DNA of 64,000 bases from positions 2,039,501 to 2,103,500 of the forward strand of contig NZ_CP040098.1 of NCBI RefSeq assembly GCF_005377625.1. Reading direction: 5' to 3'. The stretch's first letter is position 1. The number at the start of each line of letters is the position of its first letter. This document shows positions 1-64,000 of this stretch, piece by piece. The position numbers and the translations under genes are program-made. The notes beneath the pieces were generated by a model, which saw only the letters and a list, made by a program, of their open reading frames with translations, was not told the DNA's origin and searched no databases. Origin of the DNA: Desulfoglaeba alkanexedens ALDC. Lineage in GTDB: Bacteria > Desulfobacterota > Syntrophobacteria > Syntrophobacterales > DSM-9756.

Positions 1-2355
1 AAGGAAGCCGTTCTCGCCGACCGCGTCTACGCCCCCTGGCCCGATTTCGAAGCGCGCCTGAGGGAGACCGGGGAACCCCTCCAGGGCATCGAAAGCGGGC
101 GGCCCCTCCACGAATTCGACTTTGTGGGCGTGAGCCTCCAGTACGAACTGAGCTACACGAACATCTTCACGTTGCTGGACCTGGGTCGCATCCCTTTTTC
201 GGCCGGCGAGCGCACCGTGCGGGATCCCTGGGTCATTGCCGGCGGGCCTTGCGCATTCAACCCCGAGCCGCTGGCGGATTTCTTCGATTTCATCGTGCTC
301 GGCGAAGCCGAGGACGTGTTCGACCCCCTCATCCGCCTTCATGAAGCCTGGCGGCGGGCCCGGGCCTCCCGAAGGGAGTTTCTCGAAGCCGTTCGAAAGA
401 TCCGGGGCGTCTACGTTCCGTCCTTCTTTTCCGTCCGATACCGCAAAGACGGCGAGGTGGAGGCGATCGAGCCGGAATTTCCGGACTACGTGCGGGTGGA
501 AAAGCGCGTGATCAGCGATCTGGACTCGGCCTCGCCGCTTCCCGAGCGGCCGCTGGTGCCCCTGGTGGACGTTGTCCACAACCGGCTGAGCGTGGAGATC
601 GCTAGAGGATGCACCCGTGGTTGCCGCTTCTGCCAGGCGGGTTTCATCTACCGCCCGGTGCGGGAACGGGACCCGCAAGCGGTGATTGCGTCGGCGACCG
701 AGGCGTTGCGCCAGAGCGGATACGAAGAACTGTCACTGCTTTCCTTGAGCGCCGGGGATTACAGCGGAATCGAGCCCCTTCTGGCCGCACTCATGGAACG
801 ATGCGGCCCGGAGCGGGTGGCCGTGTCGCTGCCGTCCATGCGCGTGGGGACCCTCACCCCGGAACTCATGGAATGTATCCGCAAGGTGCGGAAAACCGGC
901 TTCACCGTGGCGCCGGAAGCCGGAAGCGAACGGCTCCGCCGGGTGATCAACAAGGACGTGAGCGACCGGGACCTGCTGGAAACGGCTGAAAACGCCTTTC
1001 AGCTCGGCTGGAAACTGATCAAGCTCTACTTCATGATCGGTCTTCCGACGGAAACGGAAGACGACATCGAAGCCCTGATTCGCCTTTCGCTGGAAGCACT
1101 GGAAGTGGCCAAGCGCTGGAGGGCTTCCGTGAACGTGAGCGTCTCGACTTTCGTTCCGAAACCGTTCACGGCCTTCCAGTGGAGGGGGCAGCTGGAGCGA
1201 GATGAGGTCGAACGGCGTCTGGCCCGGGTGAAGCAAGGGTGCAGGCGACCGGGCCTCAAGGTCAAATGGAACGATCCGGACCAGAGCGTCCTGGAAGCGG
1301 TTTTCTCGCGGGGAGACCGTCGGCTGAGTGCCGTCCTCAGGCGGGCATGGGAACAGGGTGCGCGTTTCGACAGCTGGTCCGAACATATGAAGACGGACGT
1401 CTGGGGGAAGGCTTTTCGTGAAGCGGGCCTGGACCCTCACTGGTATGCTCAGCGGGAACTGGAACGGGATTCGGTGCTGCCGTGGGATCACCTGTCCGCA
1501 GGGGTTGAAAAGGCGTTCCTTTGGAAGGAATACGAGCGGGCCCTGGCTGAGGAATACACGGAGGACTGCCGCCGGGGAAGATGCGGGGCCTGCGGTGCCT
1601 GCGATCACGAGACCGTCGCGCCGGTGATTCGGGAAAAAGCGCCGCTGCGGACGGCCCAGCAAGCGCTCCCGGCCGTCGCGGGCGATCGAAGTTTTCTCTG
1701 CTGGATCCGCTACCGGAAGGAGGGTCCGGCACGCTTCATCGGCCAACTGGAATTGAGCCGGGTGCTGGAGCGGGCGCTTCGGAGGTCGGGGCTCCCGGTG
1801 GCCTACAGCGCCGGGTTTCATCCTCATGTGAAGGTCTCGTTCGGAGAGGCTCTTCCCCTGGGGATGGAAAGCGAAGCGGAGGAGGCGTATCTGGTGCTCA
1901 CCGAACCCCTCGATGCCGCTGACGTGCGGAACCGGCTCAACCCCTGCCTGCCCGCAGGGGTTGAGGTGTTGGAAGCCGCCCGCGTGGAGCGGCGGCAGCC
2001 TGTGCCGGCCGCCAGGCGGGTGACGTATCGCGTTTCCCATTTGACCCCGTGGATGGTGAAAAGTATAGTGCGCAATTACCGTGAGCATCTTGACGAGTTC
2101 TTTACGAAAACGACGAAGCGGCGGGAGCTTCGAATCCGGCTCGGCGAAGTCCTGATGGGGATCCGAGAGGCGGACGAATCGTCCGCGATCATCGATGTGC
2201 TGGAAAAACCCGGTCTTTGCGTGCGGCCTCAAAACATACTCCGATTCCTGATGGGGGAACAGAGCGGCGCACTGTGCGGGTACCGGGTCCGCAAGCTGCG
2301 GGTGACCCCGTTGGAGGGTGGCGACGATGACAGCCGAACTCATTATCAACGCTGA
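1..2355 (+). CDS. Radical SAM protein fused to DUF2344 (5' end outside window)
   Basis: The reading frame is open from base 1, so the true start lies upstream. The visible part begins inside a B12-binding-like/UPF0313-type N-terminal region, followed by a radical SAM core with CX3CX2C (CTRGCRFC, codons at 610, 622 and 631) that should bind the SAM-cleaving [4Fe-4S] cluster. A Cys cluster (CRRGRCGACGAC, near 1567) links it to a C-terminal DUF2344 domain from about 1684. This matches the TIGR03960/TIGR03936 fusion often found upstream of RNase G and ribosomal genes; its reaction is not established, and an RNA-linked role is inferred from context. The 3' end overlaps the next gene by 29 bases, which suggests translational coupling. 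Confidence 0.9.
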   Translation, partial: KEAVLADRVYAPWPDFEARLRETGEPLQGIESGRPLHEFDFVGVSLQYELSYTNIFTLLDLGRIPFSAGERTVRDPWVIAGGPCAFNPEPLADFFDFIVLGEAEDVFDPLIRLHEAWRRARASRREFLEAVRKIRGVYVPSFFSVRYRKDGEVEAIEPEFPDYVRVEKRVISDLDSASPLPERPLVPLVDVVHNRLSVEIARGCTRGCRFCQAGFIYRPVRERDPQAVIASATEALRQSGYEELSLLSLSAGDYSGIEPLLAALMERCGPERVAVSLPSMRVGTLTPELMECIRKVRKTGFTVAPEAGSERLRRVINKDVSDRDLLETAENAFQLGWKLIKLYFMIGLPTETEDDIEALIRLSLEALEVAKRWRASVNVSVSTFVPKPFTAFQWRGQLERDEVERRLARVKQGCRRPGLKVKWNDPDQSVLEAVFSRGDRRLSAVLRRAWEQGARFDSWSEHMKTDVWGKAFREAGLDPHWYAQRELERDSVLPWDHLSAGVEKAFLWKEYERALAEEYTEDCRRGRCGACGACDHETVAPVIREKAPLRTAQQALPAVAGDRSFLCWIRYRKEGPARFIGQLELSRVLERALRRSGLPVAYSAGFHPHVKVSFGEALPLGMESEAEEAYLVLTEPLDAADVRNRLNPCLPAGVEVLEAARVERRQPVPAARRVTYRVSHLTPWMVKSIVRNYREHLDEFFTKTTKRRELRIRLGEVLMGIREADESSAIIDVLEKPGLCVRPQNILRFLMGEQSGALCGYRVRKLRVTPLEGGDDDSRTHYQR

Positions 2356-3910
2356 TTTTTACGAAACCCGGGTCGCCCTGGTGGAAAACGGGCAGGTGGC
2401 GGAACTCTACATCGAGCGGGCCTCCGATACGGGGATCGCCGGAAACATCTACCGAGGCCGCGTGGTCCGGGTGCTTCCCGGGATGCAGGCGGCCTTCGTG
2501 GATATCGGCCTGGAAAAGGCGGCTTTCCTCTATGTGAGTGACGTTCATCACCCGCTGATGGAGGCCGAGGATCTGTTTCGAGAACCCCGTGAGCCCGATG
2601 CCGTGCCTCAGGAAGGCCCGCCGGCGGCCGCCGGCACCTTGGAGGAACTTGCCGCCGCGGATCTCGCCCCCGATTCGAACGGGACGCCTCGCAGCTACAG
2701 CGATGTGCCCATCGAGGACCGCCTTCAGGAGGGGCAGGACGTCCTGGTCCAGGTGGCCAAAGAGCCTCTCGGCAGCAAGGGGGCCCGCATCACCACCCAC
2801 ATCACGCTTCCTGGAAGAAACCTGGTGCTCATGCCCATGATGGACCATGTGGGCGTCTCGCGGCGCATCGAAAACGAAAAGGAACGCAAGCGGCTGCGGG
2901 ACATGGTCTGCGCCATCAAGCCGGCGCACTGCGGGTTCATCGTCCGCACGGCGGCGGAAGGCGAGGACATGGAAAAGATCCACGCCGAAATGGACTTCCT
3001 CCTGAAGCTCTGGCAGAACGTGCAAAAGCGGGCTGAAACGGCGGCGGTGCCTTCCCTGGTCTATCAGGAACTGGATATCACCCTGCGGGCGGTGCGGGAC
3101 CTTTTGACCAAGGAAGTCGACCGCCTGGTGATCGACAGCGAGGAAGGATACCGCGAGATTGTCAACTTCACGGAAAACTTCATGCCTTCGCTTCGAAGCG
3201 CCGTGGAACGCTACGACGGCAAGGAGCCCATTTTCGACGCCTACGGGATCGAAATGGAAGTGCAGCGGGCCCTCAGCAAGAAAGTCTGGCTCAAATCGGG
3301 CGGCTACATCGTGATCGAGACCACCGAGGCACTCACCGCCGTGGACGTGAATACGGGCCGCTACGTGGGCAAGCGGAACCTCGAGGAGACCATCCTCAAG
3401 ACCAACCTGGAGGCCGTGCGGGAGATCGCCTACCAGCTCCGGCTCCGCAACATCGGTGGGATCATTATCATCGACTTTATCGACATGGAAAAGGAAGCCA
3501 ACCGTCAAAAGGTGTTCAACGCCCTCAAGGAAGCCATGCGTCGCGACAAGAGCAAGACCAACATCCTTCGCATGTCGGACCTGGGGCTCATCGAAATGAC
3601 CCGAAAGCGCACCAAGGAAAGCATCGGGCGCGTGCTGTGCGAGCCGTGTTATTATTGCGAAGGGGAAGGGCACCTGAAGTCCCCTCAGACGGTCTGTTAC
3701 GAAATCCTTCGCGAACTGCAAAGAGACAGCCAGGACCTGTTCGGCCGAAACCTCATGATTCTGGTCCATCCCCATGTGGCGACGCGCTTTCTGGACGAAG
3801 AGCGGGTGGTCTTGGAGCATTTCGAAGAAAAGCTGCACGCATCCATCCAGGTGAAGGGCGAGAAATCCCTGCATCTGGAGCAGTATGAAATGAGGGTGCT
3901 GGATGTGTGA
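2327..3910 (+). CDS. rng: Ribonuclease G (RNase E/G family)
   Basis: Endoribonuclease for rRNA and mRNA processing in the cytoplasm, 527 aa. It has an N-terminal S1-like region (GNIYRGRVVRVLPGMQAAFV), catalytic acidic motifs VDVNTGRYVG near residue 339 and IIIDFIDM near 381, and the Zn-link Cys pair in CEPCYYCEGEGH near 438. The ATG at 2327 is preferred over the in-frame GTG at 2318 because GGAGG (2313-2317) lies 9 bases upstream and family members start near M-x-x-E-L-x-I-N. An acidic, Ala/Pro-rich insertion (about residues 85-125) splits the S1 region. No RNase E C-terminal scaffold is present. It overlaps the upstream radical SAM gene. Confidence 0.95.
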   Translation: MTAELIINADFYETRVALVENGQVAELYIERASDTGIAGNIYRGRVVRVLPGMQAAFVDIGLEKAAFLYVSDVHHPLMEAEDLFREPREPDAVPQEGPPAAAGTLEELAAADLAPDSNGTPRSYSDVPIEDRLQEGQDVLVQVAKEPLGSKGARITTHITLPGRNLVLMPMMDHVGVSRRIENEKERKRLRDMVCAIKPAHCGFIVRTAAEGEDMEKIHAEMDFLLKLWQNVQKRAETAAVPSLVYQELDITLRAVRDLLTKEVDRLVIDSEEGYREIVNFTENFMPSLRSAVERYDGKEPIFDAYGIEMEVQRALSKKVWLKSGGYIVIETTEALTAVDVNTGRYVGKRNLEETILKTNLEAVREIAYQLRLRNIGGIIIIDFIDMEKEANRQKVFNALKEAMRRDKSKTNILRMSDLGLIEMTRKRTKESIGRVLCEPCYYCEGEGHLKSPQTVCYEILRELQRDSQDLFGRNLMILVHPHVATRFLDEERVVLEHFEEKLHASIQVKGEKSLHLEQYEMRVLDV

Positions 3911-4010
3911 CGAGGCCGGGGACGCCGGATGGACCGTGTTCGGCGTGAAGAAAAAGGAAAGGTCTTCCGTTACAAATAGGAACATGCCATATTGAACCAA
4001 GAGATTCAAA

Positions 4011-4298
4011 ATGCGGTTTATCGAAATACTGTGGCGGCAGCAATATGCTAAAAAAATAATCCATGAACATCATGTTGAGCTAGCCGAGGTGGAGGAAGTT
4101 CTTAGCGGAAAGCCCTTTGTGAGGTTGCAGGAACGTGGCCGCAGAAAGGGTGAGGATCTCTACGTTGTCTACGGACAAACTGCGGCTGGTCGCTATATTG
4201 TCGCGTTCATTGTTCACAAAGGTAGGGGAGTGGCAATGCCAATCTCTGCGAGAGACATGACGAGAAAGGAAAGGGGGTACTATGCGTCACAGCGATAA
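4011..4298 (+). CDS. BrnT-like toxin of a type II toxin-antitoxin pair
   Basis: This 95-aa basic protein has a fold-typical ending, ISARDMTRKERGYYASQR, like the 'ISAR-x-A-T-x-x-E-R-x-x-Y' end of BrnT (RelE-superfamily RNase) toxins. It also has the 'V-x-x-x-E-V-E-E-V-L' helix and the central DLYVVYGQT strand. The product would be expected to cleave mRNA; this is inferred from family resemblance. It overlaps the downstream antitoxin-like gene by 17 bases, the usual toxin-first order for brnTA. Base composition is more AT-rich than the neighbouring rng and clc genes, consistent with acquisition. Confidence 0.72.
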   Translation: MRFIEILWRQQYAKKIIHEHHVELAEVEEVLSGKPFVRLQERGRRKGEDLYVVYGQTAAGRYIVAFIVHKGRGVAMPISARDMTRKERGYYASQR

Positions 4299-4554
4299 AG
4301 AGCGAGATCCGCTGCCGGATGAATCAGCTTCGTTAGAAGAGGTTGCGGACTTCTGGGCTACGCATGACACTACTGAATATGCAGACGCCTTCGTGGACGT
4401 CGACGCTACATTCGACATCAGAGAACGCCACTATCAGGTAGAGGTCCAGAAGGACACATTTGAGTTGTTGGCTAAGCGGGCAGCCTCCCTGAATATGCCA
4501 GTTCAGAAAATCATTGACGAAGCGCTGCGAAAGGAGCTTATCAGTGCGCCGTAA
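4282..4554 (+). CDS. CopG/BrnA-type antitoxin
   Basis: This 90-aa protein overlaps the BrnT-like toxin gene. It carries the ADFWATHDTTEYAD motif shared by CopG-family antitoxins with 'FW-x-x-H-D-(S/T)-T-(D/E)-Y', then a C-terminal ribbon-helix-helix-like segment, VEVQKDTFELLAKRAASLNM ... IIDEALRKEL. It probably neutralises the upstream toxin and represses the shared promoter by binding operator DNA. The 195 bp after it contain no gene I can support. Confidence 0.75.
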   Translation: MRHSDKERDPLPDESASLEEVADFWATHDTTEYADAFVDVDATFDIRERHYQVEVQKDTFELLAKRAASLNMPVQKIIDEALRKELISAP

Positions 4555-4749
4555 GCTGGGAAACACATTGCAGAGGAAGCGCCCAACAATCGCCTAACCA
4601 GGGATTCAATCTGACCGCAAACAGCTCAGCCCAATCCAAACCTTTCCTCTTGCCCATTTTGGTGCGTATTCTAAGTTCTGGAGTGGTTTTAATGGCTGTT
4701 TTGGGCAGCTTGACCCGGACGTTCGGCCGCGGCGTGGTGGAAGCGCAGC

Positions 4750-6552
4750 GTGACCGTTGAAAACCATCGAGGAGTCGTGATTCGGGCCCAGGCTATTCGA
4801 GATGTGCTGGAACGCCAGCGGACGCTCCGGTGGGTTGTCTACAGTGTTCTCGTGGGATCGGTGAGCGGCCTGGGGGCGTGTGCCTTTTTTTTCCTGCTCG
4901 AGTGGGGAAAGTTTTTCGCCCTGGAATTCCTGGCGGGGTATCCGCCGGCCAAGCCCGCCGGGGAACACCTGGTGATGCTTGAGGCCGCCGTTCCTTTCCG
5001 CCGCTGGGTCCTCTTCCTCCTTCCCGCCCTCGGGGGGCTCCTTTCGGGCCTCATCGTCTACCGTTGGGCTCCTGAAGCCGAAGGGCACGGCACCGACGCC
5101 GTTATCGACGCCTTTCACAACAAGAACGGCATCATCAGGACGCGTGTTCCGTTCGTGAAAAGCATCGCGTCCATCATCACTCTGGCGACGGGGGGAAGCG
5201 CCGGGCGTGAAGGTCCCATCGCCCAGATCGGAGCCGGTTTCGGATCCTGGATGGGCCGGGTTCTCAAACTGACGGTTCGAGAACGCCGGCTGCTGCTGCT
5301 TGCGGGTTGTGCCGCCGGGTTGGGCGCGATCTTTCGGGCGCCCCTCGGAGGCGCCTTGACCGCCATCGAAGTGCTGTACCGTGAGGACTTCGAAACCGAG
5401 GGCATTGTTCTCTGTATCATGTCGTCCGTGGTGGCGAACGCCATCTTCACCTCGATTTTCGGCCACCAGGCGATTTTCGAAACGCCGCCCATCCGCGTGA
5501 CCCTACCGGCCGAACTCCTGATCTACGCGGTGATGGGCCTGGTGTGTGTGCCTTTCGGCTACCTGTATGTCACCGTTTTCTACGGCCTGCGCGATCATGT
5601 CTTCAAGAGGCTGCCGTTGAAGCGCGCCTTTGTGCCGGCGTTGGGAGGACTGTTGGTCGGCTGCATCGGGCTGTGGCGGCCTCAGGTGATGAGCGGCGGC
5701 TACGGAACGATCCAGCAGGCCCTCCTGGGCCAGCTCTCCGCGTCGCTCATGCTCACCCTTGCCGTGCTGAAGATCTTCGCCACGTCGTTCACCATTTCGT
5801 CGGGGGGAAGCGGCGGCGTGTTCGGTCCGTCGCTCTTCATCGGAGCGATGCTGGGGGGAGCGGTGGGGCAGTTGAGCAACAGCTGGTTTCCGCAGGTGGT
5901 GGGGCATCCGGGAACCTTCGCCCTCGTGGGCATGGGCGCTTTTTTCGCGGGGGTGGCCAAGGCGCCCATCGGAGCCCTCCTCATGGTCTGTGAGATGACA
6001 GGCGGCTACGGCCTGGTGGCTCCCATGATGCTCACCGCCGTGCTCGCCGTCCTCTTGAGCCAGCGGTGGGCGCTCTACGAAAAACAGGTGCTCAACAAAT
6101 TCCATTCGCCGGCGCACCGGGCGGACACGGTCATCAACGTGCTCCAGATCCTCAAGGTGGGCGAAGTGTACCAGCGCGGAACTCCCGTGACGATCCTTCC
6201 CGAAGACCTGTCGCTGGACGCGCTGAAACGGTTCATGAAGACCACGCGGGAGTCCTTTTTCCCGGTGGTGGACGGGGGGTTCCATCTCCGCGGGATTCTT
6301 TCGCTCCCTGACCTGCGCATGGTGCTCTTCGAAGAATCGCTGTCCAACTTGCTGGTCGTGGGGGAACTGGCCTCACCTCCCGTAAGCGCCGGGCTCCAGG
6401 ACACCCTCTATGAGGCCCTCCTCAAGTTCCTGCGTTCCGGCTATGGACAGATCCCCATCGAAGATCCCGTTCAAGGCGTGGTCGGAATGCTGCGGCTGGA
6501 AGAACTCATGGAAGCCTACCACCGGGAGATCCAAAGACTGAAGCAGGAATAG
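4750..6552 (+). CDS. ClC-family chloride channel/antiporter with C-terminal CBS pair
   Basis: Polytopic membrane protein of about 600 aa. The ClC selectivity motifs are visible: GSAGREGPIAQIG near residue 154 (the GREGP loop) and SGGSGGVFGPSLF near 354 (GxFxP loop). The first GSGIP loop appears as EGHGTD, as in many non-E. coli ClC branches. About 140 C-terminal residues form a tandem CBS module (from VGEVYQRGTPVTILPEDLSL onward) that may sense nucleotides. The GTG at 4750 has a weak RBS; an in-frame GTG at 4777 is an alternative. It is probably monocistronic, as a MITE follows 78 bp downstream. Confidence 0.92.
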   Translation: MTVENHRGVVIRAQAIRDVLERQRTLRWVVYSVLVGSVSGLGACAFFFLLEWGKFFALEFLAGYPPAKPAGEHLVMLEAAVPFRRWVLFLLPALGGLLSGLIVYRWAPEAEGHGTDAVIDAFHNKNGIIRTRVPFVKSIASIITLATGGSAGREGPIAQIGAGFGSWMGRVLKLTVRERRLLLLAGCAAGLGAIFRAPLGGALTAIEVLYREDFETEGIVLCIMSSVVANAIFTSIFGHQAIFETPPIRVTLPAELLIYAVMGLVCVPFGYLYVTVFYGLRDHVFKRLPLKRAFVPALGGLLVGCIGLWRPQVMSGGYGTIQQALLGQLSASLMLTLAVLKIFATSFTISSGGSGGVFGPSLFIGAMLGGAVGQLSNSWFPQVVGHPGTFALVGMGAFFAGVAKAPIGALLMVCEMTGGYGLVAPMMLTAVLAVLLSQRWALYEKQVLNKFHSPAHRADTVINVLQILKVGEVYQRGTPVTILPEDLSLDALKRFMKTTRESFFPVVDGGFHLRGILSLPDLRMVLFEESLSNLLVVGELASPPVSAGLQDTLYEALLKFLRSGYGQIPIEDPVQGVVGMLRLEELMEAYHREIQRLKQE

Positions 6553-6630
6553 CCCGGGGAAGAAGATGCGATGGATCGGCAGCCGGGTGGTGAATGGGGG
6601 GCTGCCCGCCGCCGTGACCCATGACACGAC

Positions 6631-6842
6631 TTGGTAGCGCAGAAAATAATAGACGTAGTATTTGATACTAAATTCTATTTCCCCTCCCCTTGTGGGAGGG
6701 GACTAAGGGGAGGGGAATGTAACTGGTTGACATACGTTAACGTTCTCACCCTCACCCCAACCCTCTCCCATCAAGGGAGAGGGGGACTTTTTGACCTTCG
6801 TTATCCTTTTTGCTTAGGGTCTCAACTTTAGAATGCTACCAA
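6631..6842 (+). repeat. MITE family A, complete copy 1 (212 bp)
   Basis: The element begins TTGGTAGCG and ends GCTACCAA (imperfect terminal inverted repeats), and CGAC is present on both sides as a 4-bp target duplication. Inside are two G/C-tract hairpins: CCCCTCCCC...GGGGAGGGG around 6680-6717 and CCCTCTCCC...GGGAGAGGG around 6760-6783. It has no coding capacity; a spurious 66-codon frame crosses it. A second copy of identical length lies at 44273-44484. Its right end is 26 bp before the hemL start codon. Confidence 0.9.
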
Positions 6843-6868
6843 CGACTTTGCTTCCGAAGGAGGGCGCG

Positions 6869-8173
6869 ATGCATCGAAAGATATCGGACAGACTTTTCGA
6901 AAGGGCTTGCCGGGTCATTCCCGGGGGCGTGAACAGCCCGGTCCGCTCGGGACGGTCGGTGGGGGTGCGGCCCTTTTTCGTCAAGGAAGCGAAAGGATGC
7001 CGGATCCGGGATGAAGACGGAAACGTCTACATCGACTACGTCTGCTCCTGGGGGCCGTTAATCGCCGGGCACGCGCCCGTCCAGGTGGTGGAGGCGGTGA
7101 TGAAGGCCGCCGCCGGCGGAACCTCTTACGGCATCCCGAGCCGACTGGAAGTCGAACTGGCCGAACAGGTCGCCGCTCTGGTTCCCTCCATGGAAATGAT
7201 TCGGATGGTGAATTCGGGAACGGAAGCGGTGATGAGCGCCGTCCGGTTGGCCCGGGGATTCACCGGGAGGAACAAGGTCATCAAATTCAACGGCTGTTAT
7301 CACGGCCACAGCGACTGCCTTCTGGTGGCGTCCGGATCGGGGCTGGCCACTTTCGGGATTCCGGGAAGTCCGGGGGTTCCGGAAGAATTAGTGCAGCACA
7401 CCATGTCGCTTCGCTACAACGACCTGGATGTGGTGGAAGAGGCCATGGAGCACATGGGTGGGGATGTGGCCGCCATCGTCCTGGAACCCGTCGCGGGCAA
7501 CATGGGCGTCGTGCCGCCCCGGCAGGGGTACCTCGAAGGGCTGCGCCGGATCTGCGACCGGTACGGCGCACTGCTCATTTTCGACGAGGTGATCACGGGG
7601 TTTCGCGTGGCGCTGGGAGGCGCCCAGGAACGTTACGGCGTGAAGCCGGACCTCACCTGCCTCGGGAAGATCATCGGCGGAGGCCTTCCGGTGGGAGCCT
7701 ATGGGGGGCGGCGCGATGTGATGCAGCGGGTGGCCCCCGAAGGCGACATCTACCAGGCGGGAACCCTGTCGGGAAACCCGATCGCCATGGCGGCCGGCCT
7801 GGCCATGCTGGATATTGTGAGACGGGACGGCGTCTACGAGGAGCTGGAAGAAAAGGCATCCCACCTGGCGGCAGGCCTTGGACGGGCGGCGGAAGAAGCC
7901 GGAGTTCCGATGACGCTCAACCGGGTCGGTTCCATGGGATGCGGGTTTTTCAGCCGCCACCCGGTGACCGATTTCGAAACGGCCGCGCAATCGGATACGC
8001 GAGCTTACGCGGTCTTTTTCAGGGAAATGATGGAAAGAGGCGTCTACCTGGCCCCTTCCCAGTTCGAAGCGTTTTTTGTGAGCTTGGCTCACGAAAAGGA
8101 AGATCTGGATGCCACCGTTGAGGCGGCGGGGGAGGCGTTTCGAGCGACCGCCGCCGTGCTGGAAGCTCCGTGA
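6869..8173 (+). CDS. hemL: Glutamate-1-semialdehyde 2,1-aminomutase
   Basis: PLP-dependent conversion of glutamate-1-semialdehyde to 5-aminolevulinate, the second step of the C5 tetrapyrrole pathway that begins with HemA (encoded near 24 kb). At 434 aa it has family length. It shows the start RACRVIPGGVNSPVRS, NSGTEAVMSAVRLARGFTGR, the FDEVITGFR PLP-contact segment and the Schiff-base Lys in LGKIIGGGLPVGAYGG near residue 268. The ATG at 6869 follows AAGGAGG (6857-6863); an earlier in-frame GTG/ATG would lie inside the MITE. The promoter must lie within or beyond the MITE. Confidence 0.96.
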   Translation: MHRKISDRLFERACRVIPGGVNSPVRSGRSVGVRPFFVKEAKGCRIRDEDGNVYIDYVCSWGPLIAGHAPVQVVEAVMKAAAGGTSYGIPSRLEVELAEQVAALVPSMEMIRMVNSGTEAVMSAVRLARGFTGRNKVIKFNGCYHGHSDCLLVASGSGLATFGIPGSPGVPEELVQHTMSLRYNDLDVVEEAMEHMGGDVAAIVLEPVAGNMGVVPPRQGYLEGLRRICDRYGALLIFDEVITGFRVALGGAQERYGVKPDLTCLGKIIGGGLPVGAYGGRRDVMQRVAPEGDIYQAGTLSGNPIAMAAGLAMLDIVRRDGVYEELEEKASHLAAGLGRAAEEAGVPMTLNRVGSMGCGFFSRHPVTDFETAAQSDTRAYAVFFREMMERGVYLAPSQFEAFFVSLAHEKEDLDATVEAAGEAFRATAAVLEAP

Positions 8174-8223
8174 GGTGAAAGATTTATCGTGATCACGGAG
8201 CGGGGGATTCGGCCAAAAAAGCG

Positions 8224-8252
8224 TTGACTCGGCGGCGGGGCGTGTGCTAGGT
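8224..8252 (+). promoter_or_regulatory. Possible sigma70 promoter for the F0 genes
   Basis: TTGACT at 8224-8229 is a good -35 match, followed about 17 bases later by the weak -10 candidate CTAGGT/TAGGTA. It lies just upstream of the atpZ-like gene after hemL. The weak -10 keeps this uncertain. Confidence 0.3.
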
Positions 8253-8281
8253 ACCGTGTGATATTTTACACGAAGTCGTTC

Positions 8282-8500
8282 ATGAAAGAAGAAACAAAAA
8301 AACTGTTTCGCCAGGTCGGCTATGCCAGCACCATCGGGCTGACTGTGGCGTTTTCCATCGTCATCGGTGCCGGCTTGGGATTCTGGTTGAGCGGTGTGTT
8401 CGGTCTGCCGATCCTGTTTCCTGTGTTTCTGGTGCTGGGCGGCGTGGCGGCGTACCGCAATTACGGGCGCCTTATGAAGAAAATACGTAAGGACGAGTGA
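8282..8500 (+). CDS. AtpZ/AtpI-type small membrane protein of the F-ATPase cluster
   Basis: This small membrane protein has two predicted TM helices: GLTVAFSIVIGAGLGFWLSG and LPILFPVFLVLGGVAAY. The basic ends and the position directly before the F0 subunits fit the AtpZ/AtpI (F0F1-associated assembly or cation-carrier) family. The start is taken as ATG 8282 (72 aa); a GTG at 8258 would add 8 residues. AtpZ/AtpI proteins help assemble the c-ring and are not part of the finished rotor. Confidence 0.75.
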   Translation: MKEETKKLFRQVGYASTIGLTVAFSIVIGAGLGFWLSGVFGLPILFPVFLVLGGVAAYRNYGRLMKKIRKDE

Positions 8501-8519
8501 CGGCCAAGCCGGGAAACCA

Positions 8520-8918
8520 TTGCAGGAAATCCTCAAGGACGAAAAGCTCCTTCGCCGCGTGGAGCAGTGGAATTTGGCGATCTTGGCCGCGATGACCCTG
8601 TGCGCCGTAGCTTTCGTGTCCTTGAAAGGCGCCGCCGGGGTTTTGCTGGGCGGCGCGGTGGCGATCCTCAGCTTTCAGGGGCTCAAGTGGCAGTTGCGCC
8701 GGGCCTTCACCGGGGCGGGGCGGGTTCCCGGCAAGGGGGCTCTTTTCCTGCGCGTTTACACGCGGTTTCTCGCCACGGCGTTCGTGGTGTTCACGGTCAT
8801 CTACTACGGTTGGGTCAGCCCTGTCGCGCTTCTGGCGGGGTTGTCGGTGGTGATGTGGAGTATTGTAGGGGTGGCGATACAGCAGGCCTTTTGGATTTTT
8901 AGGAAGGGGGAGAGGTAG
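8520..8918 (+). CDS. atpI: ATP synthase subunit I-like membrane protein
   Basis: This 132-aa protein has four hydrophobic segments, including ILAAMTLCAVAFVSL, AGVLLGGAVAILSF, LATAFVVFTVIYY and LLAGLSVVMWSIVGVAI, in the arrangement of ATP synthase I proteins, with basic residues between segments 2 and 3. It appears to start with TTG at 8520 and has no strong RBS, so expression may depend on translation of the upstream gene, 19 bp away. It lies 3 bp before atpB. The role is inferred to be c-ring assembly. Confidence 0.75.
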   Translation: MQEILKDEKLLRRVEQWNLAILAAMTLCAVAFVSLKGAAGVLLGGAVAILSFQGLKWQLRRAFTGAGRVPGKGALFLRVYTRFLATAFVVFTVIYYGWVSPVALLAGLSVVMWSIVGVAIQQAFWIFRKGER

Positions 8919-8921
8919 CCT

Positions 8922-9644
8922 ATGGAGCACCCAATACTTTTTCTGAATCTGTTGTTTGAAAAGCTGGGATTGCCCGTGCCGCACAGCCCGGAGGACGCCG
9001 ACTCGATCGTCGAAATGCTCTTGCTCCCCCACGTTGTCCATACCTGGGTCGTGGCGCTGATCCTGCTGATCCTCGCCAAGATGGCGGCCAGAAGCGTCCA
9101 GATGGTACCCACGGGCGGTCAGAACATCTTTGAAACGGTTCTGTCCGGCATCGAAGACTTCATGGTGGGCATAACGGGCGAAGAAGGAAGGTTCGCCTTC
9201 CCGCTTATCGCGACTCTGGGTCTGTTCATCCTCTTCAGCAACTACATGGGAATGATCCCGGGCTTTTTCGCACCGACGGCCAACATCAATACGACGGCGG
9301 CCTGCGCCATTATCGTGGTGGTCTACACCCACGTCATCGGGGTTCGATTTCACGGAGTGAAGTATATCAAACATTTCATGGGACCCATCTGGTGGCTGAC
9401 GCCGCTCATCCTGCCCATCGAACTGATCGGTCACGTCGCCCGAGTGCTGAGCCTGTCCATCCGTCTTTTCGGAAATGTGTTCGGGGAGGAACTGGTTCTG
9501 GCGATTCTTTTCTTCTTGGCGGGCCTGTACCTGGCGCCGCTTCCCATGATGTTTCTCGGGCTCTTCACCGGCTTTGTCCAGGCGTTCATCTTCTGCCTGC
9601 TTTCCATGATGTACTTTGCCGGAGCCATAGAAGAAGCGCACTGA
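8922..9644 (+). CDS. atpB: F0F1 ATP synthase subunit a
   Basis: Membrane stator subunit forming the ion half-channels, 240 aa. The essential Arg helix is visible as [20 protein letters not shown] (Arg near residue 178), with the downstream [21 protein letters not shown] helix. The N-terminal segment [20 protein letters not shown] is typical. The start ATG follows AGGAAGGGGGAGAGG. It is co-transcribed with atpE. No F1 genes follow, so F0 and F1 must be encoded in separate operons, as in several related bacteria. Confidence 0.95.
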
Positions 9645-9718
9645 AAGGCGGTTACGGTTGGAGGGAGGCCGCAAGCATATCTCTTATTTCTTTCAATCTA
9701 CCCCAAAGGAGGTTTTCT

Positions 9719-10090
9719 ATGTCGAAGAAAGTTGGGTTTCTGACGGTCCTGTTGGTGCTGGGGTTGTCCACGCTGGCCCTGGCGGCCGAAGCGGAGTCCG
9801 CCGAGAAGGTGGCCGGGCTGCAGTTCTTTATCTACTCCGCCGTGGCCGCCGGTTTTGGCATCGCCATCGCCGCTTTCGGAACGGGCCTTGGCCAGGGAAT
9901 GGCCATTAAGAGCTCGGTGGAAGGCGTGGCCCGCAACCCGGAAGCTTCCGGCAAGATCACCGTTACCATGATGATCGGTCTCGCCATGATCGAGTCACTG
10001 TGTATCTATGCGCTGGTCATCGCCCTGATTCTCATCTACGCGAACCCCGTGTCCAGCCTCATCCAGGGATTCATAGGGTTGGCCCACTAG
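9719..10090 (+). CDS. atpE: F0F1 ATP synthase subunit c
   Basis: Rotor ring subunit, 123 aa, of two TM helices preceded by a cleavable-looking N-terminus ([23 protein letters not shown]), which makes it longer than the 75-90 aa usual for c subunits. The loop RNPEASGKI is canonical. The ion-binding Glu is in [18 protein letters not shown], and helix 1 carries GTGLGQG. Gln in helix 1 plus Glu-Ser in helix 2 resembles the Na+-binding signature of Ilyobacter-type c-rings. The start ATG follows AAAGGAGG. A larger frame from 9392 overlaps atpB and is spurious upstream of 9719. Confidence 0.95.
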
Positions 10091-10130
10091 CGGCGGACGG
10101 GGTTCGACCCGCGTGAGAGCCGAATCGACC

Positions 10131-10158
10131 GGGGGCGGGAAGCGTGTTTCCCGCCCCC
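10131..10158 (+). terminator. Hairpin after atpE
   Basis: A perfect 11-bp stem, GGGGGCGGGAA / TTCCCGCCCCC, with a 6-base loop (10142-10147) lies 41 bp after the atpE stop. No T-run follows directly; a T-rich stretch appears only at about 10191. It may be a terminator of reduced strength or an mRNA-stabilising 3' hairpin. Confidence 0.6.
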
Positions 10159-10209
10159 GCCCCCGAACTTCCGAGGGGTTTCGATGACGCTCTTTTTTTC
10201 TTCGATTTA

Positions 10210-10227
10210 ATGTGAACGAAGTCACAT
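10210..10227. promoter_or_regulatory. 18-bp operator-like palindrome upstream of rex
   Basis: ATGTGA-N6-TCACAT is a perfect inverted repeat 74 bp before the rex start codon. It matches the CRP/FNR-superfamily core TGTGA-N6-TCACA and agrees with 11 of 14 fixed positions of the Rex consensus TTGTGAA-N4-TTCACAA. Autoregulation by Rex, or control by a CRP/FNR or HcpR-type regulator, are the main options. Confidence 0.6.
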
Positions 10228-10301
10228 GGGCGCGTGTCATGGATGAAAATGCATAGCGCAAGGGTCCGGTGTCACGTCCGGACCGCGGGTGAGGGCTGAG
10301 G

Positions 10302-10934
10302 ATGAAATTCGCTAAGATTCCTATGGCCACCATCAATCGGCTTTCGATCTATATGCGCACGCTCCAGGAGTTGATCGAAGAGGACGTGGACGTCATCTCT
10401 TCGGAACGGCTCGCCAAGCAGTGCGGGGTCAACCCGGCTCAAATCCGAAAGGACCTCGCTTACTTCGGCGAATTTGGAGTCCGCGGGGTCGGTTACCATG
10501 TTGGGGACTTGGTCAACCAGATCAAGGAGATCCTCGGGCTGAACCGCACGTGGAACCTGGCCATGGTAGGGCTTGGAAACATCGGGTCTTCCCTCATCCG
10601 GCATGGCAATTTCGTAAAACACGGGTACATCTTCACCGCCGCCTTCGACGTGGATCCCCAGAAGGTAGGGAAAAAGCTCCCCAACGGCCTCATCATCAAC
10701 CACGTCGACGAACTGGAAGAAGTGGTGCGGGAAAGAGACGTGCACATCGGCGTCATGGCGACGCCGGCCGGTGCGGCTCAGAGCGTGGCCAACCAGCTGA
10801 TCTTGGCGGGAATCAACGGGATCCTCAATTTCGCGCCCGTCCAGATCCAGGTCCCCGACTGCTGCCACGTGGAGAACGTGGATTTCACCATCAAACTCGA
10901 CTGCATCGCCTACCATCTTTCTTCCGGCATCTAA
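10302..10934 (+). CDS. rex: Redox-sensing transcriptional repressor Rex
   Basis: NADH/NAD+-responsive repressor, 210 aa. The N-terminal winged helix is visible (INRLSIYMRTLQELIEE ... SSERLAKQCGVNPAQIRKDL, residues ~7-50), followed by AYFGEFGVRGVGY and a Rossmann domain with VGLGNIGSSLI (~88-98). The GVMATPAGAAQ and LNFAPVQ segments and the C-terminal swap helix are present. High NADH/NAD+ releases DNA, normally derepressing fermentative and respiratory genes; in sulfate reducers known targets include ATP synthase and sulfate-activation genes. It lies directly downstream of atpE. Confidence 0.96.
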   Translation: MKFAKIPMATINRLSIYMRTLQELIEEDVDVISSERLAKQCGVNPAQIRKDLAYFGEFGVRGVGYHVGDLVNQIKEILGLNRTWNLAMVGLGNIGSSLIRHGNFVKHGYIFTAAFDVDPQKVGKKLPNGLIINHVDELEEVVRERDVHIGVMATPAGAAQSVANQLILAGINGILNFAPVQIQVPDCCHVENVDFTIKLDCIAYHLSSGI

Positions 10935-11056
10935 AACCCAGCGCTCACCTTTTGAAGGCGTCCCGTCGTCGGGGGGGCGGGACGTTTCCTTCCGCGATAA
11001 ATCTGGTGGGAACACGTTCCGAAGGGGCGGGGCGTTTCAAGGCCTGCCCTGTTCCA

Positions 11057-13627
11057 TCATTTCGACCAGGGTTTCTCTCCGCCGCCTTGAAAGCGTCTTC
11101 TGAGGGCTTCGCCGGTGTGGGATGGGAGGGCTGCTGCGATGTCCTGCGGCGTACCTTCGGCCACCACGAAGCCGCCTCCCGGCCCGCCTTCCGGCCCCAG
11201 ATCCACGACGTAATCGGCCCGTTGGATGATGTCGAGATGGTGTTCGATGAGAATGACGGTGTTGCCGGCATCGATGAGGCGCTGGATGAGATCGAGCAGC
11301 TTGGCGATGTCGTCTGCGTGCAATCCGGTGGTGGGTTCGTCCATCAAGTAGAGCGTGCGGCCCCGGGCCCTGCGCCCCAGTTCTTTGGCCAGCTTGAGCC
11401 GTTGCGCCTCGCCGCCGGACAGCGTGGTGCCGGGCTGGCCCAGTCCCAGGTATCCCAGGCCGACGCTTTGAAGCACGTCGAGTTTCCCTCGGATGGCCGG
11501 CAGGTTGGCGAAGAGGTCCAGGGCTTCCAGGACGGTCATGGCCAAGACGTCGGCTATGGAATGGCCTTTGAACCGAACGTCCAGGACCTCGGGCAGGTAC
11601 CGGCGCCCGCCGCAGTCCGCGCAGGTCACGTAAACGTCCGGAAGAAAAACCATTTCGATCCGCTGCACACCGTCTCCCCCGCAGGTTTCGCAGCGCCCTC
11701 CCCGGCTGTTGAAGGAAAACCGCCGGGCCGAATAACCGCGGGCTCTCGATTCCGGGAGCCGGGCGTAAAGGTTCCGGATCAGGTCGAAGACGCCGGTATA
11801 CGTGGCGGGGGTGGAGCGGGGAGACTTTCCAATGGGTGCCTGATCCACGCACACCACCCGGTCGAAGGCATCCCAACCCTGGAGGTTCTGGAAGGGCGCC
11901 GCAGGGCGCCGGCTGTGGTGAAGGAGCCGGGCCATGGCCCGGTAAAGGGTGTCCATGACGAGGGTGCTCTTTCCGGAGCCGGAGACGCCCGTAACGCACG
12001 TAAGACATCCCACAGGAAAGGCCGCTGAGATGTTTTTCAGGTTGCGCCCGGTCGCTCCCACCAGTTTCAGGGCGCCGAGTTGGAAGGGGGTCCGGTGTTT
12101 CGAAGGTGGAAGCTGTTTCTTCCCGGAAAGATACCGGCCCGTAAGCGATGTGGGATGGTTCGCCAGTCCGGCGGGGGGGCCGGCGTAGAGGAGGCGGCCC
12201 CCCTGGGTTCCGGCACCGGGCCCAAGGTCCACCACGTGGTCGGCGGCCAGGATGGTTTCGAAATCGTGTTCGACCACAATCACCGTGTTTTCCGTTTCCA
12301 GGAGCTTCCTGACGGTCCGGAGAACCCGGCGGTGATCCCTGGCGTGCAGCCCCACACTGGGCTCATCCAGTATGTAGAGGACTCCGGAAAGGGGAGCGCT
12401 CAATTGCTGGGCCAGGCGCACGCGCTGAGCTTCACCCCCGGAAAGCGAAGCGGCCACTCGTTCCAGCGTCAGGTAAGCCAGGTCCAACTCTTCCAGGCGG
12501 TCCAGGCGCCGAAGGATTTCACGAAGGGGGCGTTCGGCGATGGCTGCCTGGGTGTTGTCGAGCGGGATGCCGGTGAGCCAGGAACGGAACTCCGACAAGG
12601 GAAGCCGGGAGGCTTCATGGATTCCCAGATCCCCGAGGCGCACAGCCCGAGCCGCTGGGTTGAAACGGGAGCCACCGCAAGCCTCGCAGACTTCCATGCC
12701 CCATCCCAGGAGATCCTCTTCCGTTTCTTCCGATTCGAGGGCCCTGGCCAGATCCACCGGGATGCCCAGCCCCCTGCACACCGGACATGCTCCCAGAGGA
12801 TGGTGAAACGAAAAAAGGCTGGGAGTGGGCGCCGCAGCTTCCCTGCCGCACCGCCCGCACCGGTAGCTGTCGCAGAAGGTCTTCTCCGTTCCATCCAGGG
12901 AGAGGACCGCCGCGGTACCACCGGCGAGGGAGACCGCCAGTTCCAGTGCGTCCGACAGCCGCCGGCTGTCGCTGCGGCGAAGCACCAGCCGGTCCACGAC
13001 CACATCGATTGAGTGATGGGGTCGGCGAGGCAGAGCGGGCGGTGGGTCCAGTTCGTGGATGGTCCCGTTGGCTCGAATCCGAGCGTAGCCTTCCCGCCTG
13101 AGCCGCCGGAAGGTGGTGCCCACCATGGTTTCCGGTACCGGGCCGAGAGGGGCCAGGACCATGATGCGCGTTCCCTCGGGCCACTGGAAGGTGTCCTGCA
13201 CCATGCGAGCGATAGTGAACGCCTGGATGGGCTGGTTGCAGTCCGGGCAGAAGACGGTCCCCAGGTGCGCATACAGGAGCCGGAGGTAGTCGTGGATTTC
13301 GGTGAGGGTGCCCACGGTGGATCGGGGATTCCTGGGAAGCGGCCTCTGTTCGAGGGCGATGGCGGGGCTGAGTCCTTCGATGGATTCCACGTGGGGGGCG
13401 TCGCGGCGGACGACCCCGGGCAGAAACCGACGTGCGTAGGACGAAAACGCCTCCAGGTAGCGCCGCTGGCCTTCGGCGAACAGGGTGTCGAAGGCCAGGG
13501 AAGACTTCCCCGATCCGCTCACGCCGGTGATCACGATGAAGCGGTTTCGAGGGAGGTCCAGGTCGATGTGATCGAGGTTGTGCTGGCTGGCTCCCCGAAT
13601 GCGGATGAGCGGGGTCGATTCCGGCAT
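11057..13627 (-). CDS. uvrA: UvrA-family excinuclease ATPase, short form
   Basis: DNA-damage recognition ATPase of nucleotide excision repair, 856 aa versus about 940 for typical UvrA. It has two ABC modules: Walker A GVSGSGKSSL (~31) and GVSGSGKSTL (~550), signatures LSGGEAQRVRL (~396) and LSGGEAQRLKL (~734), and Walker B YILDEPSVGL and YLMDEPTTGL. The UvrB-binding region and Zn motifs (CGRCG...CPVCRGLG, CETCGGDG...CADCGG) are present. The deficit lies between CPVCRGLG and CEACGGSRF, where canonical proteins carry the DNA-contacting insertion domain. ATG 13627 is chosen because the frame upstream overlaps pdxA. It could be a dedicated paralog. Confidence 0.9.
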   Translation of the reverse strand: MPESTPLIRIRGASQHNLDHIDLDLPRNRFIVITGVSGSGKSSLAFDTLFAEGQRRYLEAFSSYARRFLPGVVRRDAPHVESIEGLSPAIALEQRPLPRNPRSTVGTLTEIHDYLRLLYAHLGTVFCPDCNQPIQAFTIARMVQDTFQWPEGTRIMVLAPLGPVPETMVGTTFRRLRREGYARIRANGTIHELDPPPALPRRPHHSIDVVVDRLVLRRSDSRRLSDALELAVSLAGGTAAVLSLDGTEKTFCDSYRCGRCGREAAAPTPSLFSFHHPLGACPVCRGLGIPVDLARALESEETEEDLLGWGMEVCEACGGSRFNPAARAVRLGDLGIHEASRLPLSEFRSWLTGIPLDNTQAAIAERPLREILRRLDRLEELDLAYLTLERVAASLSGGEAQRVRLAQQLSAPLSGVLYILDEPSVGLHARDHRRVLRTVRKLLETENTVIVVEHDFETILAADHVVDLGPGAGTQGGRLLYAGPPAGLANHPTSLTGRYLSGKKQLPPSKHRTPFQLGALKLVGATGRNLKNISAAFPVGCLTCVTGVSGSGKSTLVMDTLYRAMARLLHHSRRPAAPFQNLQGWDAFDRVVCVDQAPIGKSPRSTPATYTGVFDLIRNLYARLPESRARGYSARRFSFNSRGGRCETCGGDGVQRIEMVFLPDVYVTCADCGGRRYLPEVLDVRFKGHSIADVLAMTVLEALDLFANLPAIRGKLDVLQSVGLGYLGLGQPGTTLSGGEAQRLKLAKELGRRARGRTLYLMDEPTTGLHADDIAKLLDLIQRLIDAGNTVILIEHHLDIIQRADYVVDLGPEGGPGGGFVVAEGTPQDIAAALPSHTGEALRRRFQGGGEKPWSK

Positions 13628-13632
13628 GGCGG

Positions 13633-14682
13633 TCACCCGGCCTCGGCGGCCCGGCGGTTTCGCGCCATGAGTGCCGCCACGGCGATGGCTTCCAGAAGAC
13701 TTGAAGCGTCGGCCTTCCCCGTGCCCGCAATGTCGTAGGCGGTCCCATGGTCCACAGATGTCCGGATGATGGGAAGCCCCAGGGAAACGTTCACCGCCCG
13801 GTCGAAGTGGACCAGCTTGACAGGAATCAGCCCCTGATCGTGATAGAGGGCTACCACGGCGTCGAACTCGCCGTGAAACGCCCTCCAGAAAAGAGTGTCC
13901 GCAGGATGGGGGCCGCTCACCCGGAAGGATTCCTTTTCGAAGCGTTCCACCACCGGCCGAATCAGTTCGATCTCTTCCCGCCCGAAAGCGCCTTCTTCGC
14001 CGGCATGGGGATTGAGTCCGCAAACCGCGAGTCTCGGGGCCGCCAATCCGAAATCCCGGATCAAGGCTTCACCGGTGATCCTTATGGTGTCGGCGAGGCC
14101 TTCGGCCGTGAGAAGTTCCGGAACTTGCCTGAGGGCGCAGTGGATGGTGGCGAGCGACACGCGGAGCTTGGGACCGGCGAGCATCATCACCACGGTGCGG
14201 GCGCCGGTGAGGTGCTTCAGAAATTCCGTGTGACCGGGAAAAAGGAAGCCGCTGCGATGCAGCCTTCCCTTGTGGATGGGTCCCGTGACGACGGCGTCCA
14301 CCTGTCTTTGGAGGGCGAGGGAAACGGCTGCTTCGATGTTTCGGATGACCGATCGGGCGGCTTTTTCGGACGGGTCGCCGTAGGGGATGTCTTCCAGGTG
14401 GAGCGGGACAGGGCTGAGGAGGGGGACGCTTCCGGGGGGCACCCCCCAGGGATCCCTTTCGGAAGCTTGAACCCATGGAGGCCGGGGTCCGCGTCCCGCA
14501 TTGGAGGAAAGCAGGTTCCAGGCCCGTTCCATGGCCATGGCATCGCCGACGATCAGGGGCATGGCGTGTTGGAAAACTTGCGGGCGCATCACGGCGCGGC
14601 AGACGATTTCGGGCCCCACGCCCGTGGGGTCCCCCACGGTGACGGCGATCTTAGGTCGGCCGGTCGAAGGTGGATCGTGCAC
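13633..14682 (-). CDS. pdxA: 4-hydroxythreonine-4-phosphate dehydrogenase
   Basis: NAD-dependent oxidation step of pyridoxal 5'-phosphate synthesis, 349 aa. Family motifs are [13 protein letters not shown] at the start, [20 protein letters not shown] (metal-binding His region), [14 protein letters not shown], and [14 protein letters not shown], which carries another metal His, then [18 protein letters not shown] near the end. It starts with GTG at 14682 with a GAGGGA-type RBS. Its stop lies 5 bp before uvrA, so the two are probably co-transcribed. Confidence 0.95.
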
Positions 14683-14726
14683 GTGGCATTTCCCTCAGTT
14701 GCATTTATGTCATTGGGATTTTAAAG

Positions 14727-14766
14727 ATGAACGTCGAACATCGAACATCGAACGTTCAACGTCGAA
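14727..14766. repeat. Short inverted block of the heptamer repeat
   Basis: Five to six heptamers of the type GAACATC/GAACGTC, the reverse complement of the GATGTTC unit of the larger array at 14974-15186. It sits just upstream of pdxA's start on the non-coding side. With the main array it brackets a family B element in inverted orientation. Confidence 0.75.
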
Positions 14767-14808
14767 TAAAAAAACAGGTCAGCGAAGACTCCGATGTCGA
14801 ACTTTGAA

Positions 14809-14948
14809 GGGTGCAGAACTTTTGCTTCTTGTTCCCAAGCTGGAGCTTGGGAACGAGAGGAAACGGAGCTGATGCGCTTGCTGCTTCAAGGCCATCTGGA
14901 TCTACCTCAGAGGGTCACCCTGGATGTCGTTCTAAAAGATCCGCACCC
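14809..14948. repeat. Dispersed element family B, short copy
   Basis: The copy is bounded by GGGTGCAGAACTTTT (14809-14823) and AAAAGATCCGCACCC (14934-14948), a 15-bp terminal inverted repeat with two mismatches. Inside is the palindrome GTTCCCAAGCT-N2-AGCTTGGGAAC, then sequence also present, inverted, at 60200-60285 and 61445-61530. It is non-coding. No clear target duplication was seen. Confidence 0.8.
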
Positions 14949-14973
14949 TTTTTTTATCTTTTCCCATTCACCA

Positions 14974-15186
<213 letters not shown>

Positions 15187-15359
15187 ATTTTTCCCAGTCG
15201 ATACCGGGCAAAAACAACTTAGCGCTTATGGACCCTCTCTCCCCCCCCCACTGGGTGGAGAGGGGATGATTTTCATGAGCGGGGATGAGCAAATCCCGGT
15301 CATAATGGTTTAAACAAGCTCTAACCCATATTCTAACCTATGTCCCTGGTCCGGACTGC

Positions 15360-16274
15360 TCAGGCGGCGGCGAGCATGCGTTCCACGGCTTCCAGGGCGC
15401 GCAGCCTCACGTCTTCCGGTACGGTGATCCTCGGCTCCAATGTCTCCAGGGCCCGTTGGATGTCTTCCAGGGAAATCTTCTTCATATCGGTGCAGACCAT
15501 CTTTTCGGAGGCCGGATAAAAGGCCTTGGCGGGGTTGGCCCTGCGAAGGGGGTGGAGCAGACCCACTTCGGTTCCGATGATGAAGCTGGAATGGGGACTT
15601 TCCTTGGCGAAGCGAAGCATTCCGGAAGTGCTGGTCACCACATCCGCCAGGTCCAGGACTTCCGGCCGGCATTCGGGGTGGGCGACAAAAACCGCCTCGG
15701 GGTGCTCTTGCTTGCGCTGCTTGACGTCTTCCGCTCTGAGCCGGTTGTGGAAGGGGCAATATCCCGTCCAGTGATAGACCTTTTTCGAGGTGTGGCGGGC
15801 GGCGTAGCGGGCCAGGTTTCGATCCGGCGCCATGTATACGGCGGAAGCTTCGCGGAAGGATTCGACCACCCGGACGGCGTTCGCCGAGGTGCAACAGATG
15901 GTGCTTTCGGCTTTAACCTCTGCGGTGGAATTGACATAGGTGATTACGGGCACCCCTGGATAGCGTTGCTTCACGGAACGGATGTCTTCGGCGGTCACCA
16001 TGTCCGCCATGGGGCAACCCGCGTCCCGCCGCGGAAGCAGCACCGTCTTTTCGGGGTTGAGGATGGCGGCGGTTTCGGCCATAAAGTGGACGCCGCAGAA
16101 CACGATGACCTCCGCGTCCGTTTCCTTCGCGCGGCGGCTCAATTCCAGAGAATCTCCCGTGATATCCGCCACGTCCTGAATTTCCGGGGGCTCGTAATTG
16201 TGCGCCAGGATGACGGCGCGGCGCTGCTTTCGCAGCCGGTCAATGGCTTCCGTCCAACGATCGAGTGCGTTCAT
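15360..16274 (-). CDS. nadA: Quinolinate synthase
   Basis: [4Fe-4S] enzyme condensing iminoaspartate with dihydroxyacetone phosphate to quinolinate in NAD synthesis, 304 aa. The three cluster Cys are visible: [13 protein letters not shown] (~80), [11 protein letters not shown] (~197) and KMVCTDMKK (~256). Other motifs are [16 protein letters not shown] and [22 protein letters not shown]. The start ATG overlaps the lolA stop by 4 bases (ATGA), showing translational coupling to the rnj-ftsK-lolA operon. Confidence 0.96.
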
Positions 16275-17017
16275 CCGGCTTCCTTTCCCATCTCGACGAT
16301 CTTTCGCTGCAGCTCCAGGACTTCGCCGCGTTCGAGGCGCCTGCCGTCCGCGCCGAGTACCAGGGTGTCCGGACCGGCCTCAAGGCGAAACAGAGTATCG
16401 GGGAGTCTTTCGACCTTCCGGTGGTTCTGGAAGTCCAGGCGGTTGGTGTTGCCCAGGGCGTCCCGCGTTTCGATCCTCAGAATATCGAAGGTCTTCCTCG
16501 CCACGTGGATACGGAGTGATTGCAGGTTGGGGTCCTCTTTCTTGGGGGTCAATGTGAGGACAGCGACTTCGCGGGAAGATTCGCCGTCGTCCAGCGCCGG
16601 GGTGAAGTGGTTCGCCAGGTCGAGGAAACCGTCGAAAAGGGTCTTCATGATCGGCGAAGAAAAGAAGTCCCGGCTGTCGAACAGACTGACCTGATGTTCT
16701 TCGGGGACCACCAACCACACAAAATCTTCCACGGCCACGAAGGCCTGCGGTTCGGGACTTCTGTATTCCCAGCGCATCCTTTTCGGTCTTTGAAAATAAA
16801 AGGTCCCATGGGCTTCGGTAGTCATGGCGGAGGCGGCCGCCGAAGTCGTCCACTGGCTGAAGTCGGCGGAATAGGCTTGAAAGGAACCATAATGTTCTTC
16901 GATTCCCCGGAGAATGTCGACGGCCGTTTCGATCCGCCGGGCGCCGGCCGGCTCCGCCGGAACAGCCAGGCAGGCGGCCGCGATCCAAAGACTCAAGGCG
17001 ATCCGGAACCACCTCAT
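16271..17017 (-). CDS. lolA: Outer-membrane lipoprotein carrier protein LolA
   Basis: Periplasmic chaperone carrying lipoproteins from LolCDE to the outer membrane, 248 aa. ATG 17017 gives a signal peptide ([20 protein letters not shown]...AGA). The mature part shows the LolA pattern [33 protein letters not shown] and [18 protein letters not shown]. An ATG at 17041 would add eight polar residues before the signal peptide and is less likely. It lies between ftsK and nadA. The LolA family is known to span both outer-membrane lipoprotein and related roles, so specificity is inferred. Confidence 0.9.
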
Positions 17018-17043
17018 CGTATGAATCCTTCCGTTGTCCACGT

Positions 17044-19263
17044 TTAACCGTCTCTTCGCGGAGCCAGCACATCTCGGGGTCTGCTTCCGTCGGACGGTCC
17101 GACGATGCCCTGCTGTTCCATGATTTCGATCATTCGGGCCGCCCGGTTGTAGCCCACCCGGAGCCGCCGCTGGATCATGGAAATGGAGGCCTGGCGGCTT
17201 TCGATCACCAGCCGGACGGCTTCGTCGTAACGTTCGTCCATTTCGTCGTCGTCGATGTCGTTGGCGCCGTCCCGTTCGTGGAAATCCACCCGTTCGCCCA
17301 GGGGGTCTTCCACCGGTTCCTGGGAACGCCAGAACTGGGTGAGGCGCTGAACTTCCTGGTCGGAAACGAAGGCGCCCTGGATGCGCTGAAGTTTGGCGGT
17401 ACCGGGAGGCAGAAAGAGCATGTCGCCCGAACCCAGGAGGGCTTCCGCGCCGTTGGAGTCCAGGATGGTTCGGGAGTCGATTTTCGAAGATACCTGGAAG
17501 GAAATCCGCGTGGAGATGTTCGCCTTGATGATGCCGGTCAGCACGTCCACGGAAGGCCGCTGAGTGGCCAGGATGAGATGGATTCCGGCCGCCCGTGCCA
17601 TCTGCGCCAGTCGCGTGATGTATTCTTCCACTTCGCGGGAGGCCACCATCATGAGGTCCGCCAGTTCGTCGATAATGATGACGATGTAGGGCAGGTGGTG
17701 GTGATCGAGCGGCTCGCCGTTCAGGACCGCCTCTTCGGGACGGGGTTCCTGCCTGTGATGTTCGCGGGCCAGGGCCTTGTTGTAGGCTTCGATGTTCCGC
17801 ATGTTCCTGTCGGCCAGCAGCCTGTAACGAAGTTCCATCTCTTGGACGGCCCAGCGCAGCGCGCGGGTGGCCATCTTGGGTTCGGTCACCACCGGGTGCA
17901 GCAGGTGCGGGATCTGCTCGTAGCTGCTCAGTTCAATGCGCTTGGGATCGATCAGGAGCAGGCGCAGTTCTTCGGGCGTATTCCGAAACAGAAGACTGCC
18001 GAGAATCGCGTTGATGCACACGCTCTTTCCGGTCCCCGTGGCGCCCGCGATCAACAGGTGGGGCATCTTGGCCATGTTGGTCACCACGGGTTGGCCGGTG
18101 ATGTCTTTGCCCAAAGCGATGGTCAGCGGGCCGGTGGACGAAAGGAAGGTCTTCGATTCCAGAACGGAGCGGAGCGATACGGTCGCCCGCTCCGCGTTGG
18201 GGATTTCGATCCCGATGGCGGCCTTTCCCGGAATGGGTGCGACCACCCGGATGCTGACGGCCCGGAGCGCCATGGAAAGGTCGTCGGCGAGTCCCACGAT
18301 CCGGCTGATCTTGATGCCCGGGGCAGGTGCATACTCGTACATGGTGATCACGGGGCCGGGCGCAATCCCGATCACCTTGCCCTGAACGCCGAAGTCCTGC
18401 AATTTCTCCTCGAGAATTCGAGCGTTTTCTTCCAGCACCTTCGGGTCGGGCCGGGCGTTTTCGTTTTCGTACGCGTCCATGATGTTGAGCGCCGGCAGAA
18501 CATACCGCGCGGAGGCCGCGTTCAGCTGGATCTCCGGAAGCTGCTGCCGAGCTTCCGGGAGAGCCTTCGGTTCGTCGTCTCCGGGTCTGGGTCTCCGGTT
18601 GCCGGTAAGCCTTTCGGGTTTGGCCGGCGGCCGGCTGGATCCCGCCTTAAGCTTGTCTTTCGGGCCGGACGGCTCGCCGAAAGATCGGAAAAAGGGCATT
18701 GGGACGGCCGAAAGCTTCACCAGGACAAGAGCCGCCAAGGACCGGATCGCCCGGGATGTCTGTTTGACCGAAAACGGCGTCGCGAGCACCAGGGAAATGA
18801 GAAACAGTCCCGTGAGGAGCACGTGGCTGCCCAAAACGCTGATTTCCCGCTGCAGCCAGCGGGAAATCAGCAGTCCGACCTGACCCCCGGTGAGGAATTC
18901 CTGCCCCAAGAGGTGCATCTTTTCCTGGTGAAGGGCCGCAAGCGCGACGCTGCTCAAAACCAGGAGCACCATTCCGAGGACCTGAATGCGACCGTACGGC
19001 AAAGGCGTGGTGCCTCTCAGCAAGCTGTAGCTCACCCAGGCCCCCAGAACCGGGAGAGCGTAGGCCCCGGCGCCCAGGAAAAAGAGGAGCAGCCAGGCAA
19101 GGTTCGCTCCGAAGGCCCCCACCCAGTTTCCGGGCCGGGCCTCGGACGCCGAAGCGTTGAAAAAGGTGAGGTCCGACTGCCGGTACGACAGGAGGCTGCA
19201 AAGCACCAAAACGGTGAGGGTCAGGATGCACAGCCCCCAGATTTCATGCTTCTTTTTCTCCAC
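17044..19263 (-). CDS. ftsK: DNA translocase FtsK/SpoIIIE
   Basis: Septum-anchored DNA pump that moves chromosome ends through the closing septum and activates XerCD at dif, 739 aa. Four N-terminal TM helices (from WGLCILTLTVLVLCSLLS) are followed by a short linker, not the long E. coli linker. The motor has Walker A GATGTGKSV (~ residue 405) and Walker B YIVIIIDELADLMM (~525). The C-terminal gamma winged helix, YDEAVRLVIESRQASISMIQ... VGYNRAARMIE, reads KOPS. It is 15 bp downstream of rnj. Confidence 0.95.
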   Translation of the reverse strand: MEKKKHEIWGLCILTLTVLVLCSLLSYRQSDLTFFNASASEARPGNWVGAFGANLAWLLLFFLGAGAYALPVLGAWVSYSLLRGTTPLPYGRIQVLGMVLLVLSSVALAALHQEKMHLLGQEFLTGGQVGLLISRWLQREISVLGSHVLLTGLFLISLVLATPFSVKQTSRAIRSLAALVLVKLSAVPMPFFRSFGEPSGPKDKLKAGSSRPPAKPERLTGNRRPRPGDDEPKALPEARQQLPEIQLNAASARYVLPALNIMDAYENENARPDPKVLEENARILEEKLQDFGVQGKVIGIAPGPVITMYEYAPAPGIKISRIVGLADDLSMALRAVSIRVVAPIPGKAAIGIEIPNAERATVSLRSVLESKTFLSSTGPLTIALGKDITGQPVVTNMAKMPHLLIAGATGTGKSVCINAILGSLLFRNTPEELRLLLIDPKRIELSSYEQIPHLLHPVVTEPKMATRALRWAVQEMELRYRLLADRNMRNIEAYNKALAREHHRQEPRPEEAVLNGEPLDHHHLPYIVIIIDELADLMMVASREVEEYITRLAQMARAAGIHLILATQRPSVDVLTGIIKANISTRISFQVSSKIDSRTILDSNGAEALLGSGDMLFLPPGTAKLQRIQGAFVSDQEVQRLTQFWRSQEPVEDPLGERVDFHERDGANDIDDDEMDERYDEAVRLVIESRQASISMIQRRLRVGYNRAARMIEIMEQQGIVGPSDGSRPRDVLAPRRDG

Positions 19264-19278
19264 CGACTGAGTATCTCC

Positions 19279-20943
19279 TCAGATCTCGACCACGATGGGA
19301 TAGATGAACGGGCGCCGTTCCAGCACCCGCTGAAAGAACCGCTTGAGCTCTCTGCGGATTTCCATCTGGAAATCGGCGCAGTCCCACACCGCGCTGTCGG
19401 AAATAAAGCGATCCAACACTTCCAGGACTACGCACTTGGCGCCGTCCAGGATCTCGGGCTTCGTTTCTTCGAGGATGAAGCCGCGGCTGATCAGGTCGGG
19501 GCCGTTCAGGATTTCCAGGGTTTCCTTGCTCAGGACCAGCGAGGCGATCACCATTCCGTCTTCGGAAAGGTGACGGCGATCCCGAAGCACTAAGTCCCCC
19601 ACATCCCCCACTCCTTTACCGTCCACGAAGACGCGGCCCGCTTCCACGCCCTTTTCGACCACGGTACCTTCCGGCATAAAATGGATTATATTTCCGTTCT
19701 CCGCAACCACGCAACGTTCCGGGGGTATCCCCGTCGCGGCGGCCAATTGGCGGTGTTTCACCAGGTGGCGAAATTCTCCATGGATCGGAATGAAGTACTT
19801 CGGCTTCACCAGATTGATGAGAAGTTTCAGCTCCTCTCGGTAGGCATGGCCCGAGACATGGATGTCTTTGACCTGTTCGTGGATCACCTCCGCCCCCTGG
19901 CGGTAAAGATTGTTGATGATGTTGTGAATGGCCCGTTCGTTTCCCGGGATGAACTTGGAAGAAAGAATGATCGTATCGCCGGGCTGGACCTTGAGCTTGC
20001 GGTGGACGTTGAACGCCATCCGAGTGAGGGCGCTGAAGGGTTCCCCCTGGGTTCCGGTGGTGAGCATGAGCACCTGGGAATCGGGCAGTTTCTGTATATC
20101 GGGCAGGAAGATTTCTTCGTCGGGATCGAAGTCGATGTAGCCCAGTTCCCGGGCGATCCGGATATTCGCCACCATGGACTTGCCGTTGAGAAAAACCTTG
20201 CGGTCGAATTCTCGGGCTATGTCCACCACTTGCTGAATCCGGTGGATGTTGCTCGCGAAGACCGCGACGACGATGCGCCCGGGACATTCTCTGAAGATCT
20301 CCCGAAGCGTGCGCCCGATCTCCCTTTCGGACAGCGTATAGCCTTCCCGTTCCACATTAGTGGAATCGGAAAGCAGGGCGAGCACTCCTTCTTCACCGTA
20401 GGCAGCAAAACGAGCCAAGTCGCATCGACGGCCGTCTATGGGCGTGTTGTCGATTTTGAAGTCCCCCGAATGGACGAGCACGCCCGCCGGCGTGCGGATC
20501 GCCAAGCCCACACCGTCCGGAATGCTGTGACAGACCTGGATGAATTCGATCTCAAAGGGCTCGATCCGGATCGTTTCCCGAGGCAGGACCCGGACCAACC
20601 GGGACCACTGCAGCAGGTTGTGTTCCCGCAGCTTTTCGGAGATGAGCGCCAGGGTGAGCGGCGTGGCATATACGGGAACCTGGAACTCCCTGAGAAAAAA
20701 GGGGATGGCTCCGATGTGGTCCTCATGGCCGTGGGTGACGATCAGCGCCTGAATCCGGTCGCGGTTTTCCCGGAGATAGGTGAAGTCGGGAATCACGATG
20801 TCGATCCCCAGCATGTCTTCCTCTGGAAACATGAGCCCCGCATCCACGATGATCAGCGTCTCGCCGTACTCGACGACCATCATGTTGAGCCCGATTTCGC
20901 CGAGCCCTCCCAGCGGTATGATTTTAAGATGCGGTGAATTCAT
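19279..20943 (-). CDS. rnj: Ribonuclease J
   Basis: Metallo-beta-lactamase/beta-CASP nuclease with 5'-3' exo- and endonuclease activity on RNA, 554 aa. The Zn motif VTHGHEDHIGA (~residue 73), VHSGDFKIDNTP, LLSDSTNVEREGYT and the beta-CASP segment GTQGEPFSALTRMA are clear, as is HVSGHAYREELKLL (His motif). The C-terminal domain ends in a typical VRRELKRFF-like helix. Together with RNase G at 2.3 kb it suggests a mixed J/G RNA decay system without RNase E in this window. It is first in an apparent operon with ftsK, lolA and nadA. Confidence 0.95.
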   Translation of the reverse strand: MNSPHLKIIPLGGLGEIGLNMMVVEYGETLIIVDAGLMFPEEDMLGIDIVIPDFTYLRENRDRIQALIVTHGHEDHIGAIPFFLREFQVPVYATPLTLALISEKLREHNLLQWSRLVRVLPRETIRIEPFEIEFIQVCHSIPDGVGLAIRTPAGVLVHSGDFKIDNTPIDGRRCDLARFAAYGEEGVLALLSDSTNVEREGYTLSEREIGRTLREIFRECPGRIVVAVFASNIHRIQQVVDIAREFDRKVFLNGKSMVANIRIARELGYIDFDPDEEIFLPDIQKLPDSQVLMLTTGTQGEPFSALTRMAFNVHRKLKVQPGDTIILSSKFIPGNERAIHNIINNLYRQGAEVIHEQVKDIHVSGHAYREELKLLINLVKPKYFIPIHGEFRHLVKHRQLAAATGIPPERCVVAENGNIIHFMPEGTVVEKGVEAGRVFVDGKGVGDVGDLVLRDRRHLSEDGMVIASLVLSKETLEILNGPDLISRGFILEETKPEILDGAKCVVLEVLDRFISDSAVWDCADFQMEIRRELKRFFQRVLERRPFIYPIVVEI

Positions 20944-21015
20944 ATTGATCGCGATACGGCTCCTGTTCCGTTTTGCGTTGATTTCTTACCGGCGCCGGCT
21001 GCGGCGGGCCGGAGT

Positions 21016-21765
21016 TTACAGCCCTCTGTCCCGTGTCGTCGAGCCGCCCCCTTCCTCTTTCAGCAGATGCATCCGGATGGCTTCACGCAGCCTTTCCATC
21101 AGCAGGTCCCGGTCTTTCACCGTCAGCTGCCTCGTGGGGATCGGTTTCCCGATGGTCATCCGGATGGTCCCCGGCCGGATCATGATGGTTCCCTTTTTCG
21201 GGAGAATCTTGTGCGAACCGCTGATGCTGATGGGAAGGATGGGCTGCTGCGAGCGAATGGCTAGTAGAATGCCGCCCTTCTTGAAGTTCTGCAGCACACC
21301 GTCCAGACTCCGCGTTCCTTCCGGAAAAATCACGATGGACGTCCCCCGGCGCACCTGCTCGGCGGCCGTGGCCAGACTCTCGAGGGCCTTGCGCCGGTCC
21401 GCCCGGTCTATGGGAATGTAGCCGATGGATCGCATAGCGTGGCCGAACAGCGGAATCCGAAACAGCTCTTCCTTGGCCAGCCACCGGAACTGCACCGGGA
21501 TCTTACCGAGAATGGCGAAAATGTCGAACCATCCCTGGTGATTGGCGGCCAGAATATAGGTGGTGCCGGGTTCGATGTTTTCCACGCCCTGGAGCTGAAC
21601 CTTGACCCCAGCGGCCCAAAGGTTCAAGTTGCCCCAGAGTCGTCCGCACAGATGCGCCCAGTCTTGGCGCCGTGTGAGCAGGACGATGACGATGGCCGCG
21701 ACTCCCAGGATCACTGTGGAGACCAGCAGCATCAGGTAAAAGGTTGCGGTTCGGACCGCCCTCAT
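21016..21765 (-). CDS. plsC: 1-acyl-sn-glycerol-3-phosphate acyltransferase
   Basis: Inner-membrane acyltransferase making phosphatidate, 249 aa. The catalytic HX4D box is ANHQGWFDIF, and the acceptor-binding FPEGTRSLDG is present, followed by GGILLAIRSQQPILPISISG. One N-terminal TM helix (FYLMLLVSTVILGVAAIVIVL). ATG 21765 is chosen over the TTG five codons upstream because AAAGAGA precedes it. It lies 72 bp upstream of rnj on the same strand. Confidence 0.92.
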   Translation of the reverse strand: MRAVRTATFYLMLLVSTVILGVAAIVIVLLTRRQDWAHLCGRLWGNLNLWAAGVKVQLQGVENIEPGTTYILAANHQGWFDIFAILGKIPVQFRWLAKEELFRIPLFGHAMRSIGYIPIDRADRRKALESLATAAEQVRRGTSIVIFPEGTRSLDGVLQNFKKGGILLAIRSQQPILPISISGSHKILPKKGTIMIRPGTIRMTIGKPIPTRQLTVKDRDLLMERLREAIRMHLLKEEGGGSTTRDRGL

Positions 21766-22014
21766 GGACGTCTCTTTCAATTGGGATCGATATAGAAAAC
21801 AAATACTTGCAGCTTTCCAGCCGCGCTAGAGTGTAATCGCTTTGCGGGGCGGAGTCAACTTTTGCGCGAAAAACGAGCCCCTTGTCATCCGACTTGATGG
21901 TGGCCGGAAGTCTGTGCTAAAGTGCGAAAAATTTTCATATGTTGGTAAGAACGCCGGCCGGTGCGAAGGTGACGCCGGCGGCCCGCTTGTACCCTGGGGC
22001 AGGAGGGGAAGCGC

Positions 22015-22491
22015 ATGGCAGGAACGGTCAACAAGGTCATTCTCATCGGACGCCTGGGTTCGGATCCCAATCTTCGTTACACTACCGGCGGAACGGCGGT
22101 GGTGCAGCTCAGCGTCGCCACCAACGATAGGGTGCCGGCGGGCGAAGGCAATTGGGAGGAAAAAACGGAGTGGCACCGGGTGGTGGTGTTCGGAAAAAAC
22201 GCGGAAAACTGTGCCAACTATCTGGCCAAGGGACGGCTGGTCTACGTGGAGGGACGACTTCAGACGCGCCAGTGGGAAGACAACCAGGGGGTCCGCCGCT
22301 ACACCACGGAAATAGTGGCCCGCGAGGTGGGTTTCCTGGGCGGCGCCGGTGACTCCGCGGGAAGCGGTGCGGCGAAGGCTCCGCAGGGTCCCCCGAAGAG
22401 CGCCACCGGTCAACGCAGCGCCGCCCCTCAACAGAGCCCCGAAGAGCTCCCGGAAATGTCGGGTCCTCCGGATGACGACATCCCCTTTTGA
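22015..22491 (+). CDS. ssb: Single-stranded DNA-binding protein
   Basis: Tetrameric OB-fold protein protecting ssDNA in replication and repair, 158 aa. The N-terminal OB fold has NKVILIGRLGSDPNLRYT, TEWHRVVVFGK and LVYVEGRLQTRQWEDNQG. A Pro/Ser/Gly-rich linker follows, and the acidic partner-binding tip DDDIPF is at the C-terminus. The ATG follows AGGAGGGGAAGCGC. It is divergent from plsC, with about 250 bp between them that should hold both promoters. Confidence 0.96.
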   Translation: MAGTVNKVILIGRLGSDPNLRYTTGGTAVVQLSVATNDRVPAGEGNWEEKTEWHRVVVFGKNAENCANYLAKGRLVYVEGRLQTRQWEDNQGVRRYTTEIVAREVGFLGGAGDSAGSGAAKAPQGPPKSATGQRSAAPQQSPEELPEMSGPPDDDIPF

Positions 22492-22593
22492 CCGGTCTGT
22501 GTCCGCAAACGAAAGGTTCCGGCCCGAAAACCGCCGGCGCCCAGCGCCGACATTCGGGTCGATCCAAAGGGCCCGGTTTCCTGTTCGTTGAAG

Positions 22594-22623
22594 CAGAAAA
22601 GCCTCTCGACTTCGGAGAGGCCC
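22594..22623 (-). terminator. Rho-independent terminator after tatA (minus strand)
   Basis: On the minus strand, a GCCTCTCC / GAGAGGC stem around a GAAGTC-type loop is followed by TTTTCTGCTTC. It lies 44 bp past the tatA stop. The plus-strand reading could also stop ssb transcripts, with a weaker C/T tail. Confidence 0.65.
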
Positions 22624-22666
22624 TTCTGGGTTCGAAGCGGCGCAGCGACGGCTGCGGCCGAAAGAT

Positions 22667-22888
22667 TCAGGTCTTGCCCTTTTCGCTTTCGGAGTTCTTG
22701 GCCTCCAACTGCTCGACCGCCTGCGCCTTCTTTTCCGGTAGTTCCGGTTCCTCGGTGGTGGCCTTCTTGAAGTTTCGTATCCCCTTGCCCAGGCCGGCTC
22801 CGATCTCCGGGAGCTTTCCGGCTCCGAAAATGATGAGCACAATGACCAAGATCACCAGCAATTCAGGCATTCCGATTCCACCGATCAT
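22667..22888 (-). CDS. tatA: Sec-independent translocase subunit TatA/E
   Basis: Single-TM pore component for export of folded twin-arginine proteins, 73 aa. The N-terminal helix [20 protein letters not shown] with the [10 protein letters not shown] hinge, followed by the amphipathic helix [14 protein letters not shown] and a charged tail, is diagnostic. It lies 25 bp downstream of a conserved Cys-rich hypothetical gene. Tat export is needed for many periplasmic Fe-S and molybdenum enzymes of sulfate reducers. Confidence 0.95.
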
Positions 22889-22913
22889 GTGATGGCTCCT
22901 TTTTGTTCCGGTC

Positions 22914-23318
22914 CTATTGGCCGAGCAATGCTTCGACTTCCTGAACGAGCTGGAGGAATTCCTTGGAGCGTCGATAGTCGTCGAGGCTTTTCTGGTGTTC
23001 CAGCCAGCTTTCCCAAACCCTCATCCAAAGGTCATTGTGCCAGTAGTACTTCGGATGAGCCGTCTTGCCTTCCACGCGGGCCCGGTATTCTTCATATTCT
23101 TCCCGGCAATTGCTGCAGAACAAATACGGGCCGGCGTACGTCCCCGTTTGCCCGCGGTCCTGGGTGTCGAGCTGTGCACCGCATTTGGCGCACTTGAACA
23201 TGCACCGGGTGCACTGGAAGATCTTGCGAAGCGCCTCGATCTTTCGCTGTCGCTCCGTGGTGTCGCGTTCGGACTTGAGGTCCAGGGAACGCTTCCCGAA
23301 TTCGATGATATCGGCCAT
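22914..23318 (-). CDS. Hypothetical protein with Cys zinc-ribbon motifs
   Basis: I do not recognise this 134-aa protein by name. A helical N-terminus ([14 protein letters not shown]) precedes [12 protein letters not shown], and [11 protein letters not shown] follows about 25 residues later, giving a plausible zinc or Fe-S site. The C-terminal half is helical and rich in Trp/Tyr ([18 protein letters not shown]). It is immediately upstream of tatA and 108 bp downstream of hemA on the same strand. No signal peptide, so it is probably cytoplasmic. Confidence 0.75.
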
Positions 23319-23426
23319 GGGTTGCTCGCAGTTTTACTATAGGATTCAGTAAGTTAGTATCCAGTAACATGTGATCCCGGCGGAGTCAAGTGAAGAAGCG
23401 ATGCCGGGCGGAACCCCCTTCGGGTC

Positions 23427-24734
23427 TCAGAGGAGTTCCTGCGAAGGCTCAGCCACATCGGAACCGTTTCCATCGGAAAGGTTGAACAGCTGCTGCGTGA
23501 AATCCACGTACAGCTTTTTGCTCTCCCTGTGCGATTTCTTTTTCAGAAAGAGGATCGGGTCATGAAGAAGCTTTCGGACGATGGCTTCGGTCAGCACGGT
23601 CACGGCTTCACGCTGACGATCGTCCAGGTCTTCCAAGTGGGCGAACGTCTTTCGCAGTTCGGCCTCGCGAATGGTTTCCGCCTTCCTCCGGAGCGCGATG
23701 ATGGTCGGAACCACTTCCAGCGTTTGAAACCACCGCTGAAAGCTGACCGTTTCCATATCGATGATGTGTTCGGCCTTTTCCGCTTCTTTCAAGCGTTCGC
23801 CGCGATTCAGGTCCACGATGCCCTGAAGGTCGTCGATGTCATAGAGATAGACGTTGTCCAGTTCGTTGATCCTGGGGTCGATGTCTCGGGGGACCGCGAT
23901 GTCGATGAGAAAGAGAGGCCGGTTCCGTCGTTCTCTCATTCTCGGGCGAACGTCCTGCAGGTTGAGGATGGTTTCGGGTGAACCCGTGGACGAGAGCACG
24001 ATGTCCACTTCCTTGAGATTATCAGCGACTTGAGAGAACGGGATGGTCCCGGCGTTGAAGCGGCGGGCCAGTTCCATGGCTCGTTCAAGGGTGCGGTTGG
24101 CGACCTTGATGCGCCGCACTCCCTGAGCCAGGAAATGTTCGGCGGCCAGTTCGGCCATTTCGCCCGCGCCGATGAGGAGCACGCTTTTTCCTTCGAGAGT
24201 TCCAAAAATCTTCCGCGCGAGTTCCACGGCCGCGTAACTGATGGAAACCGCGTAGGCTCCGATGAGGGTTTCCGAGCGGACCCGCTTGGCCACCGAAAAG
24301 GACTTGTGAAGGAGTCGGTTGAGGACCACGCCCACGGAGCGGTGGACCGTGGCTTCGCGGTAGGCCGATTTGATCTGGCCGAGGATCTGCGGCTCCCCTA
24401 CCACCATGGAATCCAGGCTCGAAGCCACCCGAAAAAGGTGCCGGACGGCCTCCATGTCTTGAAAAACATAGAGATGGGGTTCGACGTCCAGGAGCGGCTG
24501 ACCGAGGTGCGCGTTCAGGAGTCCTCGAACTTCCTGGATCGCCCCTTCAGGCCGGACGCTCGTGAAAAGAAACTCCACGCGGTTACAGGTGGACAGAAAA
24601 AAGATTTCATCCACATGCCGGAGCCGGGTGCGAAAGGCCACAGGGTTCGATCTCTGGGCGCAGGCGGCGGTCAGCCGCTCGCGCACTTCAACCGGTGCTG
24701 TCTTGTGATTCATGCCCATCAAAACGATATGCAT
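23427..24734 (-). CDS. hemA: Glutamyl-tRNA reductase
   Basis: NADPH-dependent reduction of Glu-tRNA(Glu) to glutamate-1-semialdehyde, the committed step of the C5 heme pathway; its product feeds HemL (6.9 kb). 435 aa. It shows LMGMNHKTAPVEVRERL, the nucleophile Cys in FLSTCNRVEFLF (~48), VVGEPQILGQIKSAY, the Rossmann VLLIGAGEMAELAAEHFL and the C-terminal dimerisation helices. ATG 24734 is preferred over GTG 24743, since AGGTGAG is well placed for it; the GTG immediately follows the ccsA stop. Translation is probably coupled. Confidence 0.95.
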   Translation of the reverse strand: MHIVLMGMNHKTAPVEVRERLTAACAQRSNPVAFRTRLRHVDEIFFLSTCNRVEFLFTSVRPEGAIQEVRGLLNAHLGQPLLDVEPHLYVFQDMEAVRHLFRVASSLDSMVVGEPQILGQIKSAYREATVHRSVGVVLNRLLHKSFSVAKRVRSETLIGAYAVSISYAAVELARKIFGTLEGKSVLLIGAGEMAELAAEHFLAQGVRRIKVANRTLERAMELARRFNAGTIPFSQVADNLKEVDIVLSSTGSPETILNLQDVRPRMRERRNRPLFLIDIAVPRDIDPRINELDNVYLYDIDDLQGIVDLNRGERLKEAEKAEHIIDMETVSFQRWFQTLEVVPTIIALRRKAETIREAELRKTFAHLEDLDDRQREAVTVLTEAIVRKLLHDPILFLKKKSHRESKKLYVDFTQQLFNLSDGNGSDVAEPSQELL

Positions 24735-24743
24735 GGTCTTCAC

Positions 24744-25565
24744 TCACCTGATGAAAACAGTATGGTGGCCCTTGAAGACCAGATTAACGCCGAGGAACGT
24801 CACCAGCACGGCCGAGAAGCCGAAAATGGCCAGCCATGCCGCTTTGCGGCCGCGCCACCCTACCGCCAGCCGTTCGTGGAGCAGCACAGCGTAGATGCAC
24901 CACGTGATCAGCGCGAAGATCTCCTTGGGATCCCAGTTCCATGGGGACCGCCACACGGAGTTGGCATAGATGAAGCCGGTGACGAGCCCGGCCGTCATCA
25001 GCGGAAAGCCGGCAAGGAGGCAGAAACGCCCGATCCGGTCCAGGCGATCCAGCGACGGGAGGCGGCTGAAGAAAAGACCGAAACGCTTCTGCTTGATCTC
25101 CCGTTCCTGCAGGAGGTACATTACCGCTGTGCAGAAGGCCACGGCGAACAACGCGTTGGCGGAAAAGAGCGAGATCACGTGGATTGTCACCCAGGTGCTC
25201 CGCAAAATGGCGTTGGACGGCAGGATGGTCTCCGGGAGGATCCGGCTCGCCAGCATGAAGACAACCGCCAAAGGCGAGACAAAGGTCCCCAGGATGCGCA
25301 GGCCGATCCGCCCCTGGATAATCAGGTAGACCACCACCAGGAGCCAGGAGAAAAAGGAAAGCGCTTCCGAGCTTCCCGTGACGGCCAGGTGGCCCCGGTC
25401 CACGGAGCGCAACACGATCGCCCCGCCGTGAAGAACCGCTCCGGCCAGGAGAAAGGTCCAGGCCGTCCGGTGTACCCCGTCCTGTTCTCTGAATAGATAA
25501 ACCAGGTACCCGACGGTCCCCAGGGCATAACAGATCGTCGCCAGGATCAAGAAGATGCTTTCCAT
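24744..25565 (-). CDS. Cytochrome c assembly protein, CcsA/HemX family
   Basis: Polytopic membrane protein of 273 aa with about eight TM helices. The tryptophan-rich heme-handling segment appears as SVWRSPWNWDPKEIFALITW, a variant of WGxxWxWDxKE, with periplasmic His in WVTIHVISLFSANALFAVAF and GHHTVF. HemX-type members lie beside hemA and influence its level, while CcsA members act in System II heme attachment; sequence alone cannot separate the two. It overlaps the 3' end of sirC by 19 bases and abuts hemA. Confidence 0.88.
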   Translation of the reverse strand: MESIFLILATICYALGTVGYLVYLFREQDGVHRTAWTFLLAGAVLHGGAIVLRSVDRGHLAVTGSSEALSFFSWLLVVVYLIIQGRIGLRILGTFVSPLAVVFMLASRILPETILPSNAILRSTWVTIHVISLFSANALFAVAFCTAVMYLLQEREIKQKRFGLFFSRLPSLDRLDRIGRFCLLAGFPLMTAGLVTGFIYANSVWRSPWNWDPKEIFALITWCIYAVLLHERLAVGWRGRKAAWLAIFGFSAVLVTFLGVNLVFKGHHTVFIR

Positions 25566-26242
25566 GCCTCATCCCAAAGGGCGGCCGCTTCCTGGCGGCT
25601 CAAGTGGGGTCCGCAAACCTCGGCGGTTTTTTCCAGCGCCGTCTGAATGTCGTTTTGGCGGATCCAGCGCAGGAGCGGCAGATCCACCAGGGTCCTGAAA
25701 ATCATCTGGTTTTCCGCGGAATCGTTGCTGCGTGACTGAACGGCCTGTCGCACCAAGCCCAGGAAGCGGAGCAGGATCTCCCATTCCAGGCCGAACTGGC
25801 GTTCCAGGTCCCGGCGCACTTTTCGGGCGAGAGCGGGGCTCACCCCGGAGGTGCTTACGGCCACGGTGAGCGGTCCCCGCGAAAAGGAAGACGGGACAAT
25901 GAACGAGCCGCATTCCGGATCGGTGGCCATGTTGCACGGTACCGCCCTCTGCCGGGCGTCGCCGGCGATCCTGAGGTTGAGTGCCGGGTCGTTGGTTGCA
26001 GCGAAAGCGAGCATCACCCCTTCCAGGTGTTCCGGACTATAGGTCGATCCCACGTGGGAAATCGCCCCTCGATCCTTCATTTCCTCCAGCCAGGGCGTGA
26101 GCTCCCGGGAAACGATCCGAACGCGGGCACCGCTTTCGAGGAGACTTCGCACCTTGCGTTCCCCCACGCCGCCTCCACCCACCACAAGGCAGGTGCATCC
26201 GTCGAGGGAAAGGAAAATCGGGTAGCGGCGTTGCATTTCCAT
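25547..26242 (-). CDS. sirC: Precorrin-2 dehydrogenase/sirohydrochlorin ferrochelatase (Met8-type)
   Basis: NAD-dependent oxidation of precorrin-2 on the way to siroheme, the cofactor of dissimilatory sulfite reductase; 231 aa. The start RRYPIFLSLDGCTCLVVGGG with GGGVGERKVRSLLESGARV is the Met8/CysG N-terminal Rossmann fold, followed by AFAATNDPALNLRIAGDAR, the MATDPECGSFIVPSSFSRGP segment and STSGVSPALARKVRRDLE. No SUMT domain is fused. ATG 26242 is chosen (26236 also possible), as the longer frame runs into the ispB terminator and gene. Whether it also inserts iron is uncertain. Confidence 0.9.
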   Translation of the reverse strand: MEMQRRYPIFLSLDGCTCLVVGGGGVGERKVRSLLESGARVRIVSRELTPWLEEMKDRGAISHVGSTYSPEHLEGVMLAFAATNDPALNLRIAGDARQRAVPCNMATDPECGSFIVPSSFSRGPLTVAVSTSGVSPALARKVRRDLERQFGLEWEILLRFLGLVRQAVQSRSNDSAENQMIFRTLVDLPLLRWIRQNDIQTALEKTAEVCGPHLSRQEAAALWDEAWKASS

Positions 26243-26372
26243 GGGTATTGAACGAGGAGCCCCTTCGCTGCCGAGTGACCATTCGGTGCTGAACGCCCCT
26301 CTTCTACCACGTTCGAGTGTTCTGAAACAAGGTGTCCGAAAAGCGGCCCTCCGTTCCGACGGCAGCCCAAAA

Positions 26373-26400
26373 TGAAAAACCGGCCCGGTGAAGGCCGGCT
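26373..26400 (-). terminator. Rho-independent terminator after ispB (minus strand)
   Basis: Read on the minus strand, GCCGGCC-TTCACC-GGGCCGG is followed by TTTTTCATTTT. It lies 33 bp past the ispB stop and separates it from sirC, so sirC-ccsA-hemA probably has its own promoter in 26243-26370. Confidence 0.75.
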
Positions 26401-26432
26401 TCGAAGGGGGCGGCGCTCTGGGGGGCGTGCCC

Positions 26433-27452
26433 TCAGGTCTTCCGGCAGAGCACGTAGTCGGCGATGTCCAGGAGAATACCCCTGCTGGGGTGTTCGGGGA
26501 AGATCGACAGGGCGGTCTTGGCCGTGGCGACATGTTCCAAAGCACGCTGCAGCGTGTATTCGATGCCTCCACTCCCATGGACGATCCTTCGGACCGTTTC
26601 GAATGCTTCGGGACTCGCCGCTGCGCTTCCGAATACCCGCTGGATCGTCCGGCGGTCTTCGGGTTTGGCGGTCCTCATGGCATGAATCAGGGGCAGTGTG
26701 GCTTTTCCTTCCCGGAGGTCGTTACCAACCGGCTTTCCCAGCTCATTTCGGTCGCCCATGTAATCGAGGGCGTCGTCGGTCAACTGAAAGGCGATTCCCA
26801 GGTGATGACCGTAATCTCCGAGCGCTTTCTCCTGGTCCGAGCTTCCGCCTCCAAAAATGCCGCCGATTCGGCAGGCCGCGCTCATGAGCACCGCAGTTTT
26901 ACGCCGGATCACTTCAAAATAGCCCGGCTCGTCGATCTCTAGATTGTCGGAATGCATCAATTGCAGTACTTCCCCTTCGGCCATCCGGGTGGTGGTATCG
27001 GAGAAGACTTCAAGGATGCGCAGGTTCTGGTAGCCGACGGTCATGAGTACGGACTTGGAGTAAAGGAAGTCACCCACCAGCACGGCCGCCGGGTTTCCCC
27101 AGACCGTGTTCGCCGCAGGCCGGGCGCGCCTCAGTTCGGCGTTGTCCACCACATCGTCGTGAAGCAACGTGGCGGCGTGAAGAAATTCCAGGGAAACGGC
27201 GAGCGGGGCGTCGTGGTTTCCCTGGTAGCCGCAGAGCCGAGCCGAAAGCACCATGAGGAGAGGCCGGAGCCGTTTCCCGCCGCTTCCCATGATGTGGCGG
27301 CCGATCACCCCGATCAGGGGGATGCTGGAATCCAGATGCCCATGGAGTTCGGCTTCGATCCTTTCGAGGTCAGGACGAATTTGAGTGTAAATGCGTGCTT
27401 TCAGTGCAGAAGCTTCGATGGGGTCAACAGGGGTGGGGGCCGGTTCCGTCAC
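26433..27452 (-). CDS. ispB: Polyprenyl diphosphate synthase
   Basis: All-trans long-chain prenyl transferase making the side chain of menaquinone or another quinone, 339 aa. First Asp-rich motif LLHDDVVDNAELRRARP (DDxxD, ~95) and second LTDDALDYMGD (DDxxD, ~225), with GGKRLRPLL at ~55 and the GNDLREGKATLPLI segment. The residues ahead of the first motif (LEFLHAATLLHDD) fit long-chain products, but the chain length is not readable. It follows rimO with a 128-bp gap. Confidence 0.93.
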   Translation of the reverse strand: MTEPAPTPVDPIEASALKARIYTQIRPDLERIEAELHGHLDSSIPLIGVIGRHIMGSGGKRLRPLLMVLSARLCGYQGNHDAPLAVSLEFLHAATLLHDDVVDNAELRRARPAANTVWGNPAAVLVGDFLYSKSVLMTVGYQNLRILEVFSDTTTRMAEGEVLQLMHSDNLEIDEPGYFEVIRRKTAVLMSAACRIGGIFGGGSSDQEKALGDYGHHLGIAFQLTDDALDYMGDRNELGKPVGNDLREGKATLPLIHAMRTAKPEDRRTIQRVFGSAAASPEAFETVRRIVHGSGGIEYTLQRALEHVATAKTALSIFPEHPSRGILLDIADYVLCRKT

Positions 27453-27580
27453 GGTGAAGAATTCCGTTCCATTATGAAAGTGGCTTTCGATGTTTAGGGT
27501 GCGTCCCGTTTCTAACCCGTGAAGGCGCTCACACTCGATTCATAGCCGAAAAGGATAGAGGTGTCAAAACGATTCTGGAA

Positions 27581-28996
27581 TCACAGTCTTGCCGCGGAAG
27601 GGTTCTCCGCCGCCTCCCCACGTTCGTCTGTGGCCTCCGCCACGAAGCCCTCCAGGTCGTAGTCGTGGCTTCCCGTGATGGTAATGTCCAAAATCCGTCC
27701 GACCTCCGCCGTCCCGCCCGTAATCAGGACCGAACCGTCCACCTCCGGCGCCTGGTGGGCGGTGCGGCCGACCAGGAGCAGATCCGTTTCCGGATGAACG
27801 CCTTCAACGAGCACAGGAACACGTCGACCGACCCAACGCCTCAGGCGCCTCCTGGAAATCGCCCGTTGGATCTCCATCAAGTCGCTGCGCCGGCGCTCGG
27901 CGGTCCTCCGCGAAACCCGCCCGGGAAAACGTGCGGCGAGACTCCCCTTTTCAGGCGAAAAGACAAAAACCCCCACGTGGTCGAATTGGGCCCGTTCCAC
28001 GAAGGCGCACAATGCCTTGAATTCCTTCTTGGTCTCGCCCGGAAAGCCGACCATGAGCGAGGTGCGCAGCGTCGCCTCGGGCAGTTCACTGCGAATCAGT
28101 TCCACCACTTGTTCCACCGACTTGCAGCCACCGGACCGGTGCATGGCCTGGAGAATGCCGGGGGCGGAATGCTGAAAGGGGACATCCAGGTAAGGAACCA
28201 CCTTCCGGCTCGCGTTCATGGTTTTGAGCAAGTCGGCCGTGATCCGTTGAGGGTGGGCGTAAAGGAGCCGCACCCAGCGGATGCCGGCGACCGCCTCGAT
28301 TGCTTCGATGAGCCGTATCAAGCCGGCGGAATCATTCCGGTCGGACCCGAAGGCGGTGATGTCCTGGGCGATCAGGTTCACTTCCACGGTGCCCGCCTCG
28401 GCGAGGCTCGATATTTCTCGAACCACGTCACCGACGGTTCGGCTGCGGAAGGGTCCCCGAAGTTTCGGAATCAGACAGAAGGAGCAGCGGTTGCTGCAGC
28501 CTTCGGCTATTTTGACGTAGGCCGTGTGCCGGGCGGTGGCCCGTTCCTTCGGCGTTTCGGCGGTGAGCAGATACGTGGACCTGCGCAGATGGAGCCTCCG
28601 GCGCCCGTCTTCAAGGAACTGGCGGAAAAGCGATGCAAACTCCGCATACTGGGATGTCCCGGCAAAAAAGTCCACTTCGGGAAGAAGGTCCACCAGCTTT
28701 TTTCCGTAGCGCTGGACCATGCAGCCGACCGCCGCCAGATGCCGGCAGGATCCGTTCTTCTTGAAACGGGAAACGTCCAGGAGGGTTTCGATGGCCTCTT
28801 CCACGGCGCTTTCCAGAAAACCGCACGTGTTGACGACGATCAACGACGCTTCACCGGGATTCCCGCTCAGGCGGTATCCGAGGGCCGTCAGCTGATGAGC
28901 CAACACTTCGCTGTCCACCAGGTTCTTCGCACAGCCCAGGCTGATGAGGGACGCCTTGGGCGCGGCCTGATCAGCCGCCTTTTCAACTCCGGTCAT
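27581..28996 (-). CDS. rimO: Ribosomal protein S12 methylthiotransferase RimO
   Basis: Radical SAM enzyme adding a methylthio group to an Asp of ribosomal protein S12, 471 aa. The N-terminal UPF0004 domain starts ISLGCAKNLVDSEVL with its second [4Fe-4S] cluster Cys in SLGCAKN, VNTCGFL and AVGCMVQRYG. The radical SAM CX3CX2C is AEGCSNRCSFCLIP (~165). The end is a TRAM domain. The SLGCAKNLVDSE and VPYLDVPFQHS motifs favour RimO over MiaB. An N-terminal tail of about 14 residues depends on the start choice. Confidence 0.95.
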   Translation of the reverse strand: MTGVEKAADQAAPKASLISLGCAKNLVDSEVLAHQLTALGYRLSGNPGEASLIVVNTCGFLESAVEEAIETLLDVSRFKKNGSCRHLAAVGCMVQRYGKKLVDLLPEVDFFAGTSQYAEFASLFRQFLEDGRRRLHLRRSTYLLTAETPKERATARHTAYVKIAEGCSNRCSFCLIPKLRGPFRSRTVGDVVREISSLAEAGTVEVNLIAQDITAFGSDRNDSAGLIRLIEAIEAVAGIRWVRLLYAHPQRITADLLKTMNASRKVVPYLDVPFQHSAPGILQAMHRSGGCKSVEQVVELIRSELPEATLRTSLMVGFPGETKKEFKALCAFVERAQFDHVGVFVFSPEKGSLAARFPGRVSRRTAERRRSDLMEIQRAISRRRLRRWVGRRVPVLVEGVHPETDLLLVGRTAHQAPEVDGSVLITGGTAEVGRILDITITGSHDYDLEGFVAEATDERGEAAENPSAARL

Positions 28997-29645
28997 AAAG
29001 ACATCCCCTCCTGCGCAAGTGCGATTCCAGGAAGAAAATGTAGCGCCACCGTTGCCGGAACGAAGATAGCAACCGACGCGAAACGGACTCCCTTGGCCAA
29101 ACGGTGGATCGCCATCATGACTTTATAAGATAACAAAGATCGGTCAACCTCGAAGAAAACTTCAATTTTGTTGTTACTATTTTACACGTCTTCGAGTATT
29201 CGGCAACCTCGAGGAACGACGCCACCTTAGAGGTGCAGGGGCGGGTTCGGCCACACGGGGGGCGGGACTGGAAAACAGCGTAAGAACCGTAAAGAATCCC
29301 AACGAGCTACAGAAAACGGCGTTCCGACCACTCGGAGTTCCTAGAATCATCTCCATGGAGCCGAAACGGGCCCATGTCTTGGTTGTCTCTTGGTCGTGAG
29401 GATTGTTAAGAACCCTTACCGGTTGGAGGTCGGCCCGCGGTTTCCTGAAACAGGCCAAGGTTCGAATCTGGGGCGGTTTCCGGCTAAGGTTTTTGCATCG
29501 CCTGTCACGGCGAGCGCCTGTCGGGTGTGCGGCGCGTCCATCGAATGCTGATGCGATGGATGCGACATGCCCTCGGCGTGCCTCGCGGTGCGCCGCCGGA
29601 ACCTTTCGTTCAGGCAGGGATGGGAACCGGAGAGGGAGGTGGCTT
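28997..29645. other. Intergenic region, 649 bp, no gene recognised
   Basis: Between divergent rimO and the lytic transglycosylase gene. It is more AT-rich around 29120-29195. Frames crossing it have no family resemblance. The GGTTCGAATCT at about 29459 looks like a tRNA T-loop but no T-stem or acceptor pairs with it. It should hold the promoters of both neighbours. Confidence 0.5.
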
Positions 29646-30716
29646 ATGACGGCTGCTCTGCGTAGCTGGGTCCAACGGCAACTGAGGCGGGCGGCTCTTA
29701 CGGCCAACCAAAGAAAGATTTTGATATCGCTCGCTTTTTCGGCACTCCTCGGAGGTCTTGTCTCTCCTCCGCCGGTTCTGGCGGAGGATCTGCTGGTTGC
29801 AAGGACCGTCCCCATCGTGTCCAAGGAATACTTTGCACGACCTTCCCACGGGGACACCTTGATCCTGGCCTCTCTACCTTCCACGGAACCACCTCCCAGC
29901 GTCAGCAAGTACCGCGTCACCACCGACACATCGTTGGTCGATGCTCCATGGCGCCCGGAGATTCAGCGTTATGTGAGCATTTACAAGAATCGGGGCCGAA
30001 AGGGTTTTCAGGAATCTCTGGAGCGTTGCTGGGCGTATCTGCCGATCATGGCCGAGATCCTCCAGCGTTCGGGACTGCCGACCGAACTGGTTTACGTTCC
30101 GTTGGTTGAGAGCAGCTTTCGGAAAAAGGCGGAGTCTCAAAAAGGGGCGGCGGGTTTCTGGCAGCTCATGCCGACCACCGCCCAGGCCATGGGACTCCGT
30201 GTGGACGGCTGGGTGGACGAGCGGCTGGATCCCATCATGGCCACGGAGGCCGCGGCCCGCTATCTGAAGCTCCTTTACGACCGTTTTGGTTCCTGGCCTC
30301 TGGCGCTGGCCGCCTACAACGCTGGATCCGGCACGGTGCGTAAGGCCATACGAAGGCACCGCACCGACGATTTCTGGGAACTGAGCGCCAGGGGAGGACT
30401 GCCCCCGCAGACCCGTGCCTTCGTCCCCAAGATCTTCGCCGCGGTGTTGCTGGGGGCGAATCTGGAAGGGAACGGGTTCAGCCGGCCGCGTTATCTTCCC
30501 ATTTTCGATCACACGACCATCCTGGTCCGCAAGCCACTCAGCCTGGTCCAAGTGGCCGGATGGATCGAGGGTTCGGTGAGCGACCTCAGGGCCCTTAATC
30601 CGTCCCTCAAGAGGGACCGCCTGCCTCCGAAAAAAGGCTATCGCCTGCGGCTGCCCACATGGGCCGTCACGAAGTTTCTTTCGGCGTATGAAAGTCATCT
30701 GAAGGAAAGGGGCTGA
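29646..30716 (+). CDS. Membrane-bound/exported lytic transglycosylase (SLT domain, LysM-like end)
   Basis: Peptidoglycan-cleaving lytic transglycosylase of the MltD type, 356 aa. The start ATG 29646 has a strong RBS (GGAGAGGGAGG). An N-terminal export segment (RKILISLAFSALLGGLVSPP..A) precedes the SLT domain with catalytic Glu in YVPLVESSFRKKAESQKGAA (~residue 158), FWQLMPTTAQAMGL and LALAAYNAGSGTVRKAI. The C-terminus, VQVAGWIEGSVSDLRALNPS...YRLRLP, resembles one LysM repeat. The frame is open back to 29403 but without a plausible start. Confidence 0.9.
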   Translation: MTAALRSWVQRQLRRAALTANQRKILISLAFSALLGGLVSPPPVLAEDLLVARTVPIVSKEYFARPSHGDTLILASLPSTEPPPSVSKYRVTTDTSLVDAPWRPEIQRYVSIYKNRGRKGFQESLERCWAYLPIMAEILQRSGLPTELVYVPLVESSFRKKAESQKGAAGFWQLMPTTAQAMGLRVDGWVDERLDPIMATEAAARYLKLLYDRFGSWPLALAAYNAGSGTVRKAIRRHRTDDFWELSARGGLPPQTRAFVPKIFAAVLLGANLEGNGFSRPRYLPIFDHTTILVRKPLSLVQVAGWIEGSVSDLRALNPSLKRDRLPPKKGYRLRLPTWAVTKFLSAYESHLKERG

Positions 30717-30916
30717 CCGGTCCCGATGCCTCACGCGGCCGGGGCGGGGTGCAGGGCCGCTGAGGTTTGCTTTTTTTCCTGGAGAAGCGTCCGAGTCGCG
30801 CTATGGTCTTGCCGCTGCGCCCGCAGGCGGTTTTCGGGCGGCGGAAGGGTTGTGCTGCGCCTCAAAGGGGGGGTCGGGGACCGAGCCGAGCGGCCGATGG
30901 AAAGACGGTGGAATCC

Positions 30917-31099
30917 ATGAGCGTGAGGGAACTGGCGGCCGAATTGTATCGGCAGATGAAGCGGGTGGAGGAGCTGGAACGGACTCTGGCGGCGCTTCCT
31001 CCGGGGGACGCCCGGCGGGAAGCGCTGGAAGGTGAACTTCGGGAAGCGCGCAAGGAACGGGACCAGCTGAAGCGGGCTTTGGAGGGATCCAAAGCGTAG
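30917..31099 (+). CDS. Small coiled-coil protein, unknown function
   Basis: A 60-aa charged helical protein, SVRELAAELYRQMKRVEELE...ALEGELREARKERDQLKRAL, predicted to be a coiled coil. ATG 30917 is chosen because the upstream frame (from 30767) lacks a convincing coding pattern. A second copy of its 3' end lies at 31418-31466 beyond a repeat block, with conservative changes (KERDQLKRAL versus KDRDQLKRTL), which supports it as a real coding sequence. Function unknown. Confidence 0.6.
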   Translation: MSVRELAAELYRQMKRVEELERTLAALPPGDARREALEGELREARKERDQLKRALEGSKA

Positions 31100-31148
31100 G
31101 AGGCTGTCCGAGAACACAGAGTCAACGCTTCGGGGCAACGCAATTCCC

Positions 31149-31417
31149 TTCGTTCCCAAGCTCTGGCGTGGAAACGGCCTCATGGGAATCGAAGCTGGAG
31201 CTTCTGTACAGTTGTGTTCCCAAGCTGGAGCTTGGGAACAAGGTGGAGTTCTATTTCCCCTCCCCTTGTGGGAGGGGATTAAGGGGAGGGGAATGTAACT
31301 GATTGACATACATTCCCCAGTCGTTCCCAAGCTCTGGCGTGGAAACGGCCTCATGGGAATCGAAGCTGGAGCTTCTGCACAGTATTGTGTTCCCAAGCTG
31401 GAGCTTGGGAACAAGGT
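31149..31417. repeat. Composite block of family B arms around a family A fragment
   Basis: Two near-identical ~95-bp direct copies (31151-31246 and 31322-31417) share CGTTCCCAAGCTCTGGCG, a middle with GAAGCTGGAGCTTCTG, and the GTTCCCAAGCT-N2-AGCTTGGGAAC palindrome. Between them (31249-31318) is the left part of MITE A with the CCCCTCCCC/GGGGAGGGG hairpin. No coding content. Confidence 0.85.
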
Positions 31418-31466
31418 GGAAGGACCGGGACCAGCTGAAGCGGACCCTGGATGGATTCAATGCTTA
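31418..31466 (+). pseudogene. 3' fragment of a second coiled-coil gene
   Basis: These 49 bp encode KDRDQLKRTLDGFNA-stop, paralogous to the end of the 30917-31099 gene (KERDQLKRALEGSKA-stop). The 5' part is replaced by repeat DNA. The match is about 80% at the nucleotide level by eye, with changes that are mostly conservative. Confidence 0.6.
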
Positions 31467-31571
31467 GGCGTCGTCGCTCCGGCGGTTTTCGAACGGGGCG
31501 GGTCTCGGGGACGCGTTGGAAACAAAGGGTTTTCCGAGGACTTCCCAGTCCGCAATTGCGTAAAATTTCAC

Positions 31572-31599
31572 TTGACAAGGGGTCCCGTCTCATTATAAT
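31572..31599 (+). promoter_or_regulatory. Strong sigma70 promoter of sat
   Basis: TTGACA (31572-31577), a 16-bp spacer and TATAAT (31594-31599) match both consensus hexamers perfectly. Expected transcription start is about 31606, giving a ~75-nt leader before the sat ATG. It is the best promoter in the window and fits the very high expression of sat in sulfate reducers. Confidence 0.88.
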
Positions 31600-31680
31600 C
31601 ACCTTGCAACATATTGCACAAACTAGTGTCCCGCGCGAGGCGGAGAACGCTCAAAACAACATTACACAAGGAGAAGGGTC

Positions 31681-32913
31681 ATGTCGAAGCTCGTACCTCC
31701 GCACGGAAAAGAAAGAAAGCTCAAACCCTTGTTGCTTGAAGGAGGAGCCCTTGCGGCTGAGAAGCAGAAAGCCGAAACCTTGAAAAAGGTTCCCATCACC
31801 AGTCGGGAAGCGTCGGATTTGATCATGCTCGGCATCGGGGCCTTCACGCCGCTGGAAGGTTTCATGGGCTACGACGACTGGAAAGGCGTGTGTGACAAGT
31901 ACCTCATGGCCGACGGGACCTTCTGGCCCATTCCCATTACGGTTTCTGCGGACAAGGATTTGGCCGACAGCATCGGTGCCAACGAGGAAGTGGCTCTCTT
32001 CGACACGGAGAATAACGAAATCCTCGGCACGATGAAGGTCACTGAAAAGTACAAGATCGACAAAGAGTACGAGTGCAAGGCGGTTTTCTGGACCAACGAC
32101 GCCGAAGGGCACCCGGGCGTGGCGAAGGTGATGGCTCAGAAGGAGATCAACCTGGCCGGTCCGGTGAAGGTCATCAGCGAAAGCTTCTATCCCACGCGGT
32201 TCAAGGAAATTTATCAGCGTCCCGCGGAAGCCCGCAAGATGTTCGACGAAAAGGGCTGGAAGACGGTCGCGGCCCTTCAGCTCCGGAACCCCATGCACCG
32301 CAGCCACGAATACCTGGCCAAGATCGCCATCGAAGTGTGTGACGGGCTCTACATCCACCAGTTGGTCGGGAAGCTCAAAGCCGGCGATATTCCGGCGGAC
32401 GTCCGCGTGAAGGCCATCCAGGTTTTGGTGGACAACTACTTCGTGAAGGACACGGTTATCCAGGGCGGTTACCCGGCGGAGATGCGTTACGCGGGACCAC
32501 GTGAAGCGCTCCTTCACGCCGTTTTCCGCCAGAACTACGGCTGCAGCCACCTGATCGTCGGCCGAGACCACGCGGGCGTGGGCGACTATTACGGCCCATT
32601 CGACGCGCAGAAGATCTTCGATGAGATTCCGGAAGGCGCGCTGGAGCTTCAGCCGCTCAAGATCGACTGGACCTTCTACTGCCACAAGTGCCTGGGCATG
32701 GCGTCCATGAGGACCTGCCCGCACGGCAAGGAAGACCGCTTGCTGCTTTCGGGCACCATGGTGCGGAAGACCCTTTCGGAAGGTGGGGAGCTGCCGAAGG
32801 AATTTTCCCGGCCGGAGGTGGTGAAGGTTCTCCAGGAATACTACCAGAGCCTGGAAGAGAAGGTGGAGATCAAGCTGCACGGCGCCGCCACCGGAGATGC
32901 CCTCAAGAAATAG
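31681..32913 (+). CDS. sat: Sulfate adenylyltransferase (dissimilatory)
   Basis: ATP sulfurylase activating sulfate to adenosine 5'-phosphosulfate in the cytoplasm, 410 aa. The active-site motif is [17 protein letters not shown] (QxRNPxHxxH, ~200), followed by [14 protein letters not shown] (GRDHAG, ~300). A zinc-binding Cys set, [16 protein letters not shown] (~337-348), is typical of prokaryotic dissimilatory enzymes, and the single-chain form lacks an APS kinase domain. The start follows AAGGAGAAGGGTC. It has its own consensus promoter and lies upstream of aprBA. Confidence 0.97.
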
Positions 32914-32948
32914 CTGACGTCCCGCCATGTTTGAACGTTCGATATGGA

Positions 32949-32976
32949 GGCGCCCGCCCCGGTCGGGGAGGGCGCC
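32949..32976 (+). other. GC-rich hairpin in the sat-aprB spacer
   Basis: GGCGCCC (32949-32955) pairs with GGGCGCC (32970-32976), and an inner CCCC/GGGG stem closes a 4-base GGTC loop. There is no T-run. It lies 35 bp after sat and about 100 bp before aprB, so it may end some sat transcripts or act as a processing or stability element between sat and apr. Confidence 0.5.
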
Positions 32977-33080
32977 CAGTCTCAGGAAAGGAGGTGCAAG
33001 GCGAGCTTCCGCAGCGGGGATTTGAGTGTACGGAAGACTTTCGTTGGATGTGAGGAGTGCTAACCTTAGGAGGTGGAACA

Positions 33081-33527
33081 ATGCCAAGTTATGTGATTCT
33101 GGAAAAGTGCGACGGCTGCAAGGGGCAAGACAAGACGGCTTGCATGTACATCTGCCCCAATGATCTTATGGTTTTGGACAAGGAAAAGATGAAGGCTTAC
33201 AATCGTGCTCCCGAAATGTGCTGGGAGTGCTACAACTGCGTGAAGATTTGTCCTCAGCAGGCCATCGACGTGCGCGCCTATGCCGACTTCGTTCCCATGG
33301 GTGCCTCCGTTGTGCCTCTGCGCGGTTCGGAAGACATCATGTGGACGGTCAAGTTCCGTTCCGGCCAGGTCAAGCGGTTCAAGTTCCCCATTCGGACGAC
33401 GCCGGAAGGCCAGGCCAAGCCTTGGCCGGATGAGTGGAGCACGGGAACCGAAGATCTGAAGAGCCCGGTGTTGTGCACCGAACCGGCTTCGACTCTGGCT
33501 CCTCAACTTCCCACCTTAAAGAAGTAA
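33081..33527 (+). CDS. aprB: Adenylylsulfate reductase beta subunit
   Basis: Fe-S subunit passing electrons to AprA, 148 aa. Two [4Fe-4S] motifs: CDGCKGQDKTACMYICP, a long CX2CX8CX3C-type spacing, and CWECYNCVKICPQQAI (CX2CX2CX3C). The C-terminal tail that wraps AprA is present (DEWSTGTEDLKSPVL). ATG 33081 has the RBS AGGAGGTGG. It precedes aprA by 19 bp. Reducing equivalents are expected from the Qmo proteins encoded downstream. Confidence 0.97.
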   Translation: MPSYVILEKCDGCKGQDKTACMYICPNDLMVLDKEKMKAYNRAPEMCWECYNCVKICPQQAIDVRAYADFVPMGASVVPLRGSEDIMWTVKFRSGQVKRFKFPIRTTPEGQAKPWPDEWSTGTEDLKSPVLCTEPASTLAPQLPTLKK

Positions 33528-33546
33528 CCTTGAAGGAGGTGACCGC

Positions 33547-35460
33547 ATGAAACCTTCCGATTTCGAAACTGTACGCGTCGACACCGATCTTCTGATTCTG
33601 GGCGGCGGTATGACCGCCTGCGGTGCTGCCTTTGAGGCCGCCTACTGGGCCAAGAAGCACGGCCTGAAGGTGACCGTGGTGGACAAGGCCGCCATCGACC
33701 GTTCGGGCGCCGTCGCCATGGGTCTTTCAGCCATTAACCAGTACGTCGGTTACGGCAAGGGCCAGAACACGGTGGAAGACTACGTGAAGTACGTCCGCCA
33801 GGACCTCATGGGCATTTCCCGCGAAGACCTGGTCTACGATATCGCGCGGCACGTGGATTCGTCCGTGCACCTGTTCGAAAAGTGGGGCCTTCCTATCTGG
33901 AAAGACGAACAGGGGGAATACGTCCATGAAGGCCGTTGGCAGCTCATGATCAACGGTGAATCCTACAAGGTGATCGTGGCGGAAGCCGCGAAGAACGCTC
34001 TGGCCACTATGGGCGACAAGGCCGAGATCTATGAGCGTGTGTTCATCGTGGAACCGCTCATGGACGGCAACAAGTGTGTCGGCGCCGTAGGCTTCAGCGT
34101 CCGCGAAAACAAGTTCTACGTCTTCACCGCCAAGGCCACCGTCGCCTGCATGGGCGGCGCGGTGCATGTGTTCCGTCCGCGGTCCGTGGGTGAAGGCCTC
34201 GGCCGTGCGTGGTATCCGCCGTGGAACAGCGGTTCGAGCGCTTATTTCACCATCCGGGCCGGTGCCGAAATGACCTGCCAGGAAGTGCGGTTCATCCCTG
34301 TTCGGTTCAAGGATGGTTACGGTCCGGTCGGTGCGTGGTTCCTCCTTTTCAAGTCCCGTGCCACCAATGCCATGGGCGGGGAATACATGGTGGAACGCGC
34401 CGGCGAACTGCCCAAATGGGCGCCTTACGGCACCGGCAAGCCCATTCCTGCCAACCTGCGTAACTGGTTGGGTATGGAAGACGTCATGGCAGGCAAGGGC
34501 CCCATCTACATGAGGACGGAAGAGGCCATCGCCAACCTGGCCGCCGCCTACAAGGACGATCCCAAGGCTTTCAAGAAGAAAATGAAGGAACTGGAAAGCG
34601 AAGCCTGGGAAGACTTCCTCGACATGACCATCAGCCAGGCGCTCCTGTGGGCCGGTATGAACATTCAGCCGGAAGAGAGGTCGTCTGAAATCGCTGCGGC
34701 CGAACCGTACTTCATCGGTTCGCACTCCGGCGCCTCCGGTGCCTGGGTCTGCGGTCCGGAAGACTTGATGCCGGCCGAATACAAGAAGCAGTGGGAAGCC
34801 ATCGGTGTGTACAACCACATGACGACGGTTCCGGCGCTCTTCACCGCCGGTGACGGCGCGGGAGCTTCGAGCCACAAGTTCTCGTCCGGTTCCCACGCGG
34901 AAGGCCGGATTGCGGCCAAGGGCGCCATCGCCTACATTCTGGACCACAACCAGGCTCCCAAGGTCGACGACGCCCAGGTCGCAAAGCTGAAGGAACGGAT
35001 CCTGGCTCCTGTGGGCCGGTTCGAACAGTTTGCGGCCATGTCCAGTGACCCCGACATCAACCCCAACTTCATGAAGCCGAAGATGTTCATGTTCAGGCTC
35101 CAGAAGATCATGGATGAATACTGCGCCGGCGTGTCGGCTCAGTTCACCACCAACAAGCACCTCCTGGAACGCGGGCTGGAACTGCTCGGCATGCTGAAGG
35201 AAGACGCGGAGAAGCTGGCGGCAGAAGACCTGCACGAGCTGATGCGGTGTTGGGAGAACGTGCATCGCATGTGGATCGCCGAAAGCCATCTGCGTCACGT
35301 CATGTTCCGTGAAGAAAGCCGTTGGCCGGGCTACTACTTCCGCGCCGACTACCCGGACATGGACGAAAAGAACTGGAGGGTGTTCGTCAATTCCGTGTGG
35401 AATCCGCAGACCGGTGAATGGACCGTGAAGAAGGTTCCCGTGGTCAACCTGCCGGTCTAA
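33547..35460 (+). CDS. aprA: Adenylylsulfate reductase alpha subunit
   Basis: FAD catalytic subunit reducing APS to sulfite and AMP, 637 aa. The FAD Rossmann motif is LILGGGMTACGAAFEAAYW near the start, followed by VVDKAAIDRSGAVAMGLSAIN. Active-site regions include ISREDLVYDIARHVDSS, CPRSVGEG-like FRPRSVGEGLGRAWYPPW, and SHSGASGAWVCGPEDLMPAEY. The length is a little under the ~660 aa of Desulfovibrio-type enzymes. The start follows GAAGGAGGTGACCGC. A strong terminator follows. Confidence 0.97.
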   Translation: MKPSDFETVRVDTDLLILGGGMTACGAAFEAAYWAKKHGLKVTVVDKAAIDRSGAVAMGLSAINQYVGYGKGQNTVEDYVKYVRQDLMGISREDLVYDIARHVDSSVHLFEKWGLPIWKDEQGEYVHEGRWQLMINGESYKVIVAEAAKNALATMGDKAEIYERVFIVEPLMDGNKCVGAVGFSVRENKFYVFTAKATVACMGGAVHVFRPRSVGEGLGRAWYPPWNSGSSAYFTIRAGAEMTCQEVRFIPVRFKDGYGPVGAWFLLFKSRATNAMGGEYMVERAGELPKWAPYGTGKPIPANLRNWLGMEDVMAGKGPIYMRTEEAIANLAAAYKDDPKAFKKKMKELESEAWEDFLDMTISQALLWAGMNIQPEERSSEIAAAEPYFIGSHSGASGAWVCGPEDLMPAEYKKQWEAIGVYNHMTTVPALFTAGDGAGASSHKFSSGSHAEGRIAAKGAIAYILDHNQAPKVDDAQVAKLKERILAPVGRFEQFAAMSSDPDINPNFMKPKMFMFRLQKIMDEYCAGVSAQFTTNKHLLERGLELLGMLKEDAEKLAAEDLHELMRCWENVHRMWIAESHLRHVMFREESRWPGYYFRADYPDMDEKNWRVFVNSVWNPQTGEWTVKKVPVVNLPV

Positions 35461-35479
35461 GGTGATGTTCTGACCGTGA

Positions 35480-35516
35480 AGCCTCCGGGCGCCTGGCGCC
35501 TGGGGGCTTTTTTTTG
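35480..35516 (+). terminator. Rho-independent terminator after aprA
   Basis: A GC-rich stem, GCCTCCGGGCGCC facing GGCGCCTGGGGGC with a very small loop, is followed by eight T residues, 20 bp past the aprA stop. It ends the sat/aprBA transcript, so qmoAB probably has its own promoter in 35517-35791. Confidence 0.85.
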
Positions 35517-35791
35517 GGGCGGATGCCGAAGGAAAACACCCGCCCGGCCGGGTTCGGCCCCGGCTCCACCCCTTTGCTCTCTCGATTGCTGCAGAGCAAC
35601 CGGGACGGGCGGGAACCGGCCGTCGGCGTCGCACCCGAGTCTTGCCGTGAACCAGGGCTTTGTGATATCCCAACCTAGTCAGTGAACGGGAGCACAAGTG
35701 ATGAGCGGGCGCGGGACGGCGTCATGGGGCGGCAGGCCTCGGACGGGATGCGAACCCCTTAGGATGCAAGGATCACCAGGGAGGAAACTCG
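35517..35791. other. Spacer between aprA terminator and qmoA
   Basis: No gene seen. The frame 35476-35685 spans the terminator and has no family resemblance. A promoter for qmoA is expected here. A weak candidate is TTGCCG (35642-35647) with TGATAT at 35663-35668, but the spacing is short. Confidence 0.4.
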
Positions 35792-37060
35792 ATGGCAGAA
35801 GCGGTCAATGGCAATGGTAGCGTGTTGGTGGTCGGAGGCGGCATGAGCGGGTTGAGCGCTGCGCTGGAGACCGCCGAAGCGGGGCGGCAGGTCTACATCG
35901 TCGAAAAAGAACCTTATCTGGGGGGTCGGGTCGCCCGGATGAACAAGTATTTTCCCAAGTTGTGCCCCCCGAACTGCGGCCTTGAAATCAATTTCCGCCG
36001 GATCAAAGCGAATCCACTGGTGCGGTTTTTCACAATGGCGGCGGTGACCCGGATCGAGGGAACGGCCGGAAATTTCGATGTTACAGTGAAAATCGCACCC
36101 CGCTATGTCAATGAAAGGTGCACGGGCTGCGGCTTGTGCGCGGAGGCGGCGGAAACGGAAATCCCGAATCCCTTCAATTACGGGCTGGATAAGGTCAAAG
36201 CGGCGTACCTGCCGCATGACTTCGCCTTTCCCATGCGGTACGTGCTGGCTCCCGAGGTCATCGGGACACCCGAAGCGGAGAAGATCAAGGCGGCCTGCCC
36301 GTACGACGCCATCGAACTGGACATGGTGCCCAAGGAATTCGAGCTCAAGGTGGGTGCCATCGTTTGGGCCACGGGTTGGGAACCCTACAGCGCGGAAAGG
36401 ATCGCTTACTACGGTTTCGGAAAGTACAAGAACGTGGTCACCAACGTGATTCTGGAGCGGCTGGCGTCCCCCAACGGTCCTACGGGCGGGCGGATTGTTC
36501 GGCCGTCGGACGGAGCGGACGTGAAAAACGTCGCTTTCGTGCAATGTGCCGGATCGAGGGACGAAAATCACCTTCCGTACTGTTCCGGCGTGTGCTGCCT
36601 CGCGTCGTTGAAGCAGGCGACCTACCTCCTGGAACAGGACCCCGAAGCGCGGGCGACGATCTTCTACATCGATATTCGAGCGCTGGGGAAGTTCGAGGAG
36701 TTTTATACGAAGGTCCAGAAGGATGAACGCGTTCGCCTCATCAAGGGAAAAGCCGGTGAAATCCTGGAAGATCCGGCGACGGGACTCGTGACCGTCCAGG
36801 TCGAAGACCAAGCCACAGGGAAGATCCTCAAGGAGCCTTTCGACCTGGTGGTGCTGGCCACCGGCATGGTACCGAGCACCGCGGCTGAAAAAGTGCCGGC
36901 GGCCGTGGCCTACGATGATTACGGTTTTATTCTGTCTGAAAGCGGTGTCCCCGGCATCGTCGGTGCGGGCTGCGTGAAACGACCGGTGGATGTGGCCACC
37001 AGCGTGCAGGATGCGACAGCGGCGGCTCTGAAGGCGATTCAGGCGACGGTGAGGAGGTGA
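35792..37060 (+). CDS. qmoA: Quinone-interacting membrane-bound oxidoreductase subunit A
   Basis: Soluble FAD protein of the HdrA type, 422 aa, expected to relay electrons between QmoB/the partner protein and AprBA. The dinucleotide fold is SVLVVGGGMSGLSAALETAE near the N-terminus, followed by VEKEPYLGGRVARMNKYFPK with LCPPNCGLE. A [4Fe-4S]-like Cys set is partly present: CTGCGLCAEAAE, with fewer Cys than a full ferredoxin motif. HdrA-type signature FVQCAGSRDENHLPYCSGVCC is at ~250. Close spacing to qmoB indicates co-transcription. Confidence 0.95.
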   Translation: MAEAVNGNGSVLVVGGGMSGLSAALETAEAGRQVYIVEKEPYLGGRVARMNKYFPKLCPPNCGLEINFRRIKANPLVRFFTMAAVTRIEGTAGNFDVTVKIAPRYVNERCTGCGLCAEAAETEIPNPFNYGLDKVKAAYLPHDFAFPMRYVLAPEVIGTPEAEKIKAACPYDAIELDMVPKEFELKVGAIVWATGWEPYSAERIAYYGFGKYKNVVTNVILERLASPNGPTGGRIVRPSDGADVKNVAFVQCAGSRDENHLPYCSGVCCLASLKQATYLLEQDPEARATIFYIDIRALGKFEEFYTKVQKDERVRLIKGKAGEILEDPATGLVTVQVEDQATGKILKEPFDLVVLATGMVPSTAAEKVPAAVAYDDYGFILSESGVPGIVGAGCVKRPVDVATSVQDATAAALKAIQATVRR

Positions 37061-37065
37061 TTTCA

Positions 37066-39285
37066 ATGGAAAAGAAGATCGGTGCCTACATTTGCACGGG
37101 TTGTGGCATCGGAGAAGCGCTCGACATCGAAGCGCTTTCGAAGGTGGCGACCACCGAGTACAAGATTCCCATCTGCCGGCGGCACGCGATGCTTTGCAGT
37201 GCGGAAGGGACTGCACTCATCCGGGCCGACATGGAAGCCGAAGGGGTGAACACGGCGGTGATTGCGGCCTGTTCGCCTCGGGTCATGGCCGATGTCTTCG
37301 ATTTCGGTTGTGACAAGGTGGTGGAGCGAGTGAACCTGCGGGAGCAGGTGGTGTGGGCGCATCCCGCCGGGGACGAGGATACGCAGATGCTCGCCGAGGA
37401 TCAGCTGCGCATGGGGATCGTCAAGGCCAGGGAAATGGTTCCCCCGGAACCCTTCCAGGGAGAAAACCTGAGCAAGCGGATCTTGGTGGTGGGCGGCGGC
37501 CTTGCCGGCCTGACGGCTGCGAAGGAAACCGCATCGGCCGGGTATGAGGTGGTGCTGGTGGAAAAGGCCGATGCGCTGGGCGGGTACCTGCGGAATGTGT
37601 ACAAGCTGCCGCCGTCCAGTCCGCCCTACGAATCCTTGGAGACACCGGACCTGGACGGCCCGGTGAAGGCGGTGGTCGAACATCCGAAGATCAAAGTCTA
37701 TACAGGGGCTACGGTCAGGAAGATCAGCGGGGCGCCCTGTATGTTCGATGCGAAGATCGGCGCCAACGGCAGCGAGGTCGAGGAACGAGTGGGGGCCGTG
37801 GTCCTGGCTACGGGTTCGGTGCCGTACGACCCGACCAGACTGGAAGATCTCGGCTACGGGAAATCGGCGGATGTTATCACGGCGGATCAATTGGAAGTCA
37901 TGTTCAAGGAAGGTAACGTTAAGCGTCCCTCCAATGGGGGGCCGGTGGACGCTGTGGCGTTCATCCTGTGTGCCGGATCGCGCGATCCGAAGCACCTGCC
38001 CTATTGTTCGGCGGCCTGCTGCGTGGAATCTCTCAAGCAGGCCAAGTACTTCAAGGAAGCCAACCCCGAAACGCCCGTCTATATCTTCTACAAGGACATC
38101 CGCGCCCACGGGACCTACGAACTGCTCTACAAGCAGCTTCAGAAGGACGGGGTGATTTTCGTCCGAGGAACCGTGACCGGCGTGGATGACGACGGGACGG
38201 GAGGCCTGGTGGTCTCGGCGGAAGACCAGCTCACCGGGGCTCCGGTTGTTTCGGAAAGCGTGGGACTCGTGGTGCTCGCCACCGGGATGGTGTCCACCGC
38301 CGCCCTCGGTAAGTCCTTCAAGGCCGTTACGCCCAAAGAAGGCGAAGACGAACCCGAGGTCCCTGAAGACACGATCCTGGCGTCCAACCTGCTCAACCTC
38401 GATTACCGCCAGGGTCCGGAAATCCCGGCGCTGAAGTACGGTTTTCCCGATTCCCACTTCATCTGCTTCCCCTACGAATCCCGTCGAACCGGCATCTACC
38501 CCGCCGGAACCGTGCGGGCGCCCATGGACTATGCCCGGGCGGTGGAAGACGCCACCGGAGCGGCCCTCAAGGCCATCCAGTGCGTAGAAATGAGCGCTCA
38601 GGGGAAGGCGGTACACCCAAGGGCGGGGGATCTCAGCTACCCGGAATTTTTCATGCAGCGGTGCACCCAGTGCAAGCGCTGTACGGAAGAATGCCCCTTC
38701 GGAGCCATCGACGAGGACGAAAAAGGCAATCCGCTTCCCAATCCCACCCGGTGCCGTCGGTGCGGCGTGTGCATGGGGGCCTGCCCGGAACGGATCATCT
38801 CTTTCAAGAACTATTCCGTGGGCATGGTGGGCAACATGATCAAGAACATCGAAGTGCCCGAAGAGGATGAGGAAAAGCCGCGCATCCTGGTGCTCGCTTG
38901 CGAAAACGATGCCTACCCGGCGCTCGACATGGTGGGCATTCACCGCCTTACCTACAATCCCTGGGTCCGCGTGATTCCGGTTCGCTGCCTCGGTTCCATG
39001 AACCTGATCTGGATCGCCGACGCCCTTTCCAAGGGGATTGACGGCGTGCTGCTCCTGGGCTGCCGGTACGGCGACGATTACCAGTGTCACTTCATCAAAG
39101 GCAGCGAACTGGCCAACATACGTATGACCAAGATCAAGGAAACGCTTGATCGTCTGGTACTGGAGTCCGACCGGGTGCGCCTGGAGCAGATTTCCATTGC
39201 GGATTATCCGCAGCTCCCGAAAATCCTGGACGAATTCGCCGATAATTTGGCAAACCTCGGCCCCAACCCCTACAAGGGCTTTTAG
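37066..39285 (+). CDS. qmoB: Quinone-interacting oxidoreductase subunit B (HdrA-MvhD-like)
   Basis: Fe-S flavoprotein of 739 aa. N-terminal YICTGCGIGEALDIEAL and CRRHAMLCSAEG are followed by a Rossmann fold ILVVGGGLAGLTAAKETASA (~residue 140) and FILCAGSRDPKHLPYCSAACC. Two ferredoxin motifs, CTQCKRCTEECPFGAID and CRRCGVCMGACPERII (~530-580), precede a C-terminal MvhD-like domain with LACENDAYPALDM, VRCLGSMNLIWIADAL and LLGCRYGDDYQC. ATG 37066 with GAGGAGG 8 bases upstream is preferred over GTG 37057. MvhD-type domains usually meet hydrogenase or electron-donor partners. Confidence 0.95.
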   Translation: MEKKIGAYICTGCGIGEALDIEALSKVATTEYKIPICRRHAMLCSAEGTALIRADMEAEGVNTAVIAACSPRVMADVFDFGCDKVVERVNLREQVVWAHPAGDEDTQMLAEDQLRMGIVKAREMVPPEPFQGENLSKRILVVGGGLAGLTAAKETASAGYEVVLVEKADALGGYLRNVYKLPPSSPPYESLETPDLDGPVKAVVEHPKIKVYTGATVRKISGAPCMFDAKIGANGSEVEERVGAVVLATGSVPYDPTRLEDLGYGKSADVITADQLEVMFKEGNVKRPSNGGPVDAVAFILCAGSRDPKHLPYCSAACCVESLKQAKYFKEANPETPVYIFYKDIRAHGTYELLYKQLQKDGVIFVRGTVTGVDDDGTGGLVVSAEDQLTGAPVVSESVGLVVLATGMVSTAALGKSFKAVTPKEGEDEPEVPEDTILASNLLNLDYRQGPEIPALKYGFPDSHFICFPYESRRTGIYPAGTVRAPMDYARAVEDATGAALKAIQCVEMSAQGKAVHPRAGDLSYPEFFMQRCTQCKRCTEECPFGAIDEDEKGNPLPNPTRCRRCGVCMGACPERIISFKNYSVGMVGNMIKNIEVPEEDEEKPRILVLACENDAYPALDMVGIHRLTYNPWVRVIPVRCLGSMNLIWIADALSKGIDGVLLLGCRYGDDYQCHFIKGSELANIRMTKIKETLDRLVLESDRVRLEQISIADYPQLPKILDEFADNLANLGPNPYKGF

Positions 39286-39309
39286 CAACGCGAGCGTGAA
39301 GGGAGAAGG

Positions 39310-40476
39310 ATGATGGAACCGAAATACGTGTCCATGGAGATGCGGGATTACCTCATCGGCATGGGAGCCGAAACGCTCAACTGGTGCATGCAGTGCGGAC
39401 TATGTACCAACCTCTGCCCCTGGCGGCTGGTTCCCGGAGAAATCAGCGAAAAGTTCAACATCCGGTACATGCAGCGCCTGGGACAGATGGGCATGGAAGG
39501 GTTTGAAGACGAGGACGTGCTGTTTGCCTGCACCACCTGCGGCATGTGCCAAACCAACTGCCCGCGCGGCGTGAAGATCATCGACAACGTGCGGGGCATG
39601 CGGGCGAGTATCGTGGGAGCGGGGATGGCGCCGGCGAATCTGAGGCCGATCTTGGGGAGCGCCCATGCCAACGGCAATCCCTGGTCCGGACCCCGAGAAA
39701 AACGCACTGCGTGGCAGGAGGGCTTGGACGTCCCTCCTTTCGGCGCCGATACTGAATACTTCCTCTTCGTGTGTTGCCATTCCTGCTACGATCAACGAAG
39801 CACCAAGGTGGCTCAAAGCATTGTAAAGCTGCTCAAGGCGGCGGGTGTGAGTTTCGGCGTGATCGGGAATGAAGAAAGCTGCTGCGGGGAAAGCATGCGA
39901 AAGCTGGGCGACGAGGAGCTTTTCCAGAAGCTGGCTCAGTCGAACATCGAGCTGTTCAACGGGAAAGGGGTGAAGAAGATCATCACCACGTCCCCGCACT
40001 GCTACTGGACGTTCACCAACGAATATCCGGAAATGGGCGGACATTGGGAAGTCATCCATTACACGCAGTTACTGAGCCGGCTTATGGCGGACGGCAAGCT
40101 CAAGGTGAAGAAGGGTTTCGAAAAGAAGACGGCGTACCACGATCCCTGCTATCTGGGCCGGCACAGCCAGGTTTACGATGCCCCCAGGGAGCTTCTGGAA
40201 CGGGTGGCCGGAAAAGGCACGGTCGAGCTCTCCCGAAACCGGGAATTGAGCCTTTGCTGCGCCGGAGGCGGCGGGCGGATTTGGGCCGAAGTGCCAATGG
40301 GGGAACGTTTCGGAGAGCTGCGGGTGATCGATGCGTTGGAGAAGGGAGCCGAGGTGCTCACAACGGCTTGTCCCTACTGTCTGAACATGTTGATTGACGC
40401 GTGCAACAGCTTGAATAAAGAGGAGGAACTCCAGATCGTCGAACTGTCCGAAATCCTGGCGGCGAACCTGGAATGA
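39310..40476 (+). CDS. HdrD-like (HdrC-HdrB fused) Fe-S protein in the qmoC position
   Basis: 388 aa and fully hydrophilic. The N-terminal HdrC-type part has CMQCGLCTNLCPW and CTTCGMCQTNCPRG, two [4Fe-4S] sites (~26-90). The rest is HdrB-type with two CCG regions: FVCCHSCYDQ...SCCGES...SPHCYW (~155-236), and HDPCYLGRH...LCCAGGGGRIW...CPYCLNML (~277-360). QmoC has a similar HdrC-like start but then six TM helices with heme b; none is present here. It is probably the electron-transfer partner of QmoAB. In Gram-positive sulfate reducers qmoC is replaced by hdrBC; here the two are fused. Confidence 0.9.
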   Translation: MMEPKYVSMEMRDYLIGMGAETLNWCMQCGLCTNLCPWRLVPGEISEKFNIRYMQRLGQMGMEGFEDEDVLFACTTCGMCQTNCPRGVKIIDNVRGMRASIVGAGMAPANLRPILGSAHANGNPWSGPREKRTAWQEGLDVPPFGADTEYFLFVCCHSCYDQRSTKVAQSIVKLLKAAGVSFGVIGNEESCCGESMRKLGDEELFQKLAQSNIELFNGKGVKKIITTSPHCYWTFTNEYPEMGGHWEVIHYTQLLSRLMADGKLKVKKGFEKKTAYHDPCYLGRHSQVYDAPRELLERVAGKGTVELSRNRELSLCCAGGGGRIWAEVPMGERFGELRVIDALEKGAEVLTTACPYCLNMLIDACNSLNKEEELQIVELSEILAANLE

Positions 40477-40599
40477 AGCTTCGACGGCCGCCGGCCGCGG
40501 CGGGAAGAGCCTTCGTGCGGCCGGCGGCATAGGATCCCGGCGGGGTGCCGTGCCCCGCCATTTGTTTGTTTTCACCTGACCCTGCAAGGATACCTGGTT

Positions 40600-40872
40600 A
40601 TGGCGACTACGCTCGAAGCCCTGAAGGCCGCTCGGACCGATTACTTCCGAGCGCACTGGGAAAACGAAGAGCTCATCATGGAACCGCACTGCGCGTGCGG
40701 CGAAGAGTTGGATGAAGACTATTACTGCGGGAGCTGCCGAAGAACGTGCAATTGCCGGTTCGTTCTCTGTGAAGATGCTCGAAGCCTGGAGGTGATGCAG
40801 AAGTTCATCCACGGAAATCCCGATTTTCGTGACTTCCGGGCCGATGTGCTGGCTGGTGGGGTGGAGGATTAG
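40600..40872 (+). CDS. Small Cys-rich hypothetical protein downstream of qmo
   Basis: Not recognised. 90 aa with a seven-Cys cluster, CACGEELDEDYYCGSC RRTCNC...FVLC, resembling a metal-binding ribbon. The rest is acidic and helical (MQKFIHGNPDFRDFRADVL). It follows the HdrD-like gene by 123 bp and is only 3 bp before the YkgJ-family gene, so it is in the same unit as that gene. A role in metal or Fe-S handling is an inference from the Cys pattern and context. Confidence 0.7.
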   Translation: MATTLEALKAARTDYFRAHWENEELIMEPHCACGEELDEDYYCGSCRRTCNCRFVLCEDARSLEVMQKFIHGNPDFRDFRADVLAGGVED

Positions 40873-40875
40873 TCC

Positions 40876-41598
40876 ATGAACGAGCATTCGGGAAACAAAC
40901 AGCCGGTGGAACTTAGCGCCGAAAGCCCCTTGCGGTTTGCCTGTCACGCCGGCCTTCCCTGCTACACCCAATGCTGCCGGGACGTGAACATCTACCTCAC
41001 CCCGTACGACGTCCTTCGGCTGAGGCGGGCGACGAAGCTATCCTCGCGAGCGTTTCTGGACCGTTACACCCGTCACTTCCTGGCCAAGGTTACCCACATC
41101 CCCGTGGTGCAACTGGCCATGAACCCGGATACCCTCTATTGTCCATTCGTGACCGAGGACGGGTGCCGGGTTTACGAAGACCGACCTTGGGCCTGCCGGA
41201 TGTTTCCGCTGGATCTCGCCGGGCCCCCGGGCCGGTATCGACTCATCCGGGGAAACGACCGTTGCCTGGGGCTGCTGGAAAAGGACGCGTGGACAGCCGG
41301 CCGATGGCTGGAGTCCCAGGGGGTTGGGCCGTACATGCGCATGGAAGAAGAATTTCAGGCGGTCATGCCGGCGGGTTTCGAACCGGGACAGCGCTTGGAC
41401 GCGGGCCTGGGGAAGATCCTTTTCCTGGCTTACGATCTGGACCGCTTCGCCAGGATGGTGGGCGACCGGCGCTTCCGGTCCTTTTACGGTGTGGACGACG
41501 AAGTCCTGAACCAGCTCCAGGAGGACGACGAAGCATTGCTGCGTCTGGCCTTCCGCTACATCCGGAGCCAGATGGAAGAACTGATCCGCTTGGTGTGA
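40876..41598 (+). CDS. YkgJ-family cysteine cluster protein, copy 1
   Basis: 240 aa. The YkgJ/Fe-S oxidoreductase-type Cys pattern is visible: FACHAGLPCYTQCCRDVNIYL near residue 20, then LYCPFVTEDGCRVYEDRPWACRMFPL at ~90-115 and a later CLGLL. These families are annotated as zinc- or iron-chelating; the biochemical role is unknown. It has a tandem paralog immediately downstream with the same Cys spacing. It may serve Fe-S assembly for the Apr/Qmo proteins, but this is speculative. Confidence 0.85.
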   Translation: MNEHSGNKQPVELSAESPLRFACHAGLPCYTQCCRDVNIYLTPYDVLRLRRATKLSSRAFLDRYTRHFLAKVTHIPVVQLAMNPDTLYCPFVTEDGCRVYEDRPWACRMFPLDLAGPPGRYRLIRGNDRCLGLLEKDAWTAGRWLESQGVGPYMRMEEEFQAVMPAGFEPGQRLDAGLGKILFLAYDLDRFARMVGDRRFRSFYGVDDEVLNQLQEDDEALLRLAFRYIRSQMEELIRLV

Positions 41599-41621
41599 AA
41601 AGTCGCCTCCAAGGAGAACAA

Positions 41622-42407
41622 ATGAGCCTTCAACATTCCGCCCCTTCGTCTATCCAGGAAAAGCTGGTTCCCCTGGGCGAAGGTCGTTTCCGGTTCGCCT
41701 GCCATCCGGGTGTCCCCTGTTTCACGGAATGCTGCCGCGAATTGAACCTTTTCCTGACGCCCTATGACATCGTTCGGATGAAACGGCATCTGGAAATGAC
41801 GGCCGAAGCCTTCATCGACACCTATTGCGACGTCCGGTTCGAGGAGGGGCGGCAGGTTCCGATGGTCTATCTTGCCATGAGGGACAACGAACGGAAGACG
41901 TGCCCCTTTGTTTCGGCAAGGGGCTGCGAGATTTACGACGATCGGCCTTCGGCCTGCCGGACCTATCCGCTGGCCCGCGCTTCGCGCAAACACAAGCTTC
42001 ACGGGGTGTTCCTGGAAAATTATTTCCTGCTCAAGGAAGACCACTGCCGGGGTTTTGAAGAGGATCGTTCATGGTCGATAGAAGAATGGATCCAGAACCA
42101 GGGGCTGGCGCCTTACCACGAAATGAACAACCTCTGGATGGAGATCGTGACGGATGCGCGGCTGAAACGGGCCCTGGCGGAACGGCAGCTGCAGGTGTTC
42201 TACCTGGGTTCTTACGACTTGGATCGTTTCCGTTCCTTCGTGTTCGGCAGTCGCTTTCTGGCGCTGTTTGACCTGCCCGAAACCGAGGTGGAACCGCTGC
42301 GAAAAGACGACGAAGCCCTGCTTCGGCTAGCCTTCCGCTGGCTTCGTTTCTCGCTCTTAAACGACGATTCCCTTCGACTCCGCCAACCGGCTGCCGCTTC
42401 GCCCTGA
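41622..42407 (+). CDS. YkgJ-family cysteine cluster protein, copy 2
   Basis: 261 aa, paralog of the preceding gene: FACHPGVPCFTECCRELNLFL and TCPFVSARGCEIYDDRPSAC match copy 1 position for position. The C-terminal YDLDRFRSFVFGSRFLALF repeats copy 1's YDLDRFARMVGDRRFRSFY. ATG 41622 follows AAGGAGAACA; a longer frame from 40971 runs through copy 1 and is not real. It is 23 bp from copy 1. Function unknown; the duplication suggests two related substrates or a two-part complex. Confidence 0.85.
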   Translation: MSLQHSAPSSIQEKLVPLGEGRFRFACHPGVPCFTECCRELNLFLTPYDIVRMKRHLEMTAEAFIDTYCDVRFEEGRQVPMVYLAMRDNERKTCPFVSARGCEIYDDRPSACRTYPLARASRKHKLHGVFLENYFLLKEDHCRGFEEDRSWSIEEWIQNQGLAPYHEMNNLWMEIVTDARLKRALAERQLQVFYLGSYDLDRFRSFVFGSRFLALFDLPETEVEPLRKDDEALLRLAFRWLRFSLLNDDSLRLRQPAAASP

Positions 42408-42519
42408 GTCCCATCGAATGGTCATCCGGAAGCTGCCTCAAGAAAAAGCGGCCGCTTGGTTTTTTTTCCGATCATCCGCGGGGCATGCGGTTCAAGGGTC
42501 CGCCGGAACTCAGGCGGGA

Positions 42520-42786
42520 TCAATCTTCCAGGATGGAGGATTTCAGGGCGTCCCTGGACCACACGGGAATCGGCCCGCAATATCCCGTATCCGGGTCATA
42601 ACGGTAGCGGTAGGAACATCCGGATTTCATGGTCTTTTCCATGTAGGACCAGCCGCGCACGAAATACAGGCAATCGTCGTTGAAACAGACGTAAAAGTAC
42701 TCCGCCGTCCAGGTTGAAAAGTCGGGCGTCCGCCATTTCTTCATCTTTTGGCCGCAATGAGGGCAAATGGTCTTGTCTTCGGTCAT
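42520..42786 (-). CDS. Ogr/Delta-like zinc-ribbon protein
   Basis: 88 aa. N-terminal CPHCGQKMKKWRTPDF and FYVCFNDDCLYFVRGW form a CX2C...CX4C zinc ribbon like that of phage Ogr/Delta activators. Unlike phage proteins the second half is a Tyr-rich tail (CSYRYRYDPDTGYCGPIPVW). Such proteins occur widely in sulfate reducers, not only in phage. It is on the minus strand, convergent with the YkgJ genes. Role unknown. Confidence 0.75.
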   Translation of the reverse strand: MTEDKTICPHCGQKMKKWRTPDFSTWTAEYFYVCFNDDCLYFVRGWSYMEKTMKSGCSYRYRYDPDTGYCGPIPVWSRDALKSSILED

Positions 42787-42931
42787 GGATCACTCCTTGG
42801 GGTTACAGCCGTTCGCCGGCACAATCACTGCTCGAGCTTCCGTCGCCTTTAGGGAGGCGTAACCATGGAACCCGGTTTTGGCAACTCGGCGGACGGTCTT
42901 CCAGGATCAGAGGGCGCGGGGCGCCTTCGGT

Positions 42932-43348
42932 TCAATCGCCCGCAGCCGCAGCGGCTTCCGCAACGGGATAGTCCTTGGGGTTGAAGGTTCGGTTCGACAT
43001 GAAGATCTTTGCAAACTGCTTCATGGTTTCTTTCATAACCGCTTCGTAGTCGGGAACGTGCCGGTCGAAAATCTCTCCGATCCGTTCGTAGTTCAAGTGG
43101 GTCAAGTCTTCGCAGATCTTCAGGTATTCGTCCCGAACGTCTTCGGGAAGCGCCCGGACCATGTTCTGGCCGAGCATGTTTTCGAAGAGCTTGTACATGC
43201 TGTTCAAGAGTTTTTTCAGAGCTTCCGGTTCGTGGTGTTCTCCCTTCTGTTCCACCAGGACCCGGCAGAAGTTGACGATGTAAGGATTTCGAATGCCGAG
43301 CGGGGTGGCTTCAGCCGGTTTCTTGGCCTGAGGCTGCTTCGGGGTCAT
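42932..43348 (-). CDS. Hypothetical protein, helical
   Basis: Not recognised; 138 aa. A Lys/Pro-rich start is followed by predicted helices (NFCRVLVEQKGEHHEPEALK, LNSMYKLFENMLGQNMVRAL, ICEDLTHLNYERIGEIFDRH) and an Ala-rich tail. ATG 43348 has an AAGGAGA RBS; an upstream ATG at 43420 gives an unlikely extension. It is cytoplasmic by appearance. Confidence 0.65.
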   Translation of the reverse strand: MTPKQPQAKKPAEATPLGIRNPYIVNFCRVLVEQKGEHHEPEALKKLLNSMYKLFENMLGQNMVRALPEDVRDEYLKICEDLTHLNYERIGEIFDRHVPDYEAVMKETMKQFAKIFMSNRTFNPKDYPVAEAAAAAGD

Positions 43349-43540
43349 GGGCTCTTCTCCTTCCAGAGGCATAGGGATACCCGAGCGGTGACTCGGGGTC
43401 TTGTCAACAATCGCCAGCATAGCACCGTATGTGGGTCAGGACCAGCCCCGGCCGCGGAAATTCGCCGGCCGGGATCGAAAACGGATCCGAGACGGGAGGC
43501 CGTAAGGCGAGGACATGGTCGCCGGAATGGAAACGGGAAG

Positions 43541-44245
43541 TCAAGCGGTGGTGGCTTTGTCGGCAACGCTTTCGCCTTCCTTGAACAGCCGAAGCTCCTC
43601 CTGGATTCTCTTGGCACAATCCGGGCAGATTCCGTGGGTGAAACTCACTTCGGAATGCTCGCTCAGGTAAGCTTCCAGCTGGTTCCAATAGCCCTTGTCG
43701 TCCCGGATCTTCTTGCAATAAGCGCAAATGGGCAACAGGCCGCGAAGGCGGCGGACATTTTCCAGCGCCTCCCGAAGTTCGTGAATGAGACGCTCCTTGT
43801 CTTTTTCCACCTGGAGCCGTTCCCCCATTTCCGCTTCCAGGGCCCGGTTCTTCAAATGGAGTTCCGCCAGGGTTCTCTGGAGTTCACGGGTTCGTTCCCG
43901 GATTCTCCATCGAAGGAGGAACACCATGAGCACCGCGAATCCAAGCAAGCTCAAGGCGGCCAGGGCGACGGCGGAATGGACGGTTTCGCGTTGTATAACA
44001 ACGGCGTGGCCGTCCCTGAGGCGTTGCAGGGTGTGCTGTTCCTCGAAACTGAGGGAGAGAGCGGGTGACGGACGCCCGATACCCTCGAATAGGGGCGTCA
44101 TGGCCGGCGGCGGTTCGAACCCGGCAGTGTTTGACGCAAGGAGCGGACTCTGTCGGGAAGCCGCAGGGGAGGACAGAGGCAGTTGGACCAGCAGGACCAG
44201 AACCACACAGAGACTTTTCAAGCAGGTCACGCCACCCTCCGCCAT
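43541..44245 (-). CDS. Exported/membrane-anchored protein with coiled coil and Cys motif
   Basis: 234 aa. An N-terminal signal segment (SLCVVLVLLVQLPLSSPA), an extracytoplasmic stretch, one TM helix (SAVALAALSLLGFAVLMVFLL), and a coiled coil (RTLAELHLKNRALEAEMGER..). The C-terminus, LRGLLPICAYCKKIRDDKGYWNQ...HGICPDCAKR, is the RGLLPICxxCKKIRD motif seen at the ends of many deltaproteobacterial signalling proteins. No kinase, GGDEF or receiver domain follows, so it looks like a sensor truncated to an adaptor. Its promoter side abuts MITE A. Confidence 0.75.
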   Translation of the reverse strand: MAEGGVTCLKSLCVVLVLLVQLPLSSPAASRQSPLLASNTAGFEPPPAMTPLFEGIGRPSPALSLSFEEQHTLQRLRDGHAVVIQRETVHSAVALAALSLLGFAVLMVFLLRWRIRERTRELQRTLAELHLKNRALEAEMGERLQVEKDKERLIHELREALENVRRLRGLLPICAYCKKIRDDKGYWNQLEAYLSEHSEVSFTHGICPDCAKRIQEELRLFKEGESVADKATTA

Positions 44246-44272
44246 GAATGACTCCGCTGCCCATCCAAGATT

Positions 44273-44484
44273 TTGGTAGCGTAGAAAATAATTGACCTAA
44301 TACTTGATGCCAAATTCTATTTCCCCTCCCCTTGTGGGAGGGGATTAAGGGGAGGGGAATGTAACTGATTGATATACGTTAATTTTCACACCCTCACCCC
44401 AACCCTTTCCCATCAAGGGAGAGGGGGATTTTTTGACCTTCGTTAACCTTTTTGCTTAAGGTCTCCACTTTAGAACGCTACTAA
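44273..44484. repeat. MITE family A, complete copy 2 (212 bp)
   Basis: Same length as copy 1 (6631-6842). Starts TTGGTAGCGTAGAAA and ends TTTAGAACGCTACTAA as imperfect inverted ends, and GATT is present on both sides as a target duplication. The two internal hairpins are conserved. It is 27 bp upstream of the 43541-44245 gene and 400 bp upstream of the HicB-like gene. Confidence 0.9.
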
Positions 44485-44884
44485 GATTTGCATTCTAAGG
44501 GACCTTGGAGGATTTTCCAACCACAACTTGCACCGTTTTGCGGTGCCGGGACGGAAACACGCTCCGGCGAATACCGATGGCCTTTGATCCGGCTTCCCTC
44601 GGTATTCTTGCAGGGCGCCGCCCTTTGCGGGGCGCTCCTGCCTCGTCGCGACCCTTCTCAATGCTCATGGTCCATAGGGGAGAAGCCGGGACAGCTTTCG
44701 GGAGGCTGGAAGGCGCAATGGATTGGTTGCCTGAAGATGGCGCGGCCTTGAACGGTTGACATCCGCTCAAGGATGAAGCACGATTGGTAAAGTTGATCCA
44801 GGGGTTCAAGCAGCTTGCGCCTGTTCTCAACAGGCGTTTGGGAGAAACGATGCCGATACATGGCTACAGCGGGGAGAATGGCAA
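44485..44884. other. Intergenic region upstream of hicB-like gene
   Basis: 400 bp with no recognisable gene; overlapping frames on both strands show no family pattern. It ends with a GGGGAGAATGG RBS-like stretch just before the HicB-like start. Confidence 0.4.
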
Positions 44885-45157
44885 ATGAAGAAAATGCGAT
44901 TGACCGAAGAAATCTGGAAGGAAGGTAACATGTATGTCTCTTATTGCCCGGAGCTGGATATTTCCTCTTGTGGAAAGGACATCTTGCAGGCGAAGAAGAA
45001 CCTTCTGGAGGCGATTGAAATCAACATTGAAGAAACCCGCAGCATGGGGACGCTTGACCAGTTCCTCGAGCAGTGTGGCATCGAAGAAATGGCTGACGAT
45101 TTGATGGGGGCGCGCAAGGAACTGGTGGGTTTTACACCAATCGAAGTGGCCGTCTGA
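44885..45157 (+). CDS. HicB-family antitoxin
   Basis: 90 aa with a HicB partial RNase-H-like fold: LTEEIWKEGNMYVSYCPELD, the conserved hicB core 'Y-x-A-x-x-P-E-L-x-x-x-x-x-G' represented here as YVSYCPELDISSCGKDIL, then helix LQAKKNLLEAIEINIEETRSMGTL. There is no obvious C-terminal DNA-binding helix, as in short HicB proteins. It is followed at once by a HicA-like frame. Antitoxin role inferred. Confidence 0.78.
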   Translation: MKKMRLTEEIWKEGNMYVSYCPELDISSCGKDILQAKKNLLEAIEINIEETRSMGTLDQFLEQCGIEEMADDLMGARKELVGFTPIEVAV

Positions 45158-45384
45158 TCCGCATCCGGCCTACTCACTATCGCATCCAGGCCAAGCTTTT
45201 TGAGAAAGCCGGCTGCGAATATGTACGAACCAGAGGCGACCATCTGATCTATCGTTTTCCTGGTGCGATAAGACCTGTTGTGATTCCGATGTACGATGAA
45301 GTGGCGGTATTCGTTATACGTAACAACATGCGCCTCATAGGGATGAGCACCGAATCCTATCACCAACTGCTCGACAGTTTGTAG
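45154..45384 (+). CDS. HicA-like toxin without a canonical start codon
   Basis: This frame overlaps the hicB-like stop by 4 bases and reads QAKLFEKAGCEYVRTRGDHL...RPVVIPMYDEVAVFVIRNNM...MSTESYHQLLDSL, about 70 aa. It matches the HicA pattern: 'K-A-G-x-x-x-x-R-x-x-G-S-H' with RGDH in place of GSH, then a strand with Pro, then a C-terminal helix. No ATG, GTG or TTG exists between the upstream in-frame TGA (45094) and the conserved part; CTG 45154 is used as a working start. It may be a decayed toxin or use a rare start. Confidence 0.6.
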   Translation: MIRIRPTHYRIQAKLFEKAGCEYVRTRGDHLIYRFPGAIRPVVIPMYDEVAVFVIRNNMRLIGMSTESYHQLLDSL

Positions 45385-45416
45385 CCGTTGCGATTTCCGT
45401 TATCTTCTTTCCCGCT

Positions 45417-45815
45417 TGTTCCCAAACTCCAGCTTGGGAACGCAACTGTGCAGAAGCTCCAGCTTCGGTTCCCGTGAAGCCCCGACCCATGCGAACCCGG
45501 TGGAAAATTCATAACAAAGAACCCAAACACCCCGTACTTCGTCAGATCAACTATCCTAGCGTCGATCCCGGCTTCACCCACAAAGACCACTTCGAGATCC
45601 TGGCCGGCTCCGAAGAAAGACAGCGCGTTTCAGCTGTAGCAGGAGGGAAGCTGGAGCTTCCCGACCAAGTCGTTCCCAAGCTGGAGCTTGGGAACGAGGG
45701 GAAAAAGGGGGGAAAGCCCCCTCTCCCTTGATGGGAGAGGGTTGAGGTGAGGGTGATAAAATTAAAAAATCCCCTCCCACAAGGGGAGGGGAAACTCCCT
45801 CTTGACAAGCTCCTC
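45417..45815. repeat. Repeat block with family B arms and inverted A fragment
   Basis: TTGTTCCCAAACTCCAGCTT at 45417 starts a B-type palindrome, then a ~130-bp stretch (45485-45615) paralogous to 58735-58850, a further B palindrome near 45668-45695, and then a reverse-complement fragment of MITE A (hairpins CTCTCCCTTGATGGGAGAG and CCCCTCCC...GGGGAGGGG, about 45716-45802). Non-coding. Confidence 0.8.
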
Positions 45816-46225
45816 TCAACTCGTATCCTGCGGAAAAGCGTTGGTGACGTATTACACGACATCCAACCATAACCTCAATGCCAGGTCATGGAAACGACCG
45901 GGAGGCTCGTAGTGACAACCGAGAATTGACCATCTGTGACAACCGAATTTTGACCACCGTGAGCTCTGCTTGGTTTAGAATGATATCGGGTTTGCCACCC
46001 TGCCATTGAATTTTCTGGGAGGCGTTTGCCGGATGCGGGGCACCCCTTCCTCAAAGTTGCCTGATCCAGGGTCTCTGGGTCCCTCGCGTGTCTACAGCTT
46101 TCTCGCTCATGTGGCCGCGGTGTGCGGCTTGGGTTTTACTTCCGCCCGGCAACGATCTGAGCCGCGCAGGGCCGCCGAGAATGGGTCCAACCGAGACTCG
46201 TCGGAGGCGGCCCGAAGCGGCGGCT

Positions 46226-46697
46226 CTAGGCGACACTTTCATGGGTAGGTCTTTGCTCCGTGTGTTTGGCTTTGGACCTCAGGCTCTGTTTGAGGCGGTA
46301 ACTTTCCCAGCTGCAGTGGATGATATGGGCTTTGTGGGTGAGACGGTCTAACAGGGCGGCCGTCATAGTTGGATCCCCAAACACCTGGGTCCAATCGGCA
46401 AACCCAAGGTTCGTGGTGATGATCACGGAGCCTTTCTCGTGGCGTTCCGCCAAGACCTGGAACAACAACTCCGAACCTTCTTTGGAAAACGGAATGTAGG
46501 CCAGTTCATCCAGGATCAGCAGATCGTAGCGAACGTATTTTTGGATCAAACGCTGCAGTGCTCTTTGTTCTCTGGCCTCCACCAGTTCGTTGACCAGCCC
46601 GTAGCAGGTCACAAACCGGGTCCGATGGTTTTGCCGGCAGGCCTCGATCCCCAGGGCTGTCGCCATATGGGTCTTTCCGTTATGGAAAGCTTTCCAT
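46226..46697 (-). pseudogene. IstB helper ATPase, 5'-truncated
   Basis: Encodes the C-terminal two-thirds of IstB: a remnant of Walker A (NGKTHMATALG), Walker B LLILDELAYIPFSKEGSEL, sensor region VIITTNLGFADWTQVFGDPTM, and RLTHKAHIIHCSWESYR. About 100 N-terminal residues and the first part of the P-loop are missing at the deletion junction (46679-46698), so it is unlikely to function. Confidence 0.85.
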
Positions 46698-47396
46698 AAC
46701 GATGAAACGCGCATCCAAACTGTAATAGGCCTTAAACTTCGAAAAGGCTTCCTGTTGCTGACGATCTTTGCCCCGCATGACCTTGCGAACCGCTGCTGTC
46801 AAGTTGTCGTAGATCAGAATCGGGAAAACTCCCCCGAAAAACGCATACGCTTGCTCATGGCCATCGAAAAACACCTGTTGCCGTTCGCAGGGATAGAACC
46901 GCACAAAGTGCTTGCCCGAATACTTGCTGCGCATGCAAAAAAACTTCAGACGCTGCGCCTCGCCCCCTATCAGCGCGATCGCACCGCCCCAATCCACCTC
47001 CCCTTCATAGCCCGCTTCGGGATCACAGGGTATGAACGTGCAGGATCCCGCCATCCCAAGCTGCATCTTGGCCAGCCTCACATACCGGCGCACCGTGGAT
47101 TCACTGCCTTTAAAGCCCTGTTCTTCAATCAACCGATGGTAGATCCGACGCGCCGTATGCCTTTGATTGCAAGGTTTATCCCGGTCGCCCTCCAACCACC
47201 CGTCGATCACCGCCAGATGCTCCCCCAAGGCCGGAAATGCCTGATGTTCACGCTCCCTGTATCCCCAAGGTTCGCCCCGAATGGCCTTCTTCACCGTATT
47301 ACGGCAATGACCTGTCAGACGTGCCAGCTCGCTGATGCTCTTCCCGTACACTCGGTACCCCGTCCTGATCAGTTCGTACTGGTCCATCTTGAGCAC
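46680..47396 (-). pseudogene. IstA transposase, 3'-truncated
   Basis: 238 codons of about 500 remain. The N-terminal helix-turn-helix (ISELARLTGHCRNTVKKAI) and the first two catalytic Asp regions, GEVDWGGA (D1) and ILIYDNLTAAVRKV (D2), are present. The DDE Glu and the C-terminal half are lost, with out-of-frame codons (VMESFP) after ARFI at the junction. Not functional. Confidence 0.87.
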
Positions 47397-47518
47397 TCCT
47401 CTTCTTCCCTTCTCGTTGGCTTCTGTTCACGCCAACTTACCAGGAGGACAACCGCCCAAGATGGTCAATTTTCGGTTATCACTCGCCGCTTTTCCTGGTC
47501 AATTTTAGGTTATCAAAA

Positions 47519-47990
47519 CCACCAGTCAGTCCCCGGTTTAGATTCATGGGACGGGGCGTGGAAATGATGGAGGACGATGTGGTTGTCCTCCCGGACCAAT
47601 TTAACCCTCTTGCGATCCAACTGCCGATTCATTTCTCTGCGTCTGAAGGGGGTGGACATATCATGGTGATTCCGGGAAATACTTCTTTGGTAAAATCACT
47701 GGAAAACGGTTTGAACAATCAGGCCAAGCTCGCGGGATGAAATGGTTATGTGTATCTGGGTCAGCAAACCATCGATACAAACCGGGCGATTCACATACCG
47801 ACTCGGGTTCAAACATATTCCGGGGTCCACAACGGGGCGGTCATAATGGCAGGAATCCTTGGCATGATTGAGATCTGGGATGCAGCGAGCTGGGATGCAG
47901 CATACCAGAAGGCGTGGCACAATCAATGGCGAAATGAGTCTCGTGATGAAAGGCGCTGGGCACCAATTAGCGTATTCATGATTCCCCCCT
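47519..47990. other. Accessory intergenic DNA after the IS21 remnant
   Basis: 472 bp without a gene I recognise. A 64-codon frame (47546-47740, VVVLPDQFNPLAIQLPIHFS...) has an RBS-like GATGGAGG and is the only coding candidate, with no family match. A small repeated GATGCAGC motif (47879-47900) is visible. Confidence 0.35.
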
Positions 47991-48236
47991 GTGTCAGGGT
48001 AGTTGTCGCACGAAGTCATCCCGCCACGGCGGCCCCGATCAGGATTTTATCGACAGATTTCACCGATGGTCACAGATGCCTGGATTTTCCATCAAGCCCC
48101 TTGATTCTTTTAATCTGTGCCAATCTGTGTAATCTGTGGATGTCCATTTGGCTTACCACTCTGGTGGAGCGTCGCCGGGTCATGGTCCAAGGATAGCGAG
48201 GGTATGGAAGCGGAGCAAGAACCATGTGGGGAGCCC
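47991..48236. repeat. Direct repeat C, copy 1
   Basis: About 245 bp, near-identical to 49109-49345 in the same orientation. Shared landmarks are TCAGGGTAGTTGT, CGAAGTCATCCCGCCACGG, the AT-rich TTAATCTGTGCCAATCTGTG, and CCGGGTCATGRTCCAAGGATAG. Copy 1 has about 10 extra bases (GGTCACAGAT). No coding role; frames through it read LICANLCNLWM in both copies. Confidence 0.9.
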
Positions 48237-48316
48237 TGTGGAAGCTGGAGCTTGGGAACGAGGGGAATTCACAAATCAAGATGTGAGCCCCTTTTGCGTT
48301 TTGACAAGATATAGAC

Positions 48317-48637
48317 TCAATGGATACGAAGTCCTTCTTCCTTAATTTTCAAGAAAAAATGAGGTGGATCAGCTGTTACCTCATCAAAGGAGAAAGGATG
48401 GATCTCCAAGCGCAAATCCACCATTCGCCTGTATTTACTATACTTCTTAATGTCATGACACATTATGCCTTCAAAATCCTTGGAAACAACAGCCACATCA
48501 ATATCGCTATCCTTGTCAGCCAGGTCTCTAGTTACAGATCCAAAAAGATATGCCTCTGTCACTTCAATACCAGCCTGCTCAAGATAATATAAAAACAATT
48601 TCGCCTTGTTCACGAACACATCTTTTGCAGAAGCCAT
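48317..48637 (-). CDS. MNT-domain nucleotidyltransferase (antitoxin of MNT-HEPN pair)
   Basis: 106 aa. The nucleotidyltransferase core is FGSVTRDLADKDSDIDVAVV (GSxxRxx...SDxDxxV, ~33-50). In MNT-HEPN systems this protein AMPylates and silences the HEPN RNase. ATG 48637 has AAGGAGATAAG; the frame from 48691 is an extension. It overlaps the HEPN gene by 28 bases. AT-rich relative to the chromosome. It is flanked by the direct repeats C. Confidence 0.85.
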   Translation of the reverse strand: MASAKDVFVNKAKLFLYYLEQAGIEVTEAYLFGSVTRDLADKDSDIDVAVVSKDFEGIMCHDIKKYSKYRRMVDLRLEIHPFSFDEVTADPPHFFLKIKEEGLRIH

Positions 48638-48996
48638 TGTCTTATCTCCTTGATACGGGCAAACTTCCCGGCAGTAAATTCCCTGGTACACAACTTGTAA
48701 AATATAAATTTTTCATCCGGATATCTTGTGGAGATATTGAACGTATTTACCAAGTCAAAGAAGTCTATGGTTTCTTCATCTAATATGATTCCGGCTAAAT
48801 CAGCTAATCTAACCAGATCATGAGTTCGAGGAGGAAAGTCTTGTTTGTATTGGACATAAAAAGCCTTAAGAGTCTTTTCTAAAACAAGATGACTAATGAA
48901 CAGGCACCAATCGTATTTCTCATTAGCAAAAAGAGATTCAGCAACATCAAGATCATGCTCTGCTGAATCAAGCCAATACATGACATGTTTTTGCAT
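48610..48996 (-). CDS. HEPN-domain toxin of MNT-HEPN pair
   Basis: 128 aa. A four-helix HEPN domain: WLDSAEHDLDVAESLFANEK, CLFISHLVLEKTLKAFYVQ, and PPRTHDLVRLADLAGI, which includes the conserved Pro-Arg-x-H-(D/N)-L motif of this HEPN group. The C-terminal helix has DEKFIFYKLCTREFTAGKFA. It is expected to be the RNase partner of the nucleotidyltransferase encoded by the overlapping downstream gene. Confidence 0.85.
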   Translation of the reverse strand: MQKHVMYWLDSAEHDLDVAESLFANEKYDWCLFISHLVLEKTLKAFYVQYKQDFPPRTHDLVRLADLAGIILDEETIDFFDLVNTFNISTRYPDEKFIFYKLCTREFTAGKFARIKEIRQWLLQKMCS

Positions 48997-49108
48997 ACAG
49001 ATTCAACTATTTGAAATTATGCTGTTCGTTGATTTCCTTTTACTTGCTTCTACCCCTAGTCCTTGATGCTCTTCTCTCATGCTATCATCGACAGGTCCCT
49101 CTGCCTCT

Positions 49109-49345
49109 GTATCAGGGTAGTTGTGGCACGAAGTCATCCCGCCACGGCGGGCACAATCATGATTTTATGCAGAGATTTCACCGATGCTTGGATTTTCCAT
49201 CAAGCCCCTTGATTCTTTTAATCTGTGCCAATCTGTGTAATCTGTGGATGTCCATTTGGGTTACCACCCTGCTGCAGCGCCGCCGGGTCATGATCCAAGG
49301 ATAGCGCGGGGATGGAAGGGGGGCAAGAATCATGTTGGGACCCCT
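49109..49345. repeat. Direct repeat C, copy 2
   Basis: Second copy of the repeat at 47991-48236, same orientation. The two copies enclose the 0.87-kb MNT-HEPN segment. The match starts at GTATCAGGGTAG and ends near CATGTTGGGACCCC; differences are scattered substitutions plus a ~10-bp deletion. Confidence 0.9.
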
Positions 49346-49389
49346 GGATATTCGACATAATGCTAGCGCGAGTGCAGAGCAAGCCGGGA

Positions 49390-49989
49390 TAGGGGGTGTA
49401 GGAATGTGACCGGTTGGCATGCGCACATTTGTTCCGCATAGGATGAAAACCTCGTAGGCGTCGAAAATGGCGTAGCGGTCTCCCTCGAAGACAATGAGCT
49501 TGTTGCCGTTCTCCTGCCTGACCTTTTCGCGGAACTTGCGTATTCCAGTCTCCTGGCCCTTTTGTGCCAGCTTGTCTTATCGATCCATCCATGTTTGAAA
49601 GGCGGCGGTGAGTGCCATCATGATCACAGTAAGGTAAACATGGGATCGGAACGCGTCGGCATTGTTTCAAGCCGGTCGTTCTATGAACCAGGCTTGCTTT
49701 GCCTCCCGGAACAAAGCGTTTTCTATTTCACTGCGCGCGTCATAAGCGTCGTAGACCTCGAGGGGTTTTTGCACCGATTGGGATCAAGTCCCATGAAAAG
49801 CTTCATGATCCCGAGCTTTTCCAGAAAGTAGAAGAACTCGTCGAAAAGACCCGCTTCTCCGAGCCCATAGACTTCGGATATTTCCTCGCGCTCGGCAAGG
49901 TCCGAAGCGATTCCAGCCTGATCCCTGGAAGCGGTGCACCAACTGAGACGCTCGATAATTTTCTGCGACGCTTCAGCTATCGGGTTCAT
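49390..49989 (-). pseudogene. Decayed transposase
   Basis: Pieces of one protein are readable on the minus strand in different frames: NPIAEASQKIIERLSWCTAS and FYFLEKLGIMKLFMGLDPNR at the 5' side, then SEIENALFREAKQAWFIERP, RSHVYLTVIMMALTAAFQTW, and a C-terminal TGIRKFREKVRQENGNKLIV...YAIFDAYEVFILCG. The order and the DDE-transposase-like ending support a transposase; the IS family is not certain. There are at least two frameshifts and in-frame stops, and the middle is largely missing. Confidence 0.65.
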
Positions 49990-50198
49990 GGGAAAACCTC
50001 CTTCTTAAAGGTTTCTCCCATGCTTATTAATACTAATCGCAGCGGGATGTCCAGAACAAAATGGACTGTCACTAGAATATTGTTCTCGCCCGTAACATCG
50101 CGGTTCGGTTGCGCTCCGATTCCGCCTCGGCGCCCCAACCGCTATATCGAATATCCAGCGCGCCGTCGGGGTGCTTGACAGGAATCCGCCGTGCCGTT

Positions 50199-51431
50199 AT
50201 GAGTCACCATTCGGCCATAAACAGTCAGGAACTCAAGGGCGGACTTAAATTGCCGCAGGCGGTGTCGGGTATGGGTTCAGTCAAGAAGAGTTTCGCCGAG
50301 ATCAATGAGAAGATCAGGAAAGGCCAGGCGGTCGTCGTGACGGCCGAAGAGATGGTGGGGATCGTTCGGAAACGGGGTCCCGAAAGGGCCGCCCGGGAGG
50401 TCGATGTGGTGACCACGGGAACGTTCGCTCCCATGTGTTCTTCCGGGGCGTTCATCAACTTCGGCCATACCTCGCCTCCCATCAAAGCGACCAAGGTGTG
50501 GCTCAACGATGTTCCGGCCTATGCCGGACTGGCGGCGGTGGACATCTACCTTGGAGCCACGGAACCGGCCTTCGATGATCCGCTGAACAAGGTGCACCCC
50601 GGACCTTTTGAATACGGCGGCGGCCACGTGATCCACGACCTGGTAAGCGGCAAGCCCGTGCGGCTTCGCGGGGAAGCTTACGGAACCGACTGCTACCCCA
50701 ACCGCCACGTGGAAATGACGGTGACCCTGGACGACCTTCCCTATGCGGTATTGTGCAACCCGCGGAACGCTTACCAGAATTACAACTGCGCGGTGAATCT
50801 CTCCAAGAAGACGCTGTACACCTACATGGGAACGTTGAAGCCGCGTCTCGGAAACGCCAACTACTCCACGTCCGGGCAGCTGAGTCCCCTGCTGAACGAT
50901 CCTTACTACCGGACCATCGGGCTGGGGACGCGCATTTTTCTGGGTGGAGCTCAGGGGTTCGTGGTTTGGCAGGGATCGCAGCACAAGCCGGACGTACCCA
51001 GGCTTCCCAACGGGGTGCCTCGCAGTCCGTCAGGCACCCTCATGGTCCTGGGCGACTTGAAGGAGATGAAACCCCGGTGGCTCATAGGCGTCAGCATGCA
51101 GGGCTACGGCTGCTCGCTCGCGGTGGGAATCGGTATTCCCATCCCGGTGCTGGACGAAGAAATGGCCCGTTTCACGGGGGTTTCCGACGAAGAAATCGTC
51201 ACCCAGGTCAAGGACTACAGCTTCAGCCAGGCTGAACCCCTTTGCGAAGCCTCTTACGCCCAGCTTCGTTCGGGATCCATCACCGTCGAAGGAAGAGAAG
51301 TCCCTACGGCGCCGCTTTCAAGCTATGTCCGGGCCCGGGAGATCGCTGAAATCCTCAAAGCCGACATACAGCAGGGGCGGTTCCTGTTGGGTGAACCCCA
51401 GCGGTTGCTGCCGAGTGTGCCTGGTTCTTGA
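50199..51431 (+). CDS. DUF39 homocysteine biosynthesis protein
   Basis: 410 aa. DUF39-family protein with VKKSFAEINEKIRKGQAVVV, VVTTGTFAPMCSSGAFINFG (conserved Cys), NDVPAYAGLAAVDIYLGATE and FLGGAQGFVVWQGSQH motifs. The family is linked to homocysteine formation from aspartate semialdehyde and sulfide in sulfate reducers and methanogens. The usual Fd/NIL-domain partner is not seen nearby. ATG 50199 is chosen; the upstream frame start at 50109 lies in transposase-flanking DNA. The first of three adjacent sulfur-related genes. Confidence 0.92.
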   Translation: MSHHSAINSQELKGGLKLPQAVSGMGSVKKSFAEINEKIRKGQAVVVTAEEMVGIVRKRGPERAAREVDVVTTGTFAPMCSSGAFINFGHTSPPIKATKVWLNDVPAYAGLAAVDIYLGATEPAFDDPLNKVHPGPFEYGGGHVIHDLVSGKPVRLRGEAYGTDCYPNRHVEMTVTLDDLPYAVLCNPRNAYQNYNCAVNLSKKTLYTYMGTLKPRLGNANYSTSGQLSPLLNDPYYRTIGLGTRIFLGGAQGFVVWQGSQHKPDVPRLPNGVPRSPSGTLMVLGDLKEMKPRWLIGVSMQGYGCSLAVGIGIPIPVLDEEMARFTGVSDEEIVTQVKDYSFSQAEPLCEASYAQLRSGSITVEGREVPTAPLSSYVRAREIAEILKADIQQGRFLLGEPQRLLPSVPGS

Positions 51432-51572
51432 AGCCTTTTCCGTGGACGACGACCGCAGACCGATCCGCTGAAAGCCTCTGATTGAATCCTCCAGGTTCGC
51501 TTTCCGGCCGCCTTCGAAGGCGATGACGGCGTTTCGAACGGCAGGGCGAAGGCGGCCACCCCCGGAAATCCC

Positions 51573-52424
51573 ATGGATTTTTGTCAAAATCTCCCCGGAG
51601 ACGTGCGCAGAAAATGCCTGGAACTCGGCGGGTTCCTGGCCCGCTTCAAACGGGTTCTCATCGCCTTTTCGGGCGGTGCGGACAGCACCTTTCTCACCTG
51701 CTTCGCTAAAGATGTGGCGGGCCTCGATGTGTTGCTTTGCCTGGCCGTTACGCCGTTTGTGAGTCGCAGGGAAAGGGAAGGCGCCCGCCTGGCGGCTCGC
51801 CGCCTGGGATGTTCCATGGAAGAGATCCCCTTGAACCTGCTGGAACACCCGCAGGTTCGACGCAATGACAGGCGACGCTGCTATCACTGCAAGACGGTGA
51901 TCCTGCGTGCCATGACGGATCGGGCCGGCAGACGGGGCTGTGACGCCGTACTGGACGGCACGCATGCCGGAGACCTTTCTAAGGATCGCCCTGGGCTTCT
52001 TGCTTTGAAGGAACTGGGGGTGTTGAGCCCGCTGGCTGCATCGGGGTGGACCAAGGCGGACATCCGTGAAGCCGCACGCCGTGCGGGGCTTTTCAACTGG
52101 GCGAAACCCTCCCAATCCTGCTTGGCGACACGCATCGCGCACGGTGAGCCCCTCGACGAAGCAGGGTTGGTTCGGGTGGAACTGGCCGAAGCGTTGCTTT
52201 GGGATCTGGGATGCCGCCAGGTCCGAGTGCGGTTCCGGGCCGGTGAAGCCAGGATCGAAGCGGCGGCGGAAGACCTCTCGGGTCTCACTGTGGAGCCTGC
52301 ACGCAGCCTGATCGTCGGCCGTTTCATGGAACTGGGGTTCCGGCGCGTCGTGGTGGATCTCACGCCCTATGGAGCCGAAGGAGACGAGGGCGCCGAAGCG
52401 TCTCGCGATGCAACAGTGAAGTGA
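51573..52424 (+). CDS. larE: LarE-type ATP-dependent sulfur transferase
   Basis: 283 aa. The PP-loop is LIAFSGGADSTFLTCF (SGGxDS, ~30). RRCYHCKTVI (~110) and KPSQSCLATRIAHGEPL (~180) bring three Cys (CX2C plus the C of QSCLA). In LarE the corresponding Cys donates sulfur to pyridinium mononucleotide cofactor, and three-Cys members are reported to hold a [4Fe-4S] cluster and recycle. No larB or larC is seen nearby, so another sulfur-transfer target is possible. Operon with the next gene (13-bp gap). Confidence 0.88.
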   Translation: MDFCQNLPGDVRRKCLELGGFLARFKRVLIAFSGGADSTFLTCFAKDVAGLDVLLCLAVTPFVSRREREGARLAARRLGCSMEEIPLNLLEHPQVRRNDRRRCYHCKTVILRAMTDRAGRRGCDAVLDGTHAGDLSKDRPGLLALKELGVLSPLAASGWTKADIREAARRAGLFNWAKPSQSCLATRIAHGEPLDEAGLVRVELAEALLWDLGCRQVRVRFRAGEARIEAAAEDLSGLTVEPARSLIVGRFMELGFRRVVVDLTPYGAEGDEGAEASRDATVK

Positions 52425-52437
52425 CGGAAGCGCGGTA

Positions 52438-53433
52438 ATGACGGTGAAAAAACGAGCGAAAGGCATCGGGCTCCTTTCAGGTGGGCTCGACAGCATCCTC
52501 GCCGTGAAGGTGCTTCAGGAACAAGATCTGGAGCTCATGGGCGTCACTTTCGTGACCCCCTTTTTCGGTGCCGAACCGGGATTACGGGCCGGACAGCTTG
52601 CCGGTATTCCCATGCGAGCCCTCGATATCGGCGAGGAGCACCTGCGGATGCTGAGAAACCCCCGTTACGGCTACGGCCGGGCGATGAATCCCTGCATCGA
52701 CTGCCACGCGCTGATGCTCCGGGTCGCCGGAAGGCTGATGGAAGCGGAGTCTGCGGACTTCCTGTTTACGGGTGAAGTCGTGGGGCAGCGCCCCATGAGT
52801 CAGCGGCGGGACGCCCTCAGGGGCGTGGAGATCCTGTCGGGCTATCCCGGACGCATCCTCCGGCCGCTCAGTGCCAAACTGCTGCCGCCGACCCTGGTGG
52901 AGCAGGCAGGACTTGTGGACCGGGAAAAGCTTCTCGATTTGCACGGTCGGGGCCGCAAGAGGCAGATGGAACTGGCGGCCCGTTACGGCATCCGTGAGAT
53001 CCCGCAAGCGGGAGGCGGCTGCATGCTGACCAAGGAGGGATTTTCGAGGAAGTTGCGGGAATTGTTGGCTTCGCGGCCCGATGCGGATCCGGTGGATGTG
53101 GAGCGGATCAAGTGGGGAAGGCTGTTCCGCCTGCCGCACGGCGCTCTGCTGGTGGTGGGGCGTTCCCGCTCCGACAACGCCCGGCTCGAAGCCCTGCTGG
53201 ACGATGCGACCCCCGCGTTGAAATCGGCGAATCATCCGGGGCCGCTGGGGGTCCTCCTGGCGGTGGATCCCGAGCCCAAAGACCTGAAGGTCGCCGCCAT
53301 GATTCTTGCGGCCTATAGCGATGCGCCGAGGAAGGGGCGTACGGCCGTCATCGTCCGTCGCGGAACCGTCGAAAGAGAGATTTCGGCGCCGAAACGAGAC
53401 CGGGAGTGTTTTCGCCGGTTCATGATCCAGTGA
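52438..53433 (+). CDS. PP-loop thiouridine synthetase-like protein with NFACT-R-like C-terminus
   Basis: 331 aa. N-terminal ATP-pyrophosphatase with GIGLLSGGLDSILAVKVL (SGGxDS) and MNPCIDCHALML, FLFTGEVVGQRPMSQRR, GGGCMLTKEGFSRKLREL (second Cys). These resemble the MnmA/ThiI catalytic Cys pair of tRNA thiolation enzymes. The C-terminal part, KWGRLFRLPHGALLVVGRSRSDNARLEALL, resembles the NFACT-R (DUF814) RNA-binding domain. Domain fusion of this kind is described in anaerobes. tRNA thiolation is a reasonable inference, not shown. Confidence 0.85.
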   Translation: MTVKKRAKGIGLLSGGLDSILAVKVLQEQDLELMGVTFVTPFFGAEPGLRAGQLAGIPMRALDIGEEHLRMLRNPRYGYGRAMNPCIDCHALMLRVAGRLMEAESADFLFTGEVVGQRPMSQRRDALRGVEILSGYPGRILRPLSAKLLPPTLVEQAGLVDREKLLDLHGRGRKRQMELAARYGIREIPQAGGGCMLTKEGFSRKLRELLASRPDADPVDVERIKWGRLFRLPHGALLVVGRSRSDNARLEALLDDATPALKSANHPGPLGVLLAVDPEPKDLKVAAMILAAYSDAPRKGRTAVIVRRGTVEREISAPKRDRECFRRFMIQ

Positions 53434-53510
53434 CCCGGCGCCTTCGCCCGGGAGCGCGTTCGAATCGAGCCGCCGTGTCGGGGGGTTCGTGGGTCCGTCC
53501 GGGGGTGGAG

Positions 53511-54215
53511 TCAGGACGGAGGCTTGGGCGCTGTGCTGGACCGCCCGTAGGCGCACAGAGGCCGTAGGCGGCACTCGGGGCAACGCGGGTTTCTGGCGAG
53601 GCACAGCGTTCGACCGTGTTGGATGAACTGATGGGAGAGCCTACCCCACCGTTCTTCAGGGAAAAGTTCCGTCAGCGCCTTTTCGATCTTCACGGGATCC
53701 TTTGAATGGACGAGGCCCAGTCGGTTCACCACCCGGTTGACATGGGTGTCCACGGGAAATGCAGGGATGCCGAAGGCGTTGCTCAGGACCACGGCGGCGG
53801 TTTTTCTACCCACGCCAGGGAGGGTGAGCAGCTGGTCCACGGTGCGAGGCACTTCGCCCTGGAACGCCTCCTGGATGCGGCGGGCAGCGCCTTGGAGGCT
53901 CATGGCCTTATTGCGATAGAGCCCCGTGGGCCTTATGATAACTTCAATGTTCCTGAGGGGCGCCTCAGCCAAGGCTTCGGCGGTCGGGTAGTGGGAGAAC
54001 AGGGTCGGGGTGATCTCGTTCACGCGCTTATCGGTGCACTGAGCCGATAGAATGGCGGCCACCAGCAGCTGAAAGGGATCGGCGAAATGCAGGGAGCATC
54101 GGGCGTCCCGATACATTTCCTCAAGAATGTCGAGGATTTTCTGCGCCCTTTCGCGGAGGGCCCGGTGAGCGGCGGGGGGTGCGGTTCCGGGGGCCTGCTG
54201 CTTCGGCATGTCCAT
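53511..54215 (-). CDS. nth: Endonuclease III
   Basis: Base-excision repair glycosylase/AP lyase, 234 aa. The HhH motif is LTLPGVGRKTAAVVL (catalytic Lys, ~145), the catalytic Asp is in FPVDTHVNRVVNRLGL, and the [4Fe-4S] loop CLARNPRCPECRLRPLC has CX6CX2CX5C. LVAAILSAQCTDKRVNE is canonical. The start is set at ATG 54215; the frame extends to 54263 without family support. The N-terminal ~25 residues are Ala/Pro-rich and probably disordered. Confidence 0.95.
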   Translation of the reverse strand: MDMPKQQAPGTAPPAAHRALRERAQKILDILEEMYRDARCSLHFADPFQLLVAAILSAQCTDKRVNEITPTLFSHYPTAEALAEAPLRNIEVIIRPTGLYRNKAMSLQGAARRIQEAFQGEVPRTVDQLLTLPGVGRKTAAVVLSNAFGIPAFPVDTHVNRVVNRLGLVHSKDPVKIEKALTELFPEERWGRLSHQFIQHGRTLCLARNPRCPECRLRPLCAYGRSSTAPKPPS

Positions 54216-54272
54216 GGTCCAGAAGGGTTGTCGGATGCCTTGCGGACCGGATCTATATGTCAAAGTCTCCGT

Positions 54273-54300
54273 TTGATTTCAATGCAAAAGCACTTATAAT
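54273..54300 (+). promoter_or_regulatory. Sigma70-like promoter for the 54.4-56.8 kb unit
   Basis: TTGATT (54273-54278), 16-bp spacer, TATAAT (54295-54300). It lies 57 bp before the small Cys protein gene and on the side divergent from nth. Confidence 0.65.
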
Positions 54301-54356
54301 GATTTTATCGTGAATCGTAACCGTCTTACGCCGATTCAGCGGAAAGGAGCTGAAAC

Positions 54357-54539
54357 ATGTCGCAGATGCGCCAGGTTTGCCATTGCGAAAACTGTGGCAA
54401 TGAAGCGGACATGATCGTAACGTGCGAATGGGTCGAAGTGGAAAAGGAACCGGGGGTGGTTTCCAGGGAAAAGAAGGAAACGCGAACCTGCACCGTGTGC
54501 GGCAATGAAGCGGATATCATTGTCGAGACCGATGAATGA
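54357..54539 (+). CDS. Small two-CxxC protein, unknown
   Basis: 60 aa with two nearly repeated units: CENCGNEADMIVTCEW near residue 11 and CTVCGNEADIIVETDE at the end, linked by a charged, Glu/Lys-rich strand. This is a compact metal-site candidate with one CxxC per repeat. It has a GGAGCTGAAAC RBS and its end overlaps the next gene by 8 bases. Whether it is a zinc protein or a substrate for the radical SAM protein downstream cannot be decided. Confidence 0.7.
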   Translation: MSQMRQVCHCENCGNEADMIVTCEWVEVEKEPGVVSREKKETRTCTVCGNEADIIVETDE

Positions 54540-54930
54540 TTCGATCAAGGTGCTGGAGCTCATGAAGATCAAGAGCTTGAAGAGACCCATGCAGACCCAT
54601 ATCATCGTCTGCCCTTTCTGTGAAAGCGGACACCCCATTCCGGTGGATTTCGATGCGATTCACCGGTGCACCTGTGGAGCCTGCTACAAGGTGTGCGGCA
54701 GCCACGTGCTGGAAACCGGGGTGTCGGAAATCGCGGAAGAAATGTGGACCGGCGAGGAGTTGGATTTCATCCGTTCGGTGCCCATCGATTTCTGCAACGT
54801 GGTGGTCGAGAAGGATTTCGACCGCCTGCTGGATTTGAAGCAGAACGCCGATCCAAACGGCATTGAGCGCTTCTGTAAATTTGACATGGACACGCCCTTG
54901 AATCTCATCTGGGTGAGAAGGCTTTTCTGA
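54532..54930 (+). CDS. Hypothetical protein with Cys cluster
   Basis: 132 aa, not recognised. N-terminal CPFCESGHPIPV and CTCGACYKVCGSH give a five-Cys pattern of zinc-ribbon type; the C-terminal half is mixed alpha/beta (MWTGEELDFIRSVPIDFCNV). ATG 54532 overlaps the end of the 54357 gene; the stop (TGA) directly abuts the ATG of the radical SAM gene. A three-gene operon is clear from spacing. Confidence 0.75.
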   Translation: MNDSIKVLELMKIKSLKRPMQTHIIVCPFCESGHPIPVDFDAIHRCTCGACYKVCGSHVLETGVSEIAEEMWTGEELDFIRSVPIDFCNVVVEKDFDRLLDLKQNADPNGIERFCKFDMDTPLNLIWVRRLF

Positions 54931-56804
54931 ATGTCGCTCGAGTCGGTCGCCCTGGTATCCATGCCATGGCCGCTGGCCGAGCGCCCTTCCATCCAACTGG
55001 CCGCTCTCAAGGCCTACCTGGATCGGCATTTCGGAAACGGCATCGCCGTGAACGCCTGCCACCCCTATCTCGCCGTTGCCGATCTCCTGGGTTTGGAACG
55101 CTACACCGCCATCGCTTCGAGGACCTGGCTGGCGGAGGCCGTCTACGCGGCGTTGCTTTTTCCTGAGCTGGCGGTGAAAGCGCAGACGCTGATCCGAAGA
55201 CTCTGGAAAAGGCGGATGGGGCCGATTCCGGACATCGAGGAACTGACCATGGCGCTCGCCGCGCTGCACGAGCGGACCGGCCTGGTGGACAGGCTGTGCG
55301 CGAGGGATGTGGTTGGATTCAGCGTCTGCCTGGGCCAGCTTACCGCCTCGCTTTACCTGGCGGCGGCGGTCAAGAAACGGTCCCCCCGGGTGACCATTGT
55401 CTTCGGGGGAGTTCTGTTTCGGAGCGCCTGGGGCGGGGTCTTCTCGAGCATTTCGAAGTAGTGGATTACGTGGTGAACGGCGAAGGCGAACGGCCTTTTG
55501 CGGGGTTGTTGGAGGCCATGGCTCACGGCCGGCCGGCGCCGGAGCCTTCGGATGTTCCCGGGGTGTTCGGACGTTCGGTGGACGGCCGGGTCCTTGGGGG
55601 CGGAAGAAGCCAGCTCACGCGGCTGGACGATCTTCCGGTTCCCGATTTCGACGCCTATTTTCAAGAACTTCGCGAGTGCTCGAACCTTCGCACCATCCTG
55701 CCTCAAGTCCCCGTGGAAACCAGCCGGGGATGCTGGTGGCATCGGGCCCACTCCGGAAGGCCATCCAGGGGGTGCCGCTTCTGCAACCTCAACCTGCAAT
55801 GGCGGGGGTATCGGTCCAAGAGCCCGGGACGCGTGGCGGACGAAATCGAGGTCTTGTCCCGAAAATACAGCACACTGCGTTTCGCCTTCATGGACAATGT
55901 TTTGAACCCCGCCCGCATGGGAGCCATGTTCGAAGCCATCGCCGGAAAGGACGGCGACTTGGACCTTTTCACGGAACTGCGTGTCCCGGTGCCCCGAGCG
56001 GTTTTCTCGGGCATGCGCCGGGCCGGCGTGCGGCGGGTCCAAGTCGGTATCGAGGCGCTCAGCACGCCGCTGCTCGAAAAGATGGGAAAGGGGACGCGGA
56101 CCATCGACAACGTGGCCGTCATGAAGCGGTGCGAGGAATTCGACGTCGAGAACCATTCGAATCTCCTGCTGGAGTTTCCCGGAAGCGATGCATCCGATGT
56201 GGCGGAAACCTTGAGAGTCTTGGACTTCGTTCGGATTTTCCGGCCCCTGCGGATCGTTCGCTTCTGGCTGGGGGAAGGGAGCCCCATCGCGGAGAACCCG
56301 GGGGCCTTCGGCCTTTCGGCGGTGCGCAACCATCCATGGTACCGTGCCGTGTTTCCCGGTGAACTGGCGGAAAGACTCCCACTTATGGTGAAAACCTGCC
56401 GCGGCGACCGCGAAAGACAGCGGAAGCTGTGGGGGCCCGTTCGAGATGCCGTCCGGCGGTGGAGGCGGGATCACGACGCATGGAAGCGGCGGTTTCCCTG
56501 CTTACCGTTGTTAGGTTACAGCGACGGCGGGAATTTCCTCCTTTTGCGGGATCGGGCGGTTTCGAGCGGAGCCCCCAAGACCTATCGGCTCAAGGGAATA
56601 TCCCGCGAACTGTACCTTGCCTGCGACGAACCCCGGCCCATCGCCGATCTTCTCAGGGAATTCCCGTCCATCAGCGAAGTGAAAATACGTGCTTTCCTGG
56701 AAGACATGACGAAGAAGCGCCTGATGTTTCAAGAAGGTGATTGCTGCCTGAGCCTGGCGACTCATGAAAATATCCGTCGATTCTGTCCCCCCCCCCCCGG
56801 ATAG
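54931..56804 (+). CDS. Radical SAM RiPP-maturation-like protein, apparent -1 frameshift
   Basis: About 624 codons in two frames: 54931-55409 then 55407-56804. The N-terminal B12-binding-like part runs to TIVFGG, where frame +1 reaches a stop at 55461. A shift to the -1 frame at the G5 tract 55405-55409 restores VFGGSSVSERLGRGLLEHFE, the expected motif. The radical SAM Cys are RGCWWHRAHSGRPSRGCRFC, a CX13CX2C spacing instead of the CX7CX2C common in rSAM_ocin_1-type proteins. A C-terminal domain (SISEVKIRAFLEDMTKKRLM) is present. Function and substrate are unknown; sequencing error or decay are alternatives. Confidence 0.75.
56787..56798 (+). repeat. C12 homopolymer at the 3' end of the radical SAM gene
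   Basis: Twelve consecutive C residues sit inside the last codons, which read Cys-Pro-Pro-Pro-Pro-Gly-stop. A change of one base would alter the end of the protein. It is the longest homopolymer I noticed in a coding frame here. Confidence 0.9.
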
Positions 56805-56834
56805 AAGCAATGCCCCTGAAGGGTTACGATTTTA

Positions 56835-56861
56835 TTGACAGAGCGGGGTCGGTTGTATAAG
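56835..56861 (+). promoter_or_regulatory. Candidate promoter of the VWA-OmpA gene
   Basis: TTGACA (56835-56840) and TATAAG (56856-56861) are good hexamers, but the spacer is only 15 bp. Located 169 bp before the ATG. Confidence 0.45.
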
Positions 56862-57029
56862 TTCGTTCATTAGGGAAACCTTTCAAGGAGGGTGGTGAGC
56901 CCCGTTCTTTCTTTGAGTTTTGTTTCCCACGATGGACCTTCAATGTGCCGGAACGTCTCGGTCCATTGGAGCCGAAGCTGTATTCCGTTCATTGAGGAAC
57001 GCCTTTTCCGCACACAAAAGGAGGTCACC

Positions 57030-58061
57030 ATGACACGTTATGGAAGGAAATTGTTTTTCATTGGTTTGGCTTTGGCGTGTTTGCTGGCAACGGGAGTGCC
57101 GGCGGCACAGGCGAAAATGGTCCCCAAGGTGGACAATTTCATCTTCTTTGTGGATCAGTCGGGTTCCATGTACATGACCCATGGCAAGATGGGCAAGGTT
57201 AAAATGGTACTGGCCCAGGAACTGCTCCTCATGATGAACGAGAAGATCCCCGAGCTGGGCTATAAGGGCGCCCTGGACCTGTTCGCTCCATGGCAGGTGG
57301 TCGCGGACCCGGCGGTTTACGAGCGCAACGCCTACGGGAAAGCGCTTTCCAGCATCCCCACGGATCAGGGCGTTTTCAATCGTCGGACACCCATGGGACC
57401 GGGCATCAACCGGCTCGATACGGTGCTCGCCGGCCTGACCGGGAAGACGGCGGTCATTATCGTCTCTGACGGTGAAGCCAACGTGGGCACCGACCCGGTC
57501 GCGGAAGCGTACCAGGTTCACGCCAAGTATCCCGATGTATGTTTTCACGTGATTTCCTTTGCGGAGAAGCCACATGGCGAACAAATCCTGAAGAAGATCA
57601 ACGGTATGGGTGACTGCGTCTGGGCTGACGCAGAAACGCTTATGGCCGATGAGGCCGCCATGAATCAATTCGTTCGAGACGTTTTCTACGACGAGGTGGC
57701 CGAGGCCGCCAGGGCCGTTTCCCAGGTGGTCATTTTGCGAGGTATCCAGTTCGATTTCGACAAATCGGACATCAAGCCCGAATGGGAGCCGGTGCTCGAT
57801 GAAGGCGTCAATATCCTCAAGGAAAATCCTGCAATCCGGATCATCATCGAAGGCCATACATGCGACATCGGTACCGATGCTTACAACCAGGGGCTTTCGG
57901 AGCGAAGAGCTCGGTCCGTCTATGAGTACTTCATGAAGGAGGGCATCAGTCCTTCGCGCATGAGGACGGTCGGGTATGGAGAAATGAAGCCGAAGGCGAG
58001 CAATGCCACGGAAGACGGCCGTATCATCAACCGTCGGGTCGAGATCCGAGTGGTGGAATAG
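57030..58061 (+). CDS. Exported VWA-OmpA fusion protein
   Basis: 343 aa. A signal peptide (KLFFIGLALACLLATGVPAAQA) precedes a von Willebrand A domain with MIDAS start FFVDQSGSMYMTHG (DxSxS) and later TAVIIVSDGEANVG. From ~225 the OmpA-like domain begins with ILRGIQFDFDKSDIKPEWEP, then IIIEGHTCDIGTDAYNQGLSERRARSV, the peptidoglycan-binding core with conserved Asp/Arg. Probably periplasmic and attached to the cell wall. ATG 57030 has AAAGGAGGTCACC; upstream frame from 56892 is not real. Role may be envelope stability or protein scaffolding. Confidence 0.9.
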   Translation: MTRYGRKLFFIGLALACLLATGVPAAQAKMVPKVDNFIFFVDQSGSMYMTHGKMGKVKMVLAQELLLMMNEKIPELGYKGALDLFAPWQVVADPAVYERNAYGKALSSIPTDQGVFNRRTPMGPGINRLDTVLAGLTGKTAVIIVSDGEANVGTDPVAEAYQVHAKYPDVCFHVISFAEKPHGEQILKKINGMGDCVWADAETLMADEAAMNQFVRDVFYDEVAEAARAVSQVVILRGIQFDFDKSDIKPEWEPVLDEGVNILKENPAIRIIIEGHTCDIGTDAYNQGLSERRARSVYEYFMKEGISPSRMRTVGYGEMKPKASNATEDGRIINRRVEIRVVE

Positions 58062-58143
58062 CGTCGGCGATTCCGGGGGCGGAAGCTGCTGCGGCTTCTG
58101 CCCCTTCCTTTGGGAAACCTCGTGAGGGCTGAGAGGTGTAGTC

Positions 58144-58581
58144 GTGAGAAGCAGACGGTATGGGAGGAGGATTGGTGCGGCGGTGGTGGCCTGCGCCTTT
58201 GTGGCATTGACCTCAAGCGCGGCCTTTTCTTTGGATGACCAGGAGGCCGAATCGAAATTTCAGCAGTTTCAGCAGGAATGGATGCAGAAGCTGGCTCGAA
58301 ACGGCCTCTACGGACCCGGCAGCGTGCAGTGCGAACTACAACCGCAGGATCAGGGCCTCTTCGTAGCCACCTACAAGACCCTCGGGCAAATCACTTCCGT
58401 CCGGGTCAAGAAGACGCAGTCCGCGGGCTCTCCTTACGTGGGGATCCTGAGCTACGAGGAGCTGCTTTACAGTTGCCGGGGTCGGACGCCGGAGGAAGCC
58501 CGGAAGGGTCCCTTCCAGTTTGAATCCCGGACCTCGGTCACCGAAATCTTCCGGTTTTCCAAAGGGAAGTGGCTGTACTGA
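58144..58581 (+). CDS. Small exported protein, unknown
   Basis: 145 aa. A signal peptide (RRIGAAVVACAFVALTSSAAFS) is followed by a helical stretch (ESKFQQFQQEWMQKLARNG) and a beta-rich part with FVATYKTLGQITSVRVKKT and YVGILSYEELLYSCRG. GTG start at 58144 with AGAGG upstream. It is 82 bp after the VWA-OmpA gene, probably the same transcript and envelope role. No family recognised. Confidence 0.7.
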   Translation: MRSRRYGRRIGAAVVACAFVALTSSAAFSLDDQEAESKFQQFQQEWMQKLARNGLYGPGSVQCELQPQDQGLFVATYKTLGQITSVRVKKTQSAGSPYVGILSYEELLYSCRGRTPEEARKGPFQFESRTSVTEIFRFSKGKWLY

Positions 58582-58671
58582 CGTTGCCAACCGGAACTCA
58601 TAGCTTGATGAGAAGGCCCTGCTTCCAGGCCGGAATCCAGAAGGATTGCCCCTGATTATTGAAATGTTTCC

Positions 58672-58855
58672 CCTCGTTCCCAAGCTCCAGCTTGGGAACG
58701 AGGGGATGGGTCACAGCCTCATGGGAACCAGCTGCAAAATCCATAACAAAGGACCCGGATATCCCTACTTCGTCACATCTAATATTGTTGTAGCGTGGAT
58801 TCCCGTCTTCGCCCACAAAGACCAATTCGAGATCCCGGCCGACTCCTTTTAGCAC
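58672..58855. repeat. Repeat block: B palindrome and duplicated segment
   Basis: CGTTCCCAAGCTCCAGCTTG begins a family B palindrome (58675-58700). The next ~115 bp (58735-58850) are paralogous to 45485-45615. The minus-strand reading of both (LVFVGEDG... and MVFVGEAG..., then FVMDFAAGSH / FVMNFPPGSH) suggests a decayed coding segment carried by both copies. The remaining 58582-58671 and 58856-59023 hold nothing I recognise. Confidence 0.7.
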
Positions 58856-59023
58856 TGCAGGGTGAACAGCAATTCCTAGAGCCGATCGCTTTGGATGAAG
58901 AGTGGGCAAGAAAAGAGGGTCGTCGGGTTTGCGTAAACGAAATCAACCAAGGCTCTTTTTTTTTCAAGCAGTTATAGATGCTCCGGAAATTCATGGCCAT
59001 GAGGGAGAATAATCGTCATGGCA

Positions 59024-60004
59024 TCACGGCCTTCTCAGATAAACCGCCAGGGCCTGTCGCGCTCCGGCGCCGGCTTGCCTTCGGATCTTTGCAAACATCT
59101 CGTGACAGTCTCGATAGGAAAGCCGATTGACCAGGGCGATGGTGCGCAGGTCGTCCAGGGTCCGCGGATACAGCCCCGCATCTTGAACAATTTCGTCCTT
59201 GGCCGCTACCTTGGCGTAGATCAATGCCCGCGCTGCCAGCAACCGGTGGCGGGGGCGGTCTAGGGCCTCCCGGTTAAAGACGTACAGCAGAGTCAATAGG
59301 TCCCCCGGTGGATAGAGATGTCCCCGGCCACCGAGACGCCGGACTATGGTGCGCATGAGAAAAACGGGTTTGACGGCGACAGTTTCCGGCACACGGCGGC
59401 GCAGGAACCGGACTAAGGCGAGATGAATCTGCCCGGCCTCCACGCAGAGGCGAGGGTGGGTGGCCAGCAGTCGGGCAATGGCCTCGGCCCGCATCCGGTC
59501 CCGCAGCACGAAGCGCCGGGCGTCGCAGCGGGCAAAGCGGAGGGTGGCGTCCACCACCGTATCGAAGTCCGCCGCCAATGAAGCCTGATAAAACTCAATC
59601 AAGGCACCGATAGCCTCGCGTTCGGCCTGGTAGACCTGCCCTCGGATCGAATCCTTTTCGATTTGATCGGGGGTGCCGCCGGTCGCAAAAAGGGTGTGAA
59701 TCTCCAGCAGCTTTTCGATGAACGGTTCCACCTGGATCACCGTGACACCGGCTTGGTGCAGCCGTTGCCAAAGGCGGCACATCCGCCGGCCGAACTCGGG
59801 AAACTCGATGTCGGTGAGCATGAGGTAATCGTCGATGGGAAGGTCCCCGGCGAGCATCTGCACAAACTCAGGCGACGGCGCGTCCTCGGTGACCAACGCA
59901 TCTCCCGGACGAACCCATTCGGCTAGTAGGGGAACGACCTCAGGCCAATGATTGGCATATAGGATGTCGATGTGGCGCGTCGTAGAGCGTCTCCAGCTCG
60001 GCAT
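59024..60004 (-). CDS. Unknown protein, probably 5'-truncated or frameshifted
   Basis: Not recognised. From ATG 60004, 326 aa: HIDILYANHWPEVVPLLAEW, LVTEDAPSPEFVQMLAG, FGRRMCRLWQRLHQAGVTVI, LCVEAGQIHLALVRFLRRRV, LGGRGHLYPPGDLLTLLYVF. A His/Glu-containing EAGQIHLAL segment is loosely like TraB/ChaN-type proteins, which is not enough to name it. In another minus-strand frame just upstream, HERKRIDEFHSARRPMQKAT looks coding and would continue into this frame with one shift, so the natural N-terminus is probably broken. Repeat DNA begins ~110 bp further upstream. Confidence 0.55.
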   Translation of the reverse strand: MPSWRRSTTRHIDILYANHWPEVVPLLAEWVRPGDALVTEDAPSPEFVQMLAGDLPIDDYLMLTDIEFPEFGRRMCRLWQRLHQAGVTVIQVEPFIEKLLEIHTLFATGGTPDQIEKDSIRGQVYQAEREAIGALIEFYQASLAADFDTVVDATLRFARCDARRFVLRDRMRAEAIARLLATHPRLCVEAGQIHLALVRFLRRRVPETVAVKPVFLMRTIVRRLGGRGHLYPPGDLLTLLYVFNREALDRPRHRLLAARALIYAKVAAKDEIVQDAGLYPRTLDDLRTIALVNRLSYRDCHEMFAKIRRQAGAGARQALAVYLRRP

Positions 60005-60180
60005 GGCGGGTGATGGCCTCGTCCGTGGCTTTCTGCATGGGGCGGCGCGCACTGTGGAATTCGTCAATGCGTTTTCGCTCGTGGGGGATGTCAGCATGAG
60101 CAAAAAAACAAACCGGTCAAAATCTCACACTGTCCCTTGCGTAGATAAAGGACTGTGCTATCTGGAGCGCTTTCCTGAGT

Positions 60181-60580
60181 AGCCCAGAAGGGTGTGGATC
60201 TTTTAGAACGACATTCAGGGTGGACCCTCTGAGGTAGATCCAGACGGCCCTGAAGCAGCAAGCGCATCAGCTCCGTTTCCCCTCGTTCCCAAGCTCCAGC
60301 TTGGGAACAAGGTGGATGGTGGAGCTTGGGAGCAAGGTCAAAAAATCCCCCTCTCCCTTGATGGGAGAGGGTTGGGGTGAGGGTGAGAAAATTAACGTAT
60401 GTCAATCGGTTACATTCCCCTCCCCTTAATCCCCTCCCACAAGGGGAGGGGAAGTAGAATTCCGCTCGTTCCCAAGCTCCAGCTTGCGAACGGCCTCACC
60501 GAAGCTGGAGCTTCTGCACAGTTGTGTCCCCAAGCTGGAGCTTGGGAACAAGAAGCAAAAGATCTGCACCCAGCCCAGAA
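60181..60580. repeat. Family B element with nested A fragment and 9-bp target duplication
   Basis: The element runs 60190-60571, bounded by GGGTGTGGATCTTTT and AAAAGATCTGCACCC. AGCCCAGAA occurs at both edges (60181-60189 and 60572-60580), a perfect 9-bp target duplication. A reverse-oriented MITE A fragment (60339-60464) lies within it, between B arms with GTTCCCAAGCT-type palindromes at 60290, 60470 and 60530. Non-coding. Confidence 0.92.
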
Positions 60581-61044
60581 AAGCCGTCGCCAGCCTGCTC
60601 AATCTCCCATACGAATCAATATCATATTATTATACTCGTCCAATAACTTAATTCAATGGTCAGCCAGACGCCTCCTATTTCTGCATGCATGGCGGTAAAA
60701 CACGCACCGCCTCTTTCCGTGCAGAAACGGGTGCGTTTTTGGACGAAGTTAATATAATGGTGCCTATCGGGCGTTGGCTGCTGGTCGCTAAGGTTGGCTG
60801 AACCCACCGGCTGATGCCAATAGACAGCGAACATCGGCCAGGCCGACGGCGAGGACCGGCTGCATGCTGAACTCAAAAAGAACATCGGACCAGCTTATTT
60901 TCAACGTGGAAAATTCCAATTCCGTTGAACCAAGACAAAACATCAGCCCGGGTAACATGGCTTTGTGCGACAACTACCTTGACAGATACCGTGCCTCGCG
61001 TTGGGTGAAATAATAAAATTAAATATTATAAGAAGGGAAAGACT
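60581..61044. other. AT-rich intergenic region with a terminator-like hairpin
   Basis: No gene supported. ACGCACC (60700-60706) can pair with GGGTGCGT (60731-60738) around an inner hairpin, followed by TTTT, resembling an intrinsic terminator with a long loop. A fragment GCGACAACTACCTTGACAGA near 60967 recalls the left end of repeat C. Confidence 0.45.
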
Positions 61045-61128
61045 ATGGCTATTCGTATTCACCCTTATGCTTAAGAGCGGATGAAAGAACGAGGAGCTAC
61101 CGAATTTTTAAAAAATAGAAAGGAGTAA
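61045..61128 (+). pseudogene. Remnant of a DUF4258-type toxin gene
   Basis: ATG, then codons for AIRIHPYA, an in-frame TAA, then ERMKERGATEFLKNRKE and TAA. The sequence HPYAxERMxERGAT is the hallmark start of DUF4258 proteins that pair with DUF2283 proteins; the premature stop and the loss of about 60 residues make it nonfunctional. It has an AAGGG RBS and lies 5 bp before the DUF2283 gene. Confidence 0.7.
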
Positions 61129-61133
61129 ACACC

Positions 61134-61379
61134 ATGAGATTCACTTATGATCCTCGCTATAATGTTGCTTACATTCGTTTTCACAAAAAAAGCACTGAAG
61201 TTGAAACGATACGGATAAGCGATGAATTAAATGTTGATATAGCCCCAGATGGAACTATCTATGGTATTGAACTCTTAAATGCAAATGAGCAATTAAATCG
61301 TGAGGATATGGGCAGACTTTTGGTCATTAACGAGGCAACTGGTGAGGAAAAAGAACTCCCTCTTGCTGTTGGCAGGTGA
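61134..61379 (+). CDS. DUF2283 family protein (possible antitoxin partner)
   Basis: 81 aa with the DUF2283 pattern: TYDPRYNVAYIRF, ETIRISDELNVDIAPDGTIYGIELLNA. AAGGAG (61119-61124) precedes the ATG. DUF2283 proteins commonly follow DUF4258 toxin-like genes, and the remnant just upstream fits this. It is AT-rich compared with the chromosome and lies between two direct copies of element B. It appears intact while its partner is not. Confidence 0.85.
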   Translation: MRFTYDPRYNVAYIRFHKKSTEVETIRISDELNVDIAPDGTIYGIELLNANEQLNREDMGRLLVINEATGEEKELPLAVGR

Positions 61380-61433
61380 AATTAGTAAAGTTTATGGTGC
61401 CGGTTTTGAAAAAACAAAGTGTTAAAATTAAAA

Positions 61434-61631
61434 GGGTGCAGATCTTTTAGAACAACATCCAGGGTGACCCTCTGAGGTAGATCCAGATGGCCTTGAAGCA
61501 GCAAGCGCATCACCTCCGTTCCCCCTCGTTCCCAAGCTCTGGCTTGGGAACGGGCTCACCGAAGCTGGAGCTTCTGCACAGTTGTGTTCCCAAGCTGGAG
61601 CTTGGGAACAAGAAGCAAAAGATCTGCACCC
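61434..61631. repeat. Family B element, complete copy
   Basis: Bounded by perfect 15-bp inverted ends GGGTGCAGATCTTTT (61434-61448) and AAAAGATCTGCACCC (61617-61631), 198 bp long. It includes two GTTCCCAAGCT-type palindromes and a GAAGCTGGAGCTTC core. No target duplication detected. Same orientation as the element at 60190-60571. Confidence 0.92.
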
Positions 61632-61847
61632 ATTGGTAACAATGCTGTTTTCACCTTTTCGTCGGAAAAGGTGTTTTCCGACGCCTGCCTTCGAAAAACC
61701 TCTCGCAGCGGCAAGACCACCTATTCCCTTCAAATGATGGGAGCCGCCCTCGTCCACCCGGACCACAAGGCCGTGATCCCCTTTCCCCCCGAAGTGATCC
61801 AAAGAGACACGTTCCGCTGCATGGATTTTGGGATGCCGTTCGAGTAA
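61632..61847 (+). pseudogene. Transposase fragment
   Basis: Reads SGKTTYSLQMMGAALVHPDH KAVIPFPPEVIQRDTF, a segment of a transposase family whose members have 'Y-S-x-Q-M-(L/M)-G-A-A-L-V-H-P-D-x-K-x-V-I-P'. It is about 70 residues with no start of its own and no C-terminal part. It is next to element B and may mark its mobilising partner. Confidence 0.6.
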
Positions 61848-61929
61848 AATGGCAGCGGATCTTTTATGCGGGTGGCCAAGGTGGGCCGCCGTGACGCCAT
61901 CGGAAGAGAAAAAGGGGAGACGGGAGCCG

Positions 61930-63966
61930 GTGATCAGTGTCCAGGGCGTAGCGAAACTTCTCGGAAAGAAGGATCTCTTTCGGGAGGTCTCTTTTCACGT
62001 TCATCCCGGAGATCGGATCGGGGTGGTGGGGCCGAACGGCGCCGGGAAGACCACCCTCTTTCATATCCTTACGGGTGAGTTGGAACCGGACGTCGGTGCC
62101 GTCCAGCGCTCCCGGAATCTCCGCCTGGGCTACCTGCCTCAGCAATGGAACCCCCGCATTCACAGGACGGTTCTCGCCCACACGCTGGACGTGCACAGCG
62201 AAGTCCAGAGTGTCCGTGAAGAACTGGCTGCGCTTCATGAAGCCATGGGCCGGGAAACGGACAGAGAACGGCTCCGGGACATGGCTGCGCAACAGGCGCT
62301 GTTGCTCGAAAAGATCGAGCACCTGGGCGGCTACGACCTGGAGGCCCGCGGCTTGAAAATCCTCCACGGCCTGGGCTTTCGCGACGATCACTTGGACCGG
62401 CCCGTGGCGGCCTTGAGCGGCGGCTGGGTGATGCGGCTCGAACTGGCCCGGCTTCTGCTTTCCGAGCCGGACGTGCTGCTCCTGGACGAACCCACCAACC
62501 ACCTCGACCTGGAGTCCCTCCTCTGGCTGGAATCCTTTCTTCTTTCCACTCGCTCGGCGTTTCTCATCATTTCCCACGACCGGGCGTTCTTGAACCGGGT
62601 TGTGAACCGGATCTTCGAACTGGAACAGGGCCGCTTCGAGGAGTATCGGGGAAACTACGACAGGTACCTGGAAGAAAAGACGAAAAGACGCGAAATAAGG
62701 GCCGCCGCTCAGAGAAACCAGGAGGAACGAGTCCGCCAGCTGGAGCGGTTCATTGCGCGCAACCGCTATCGGAAGGACAGGGCGCGCCAGGTGCAGAGCC
62801 GCCTGAAGACGCTCGACAAGATGGAACATGTGGAGGCGCCGGAGGAAGAAGTCGGCATTCGGTTCGAGTTTCCCGAGCCGGCGCGTTCCGGAAGGCGGGT
62901 GGTCGAACTCCACGGTGTTCACAAAGCCTATGGGGATCACGTCGTCTATCGCGGCGTGGACCTGGTTCTGGAGCGGGGCGACCGGGTGGCGTTTCTGGGG
63001 CCGAACGGCGCGGGAAAGAGCACGCTCCTCAAGATTCTTGCCGGCGTGGAATCGGTTGATCGAGGCGAGCGCAAGCTGGGACACGGAGTGGAACTCGCCT
63101 ACTATGCTCAAAACCTCCTGGAACAGTTGAACCCGGAGCTCACCGTGCTGGAGGAGGCACTCCAAGTTTCCGGCGATCTTCCCCAGAGCCGACTTCGGAG
63201 TCTTCTTGGAGCGTTTCTTTTTCGAGGCGACGATGTGACCAAGCCGGTGGCTGTGTTGAGCGGCGGTGAAAAGGCGCGGCTCACACTCTGCAAGTTGCTG
63301 CTTCAACGCCCCAACTTGCTGCTCCTGGACGAACCCACCAACCACTTGGATATTCCGTCCCGCGAGGTGCTGGAAACCGCGTTGGAGCGGTTTTCGGGAA
63401 CCGTCTGCTTCATCAGCCACGATCGTCATTTCATCAATGCGGTGGCGGACAAGATCCTGGTCATCCGGTCGGGAAAGGTGGAGCTTCTTCCGGGAAATTA
63501 CGATGACTACGAACGTATCTGGAAATCGCGCCTGGACGCGGGGCGCCCGGAAGACGGACCGGGGGATCCAGGGGCCGACACGGTTCAGGAGCGCGTGGAT
63601 GCCGGCAGGACCGACCGGGATCGGAAGCGAGTCGAGGCGGAGTGGCGAAACGAATGGTATCGGATCAAACAGCCGATGGAACAAAGAATCGCGGTCCTGG
63701 AAAGCCGCCTGGAGGAGGCTCAGGCTCGACTCGAAGCCCTGGAATCCCGCCTGTCCGACCCCTCGACGTATGAGGACGGAGACCGGGTTCGAACGCTTCA
63801 GATCGACTATCAGCGGTGCCGTAAAGAGATCGACGAAATCAGCCGGTGCTGGGAAGAGGAGGCGTTGAAGTTGGAAGCCCTTGAAAGGGAGTTCTGGGAG
63901 AACAAAGAAGGCATTCGGGGCCGGTGGTCCGCTGAAAGCGGGAACCCTGGAATCCGCTTCGGTTGA
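61930..63966 (+). CDS. ABC-F family ATPase (Uup-like)
   Basis: 678 aa soluble ATPase with two ABC domains and no membrane part. Walker A GVVGPNGAGKTTLFHIL (~40) and FLGPNGAGKSTLLKIL (~360), signatures VAALSGGWVMRLELARLLL and AVLSGGEKARLTLCKLLL, Walker B LLLDEPTNHLD twice. A charged linker (YLEEKTKRREIRAAAQRNQE) and a C-terminal coiled coil (VLESRLEEAQARLEALESRL) are as in Uup-type proteins, which act on ribosomes and DNA junctions. GTG 61930 is chosen, since ISVQGVAKLLGKK is the usual start; ATG 61849 gives a 27-residue extension through transposase DNA. Confidence 0.9.
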   Translation: MISVQGVAKLLGKKDLFREVSFHVHPGDRIGVVGPNGAGKTTLFHILTGELEPDVGAVQRSRNLRLGYLPQQWNPRIHRTVLAHTLDVHSEVQSVREELAALHEAMGRETDRERLRDMAAQQALLLEKIEHLGGYDLEARGLKILHGLGFRDDHLDRPVAALSGGWVMRLELARLLLSEPDVLLLDEPTNHLDLESLLWLESFLLSTRSAFLIISHDRAFLNRVVNRIFELEQGRFEEYRGNYDRYLEEKTKRREIRAAAQRNQEERVRQLERFIARNRYRKDRARQVQSRLKTLDKMEHVEAPEEEVGIRFEFPEPARSGRRVVELHGVHKAYGDHVVYRGVDLVLERGDRVAFLGPNGAGKSTLLKILAGVESVDRGERKLGHGVELAYYAQNLLEQLNPELTVLEEALQVSGDLPQSRLRSLLGAFLFRGDDVTKPVAVLSGGEKARLTLCKLLLQRPNLLLLDEPTNHLDIPSREVLETALERFSGTVCFISHDRHFINAVADKILVIRSGKVELLPGNYDDYERIWKSRLDAGRPEDGPGDPGADTVQERVDAGRTDRDRKRVEAEWRNEWYRIKQPMEQRIAVLESRLEEAQARLEALESRLSDPSTYEDGDRVRTLQIDYQRCRKEIDEISRCWEEEALKLEALEREFWENKEGIRGRWSAESGNPGIRFG

Positions 63967-64000
63967 AAGCGCCGGCTTCCTTTAAGGACCCTGCCGCAGG

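Follow-up and report, generated by a model that had tools for sequence, protein, structure and literature searches.

Introduction

The association of QmoAB with an Fe-S oxidoreductase/HdrD has been described for Desulfosporosinus and for Gram-negative sulfate reducers, among them Desulfomonile tiedjei and S. fumaroxidans, the last of which is printed as Syntrophomonas (PMC4148979), and the arrangement has been named QmoAB–HdrD for some Deltaproteobacteria in a paper that also distinguishes a 'type II' QmoC (PMC10504309). According to the former source, S. fumaroxidans and Desulfovirgula possess two Qmo systems each, and Syntrophobacterales seem to have acquired their APS reductase/Qmo unit from Gram-positives. 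For S. fumaroxidans, a qmoABC set (Sfum_1285-87) and a second qmoAB elsewhere have been listed (PMC3570798). A related arrangement is found in Desulfotomaculum, where QmoAB likewise has a soluble Hdr-type partner near sat–aprBA, HdrB and HdrC being separate proteins (PMC4148979, PMC4759654). What is taken from these and the other papers cited below refers to the parts of them that were available; that literature leaves open how APS reductase is supplied with electrons in the absence of QmoC.

The window studied here is a stretch of 64,000 nucleotides (G000:C1:2039501-2103500) of the single-contig genome (3,365,583 bases) of Desulfoglaeba alkanexedens ALDC. It carries a new member of the already known QmoAB–HdrD arrangement, with the same gene order, an HdrC–HdrB third protein and a link to APS reductase, and in no essential respect does this further case depart from those described in the available parts of PMC4148979 and PMC10504309. 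As in S. fumaroxidans, where QmoAB–HdrD is one of the two systems, a second Qmo system is present in the same genome.

Results

Gene order at the window locus

All genes of the locus lie on the plus strand. The run begins with sat (31681..32913), encoding ATP sulfurylase (PF01747, 2e-89; PRK04149 over cut-off), followed by aprB (33057..33527; TIGR02060, 209 bits, over cut-off) and aprA (33547..35460; TIGR02061, 934 bits, over cut-off) for the beta and alpha subunits of APS reductase. The match to the aprB model starts at residue 9, which corresponds to an in-frame ATG at 33081 that, to judge from the sequence, may be the true start; aprA is the single match in the whole genome. Next come qmoA (35792..37060), an HdrA-like flavoprotein gene (HdrA-type match, 2e-108) identified by its clade in the QmoA tree as the HdrD-linked paralogue, and qmoB (37057..39285), which shares its first 4 bases with the end of qmoA and whose HdrA-like product includes a FlpD/MvhD domain at residues 610-735 (PF02662, 1.2e-41). 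A sequence search of the PDB with QmoA (1e-20) gave no QmoA entry; its matches were five sequences of HdrA and another flavoprotein.

The open reading frame that follows (39310..40476) stands at the usual place of qmoC and encodes a soluble protein of 388 amino acids, as the original prediction had stated. QmoA/QmoB architecture and position beside aprBA are thus shared with QmoABC, whereas the third subunit lacks the membrane cytochrome b part of QmoC and gains two CCG domains. Downstream are genes for a Cys-rich protein of 90 amino acids with no family match (40600..40872) and for a YkgJ-type CxxCxxCC protein (40876..41598; PF03692, 1.5e-9), to which a second stretch at 41676-42347 is 37% identical. 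Terminator-like hairpins lie between aprA and qmoA (35478..35510, plus strand, 15 pairs and a T tail) and 3′ of hdrD (40539..40559, plus strand); this evidence is weak because the ten such sites of the region do not exceed the number in shuffled sequences (mean 12.2).

Domains, ligands and predicted fold of the 388-aa protein

A chance or misread frame is ruled out, since the protein is 71-87% identical in 34 other genomes of the order. It opens with a Fer4_8 domain (residues 24-88), and the qmoC model matches it over residues 9-117 only, with 34.6 bits against a cut-off of 300. No hydrophobic segment reaches 1.6, the highest 19-residue Kyte–Doolittle mean being 1.47. The HdrC-like start and lack of a transmembrane segment inferred earlier are therefore borne out, but the complete double CCG of HdrB type is not, only the second of the two CCG stretches being complete. 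The second CCG stretch has all its ligands (C280, C316, C317, C354 and C357), aligned with the second ligand set of EtfD; the first has C156, C191, C192 and C231, and S228 stands where its CxxC would begin with Cys. All 49 homologues keep S228, H230, C156, C191, C192 and the five Cys of the second CCG, and C231 is retained in 47. In catalytic HdrB, two complete CCG motifs (C, CC, CxxC) bind two noncubane clusters, a pattern from which the 388-aa protein departs at S228.

By sequence, the closest solved relative is EtfD of Mycobacterium smegmatis (9ojn; 6.7e-72 over residues 61-383). A structure predicted from the 49 homologues (mean pLDDT 92.0), which replaced a poor model from 14 close sequences (pLDDT 64.1), aligned with 9ojn by VIA-align over 367 residues (residues 10-388; Z 34.2, 2.2 Å, 35% identity), as compared with Z 22.5 for LutA and Z 19.4-19.9 for HdrB chains, which aligned over 230-234 residues (18-20% identity). 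The Z values of EtfD and HdrB are not like for like because the two halves are united in a single chain of EtfD and divided between two in Hdr (B and C); the identities, 35% against 18-20%, can be compared directly. No HdrDE structure was among the structure hits; EtfD itself superposes on an AlphaFold model of HdrDE as well (PMC13083937). The third rank among the hits belonged to a hypothetical protein of Helicobacter (3kwl; Z 20.7, 4.4 Å, 10% identity).

Sequence and predicted structure thus indicate that the protein resembles, along its whole length, the soluble half of an EtfD/HdrDE-type enzyme. It shares with EtfD the predicted fold, two cubane-type ferredoxin motifs, two CCG domains, the ligands of the second of these and a capping His, and lacks the membrane region with its b heme. 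The linear [3Fe-4S] cluster of EtfD is bound by Cys503, 538, 581 and 584, Thr539 taking the place of a Cys of Hdr, and the noncubane [4Fe-4S] cluster by Cys637, 672, 673, 709 and 712 together with His583, which renders it non-catalytic (PMC13083937). In the alignment, C156, C191, C192, S228, H230 and C231 correspond to positions 503, 538, 539, 581, 583 and 584; the ligand pattern is accordingly not EtfD's own, the first CCG having Cys for Thr539 and Ser for Cys581. With cluster types assigned by homology, the Ser at a ligand place of the first CCG and the invariant capping-type His make an electron relay likelier than disulfide chemistry. Some doubt remains because C231, which by spacing occupies the place of the bridging Cys81 of Hdr, is kept, so that some Hdr-like chemistry is possible.

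A second Qmo locus in the same genome

A second locus, qmoA–qmoB–qmoC, lies on the minus strand at 660.3-665.3 kb of the same contig, 1.4 Mb from the window locus, and the paralogues of the two loci are 65% (QmoA) and 64% (QmoB) identical. The distant QmoC matches positions 4-357 of the 360 of the qmoC model with 203.8 bits, below the cut-off, and its seven hydrophobic windows include one overlapping pair. The locus in the window is thus without QmoC, as originally claimed; the genome is not, and loss of any QmoC from it is ruled out. A co-expressed qmoC elsewhere had been named as what would tell against the original prediction; as far as the gene goes, one of qmoC type is indeed present, accompanied by its own qmoAB paralogues.

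The low score is shared within the order. In a draw of 395 genomes of the phylum, 122 had a QmoC over the cut-off, with scores of 364-537 among the matches listed, and in 15 listed of the 16 genomes of the order the scores were 201.7-213.6. The QmoC of the order therefore belongs to a distant group; at least about a dozen QmoC rows of other families also fall near 200 bits among the matches listed, and the QmoC of the order and that of Desulfovirgula score alike (186-214 bits).

Distribution within the order

The class was sampled with 55 genomes, 39 of them from the window's order (families f1-f3, window genome included). An hdrD orthologue (at least 70% identity) occurs in 35 of the 39, being missing from G033, G039, G040 and G041 and partial in G037 and G048; among the matches listed for the 16 other genomes of the class, none was better than 1e-109 or above 45%. 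QmoC of the distant type (at least 57% identity) is likewise found in 35 of the 39 (missing: G033, G036, G039, G040), and both genes occur together in 34. At 1e-60, aprA was detected in 37 genomes, as fragments in a few. The two others, G039 and G040, also lack qmoA and qmoB at 1e-120, with no QmoC match better than 1e-27 and only a 40% relative of HdrD. Many of these genomes are drafts, and single absences are therefore weak evidence.

Ten loci of the order were laid out besides that of the window. All have qmoA1 and hdrD, with qmoB1 between them in eight, and the gene for the 90-aa protein is also present in eight; gene order is thus kept in most of the loci examined, a comparison that the original prediction had called for. 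In L142 (G031) and L143 (G042), qmoA1 and hdrD are separated by 244 and 177 bases without qmoB1 between, and the only qmoB type that these two metagenome-assembled genomes show at 1e-120 is the other one, which implies that the trio is not fixed. L140 (G044, genus g14) has an aprA of a different type, 55% identical.

Occurrence outside the order

Scanning named genomes for two short peptide patterns yielded at least 68 loci, 19 of them from Bacillota. Desulfosporosinus and relatives have qmoA–qmoB–hdrD with a fused HdrD 65-69% identical to that of the window. The view that HdrB and HdrC, as separate proteins, take the place of QmoC in Gram-positives, on which the original prediction drew, consequently applies to only part of them. 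None of seven Desulfosporosinus/Acididesulfobacillus genomes gave a qmoC match at 1e-20, which indicates that QmoAB–HdrD can stand without QmoC. Loci of Desulfomonile type also have qmoAB–hdrD (58-63%), with aprBA not found in the stretches examined; in three of four such genomes a QmoC scoring 430-445 bits lies elsewhere, adjoining aprBA, and the fourth (G443) has a short weak match only.

In the HdrD tree, the 11 rows of the order form one clade (100/100) within a set of 20 rows (100/99) that also holds Bacillota, Desulfovirgula-type rows and one row labelled Deltaproteobacteria, the Desulfomonile rows standing apart. This set and the identity of the Bacillota homologues rule out HdrD as an order-specific invention. 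In the QmoA tree, the HdrD-linked rows of the order are again one clade (100/100) and are not grouped with the Bacillota rows, the deep forks being open; the QmoC-linked rows fall into a clade of 16 (100/100) that includes four from other families. QmoA therefore does not show the unit to have been transferred as a whole.

Discussion

We read the window locus as a member of the QmoAB–HdrD group that would offer a soluble relay entry to APS reduction in parallel with QmoABC, and put the probability of this reading at about two in three. QmoA and QmoB would pair with the soluble 388-aa relay, whose predicted fold is EtfD/HdrDE-like, and electrons would cross its two cubane 4Fe-4S clusters and the CCG-bound clusters to QmoA/QmoB and from there to AprBA. 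The HdrD-like protein would act as a wire and not as a disulfide reductase, as its Ser at a ligand place and its invariant His suggest. A single APS reductase would then have two entries: QmoABC, encoded at the other locus, for menaquinol, and the soluble relay of the window locus for a cytoplasmic donor, of which ETF is the most interesting candidate. The soluble Hdr-like complex first proposed for the locus is in keeping with the order-wide synteny and the predicted fold; HdrB-like disulfide chemistry has become less likely from the ligands.

On this reading, 34 of the 39 genomes of the order serve one APS reductase with two kinds of Qmo, membrane-type and soluble-type, and the two may be compared within a single organism. 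We did not find the order-wide count, the reading of the ligands or the ETF neighbourhood described below in the literature searched, which consisted mostly of papers outside subscription and was available in part, and they may still have been published.

A more specific possibility, tentative at best, is that HdrD serves as the half of an EtfD-type enzyme at which ETF docks, with reduced ETF passing electrons to HdrD, then QmoA/QmoB and APS reductase, the ETF having received them from acyl-CoA dehydrogenases or, by way of a membrane EtfD, from menaquinol. The whole-length best match of HdrD is EtfD, by sequence as well as by predicted fold, and no other HdrD match in its own genome is better than 1.8e-9; the likeness to EtfD is, however, common to HdrDE-type enzymes that do not use ETF. 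Neighbouring genes point the same way in other lineages: 7 of 68 loci (tblastn, 1e-10) have etfB–etfA directly after hdrD and on its strand, namely six of the 19 from Bacillota (L210, L211, L212, L214, L216, L252) and that of a Syntrophaceae metagenome-assembled genome (L245), in whose 7.3 kb qmoAB was not found. In five of the six Bacillota loci a membrane EtfD-like gene comes after etfBA, and L216 ends before that place. In L211 (Peptococcaceae CEB3), for example, hdrD is followed by genes for ETF beta, ETF alpha, a protein of 688 amino acids that combines Fer4_8 and CCG with a membrane part resembling nitrate reductase gamma, and a H+-pyrophosphatase.

Against this stands the order itself: in none of its loci among the 68 is hdrD followed by etfBA; in L197, one of these loci, etf genes lie upstream, divergent and more distant. 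There are no etf genes within the window, and ETF was not found at 1e-6 in 954,907 of the 3,365,583 bases of the genome (28%). A query with membrane EtfD found only weak relatives in the genome (24-27%), and the membrane partner is therefore not seen either. No etf is seen at 13 of the 19 loci from Bacillota, L228 at least among these being cut short, and some of the 68 stretches end so soon after hdrD that etfBA could not show there. In Acididesulfobacillus, HdrF1 (gene 0461) has been described as feeding QmoAB/HdrBC from quinones, and Etf is unmentioned in the main text as far as it was available; by gene number, HdrF1 should be the membrane protein that follows etfBA in L212. The position of an hdrF beside etfBA has already been noted in Desulfobacterium autotrophicum (PMC2702500).

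For the window locus, the etfBA neighbourhood is an analogy only. The bolder reading of ETF as donor, for which the window genome provides no direct support, would have APS reductase fed by ETF without QmoC, with HdrD as an EtfD minus its membrane part that wires ETF to QmoAB; drawn from this analogy, it appears slightly less probable still than the shuttle in general. If it were true, electrons from acyl-CoA oxidation, or those of menaquinol by way of a membrane EtfD, would reach APS bypassing QmoC. The likeness to EtfD and the etfBA neighbours in some Bacillota at least provide a named and cheap test for the missing donor.

It is also conceivable, if unlikely, that the two loci share a membrane subunit, HdrD linking QmoAB to the QmoC encoded at the other locus in one menaquinol-oxidising system, as in HdrD–HdrE. 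In Desulfovirgula (two loci, L218 and L224) and an Armatimonadetes metagenome-assembled genome (L255), aprBA–qmoAB–hdrD–qmoC forms a single run; since hdrD is directly followed there by a QmoC-type gene, the two products might belong to one complex and not be alternatives. The similar scores of the QmoC of the order and of Desulfovirgula fit this, as do QmoC-like and HdrD-like stretches within one open frame (629-845 aa) in five genomes (G007, G015, G034, G035, G042). The QmoC locus nevertheless has its own qmoAB, HdrD occurs without a QmoC match in the seven Desulfosporosinus-type genomes, and the two genes can be separated in the order, G041 having the distant-type QmoC without an hdrD orthologue and G036 the reverse (both are drafts).

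More doubtful than either is a soluble bifurcating or confurcating complex, in which QmoAB–HdrD would use ferredoxin or H2 plus a second donor via the flavins of QmoA/QmoB: confurcation has been put forward for Qmo (PMC10553843, PMC6037941, in the parts available) and the four Cys of the FlpD/MvhD domain of QmoB are kept in 9 of 9 rows of the order, yet the same four are common to all 21 canonical QmoB rows, so that the domain does not single out the window locus, and the QmoA1 of the order lacks four Cys of a ferredoxin-type motif (0 of 11 rows at positions 120, 157, 162 and 165).

Homologues of HdrD also occur without close qmoAB (five loci, ten proteins). No neighbour is common to all five of these loci; a radical SAM gene is present at three and a nickel-insertion gene at two.

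Cysteines of the HdrD-linked QmoA

QmoA1, encoded at 35792-37060, belongs to the QmoA type found at the HdrD loci of the order, and in none of the 11 aligned rows of this type (0/11) is there a Cys at positions 120, 157, 162 or 165. The same four residues are present in the six rows that make up the Desulfosporosinus-type group, one of which is a MAG labelled as Deltaproteobacteria. Because the four Cys are absent, the HdrD-linked QmoA of the order has probably lost one of its two ferredoxin-type clusters.

Variant loci and neighbouring genes

Gene arrangement varies among relatives. Two MAGs of the order, G031 (locus L142) and G042 (locus L143), do not group as sisters in the trees, and in both qmoA1 adjoins hdrD without an intervening qmoB1, the spacing being 244 and 177 bases, respectively. 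Four further loci (L144, L145, L146 and L147), with adjoining HdrA-like genes, each carry a single long open frame of 768-845 aa that spans QmoC-like and HdrD-like stretches and could possibly represent a fused HdrED-type protein. Two family f3 genomes carry, directly after the QmoABC locus (L286 and L287), a sat-like gene that is distant in sequence (34-35% identity).

Downstream of hdrD, at 40600-42407, lie a gene for a 90-aa Cys-rich protein and two YkgJ-type genes, and this trio recurs downstream of hdrD in eight of the ten other loci of the order that were compared. A comparable trio stands after a canonical qmoC at L290, a locus from a different family of the same class.

Elsewhere in the D. 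alkanexedens genome, two HdrA-like frames (G000:C1:1105875 and 2382340) each contain one in-frame TGA, which possibly encodes selenocysteine.

Upstream of sat, by ~80 bases, a promoter-like site matches TTGACA-16-TATAAT perfectly (12/12; 31572-31599); the region holds two promoter-like sites in total, which is not above shuffles (mean 2.9).

The palindromic repeat CCAAGCTNNAGCTTGG has 12 matches in the window at ≤1 mismatch, eight of them exact, where 0.01 would be expected; matches lie at 14835, 31220, 31393, 45676, 58680, 60289, 60530 and 61590, with four more. Two minus-strand ORFs at 46226-47396, read by eye, look like IstA and IstB of the IS21 type.
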